From Acidimangrovimonas sp. (GTDB taxonomy: Bacteria > Pseudomonadota > Alphaproteobacteria > Rhodobacterales > Rhodobacteraceae): 5,149 nucleotides of DNA. The translations under genes were made by a program, and so were the position numbers. Below are positions 1 to 5,149 of the stretch, piece after piece. Position 1 is the first letter of the stretch, and the number at the start of each line of letters is the position of its first letter. Location: NCBI GenBank assembly GCA_030147905.1, contig JASBUM010000092.1, forward strand, positions 1 to 5,149. Reading direction: 5' to 3'. Under the pieces are notes generated by a model, which saw nothing but the letters and a program-made list of their open reading frames with translations, searched no databases and had not been told where the DNA came from.

Positions 1-822
1 CGGCAGATAGGCGGCGCAGAGCGCGGCATAGACTACCGCGAGTGCCATCATCGGCGCCTGCAGTGGCCCGTCCCAGGCAATCCAGGCCGCGCCGAGGACC
101 ACGCCGAGCCTGACCGGGCCGAGCACGATCCGATGCCGCCAGCGCCATGCCGCCATGCCGATGACGAAGGGCAGCGACAATTCGCGCCAGTCCATCAGCC
201 GCCCCGGATAGACGGTGCCCGCCGCCTGCGGCGCCAGCCAGAAGGCTGCATAGGCCAGCGCGCCGGCATAGCCGACCCAGGACCGCCGCCCAAGCCCCAG
301 AAGACCGATGCCAAGCAACATCAGATAGCTCGCGATTTCATGGACGAGCGTCCAGATCGAACCCTCGACCGCGGGGAAGGGGTTGGCGGCAAAGACGCCG
401 GGCAGGGTGTACTGGCTCTTGATTGCGGTGGCATTGCGAATGATGAACTCCCATGTCGCGGGATGGGACAGGTAGGCGCCGGTCGCAAGCGTCGTCACCG
501 CCGGGCCCAGCACCAGCGCGACCAGCAGCGCCGAGACGGCAAGTCCGGGAAAGATGCGCAGCGCCCGCGCCATGACGAAGGAACGCGCCGAAGCCGAGCG
601 CTCGAAGCTTGCGCAAACCAGAAAGCCGGAGATCGCGAAGAAGACCGCCACCGCCCAGCTTCCCAGCGTGACGCCGGTGATCGACGTCAGCGGCTCGGCC
701 GTGCCCTTGCCGCCGGTGATCGGCCAGGCATGCGAGACCAGAACCGCCGTCGCGGCGACAAGCCGGATCAGGTTGAAATTGTTGTCCCGCCCCGTCGCGC
801 AATCACCAAGCCTCACGGCCAT
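1..822 (-). CDS. Acyltransferase 3 family membrane O-acyltransferase (OafA/YrhL-like), C-terminus off the window
   Basis: This is an integral inner-membrane acyltransferase that probably transfers acetyl or another acyl group to a sugar of a surface polysaccharide. The frame is open from ATG at 822-820 to base 1 (274 codons) with no stop, so the 3' end lies outside. Family marks in order are: N-terminal R12-DNNFNLIRL with the conserved His at residue 31 (VLVSHAWP), which is the presumed catalytic residue; first helix about 18-36; FFAISGFLV at 61-69; ARALRIFPGL at 85-94; helix about 95-112; and GSIWTLVHEIASY at 154-166, the family's G-S-L/I-W-T-L-x-x-E signature. Further hydrophobic stretches lie near 165-178, 183-197, 217-226, 237-250 and 257-273. 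Complete members usually have 330-400 residues, so about a quarter is missing. A good Shine-Dalgarno (AGGA, spacer 7) supports the start. The gene follows the flippase on the same strand after 83 bp, which fits a decoration step in the same polysaccharide pathway. The acceptor sugar cannot be told. Confidence 0.92.
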   Translation of the reverse strand, partial: MAVRLGDCATGRDNNFNLIRLVAATAVLVSHAWPITGGKGTAEPLTSITGVTLGSWAVAVFFAISGFLVCASFERSASARSFVMARALRIFPGLAVSALLVALVLGPAVTTLATGAYLSHPATWEFIIRNATAIKSQYTLPGVFAANPFPAVEGSIWTLVHEIASYLMLLGIGLLGLGRRSWVGYAGALAYAAFWLAPQAAGTVYPGRLMDWRELSLPFVIGMAAWRWRHRIVLGPVRLGVVLGAAWIAWDGPLQAPMMALAVVYAALCAAYLP

Positions 823-823
823 T

Positions 824-833
824 CTCCCTTCCT
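824..833 (-). promoter_or_regulatory. Ribosome binding site of the acyltransferase 3 gene
   Basis: On the minus strand the sequence AGGAAGGGAG ends two bases before the ATG at 822. AGGA with a 7-nt spacer is a clear Shine-Dalgarno and fixes the start of the acyltransferase. It is much stronger than the site before the flippase, so this gene can be translated independently of it. Confidence 0.7.
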
Positions 834-894
834 GCCGGGGGTGTCCGCGCCGGCCGACGCGACCGGGCGACCCCTCTGGCATAGGAGAGCTTGG

Positions 895-909
895 TTAACG
901 ACAGACTAA
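895..909. promoter_or_regulatory. Degenerate CtrA-like box before the acyltransferase 3 gene
   Basis: On the plus strand this reads TTAA-CGACAGA-CTAA, which is TTAA-N7-nTAA with 7 of 8 core bases matching the CtrA consensus TTAA-N7-TTAA. Read on the minus strand, the downstream half is TTAACCAA, one base from the classical half-site TTAACCAT. It covers the flippase stop codon (906-908) and lies 72 bp upstream of the acyltransferase ATG, a plausible position for promoter control. TTAA is very rare here: I find only three copies in the whole window, and the other two form the perfect box at 3953-3967. Function is inferred from the match alone, and one core base is wrong. Confidence 0.35.
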
Positions 910-2459
910 GATTCGTCGCCGGCGCCCGTGACCGGCCGTCTCCGCGCCGCCGGCGCGGTGGGCCGGTTCCGAAGATGCCGGCGCAGATCGGTGGCGGCAA
1001 TCGTTGCCAGCAAGGCGACGAGCGCCGCCGCCCCGAGCCCCGCGGTCGACCAGGCGGCGGCGGGTCCGGCCGGTGTCAGCATCGCCCAGCCACCGGCGCC
1101 GCCCAGCGACATCAGCCAGACCAGCACCGAAGCCCGCAGCGAAGCGCCGATCCCCGCGGTCTGTGCGGCGAGCCGGCGCAGCGCCAGCCGCAGCGCGAGC
1201 GCAAAGCCAAGGCCCTCGGCCAGGATCGCGACCGCGATCATCGCATCCAGCCCCGCCCCGGTTTGCAGCACCAGCCAGCCCGCCGGCATCAGGGCTGCGC
1301 GCAGCAGGTTGGCGACCAGCCCGTTGCCGCTGTCACCCGCCGCCAGCGCCACGGTCGAGCTGCCGCCCTTGGCCAGCCGCACCGACTGGACAATCGCCAG
1401 CCACGCGAGAAGTGGCAGCGCCGCGTCATAACGTGGCCCCAGCAGCGCAGAGACAAGCGGCACCCCGATCACGATCGCCGCCGGCGGAAGCAGCGCGGCG
1501 AAGAGGAAATGTGCCTGGAAGGTCGCGGCCGCAAGCGGACGGAATTCCGCGGGTCGGTCCAGTCTGCGCGAAAGCTGTGGCAGGAAATGCGTCTGCGCCG
1601 CGCGCTCAAGCACAAGGGTGGGTGTCAGCGTCAGGGTGAAGGCCAGCGCGAAGCCGGCCAGCGCCTCCATCCCCAGTACCCGCGCGACGATCAGCCGTTC
1701 ACCATTGAACACGAGATAGAGGAGCGCCCCATTGAGCAGGATCGGCAGGCCGAAGCGCCAGCTTTCGACACAGGTCTCCCGATCCAGCCGCAAACGGTAG
1801 CGCCGTGTCGCCAGCGCGTGGGACACTGCCGCGGCCGCCGCCGCCTGAACCGGCAGCGCCAGCAGCATGATGCGGTAGTCGCCCCAGATCGCGGCCGCGG
1901 GCACCATCGCCGCCAGCGACAGGGCAAGCGAGGCGACGTTCGTCGCGATGGCGGGCCCGTGGCGCAATTGGCGCGCATGACGGTGGATGTCGAAATGCAC
2001 CAGCCCGTTGCACAGCGGCACCAGCGCGAGCAACCGGTAGGCCCAGGCCAGCTCCGGCAGGCCGAAGAATGCCGCGATCGGCCCGGCAAGGACGAACAGA
2101 AGTGCTGCGCCCAAGAGCGCGCGCAGGAGATGAAGCCCCTGCAGTGCCGCCTGAAATGCGGGATCTTCCCCGCGGGGATGACGCATGAGTTGCTGCGGCA
2201 GGCCGAGCGCCGAGACCATCTCGGCCACCGCCGCGGTCAGCGCGAAGGTCGCGGCGATGCCGTAGTCGGCTACCGGCACCAGCCGCGCAAGCGCAAGGTT
2301 GCGTGCCAGCAGAAGGACCGACCCGAACGCCCCGCCCGCGAGGATCAGCGCCGCCCGGCCTAGCACGACCGGGCCCGGGCGGACGCGGCGAAACAGGGCA
2401 TGGCCGGCATCAGCGCCCCGCCCCCCGACCGTCTGCCGTCCCACCGTCTGCCATCCCAC
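906..2459 (-). CDS. Polysaccharide/oligosaccharide flippase (Wzx-like, MOP superfamily)
   Basis: This is a 517-residue multi-spanning inner-membrane protein that most likely flips lipid-linked sugar units, or exports polysaccharide, across the cytoplasmic membrane. The N-terminal helix pair (about 31-53 and 64-86), with ARLVPVADYGIAATF at 58-72, is typical of the polysaccharide-biosynthesis (PST/Wzx) branch. The second half restarts at about 235-285 with LPILLNGALLYLVFNGERLIVARVLG-like spacing, the usual family repeat. Hydrophobic stretches near 111-133, 171-213, 315-361, 378-425 and 440-490 give about 12-14 helices, and the length is normal for the family. The tail (491-517) is basic and Pro/Arg-rich. 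The start is uncertain. GTG at 2459 is the first start codon in the frame and another GTG lies 15 bp on (2444); both sit in a tandem repeat and neither has a strong Shine-Dalgarno. The 50-bp overlap with the acetyltransferase suggests translational coupling. The stop is TAG at 908-906. Confidence 0.9.
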   Translation of the reverse strand: MGWQTVGRQTVGGRGADAGHALFRRVRPGPVVLGRAALILAGGAFGSVLLLARNLALARLVPVADYGIAATFALTAAVAEMVSALGLPQQLMRHPRGEDPAFQAALQGLHLLRALLGAALLFVLAGPIAAFFGLPELAWAYRLLALVPLCNGLVHFDIHRHARQLRHGPAIATNVASLALSLAAMVPAAAIWGDYRIMLLALPVQAAAAAAVSHALATRRYRLRLDRETCVESWRFGLPILLNGALLYLVFNGERLIVARVLGMEALAGFALAFTLTLTPTLVLERAAQTHFLPQLSRRLDRPAEFRPLAAATFQAHFLFAALLPPAAIVIGVPLVSALLGPRYDAALPLLAWLAIVQSVRLAKGGSSTVALAAGDSGNGLVANLLRAALMPAGWLVLQTGAGLDAMIAVAILAEGLGFALALRLALRRLAAQTAGIGASLRASVLVWLMSLGGAGGWAMLTPAGPAAAWSTAGLGAAALVALLATIAATDLRRHLRNRPTAPAARRRPVTGAGDES

Positions 2460-3285
2460 CGTCTGTAGCCCCGCCGTCGGGGCCCCGGTCCGTGACGCGG
2501 GGTTTCCCTTCGGCGGCCTGTGGTGCGGGGGCCGCCTGCCCTGACCGCCCCGCCGCCGACGCGCCCCGATCCGAGTGGTCCTGTGTCGCGCCGGTCGCGG
2601 CCGCGGGCGCGCGGGACGCTGCGGCGGACAAGGTCACCACCGGGTCCGCGGCATGGTCATCGAGAGGCACGCCGTCCGCCCGCTCTGCGGTCCCGCCGCG
2701 ATGGGCCACCACCCGCGCCGGCACGCCGACCGCGACAGCACCCGCCGGTACGGTGCCGGACACGACTGCCCCCGCACCGATCACGGCGCCGTCCCCGATC
2801 CGGGTTCCCGGCAGGATGATCGCCCTTGCCCCGATCCAGACGTCATTGCCGATCAGCACGTCGGCCTCGTCCATGGCCTGTTCGCCGACCGGGCTGCCGT
2901 CGTCATAGCGGTAGGAGGCGGCGGTCACCAGAACATCGGGTCCGAACAGAACGTCATCACCCATGCGGATCCGGCCGCCGCCGGGGCCGGCCCACAACTG
3001 GGTGCGTGCGCCCACGGACAGCCGGTGACCGGCGCTGATCCGTTCGGGATGGGCAAAGCCCGCATTGGGGCTGATCCGTGCGCCGGGTCCAAGGCTTAGC
3101 CGGCGGCGCGGAACGACATGGGTGTAATTGTAGTAGTTGAGGATCCGCAACGCATGCAGATAGGCTCGTGGATCGACGATGGCGGTGAAGAACCGCAAGA
3201 GGCGAAAGGCCCGCGAGGGATGCGGCTTGTAGACCGGGGGGGCGGAAATCGCCTGGATCGGGCCGGAGGGCGGCATCGCTGGCAT
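2410..3285 (-). CDS. Hexapeptide-repeat (left-handed beta-helix) acetyltransferase with a long low-complexity C-terminal tail
   Basis: This 291-residue cytoplasmic enzyme is of the WcaF/maltose-acetyltransferase type, expected to transfer acetyl from acetyl-CoA to a sugar precursor. Residues about 26-60 form an N-terminal segment (FRLLRFFTAIVDPRAYLHAL). Hexapeptide turns run from about 64 to 195, ending in the diagnostic VLIGNDVWIGARAIILPG (143-160), IGDGAVIGAGAVVSGTVPAG (163-182) and VGVPARVV (186-193). Family members normally end about here, at 180-220 residues. This one adds roughly 95 Ala/Gly/Asp-rich residues with no hexapeptide pattern, ending in pentapeptide repeats (DGGxx, 270-285) encoded by a 15-bp DNA repeat. 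The active-site loop reads AASYRYDDGS (123-131 region), whereas many homologues carry NHR/SHD, so the usual catalytic His appears to be replaced. ATG at 3285 is the only upstream start before a stop, with a second ATG at 3276. The Shine-Dalgarno is weak. Its 3' end overlaps the flippase start. Confidence 0.88.
   Translation of the reverse strand: MPAMPPSGPIQAISAPPVYKPHPSRAFRLLRFFTAIVDPRAYLHALRILNYYNYTHVVPRRRLSLGPGARISPNAGFAHPERISAGHRLSVGARTQLWAGPGGGRIRMGDDVLFGPDVLVTAASYRYDDGSPVGEQAMDEADVLIGNDVWIGARAIILPGTRIGDGAVIGAGAVVSGTVPAGAVAVGVPARVVAHRGGTAERADGVPLDDHAADPVVTLSAAASRAPAAATGATQDHSDRGASAAGRSGQAAPAPQAAEGKPRVTDRGPDGGATDGGMADGGTADGRGAGR
2429..2473. repeat. 15-bp tandem repeat across the acetyltransferase/flippase overlap
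   Basis: Copies on the plus strand are CCGTCTGCCGTCCCA (2429-2443), CCGTCTGCCATCCCA (2444-2458, one mismatch) and a decayed CCGTCTGTAGCCCCG (2459-2473, four mismatches). The unit is a multiple of three, so it codes in register in both overlapping genes: DGGxx pentapeptides in the acetyltransferase tail and (V)GxQT units at the flippase N-terminus. Each good copy supplies a GTG in the flippase frame (2459 and 2444), so a gain or loss of units would add or remove a candidate start codon without shifting either frame. Confidence 0.8.
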
Positions 3286-3338
3286 GGGGCACTGGACCGT
3301 GGATACTCGTCAAACGCGAACAGGATAGCCCAGCATTC

Positions 3339-3350
3339 GTGCGCGCGCAC
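3339..3350. repeat. 12-bp perfect palindrome of alternating purine/pyrimidine
   Basis: GTGCGCGCGCAC reads identically on both strands and extends to 13 alternating bases with the preceding C. It lies 54 bp upstream of the acetyltransferase ATG. It could be an operator or simply a GC-rich coincidence; alternating CG runs are also prone to form Z-DNA. No function is shown. Confidence 0.35.
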
Positions 3351-3491
3351 CCCCTTTGCGCCTGCTGCCGGTCCGTGCCGTCCCGCCGGCGATCCGGCCA
3401 GGGGCGGCGGGGCTGGCCCGGCGCGCTCCGTCGCGCGCCCGTGCATGCGTTCCCTCCCGCACCGTCATGCCCATTGTCGTCCCGTACCCGT

Positions 3492-3514
3492 ACCGCGGGC
3501 CTTTCGCCCGCGGT
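3492..3514 (-). terminator. Strong stem-loop after the spike-base-like gene, possible terminator
   Basis: A perfect 9-bp stem (ACCGCGGGC / GCCCGCGGT) closes a 5-nt loop, about 50 bp downstream of the TGA at 3566-3564 on the minus strand. No U-tract follows on either strand, so it is not a textbook intrinsic terminator; it may act as an attenuator or as a 3' end that protects the short spike-base transcript. The 8-bp arm CCGCGGGC recurs at 3553-3560 and its complement GCCCGCGG at 3585-3592, so alternative pairings exist. Confidence 0.4.
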
Positions 3515-3563
3515 GAAGCGCCTGCGCCGGAACGGACCCGTCACCCGGCTGGCCGCGGGCCTC

Positions 3564-3824
3564 TCACCACAGGGCCAGGATGTCGCCCGCGGTTGTTCCC
3601 GTGGCACTGACACGCCGTGCGCGCAGCGGAAGCAGGCTGCCCGCCGGGATATTGTTGAAACTGACGGATTGCCCGCCGGCGGTGACCACGGCGAGATTTC
3701 CGGCGGTTCCGACATAGAGTGCACGCGGCAAGCTCGCGAGATCGTTGAGATCGTCGGGCGTGACGCTGGTGGCGTCGTTGATCGGCGAGGTCGGAGTGAT
3801 CGGATAATCCTTGAATGCGTCCAT
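3564..3824 (-). CDS. Spike base protein, RCAP_Rcc01079 (GhsA)-like family
   Basis: This complete 86-residue protein has no signal peptide or membrane segment. It resembles the small beta-rich spike base protein of the R. capsulatus gene transfer agent (Rcc01079/GhsA) and related phage-like proteins. I recognise the family from memory by its layout: an acidic 'ITPTSP...VTPDDLNDL' lead (9-29), the core ALYVGTAGNLAVV (35-47), a NIPAGSLLPLRARRV stretch (58-72), and the terminal ATGTTAGDILALW (74-86). In RcGTA the base protein anchors fibres on the capsid that help bind the recipient's capsule. The start at 3824 is fixed by an AGGAG with a 7-nt spacer; the frame stays open upstream to 4586, but that part overlaps the divergent glycosyltransferase. 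The gene is head-to-head with that glycosyltransferase across a CtrA box. No fibre partner (GhsB) follows. The family call is less secure than for the polysaccharide genes. Confidence 0.75.
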   Translation of the reverse strand: MDAFKDYPITPTSPINDATSVTPDDLNDLASLPRALYVGTAGNLAVVTAGGQSVSFNNIPAGSLLPLRARRVSATGTTAGDILALW

Positions 3825-3831
3825 CGTTAGG

Positions 3832-3836
3832 CTCCT
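3832..3836 (-). promoter_or_regulatory. Ribosome binding site of the spike-base-like gene
   Basis: AGGAG on the minus strand lies 7 nt before the ATG at 3824-3822. It is the strongest Shine-Dalgarno in the window and selects the 86-aa product over longer versions of the same open frame. Confidence 0.8.
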
Positions 3837-3952
3837 GCTGTGGCGCGTCGCCAGGGCCGGCCGCGGCCGTCGCGGCGCCGAAGGGCTGATCTGCCCCGCG
3901 CGGGTGGCGGCCGGCTGTGCCGCACGGGTCATGGCGTGATGCCCGAGTGTGA

Positions 3953-3971
3953 TTAACCGGCCGTTAACCAT
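3953..3971 (+). promoter_or_regulatory. CtrA binding site (perfect full box)
   Basis: TTAA (3953-3956), seven bases, then TTAACCAT (3964-3971) match both forms of the consensus of the alphaproteobacterial response regulator CtrA: the full TTAA-N7-TTAA(C) box and the TTAACCAT half-site. In a region this GC-rich, TTAA occurs only three times in the window, which makes a chance pair at exactly seven bases unlikely. The inner bases also give a small inverted repeat, TTAAC-N5-GTTAA. Position between two divergent starts suggests control of the spike-like gene, the glycosyltransferase, or both. Whether CtrA activates or represses here cannot be read from the sequence. Confidence 0.75.
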
Positions 3972-4036
3972 GCGCGCGCGACAAGGGCTTGACCCGCCAG
4001 GGACCCGTCGCACGCCCCTGCCCGCAACCCTCTTGC

Positions 4037-4062
4037 CGCGGCCCGGTCTCGGACCGGCCGCG
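4037..4062 (+). promoter_or_regulatory. Leader hairpin next to the glycosyltransferase ribosome binding site
   Basis: CGCGG then, after a bulged C (4042), CCGGTC pairs with GACCGG-CCGCG across a 3-nt TCG loop, giving an 11-bp stem with one bulge. It ends at 4062 and touches the GAAGG (4062-4066) that serves as Shine-Dalgarno for the ATG at 4077 (spacer 10). Such a stem can block or stabilise the start region of the mRNA. No U-run follows, so it is not a typical terminator. Confidence 0.4.
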
Positions 4063-4076
4063 AAGGCCAGCCGTTG

Positions 4077-5149
4077 ATGAATCCTGATGCCCGCCCGTCG
4101 CGCCCATCCACCTTCCGGCCCGGCGAATTGCCCCCTCCGGCACGGACCCCGCGGGGGCGGCGGATCCTGATCCTGGTCGAGAACCTGCCGGTACAGCTGG
4201 ATCGGCGCGTGTGGATGGAGGCCACGACCCTGGCCGCGGCTGGCCATACCGTCAGTGTCATCTGCCCGATGGGCCGTGGCTGGGAGCGGGCGGAGGAAAC
4301 CATCGACGGCGTTGCCATCTACCGTTATCCGCCCCCGCCGGAGGCCCATGCGGGCCTCGCCGCATATGCTCGCGAATATGCCCATGCGCTGCGCCAGATG
4401 CTGCGGCTGGCGGCGCGGGTGCGGCGCGAACGCGGTTTCGACGTGATCCACGGATGCAACCCGCCCGATCTGCTGTTCCTCATCGCCTGGCGCTATCGCC
4501 ATCGGGGGGTGCATTATGTCTTCGACCATCACGACCTGTCGCCCGAGCTCTACGAGGCCAAGTTCGGCCGCCGCGGATGGGTGCATCGGATGCTCCGCCT
4601 GCTGGAGCGGCTGAATTTCGCCACCGCCCGTGTATCGATCGCGACCAACGAGAGTTTTCGCGCCATCGCCCGCGACCGCGGCGGCAAGCGCGGATCAGAC
4701 GTCTTCACCGTGCGCTCCGGCCCGGCGCTCGACGATTTCCGTCCGGGCCCCGGTGACAGGTCGCTGCGCCGGGGGGCGGCGCATGTGCTGGGTTACGTGG
4801 GCGTCATCGGCCAGCAGGAAGGGATGGACCTTCTGGTCGCGGCGGTATCGTCCCTGATTCATCGTCACGCGATCACCGATCTGCATGTGGTGATCGCGGG
4901 CTTCGGCCCCGCGCTCGGGGCGATGCGGGCCGATGTCGCGCGCCGCGGCCTCGAGCGACATTTCACCTTTACCGGCGCGCTCTATGGCGAGCGTCTGGTT
5001 GCCGCGCTCAACGCCTGCGACATCGGGCTCAGCCCCGATCCGAAGAACGCGATGACGGATCGCTCGACGATGAACAAGATCGTCGAATACATGGCGCTGG
5101 AAAAGCCCGTGGTCCTGTTCGATCTGGTCGAGGGCAGGGCCTCGGCGGG
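4077..5149 (+). CDS. Glycosyltransferase family 4 (GT-B fold), C-terminus off the window
   Basis: This cytoplasmic or membrane-associated enzyme transfers a sugar from a nucleotide-activated donor to a growing polysaccharide or lipid-linked acceptor. The window holds 357 whole codons. After a Pro/Arg-rich lead (1-27), the N-terminal Rossmann-like domain begins RRILILVENLPV (28-39) with LDRRVWMEA (41-49) and AGHTVSVICP (55-64). Further marks are HGCNPPDLL (125-133), the family-typical DHHDLSPELYEAKFG (150-164), and VRSGP (212-216) before the second domain. That domain shows GYVGVIGQQEGMDLL (239-253), VIAGFGP (272-278), FTFTG (296-300) and DPKNAMTDRSTMNKIVEYMA (321-340), where E337 is in the place of the donor-binding Glu of the GT4 EX7E region, then KPVVLFDL (343-350). 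Some 40-70 residues are probably missing. The start could be ATG 4077 or the in-frame TTG just before it; the Shine-Dalgarno is modest. It is divergent from the spike-base-like gene. Donor and acceptor sugars are unknown. Confidence 0.9.
   Translation, partial: MNPDARPSRPSTFRPGELPPPARTPRGRRILILVENLPVQLDRRVWMEATTLAAAGHTVSVICPMGRGWERAEETIDGVAIYRYPPPPEAHAGLAAYAREYAHALRQMLRLAARVRRERGFDVIHGCNPPDLLFLIAWRYRHRGVHYVFDHHDLSPELYEAKFGRRGWVHRMLRLLERLNFATARVSIATNESFRAIARDRGGKRGSDVFTVRSGPALDDFRPGPGDRSLRRGAAHVLGYVGVIGQQEGMDLLVAAVSSLIHRHAITDLHVVIAGFGPALGAMRADVARRGLERHFTFTGALYGERLVAALNACDIGLSPDPKNAMTDRSTMNKIVEYMALEKPVVLFDLVEGRASA

What the first reader, a model, noticed from the sequence alone, without database searches (positions are those of the whole stretch)
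3564..4076. A gene-transfer-agent-type spike base gene set head-to-head with a surface-polysaccharide glycosyltransferase
The 86-aa protein has the features of the RcGTA head-spike base family (ALYVGTAGN core, NIPAGSLLP, C-terminal ATGTTAGDILALW). Known biology: R. capsulatus GTA head spikes promote attachment to the recipient's capsule, and from memory the R. capsulatus spike genes (rcc01079/rcc01080) sit next to a capsule gene (rcc01081). Finding the same pairing here, with a flippase and two O-acyltransferases on the same side, suggests a conserved module joining a particle ligand to the genes that make or tailor its receptor. The pairing of ligand and receptor genes is inference.
Basis: partly seen in the sequence, partly recalled or inferred. 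Interest (0 to 1): 0.78.

Follow-up and report, generated by a model that had tools for sequence, protein, structure and literature searches.

The report
GTA head-spike gene in polysaccharide locus
A small gene for the base of a gene-transfer-agent head spike sits inside a cluster of surface-sugar genes, and the same pairing recurs in many related bacteria and on their plasmids, hinting that the DNA-carrying particle and the sugar coat it recognises are inherited together.

Summary
Window 3564-3824 (-) encodes an 86-aa "spike base protein, RCAP_Rcc01079 family" member (109.6 bits, cut-off 28; predicted fold matches the RcGTA base, 1.6 A). It lies head-to-head with a GT4 glycosyltransferase; an acetyltransferase, a flippase and an acyltransferase follow on its strand. 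New here: the 249-bp divergent promoter holds TTAAC-N6-TTAAC, a full CtrA-type site (0 of 200 shuffles). The adjacency was published for R. capsulatus. My survey finds it widespread: two or more polysaccharide genes lie within 8 kb in 49 of 80 Rhodobacteraceae base loci against 1 of 40 control regions, and polysaccharide genes flank 12 of 14 inspected plasmid copies but 0 of 15 prophage-linked copies. CtrA-type half-sites precede the gene in 13 of 17 loci of the window's group against 47 of 329 other ORFs there. The fibre is not in the window; in relatives it lies convergent, a few genes away, or in a second polysaccharide island. Best reading: a CtrA-controlled GTA head-spike gene kept with the genes for the polymer its spike binds. 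Linkage and predicted fold are shown; particle membership, binding and kin recognition are inferred. Two relatives carry the gene without any of four GTA/HK97 markers.

The parts
3564..3824 (-). GTA-type head-spike base protein, 86 aa
   Evidence: NF048002 109.6 bits (cut-off 28); AlphaFold model mean pLDDT 89.6 matches an 84-residue chain of the RcGTA capsid entry 6tb9, TM 0.87, rmsd 1.6 A, 40% identity
3953..3968 (.). TTAAC-CGGCCG-TTAAC, full CtrA-type site in the divergent promoter, 129-144 bp before the base ATG and about 105 bp before the GT start
   Evidence: TTAA-N7-TTAA in 0 of 200 shuffles; R. capsulatus CtrA sites TTAAC-N6-GTAAC and GTAAC-N6-TTAAC in PMC6363796 (passage)
4074..5149 (+). 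GT4-family glycosyltransferase, head-to-head with the base gene, runs off the window
   Evidence: PF13579, PF13692, PF13439, PF00534 over cut-off; head-to-head relatives beside the base gene in L088 (71% id), L251 (65-67%) and L091 (61%)
2410..3285 (-). hexapeptide-repeat O-acetyltransferase with a low-complexity C-terminal tail
   Evidence: PF00132, PF14602 over cut-off; NCBIfam WbbJ- and WcaF-type hits, below their cut-offs in the 25 rows shown
906..2459 (-). Wzx/MOP-type polysaccharide flippase
   Evidence: PF13440 114 bits, PF01943 68 bits
1..822 (-). membrane acyltransferase (Acyl_transf_3), cut by the window end
   Evidence: PF01757 60 bits; relatives beside a displaced head-fibre gene in L087 and in G002

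Best explanation
This is an ectopic head-spike base gene of a Rhodobacterales gene transfer agent, placed inside a surface-polysaccharide locus and switched on by CtrA. The protein forms the jelly-roll pentamer that plugs onto capsid pentons (fold predicted here, oligomer inferred from RcGTA). It anchors a fibre whose short N-terminal docking peptide of alternating hydrophobic residues and glycine threads the pentamer; the fibre is encoded nearby or in a companion polysaccharide island, here probably just left of the window (inferred). The fibre binds the cell's own polysaccharide, made and O-acylated by the neighbouring genes (inferred from R. capsulatus). Keeping spike and polymer genes together keeps particle and receptor matched when either is exchanged (inferred).
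For: Family and fold. Full CtrA-type site in the window. Half-sites TTAAC/GTTAA in the 200 bp before the base gene: 13 of 17 in the window's group against 47 of 329 other ORFs of the same loci (p 5e-8), and 23 of 55 against 91 of 1173 in other Rhodobacteraceae loci (p 3e-11); 0 of 15 prophage-linked copies. PMC9638019 (passage): head-spike genes are triggered by CtrA-P with GafA, half-sites in their promoter. Linkage: at least two polysaccharide genes within 8 kb in 49 of 80 loci against 1 of 40 controls (p 4e-11); 16 of 29 against 1 of 38 when limited to contigs that also gave a control (p 8e-7); 15 of 20 loci not used to build the HMMs; 10 of 10 randomly drawn gene calls confirmed by Pfam. 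Docking peptide: a strict motif starts 20 of the 40 immediate next genes outside the window's group against 3 of 1008 ORF starts in control regions. Displaced fibre in the same locus for 9 of the 17 and in a second polysaccharide island for G002 and G198. Base gene co-occurs with the GTA-type marker TIGR02217: 124 of 139 base-positive against 188 of 255 base-negative genomes (p 2.5e-4).
Against: No fibre is in the window, and none of the three fibre queries hit G004, G005, G007 or G077. G002 (Solirhodobacter olei), which shares the head-to-head GT and has a TTAA-N7-TTAA site, and G011 gave no hit to any of four GTA/HK97 markers. Rcc01079 falls outside the window's group in the tree (weak, 87 columns). 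Plasmid copies have no half-site (0 of 6), and the Roseobacter litoralis plasmid copy looks frameshifted (two pieces, no annotated gene). Polysaccharide-gene density is flat over 10 kb (0.13-0.18 per kb; controls 0.019), so the gene lies in such islands without a preferred closest partner. The site lies between two divergent genes and could serve the GT. No binding data.
Confidence: 0.6

Rival explanations
1. Passive clustering. Polysaccharide loci and EPS plasmids are exchange hot spots that collect phage-derived genes; the base gene is an insertion with no functional tie to its neighbours.
For: Copies on Rhodobacterales plasmids, five of the 14 inspected beside replication or partition genes; one beside pqq genes; one apparently frameshifted; 31 of 80 loci have fewer than two polysaccharide genes within 8 kb, and density does not peak at the base gene; neighbour genes differ from locus to locus.
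Against: CtrA-type half-sites before the gene; one copy in 15 of the 18 genomes first searched; no internal stop in any match printed; 0 of 15 prophage-linked copies lie near polysaccharide genes; linkage recurs in Rhodobacteraceae, in 10 of 20 Sphingomonadales/Erythrobacter-type loci and on 12 of 14 inspected plasmids.
Confidence: 0.22
2. The base and fibre in polysaccharide loci serve something other than GTA: a satellite or phage particle, or a domesticated adhesin that binds the cell's own polymer.
For: G002 and G011 carry the gene without any of four GTA/HK97 markers; 11 of the 15 base-positive genomes without TIGR02217 also have no HK97 portal hit; plasmid copies have no CtrA half-site (0 of 6).
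Against: Base presence correlates with TIGR02217; the CtrA-type site fits GTA regulation; drafts can miss the GTA cluster. Secretion signals were not tested.
Confidence: 0.15
3. The CtrA-type site serves mainly the glycosyltransferase, so the promoter coordinates capsule and cell cycle and the spike gene only shares it.
For: The site lies between both genes, slightly nearer the GT start; PMC6209664 (passage) says capsule and GTA are both under ctrA in R. capsulatus.
Against: Half-sites are also found before the base gene in L090, L092, L093, L095, L096, L098 and L099, where my HMMs call no divergent GT next to it.
Confidence: 0.15

Closest known systems
RcGTA head spike of Rhodobacter capsulatus (Rcc01079 base / Rcc01080 fibre, ghsA/ghsB) beside CPS genes rcc01081-01086
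   Same: Same protein family and fold; encoded outside the main GTA cluster; beside polysaccharide genes; CtrA-type site upstream (PMC7296036, PMC10218006, PMC9638019, passages only)
   Different: Different branch of the base tree (weak); full-length rather than half CtrA-type site; no fibre immediately downstream; in the window a head-to-head GT4
Spike base of Carin1 phage (PDB 8cjz chain h) and PHROG 12296 phage 'tail fiber' proteins
   Same: Same fold (TM 0.69) and sequence family
   Different: Encoded in a phage genome, not in a cell's polysaccharide locus
TspA, detachable biofilm-degrading tailspike of RcGTA (PMC13420450, passages)
   Same: Another ectopic RcGTA component that acts on polysaccharide
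   Different: A tail protein; no link to polysaccharide gene loci in the passages read

Membership tests
Spike base protein, RCAP_Rcc01079 family (NF048002) | Score over curated cut-off (28 bits) along the whole model | tested here: met
   109.6 bits, residues 2-86 on model 1-85 of 85
Spike base protein, RCAP_Rcc01079 family (NF048002) | Small jelly-roll fold of the RcGTA head-spike base | tested here: met
   Predicted model against 6tb9: E 3.6e-7, TM 0.87, rmsd 1.6 A
RcGTA-type head spike | Partner fibre with an N-terminal docking peptide of alternating hydrophobic residues and glycine | tested here: inconclusive
   None in the window. In the 17-member group: same locus for 9, elsewhere in the genome for 2, not found for 4; L096 and the window are too short to tell
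RcGTA-type head spike | CtrA control | tested here: inconclusive
   Site present; binding and transcription not tested
RcGTA-type head spike | GTA head-tail cluster elsewhere in the genome | not testable with these tools
   No genome held for the window. Relatives: TIGR02218 in 19 of 22; G002 and G011 have none of four markers
RcGTA-type head spike | Incorporated in the particle and needed for capsule binding | not testable with these tools
   Needs bench work
Spike gene linked to capsule genes (R. capsulatus arrangement) | Polysaccharide biosynthesis genes adjacent | tested here: met
   for the window; for relatives

The most novel reading that the evidence does not exclude
The locus is a greenbeard-like supergene for DNA sharing. 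Spike base, fibre and the genes for the polymer the fibre recognises are held together by selection, so that a GTA made by a lysing cell delivers DNA preferentially to cells with the same coat, and exchange of the polysaccharide locus (also by plasmid) carries the particle's address with it. O-acyl tailoring genes in the locus and esterase-type fibres would form matched lock-and-key sets.
Probability: 0.3. Interest if true: 0.88.

Novelty: new variant of a known kind. Interest (0 to 1): 0.6.

Why it matters
Producing GTA kills the producer, so how GTAs are maintained is an open question; PMC10883770 (passages) argues that benefits must be confined to close kin and that polysaccharide receptors may do this. 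A recurrent physical linkage of the spike to polysaccharide genes, with a CtrA-type promoter, would give that idea a genetic mechanism that can be tested by deletion and by within-species co-variation. It also suggests that EPS plasmids of Rhodobacterales carry GTA-like head spikes, annotated as hypothetical proteins in 13 of the 14 records inspected.

Tried and rejected
Orphan-base idea: the window's group first looked fibre-less (0 of 17 with a co-directional next-gene fibre). It was dropped after searches found displaced fibres. A short-fibre query (L219) hit only its own genome, G094, among the 16 searched.

Sigma-70/terminator, Rfam, tandem-repeat and PADLOC scans were not run; they would not decide the question. 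The kinase and beta-helix HMMs were left out of all polysaccharide counts for fear of drift to unrelated proteins, which was not tested.

Group definition: I took 17 rows from a weakly supported part of the tree and dropped L097, L085, L117 and L141, which fall among them. With these four the counts are 19 of 21 with a polysaccharide gene within 8 kb (17 of 17 without) and 14 of 21 with a half-site (13 of 17 without). The window is one of the 17. The 21 Rhizobiales and 20 Sphingomonadales-type loci were also picked by me, from record titles and the tree.

Limits of the enrichment test: the 80 loci are the higher-scoring places (139 genomes with a match, 138 over the cut-off; the printed list was cut). 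Skipped: G317:C526, G131:C232, G077:C61, G147:C237 and G037:C97; G002, G005 and G015, already held under names; and the lower-ranked remainder. Of the 40 controls, 38 come from contigs of the 80 loci and 2 from G002 and G005. HMM seeds came from the window and from base-linked loci and were iterated on a pool holding the first 60 loci and the controls; only the last 20 loci are out of sample. The 80 named loci, prophages included, give lower figures: 41 of 80 with one and 30 of 80 with two or more polysaccharide genes, without their own control. Genomes are related, so the p values overstate independence. The permissive docking pattern (34 of 55 loci) also fits 192 of 1008 background ORF starts, so the strict one is the better test.

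Full report
What is there. The window (5,149 bp, no genome held) carries five genes. The 86-aa ORF at 3564-3824 (-) is a spike base protein of the RCAP_Rcc01079 family: NF048002 109.6 bits against a cut-off of 28, PHROG 12296, PDB Rcc01079 E 6e-11 and Carin1 phage spike base E 4e-4. An AlphaFold model (mean pLDDT 89.6) is all-beta and matches an 84-residue chain of the RcGTA capsid entry 6tb9 with TM 0.87 and rmsd 1.6 A; only that chain and Carin1 pass E 0.001. Pfam identifies the neighbours as a GT4 glycosyltransferase (divergent), a hexapeptide acetyltransferase, a MOP flippase and an Acyl_transf_3 protein.

The promoter. Between the divergent base and GT genes lies TTAAC-CGGCCG-TTAAC (3953-3968). 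TTAA-N7-TTAA occurs once in the window and in 0 of 200 shuffles. The R. capsulatus CtrA sites given in PMC6363796 (passage) have the same 5-6-5 layout. PMC9638019 (passage) reports that CtrA-P acts with GafA to trigger the head-spike genes and that half-sites were detected in their promoters. In relatives, half-sites lie in the 200 bp before the base gene in 13 of 17 loci of the window's group against 47 of 329 other ORFs of those loci (p 5e-8), and in 23 of 55 other Rhodobacteraceae loci against 91 of 1173 (p 3e-11), but in 0 of 15 prophage-linked loci, 1 of 21 Rhizobiales loci and 0 of 6 plasmid loci. In L090, L092, L093, L095, L096, L098 and L099 a half-site precedes the base gene although my HMMs call no divergent GT next to it.

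Linkage survey. A genome-contig scan gave 80 named loci. A family search of 394 genomes found the base gene in 139. I fetched regions of up to 20 kb around 80 of those places and 40 control regions from the same genomes plus G002 and G005 and searched all ORFs with HMMs for glycosyltransferases, flippases, acyltransferases, chain-length and export proteins, O-antigen ligases and sugar-nucleotide enzymes. At least one such gene lies within 8 kb in 60 of 80 base loci against 6 of 40 controls (p 3e-10); at least two in 49 of 80 against 1 of 40 (p 4e-11). Limited to contigs that also gave a control: 16 of 29 against 1 of 38 (p 8e-7). The 20 loci added after HMM building give 18 of 20 and 15 of 20. 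Density is flat at 0.13-0.18 genes per kb out to 10 kb, against 0.019 in controls: the gene sits in polysaccharide islands rather than beside one fixed partner. Ten calls drawn at random from the 20 added loci were all confirmed by Pfam. Prophage-linked base loci, defined by at least three viral-like ORFs within 8 kb, have none (0 of 15). The 80 named loci, prophages included, give 41 and 30 of 80 for one and two genes. Of 20 Sphingomonadales/Erythrobacter-type loci, 10 have two or more; GTA clusters were not tested there.

Plasmids. 28 of 72,556 plasmid records encode a relative. I looked at 14 of the 28 with 6-8 kb flanks, cut at record ends. In 12 the gene lies among glycosyltransferase, sugar transferase, flippase, rfb, capsule or chain-length genes; Thioclava FTW29 and Cereibacter azotoformans are the exceptions. 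It is annotated 'hypothetical protein' in 13 of 14; the Roseobacter litoralis copy is unannotated and looks frameshifted. In 11 of 14 the next gene on the same strand is a hypothetical protein, a sialate O-acetylesterase or an SGNH hydrolase.

The fibre. In RcGTA residues 2-10 of the fibre, I-A-L-G-L-G-L-G-L, bind the base pentamer (PMC7296036, passage). Outside the window's group, 40 of 55 Rhodobacteraceae loci have an ORF of at least 150 aa starting within 35 bp of the base stop; a strict docking motif starts 20 of these 40 against 3 of 1008 ORF starts in control regions. In the window's group 0 of 17 have a co-directional next-gene fibre. A motif search, homology and reading of the frames then found displaced fibres. 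In L089, L092, L217, L221 and L249 the fibre is the next gene, convergent. In L095, L098 and L099 it lies about 4 kb away. In L087 it follows the flippase and an acyltransferase related to the window's. A whole-genome search found a fibre away from the base gene in G002 (L088) and G198 (L251), both with the window's head-to-head GT; there it sits beside an acyltransferase and an O-antigen ligase (G002), or among an O-antigen ligase, a beta-helix protein, a flippase and an acyltransferase (G198). No fibre of the types searched was found in G004, G005, G007 or G077; L096 and the window are too short to judge. The window's acyltransferase runs off position 1, so a fibre just beyond is a prediction. 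Of 24 candidate fibre proteins scanned against Pfam, 8 have an esterase, GDSL or lectin-like hit at E 0.01 or better, 4 of them over the cut-off; 16 have none. Of 10 scanned against PHROGs, 8 match phage families, labelled virion structural, tail, tail fiber, hydrolase, lipase or unknown.

GTA in the genomes. TIGR02217 occurs in 15 of 18 base-bearing genomes first searched, TIGR02218 in 19 of 22, HK97 capsid in 6 of 8. Over 394 genomes, TIGR02217 is in 312. Comparing the printed lists by eye, 124 of 139 base-positive and 188 of 255 base-negative genomes have it (p 2.5e-4). Such markers can also lie in prophages, and their assignment to GTA tail genes is recalled. Against the reading, G002 and G011 have none of four markers, and 11 of the 15 base-positive genomes without TIGR02217 have no HK97 portal hit either. 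Drafts may be incomplete.

Relation to R. capsulatus. Rcc01079 does not fall in the window's group in the tree (87 columns, many open forks), so the two are family members on different branches with similar surroundings. PMC10218006 (passages) says that in R. [quoted passage not shown] In the library searches made no listed title or abstract start reports it as a conserved feature across the family or on plasmids; full texts were not read. PMC10883770 (passages) proposes that polysaccharide receptors confine GTA benefit to kin; 'spike' occurs 0 times in its main text. Of the primary papers, Brimacombe 2013 is not held and Westbye 2016 was not looked up; neither was read.

How it works (inferred). 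CtrA-P in GTA producers activates the base gene; pentamers plug onto capsid pentons and hold one fibre each; the fibre, sometimes an esterase, grips the polymer that neighbouring genes make and O-acylate; recipients with the same locus are bound. Shown: family, predicted fold, linkage, CtrA-type sites, displaced fibres. Not shown: particle incorporation, binding, specificity.

Noticed in passing
L111, L115, L119, L122, L123, L140, L142, L149 (Rhizobiales): Base gene with one GT2/GT-type gene at a nearly fixed +2.5 to +2.7 kb and no docking-type next gene seen; a conserved arrangement that I did not explain.
   Followed up: no
L249 (G296:C22) and L329 (G296:C5): The fibre homologue beside the base gene is interrupted by an in-frame stop, while a second fibre starting MLLLGLSLGL lies on another contig.
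   Followed up: partly
G009 (genome of L097, Mangrovicoccus ximenensis): Four NF048002 copies in one genome, against one in 15 of the 18 genomes of that call.
   Followed up: no
window about 2425-2466: Short CCGTCTG-type repeats encode a low-complexity tail (ATDGGMADGGTADG) at the end of the hexapeptide acetyltransferase, overlapping the listed start of the flippase ORF.
   Followed up: no
phage records: Relatives of the base occur in 106 phage records, among them Flavobacterium (72) and Verrucomicrobia (2) phages, so the family reaches beyond alphaproteobacterial phages.
   Followed up: no
L084 (Thioclava sp. FTW29 plasmid): Base plus sialate O-acetylesterase pair beside a pqq operon rather than a polysaccharide locus.
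   Followed up: no
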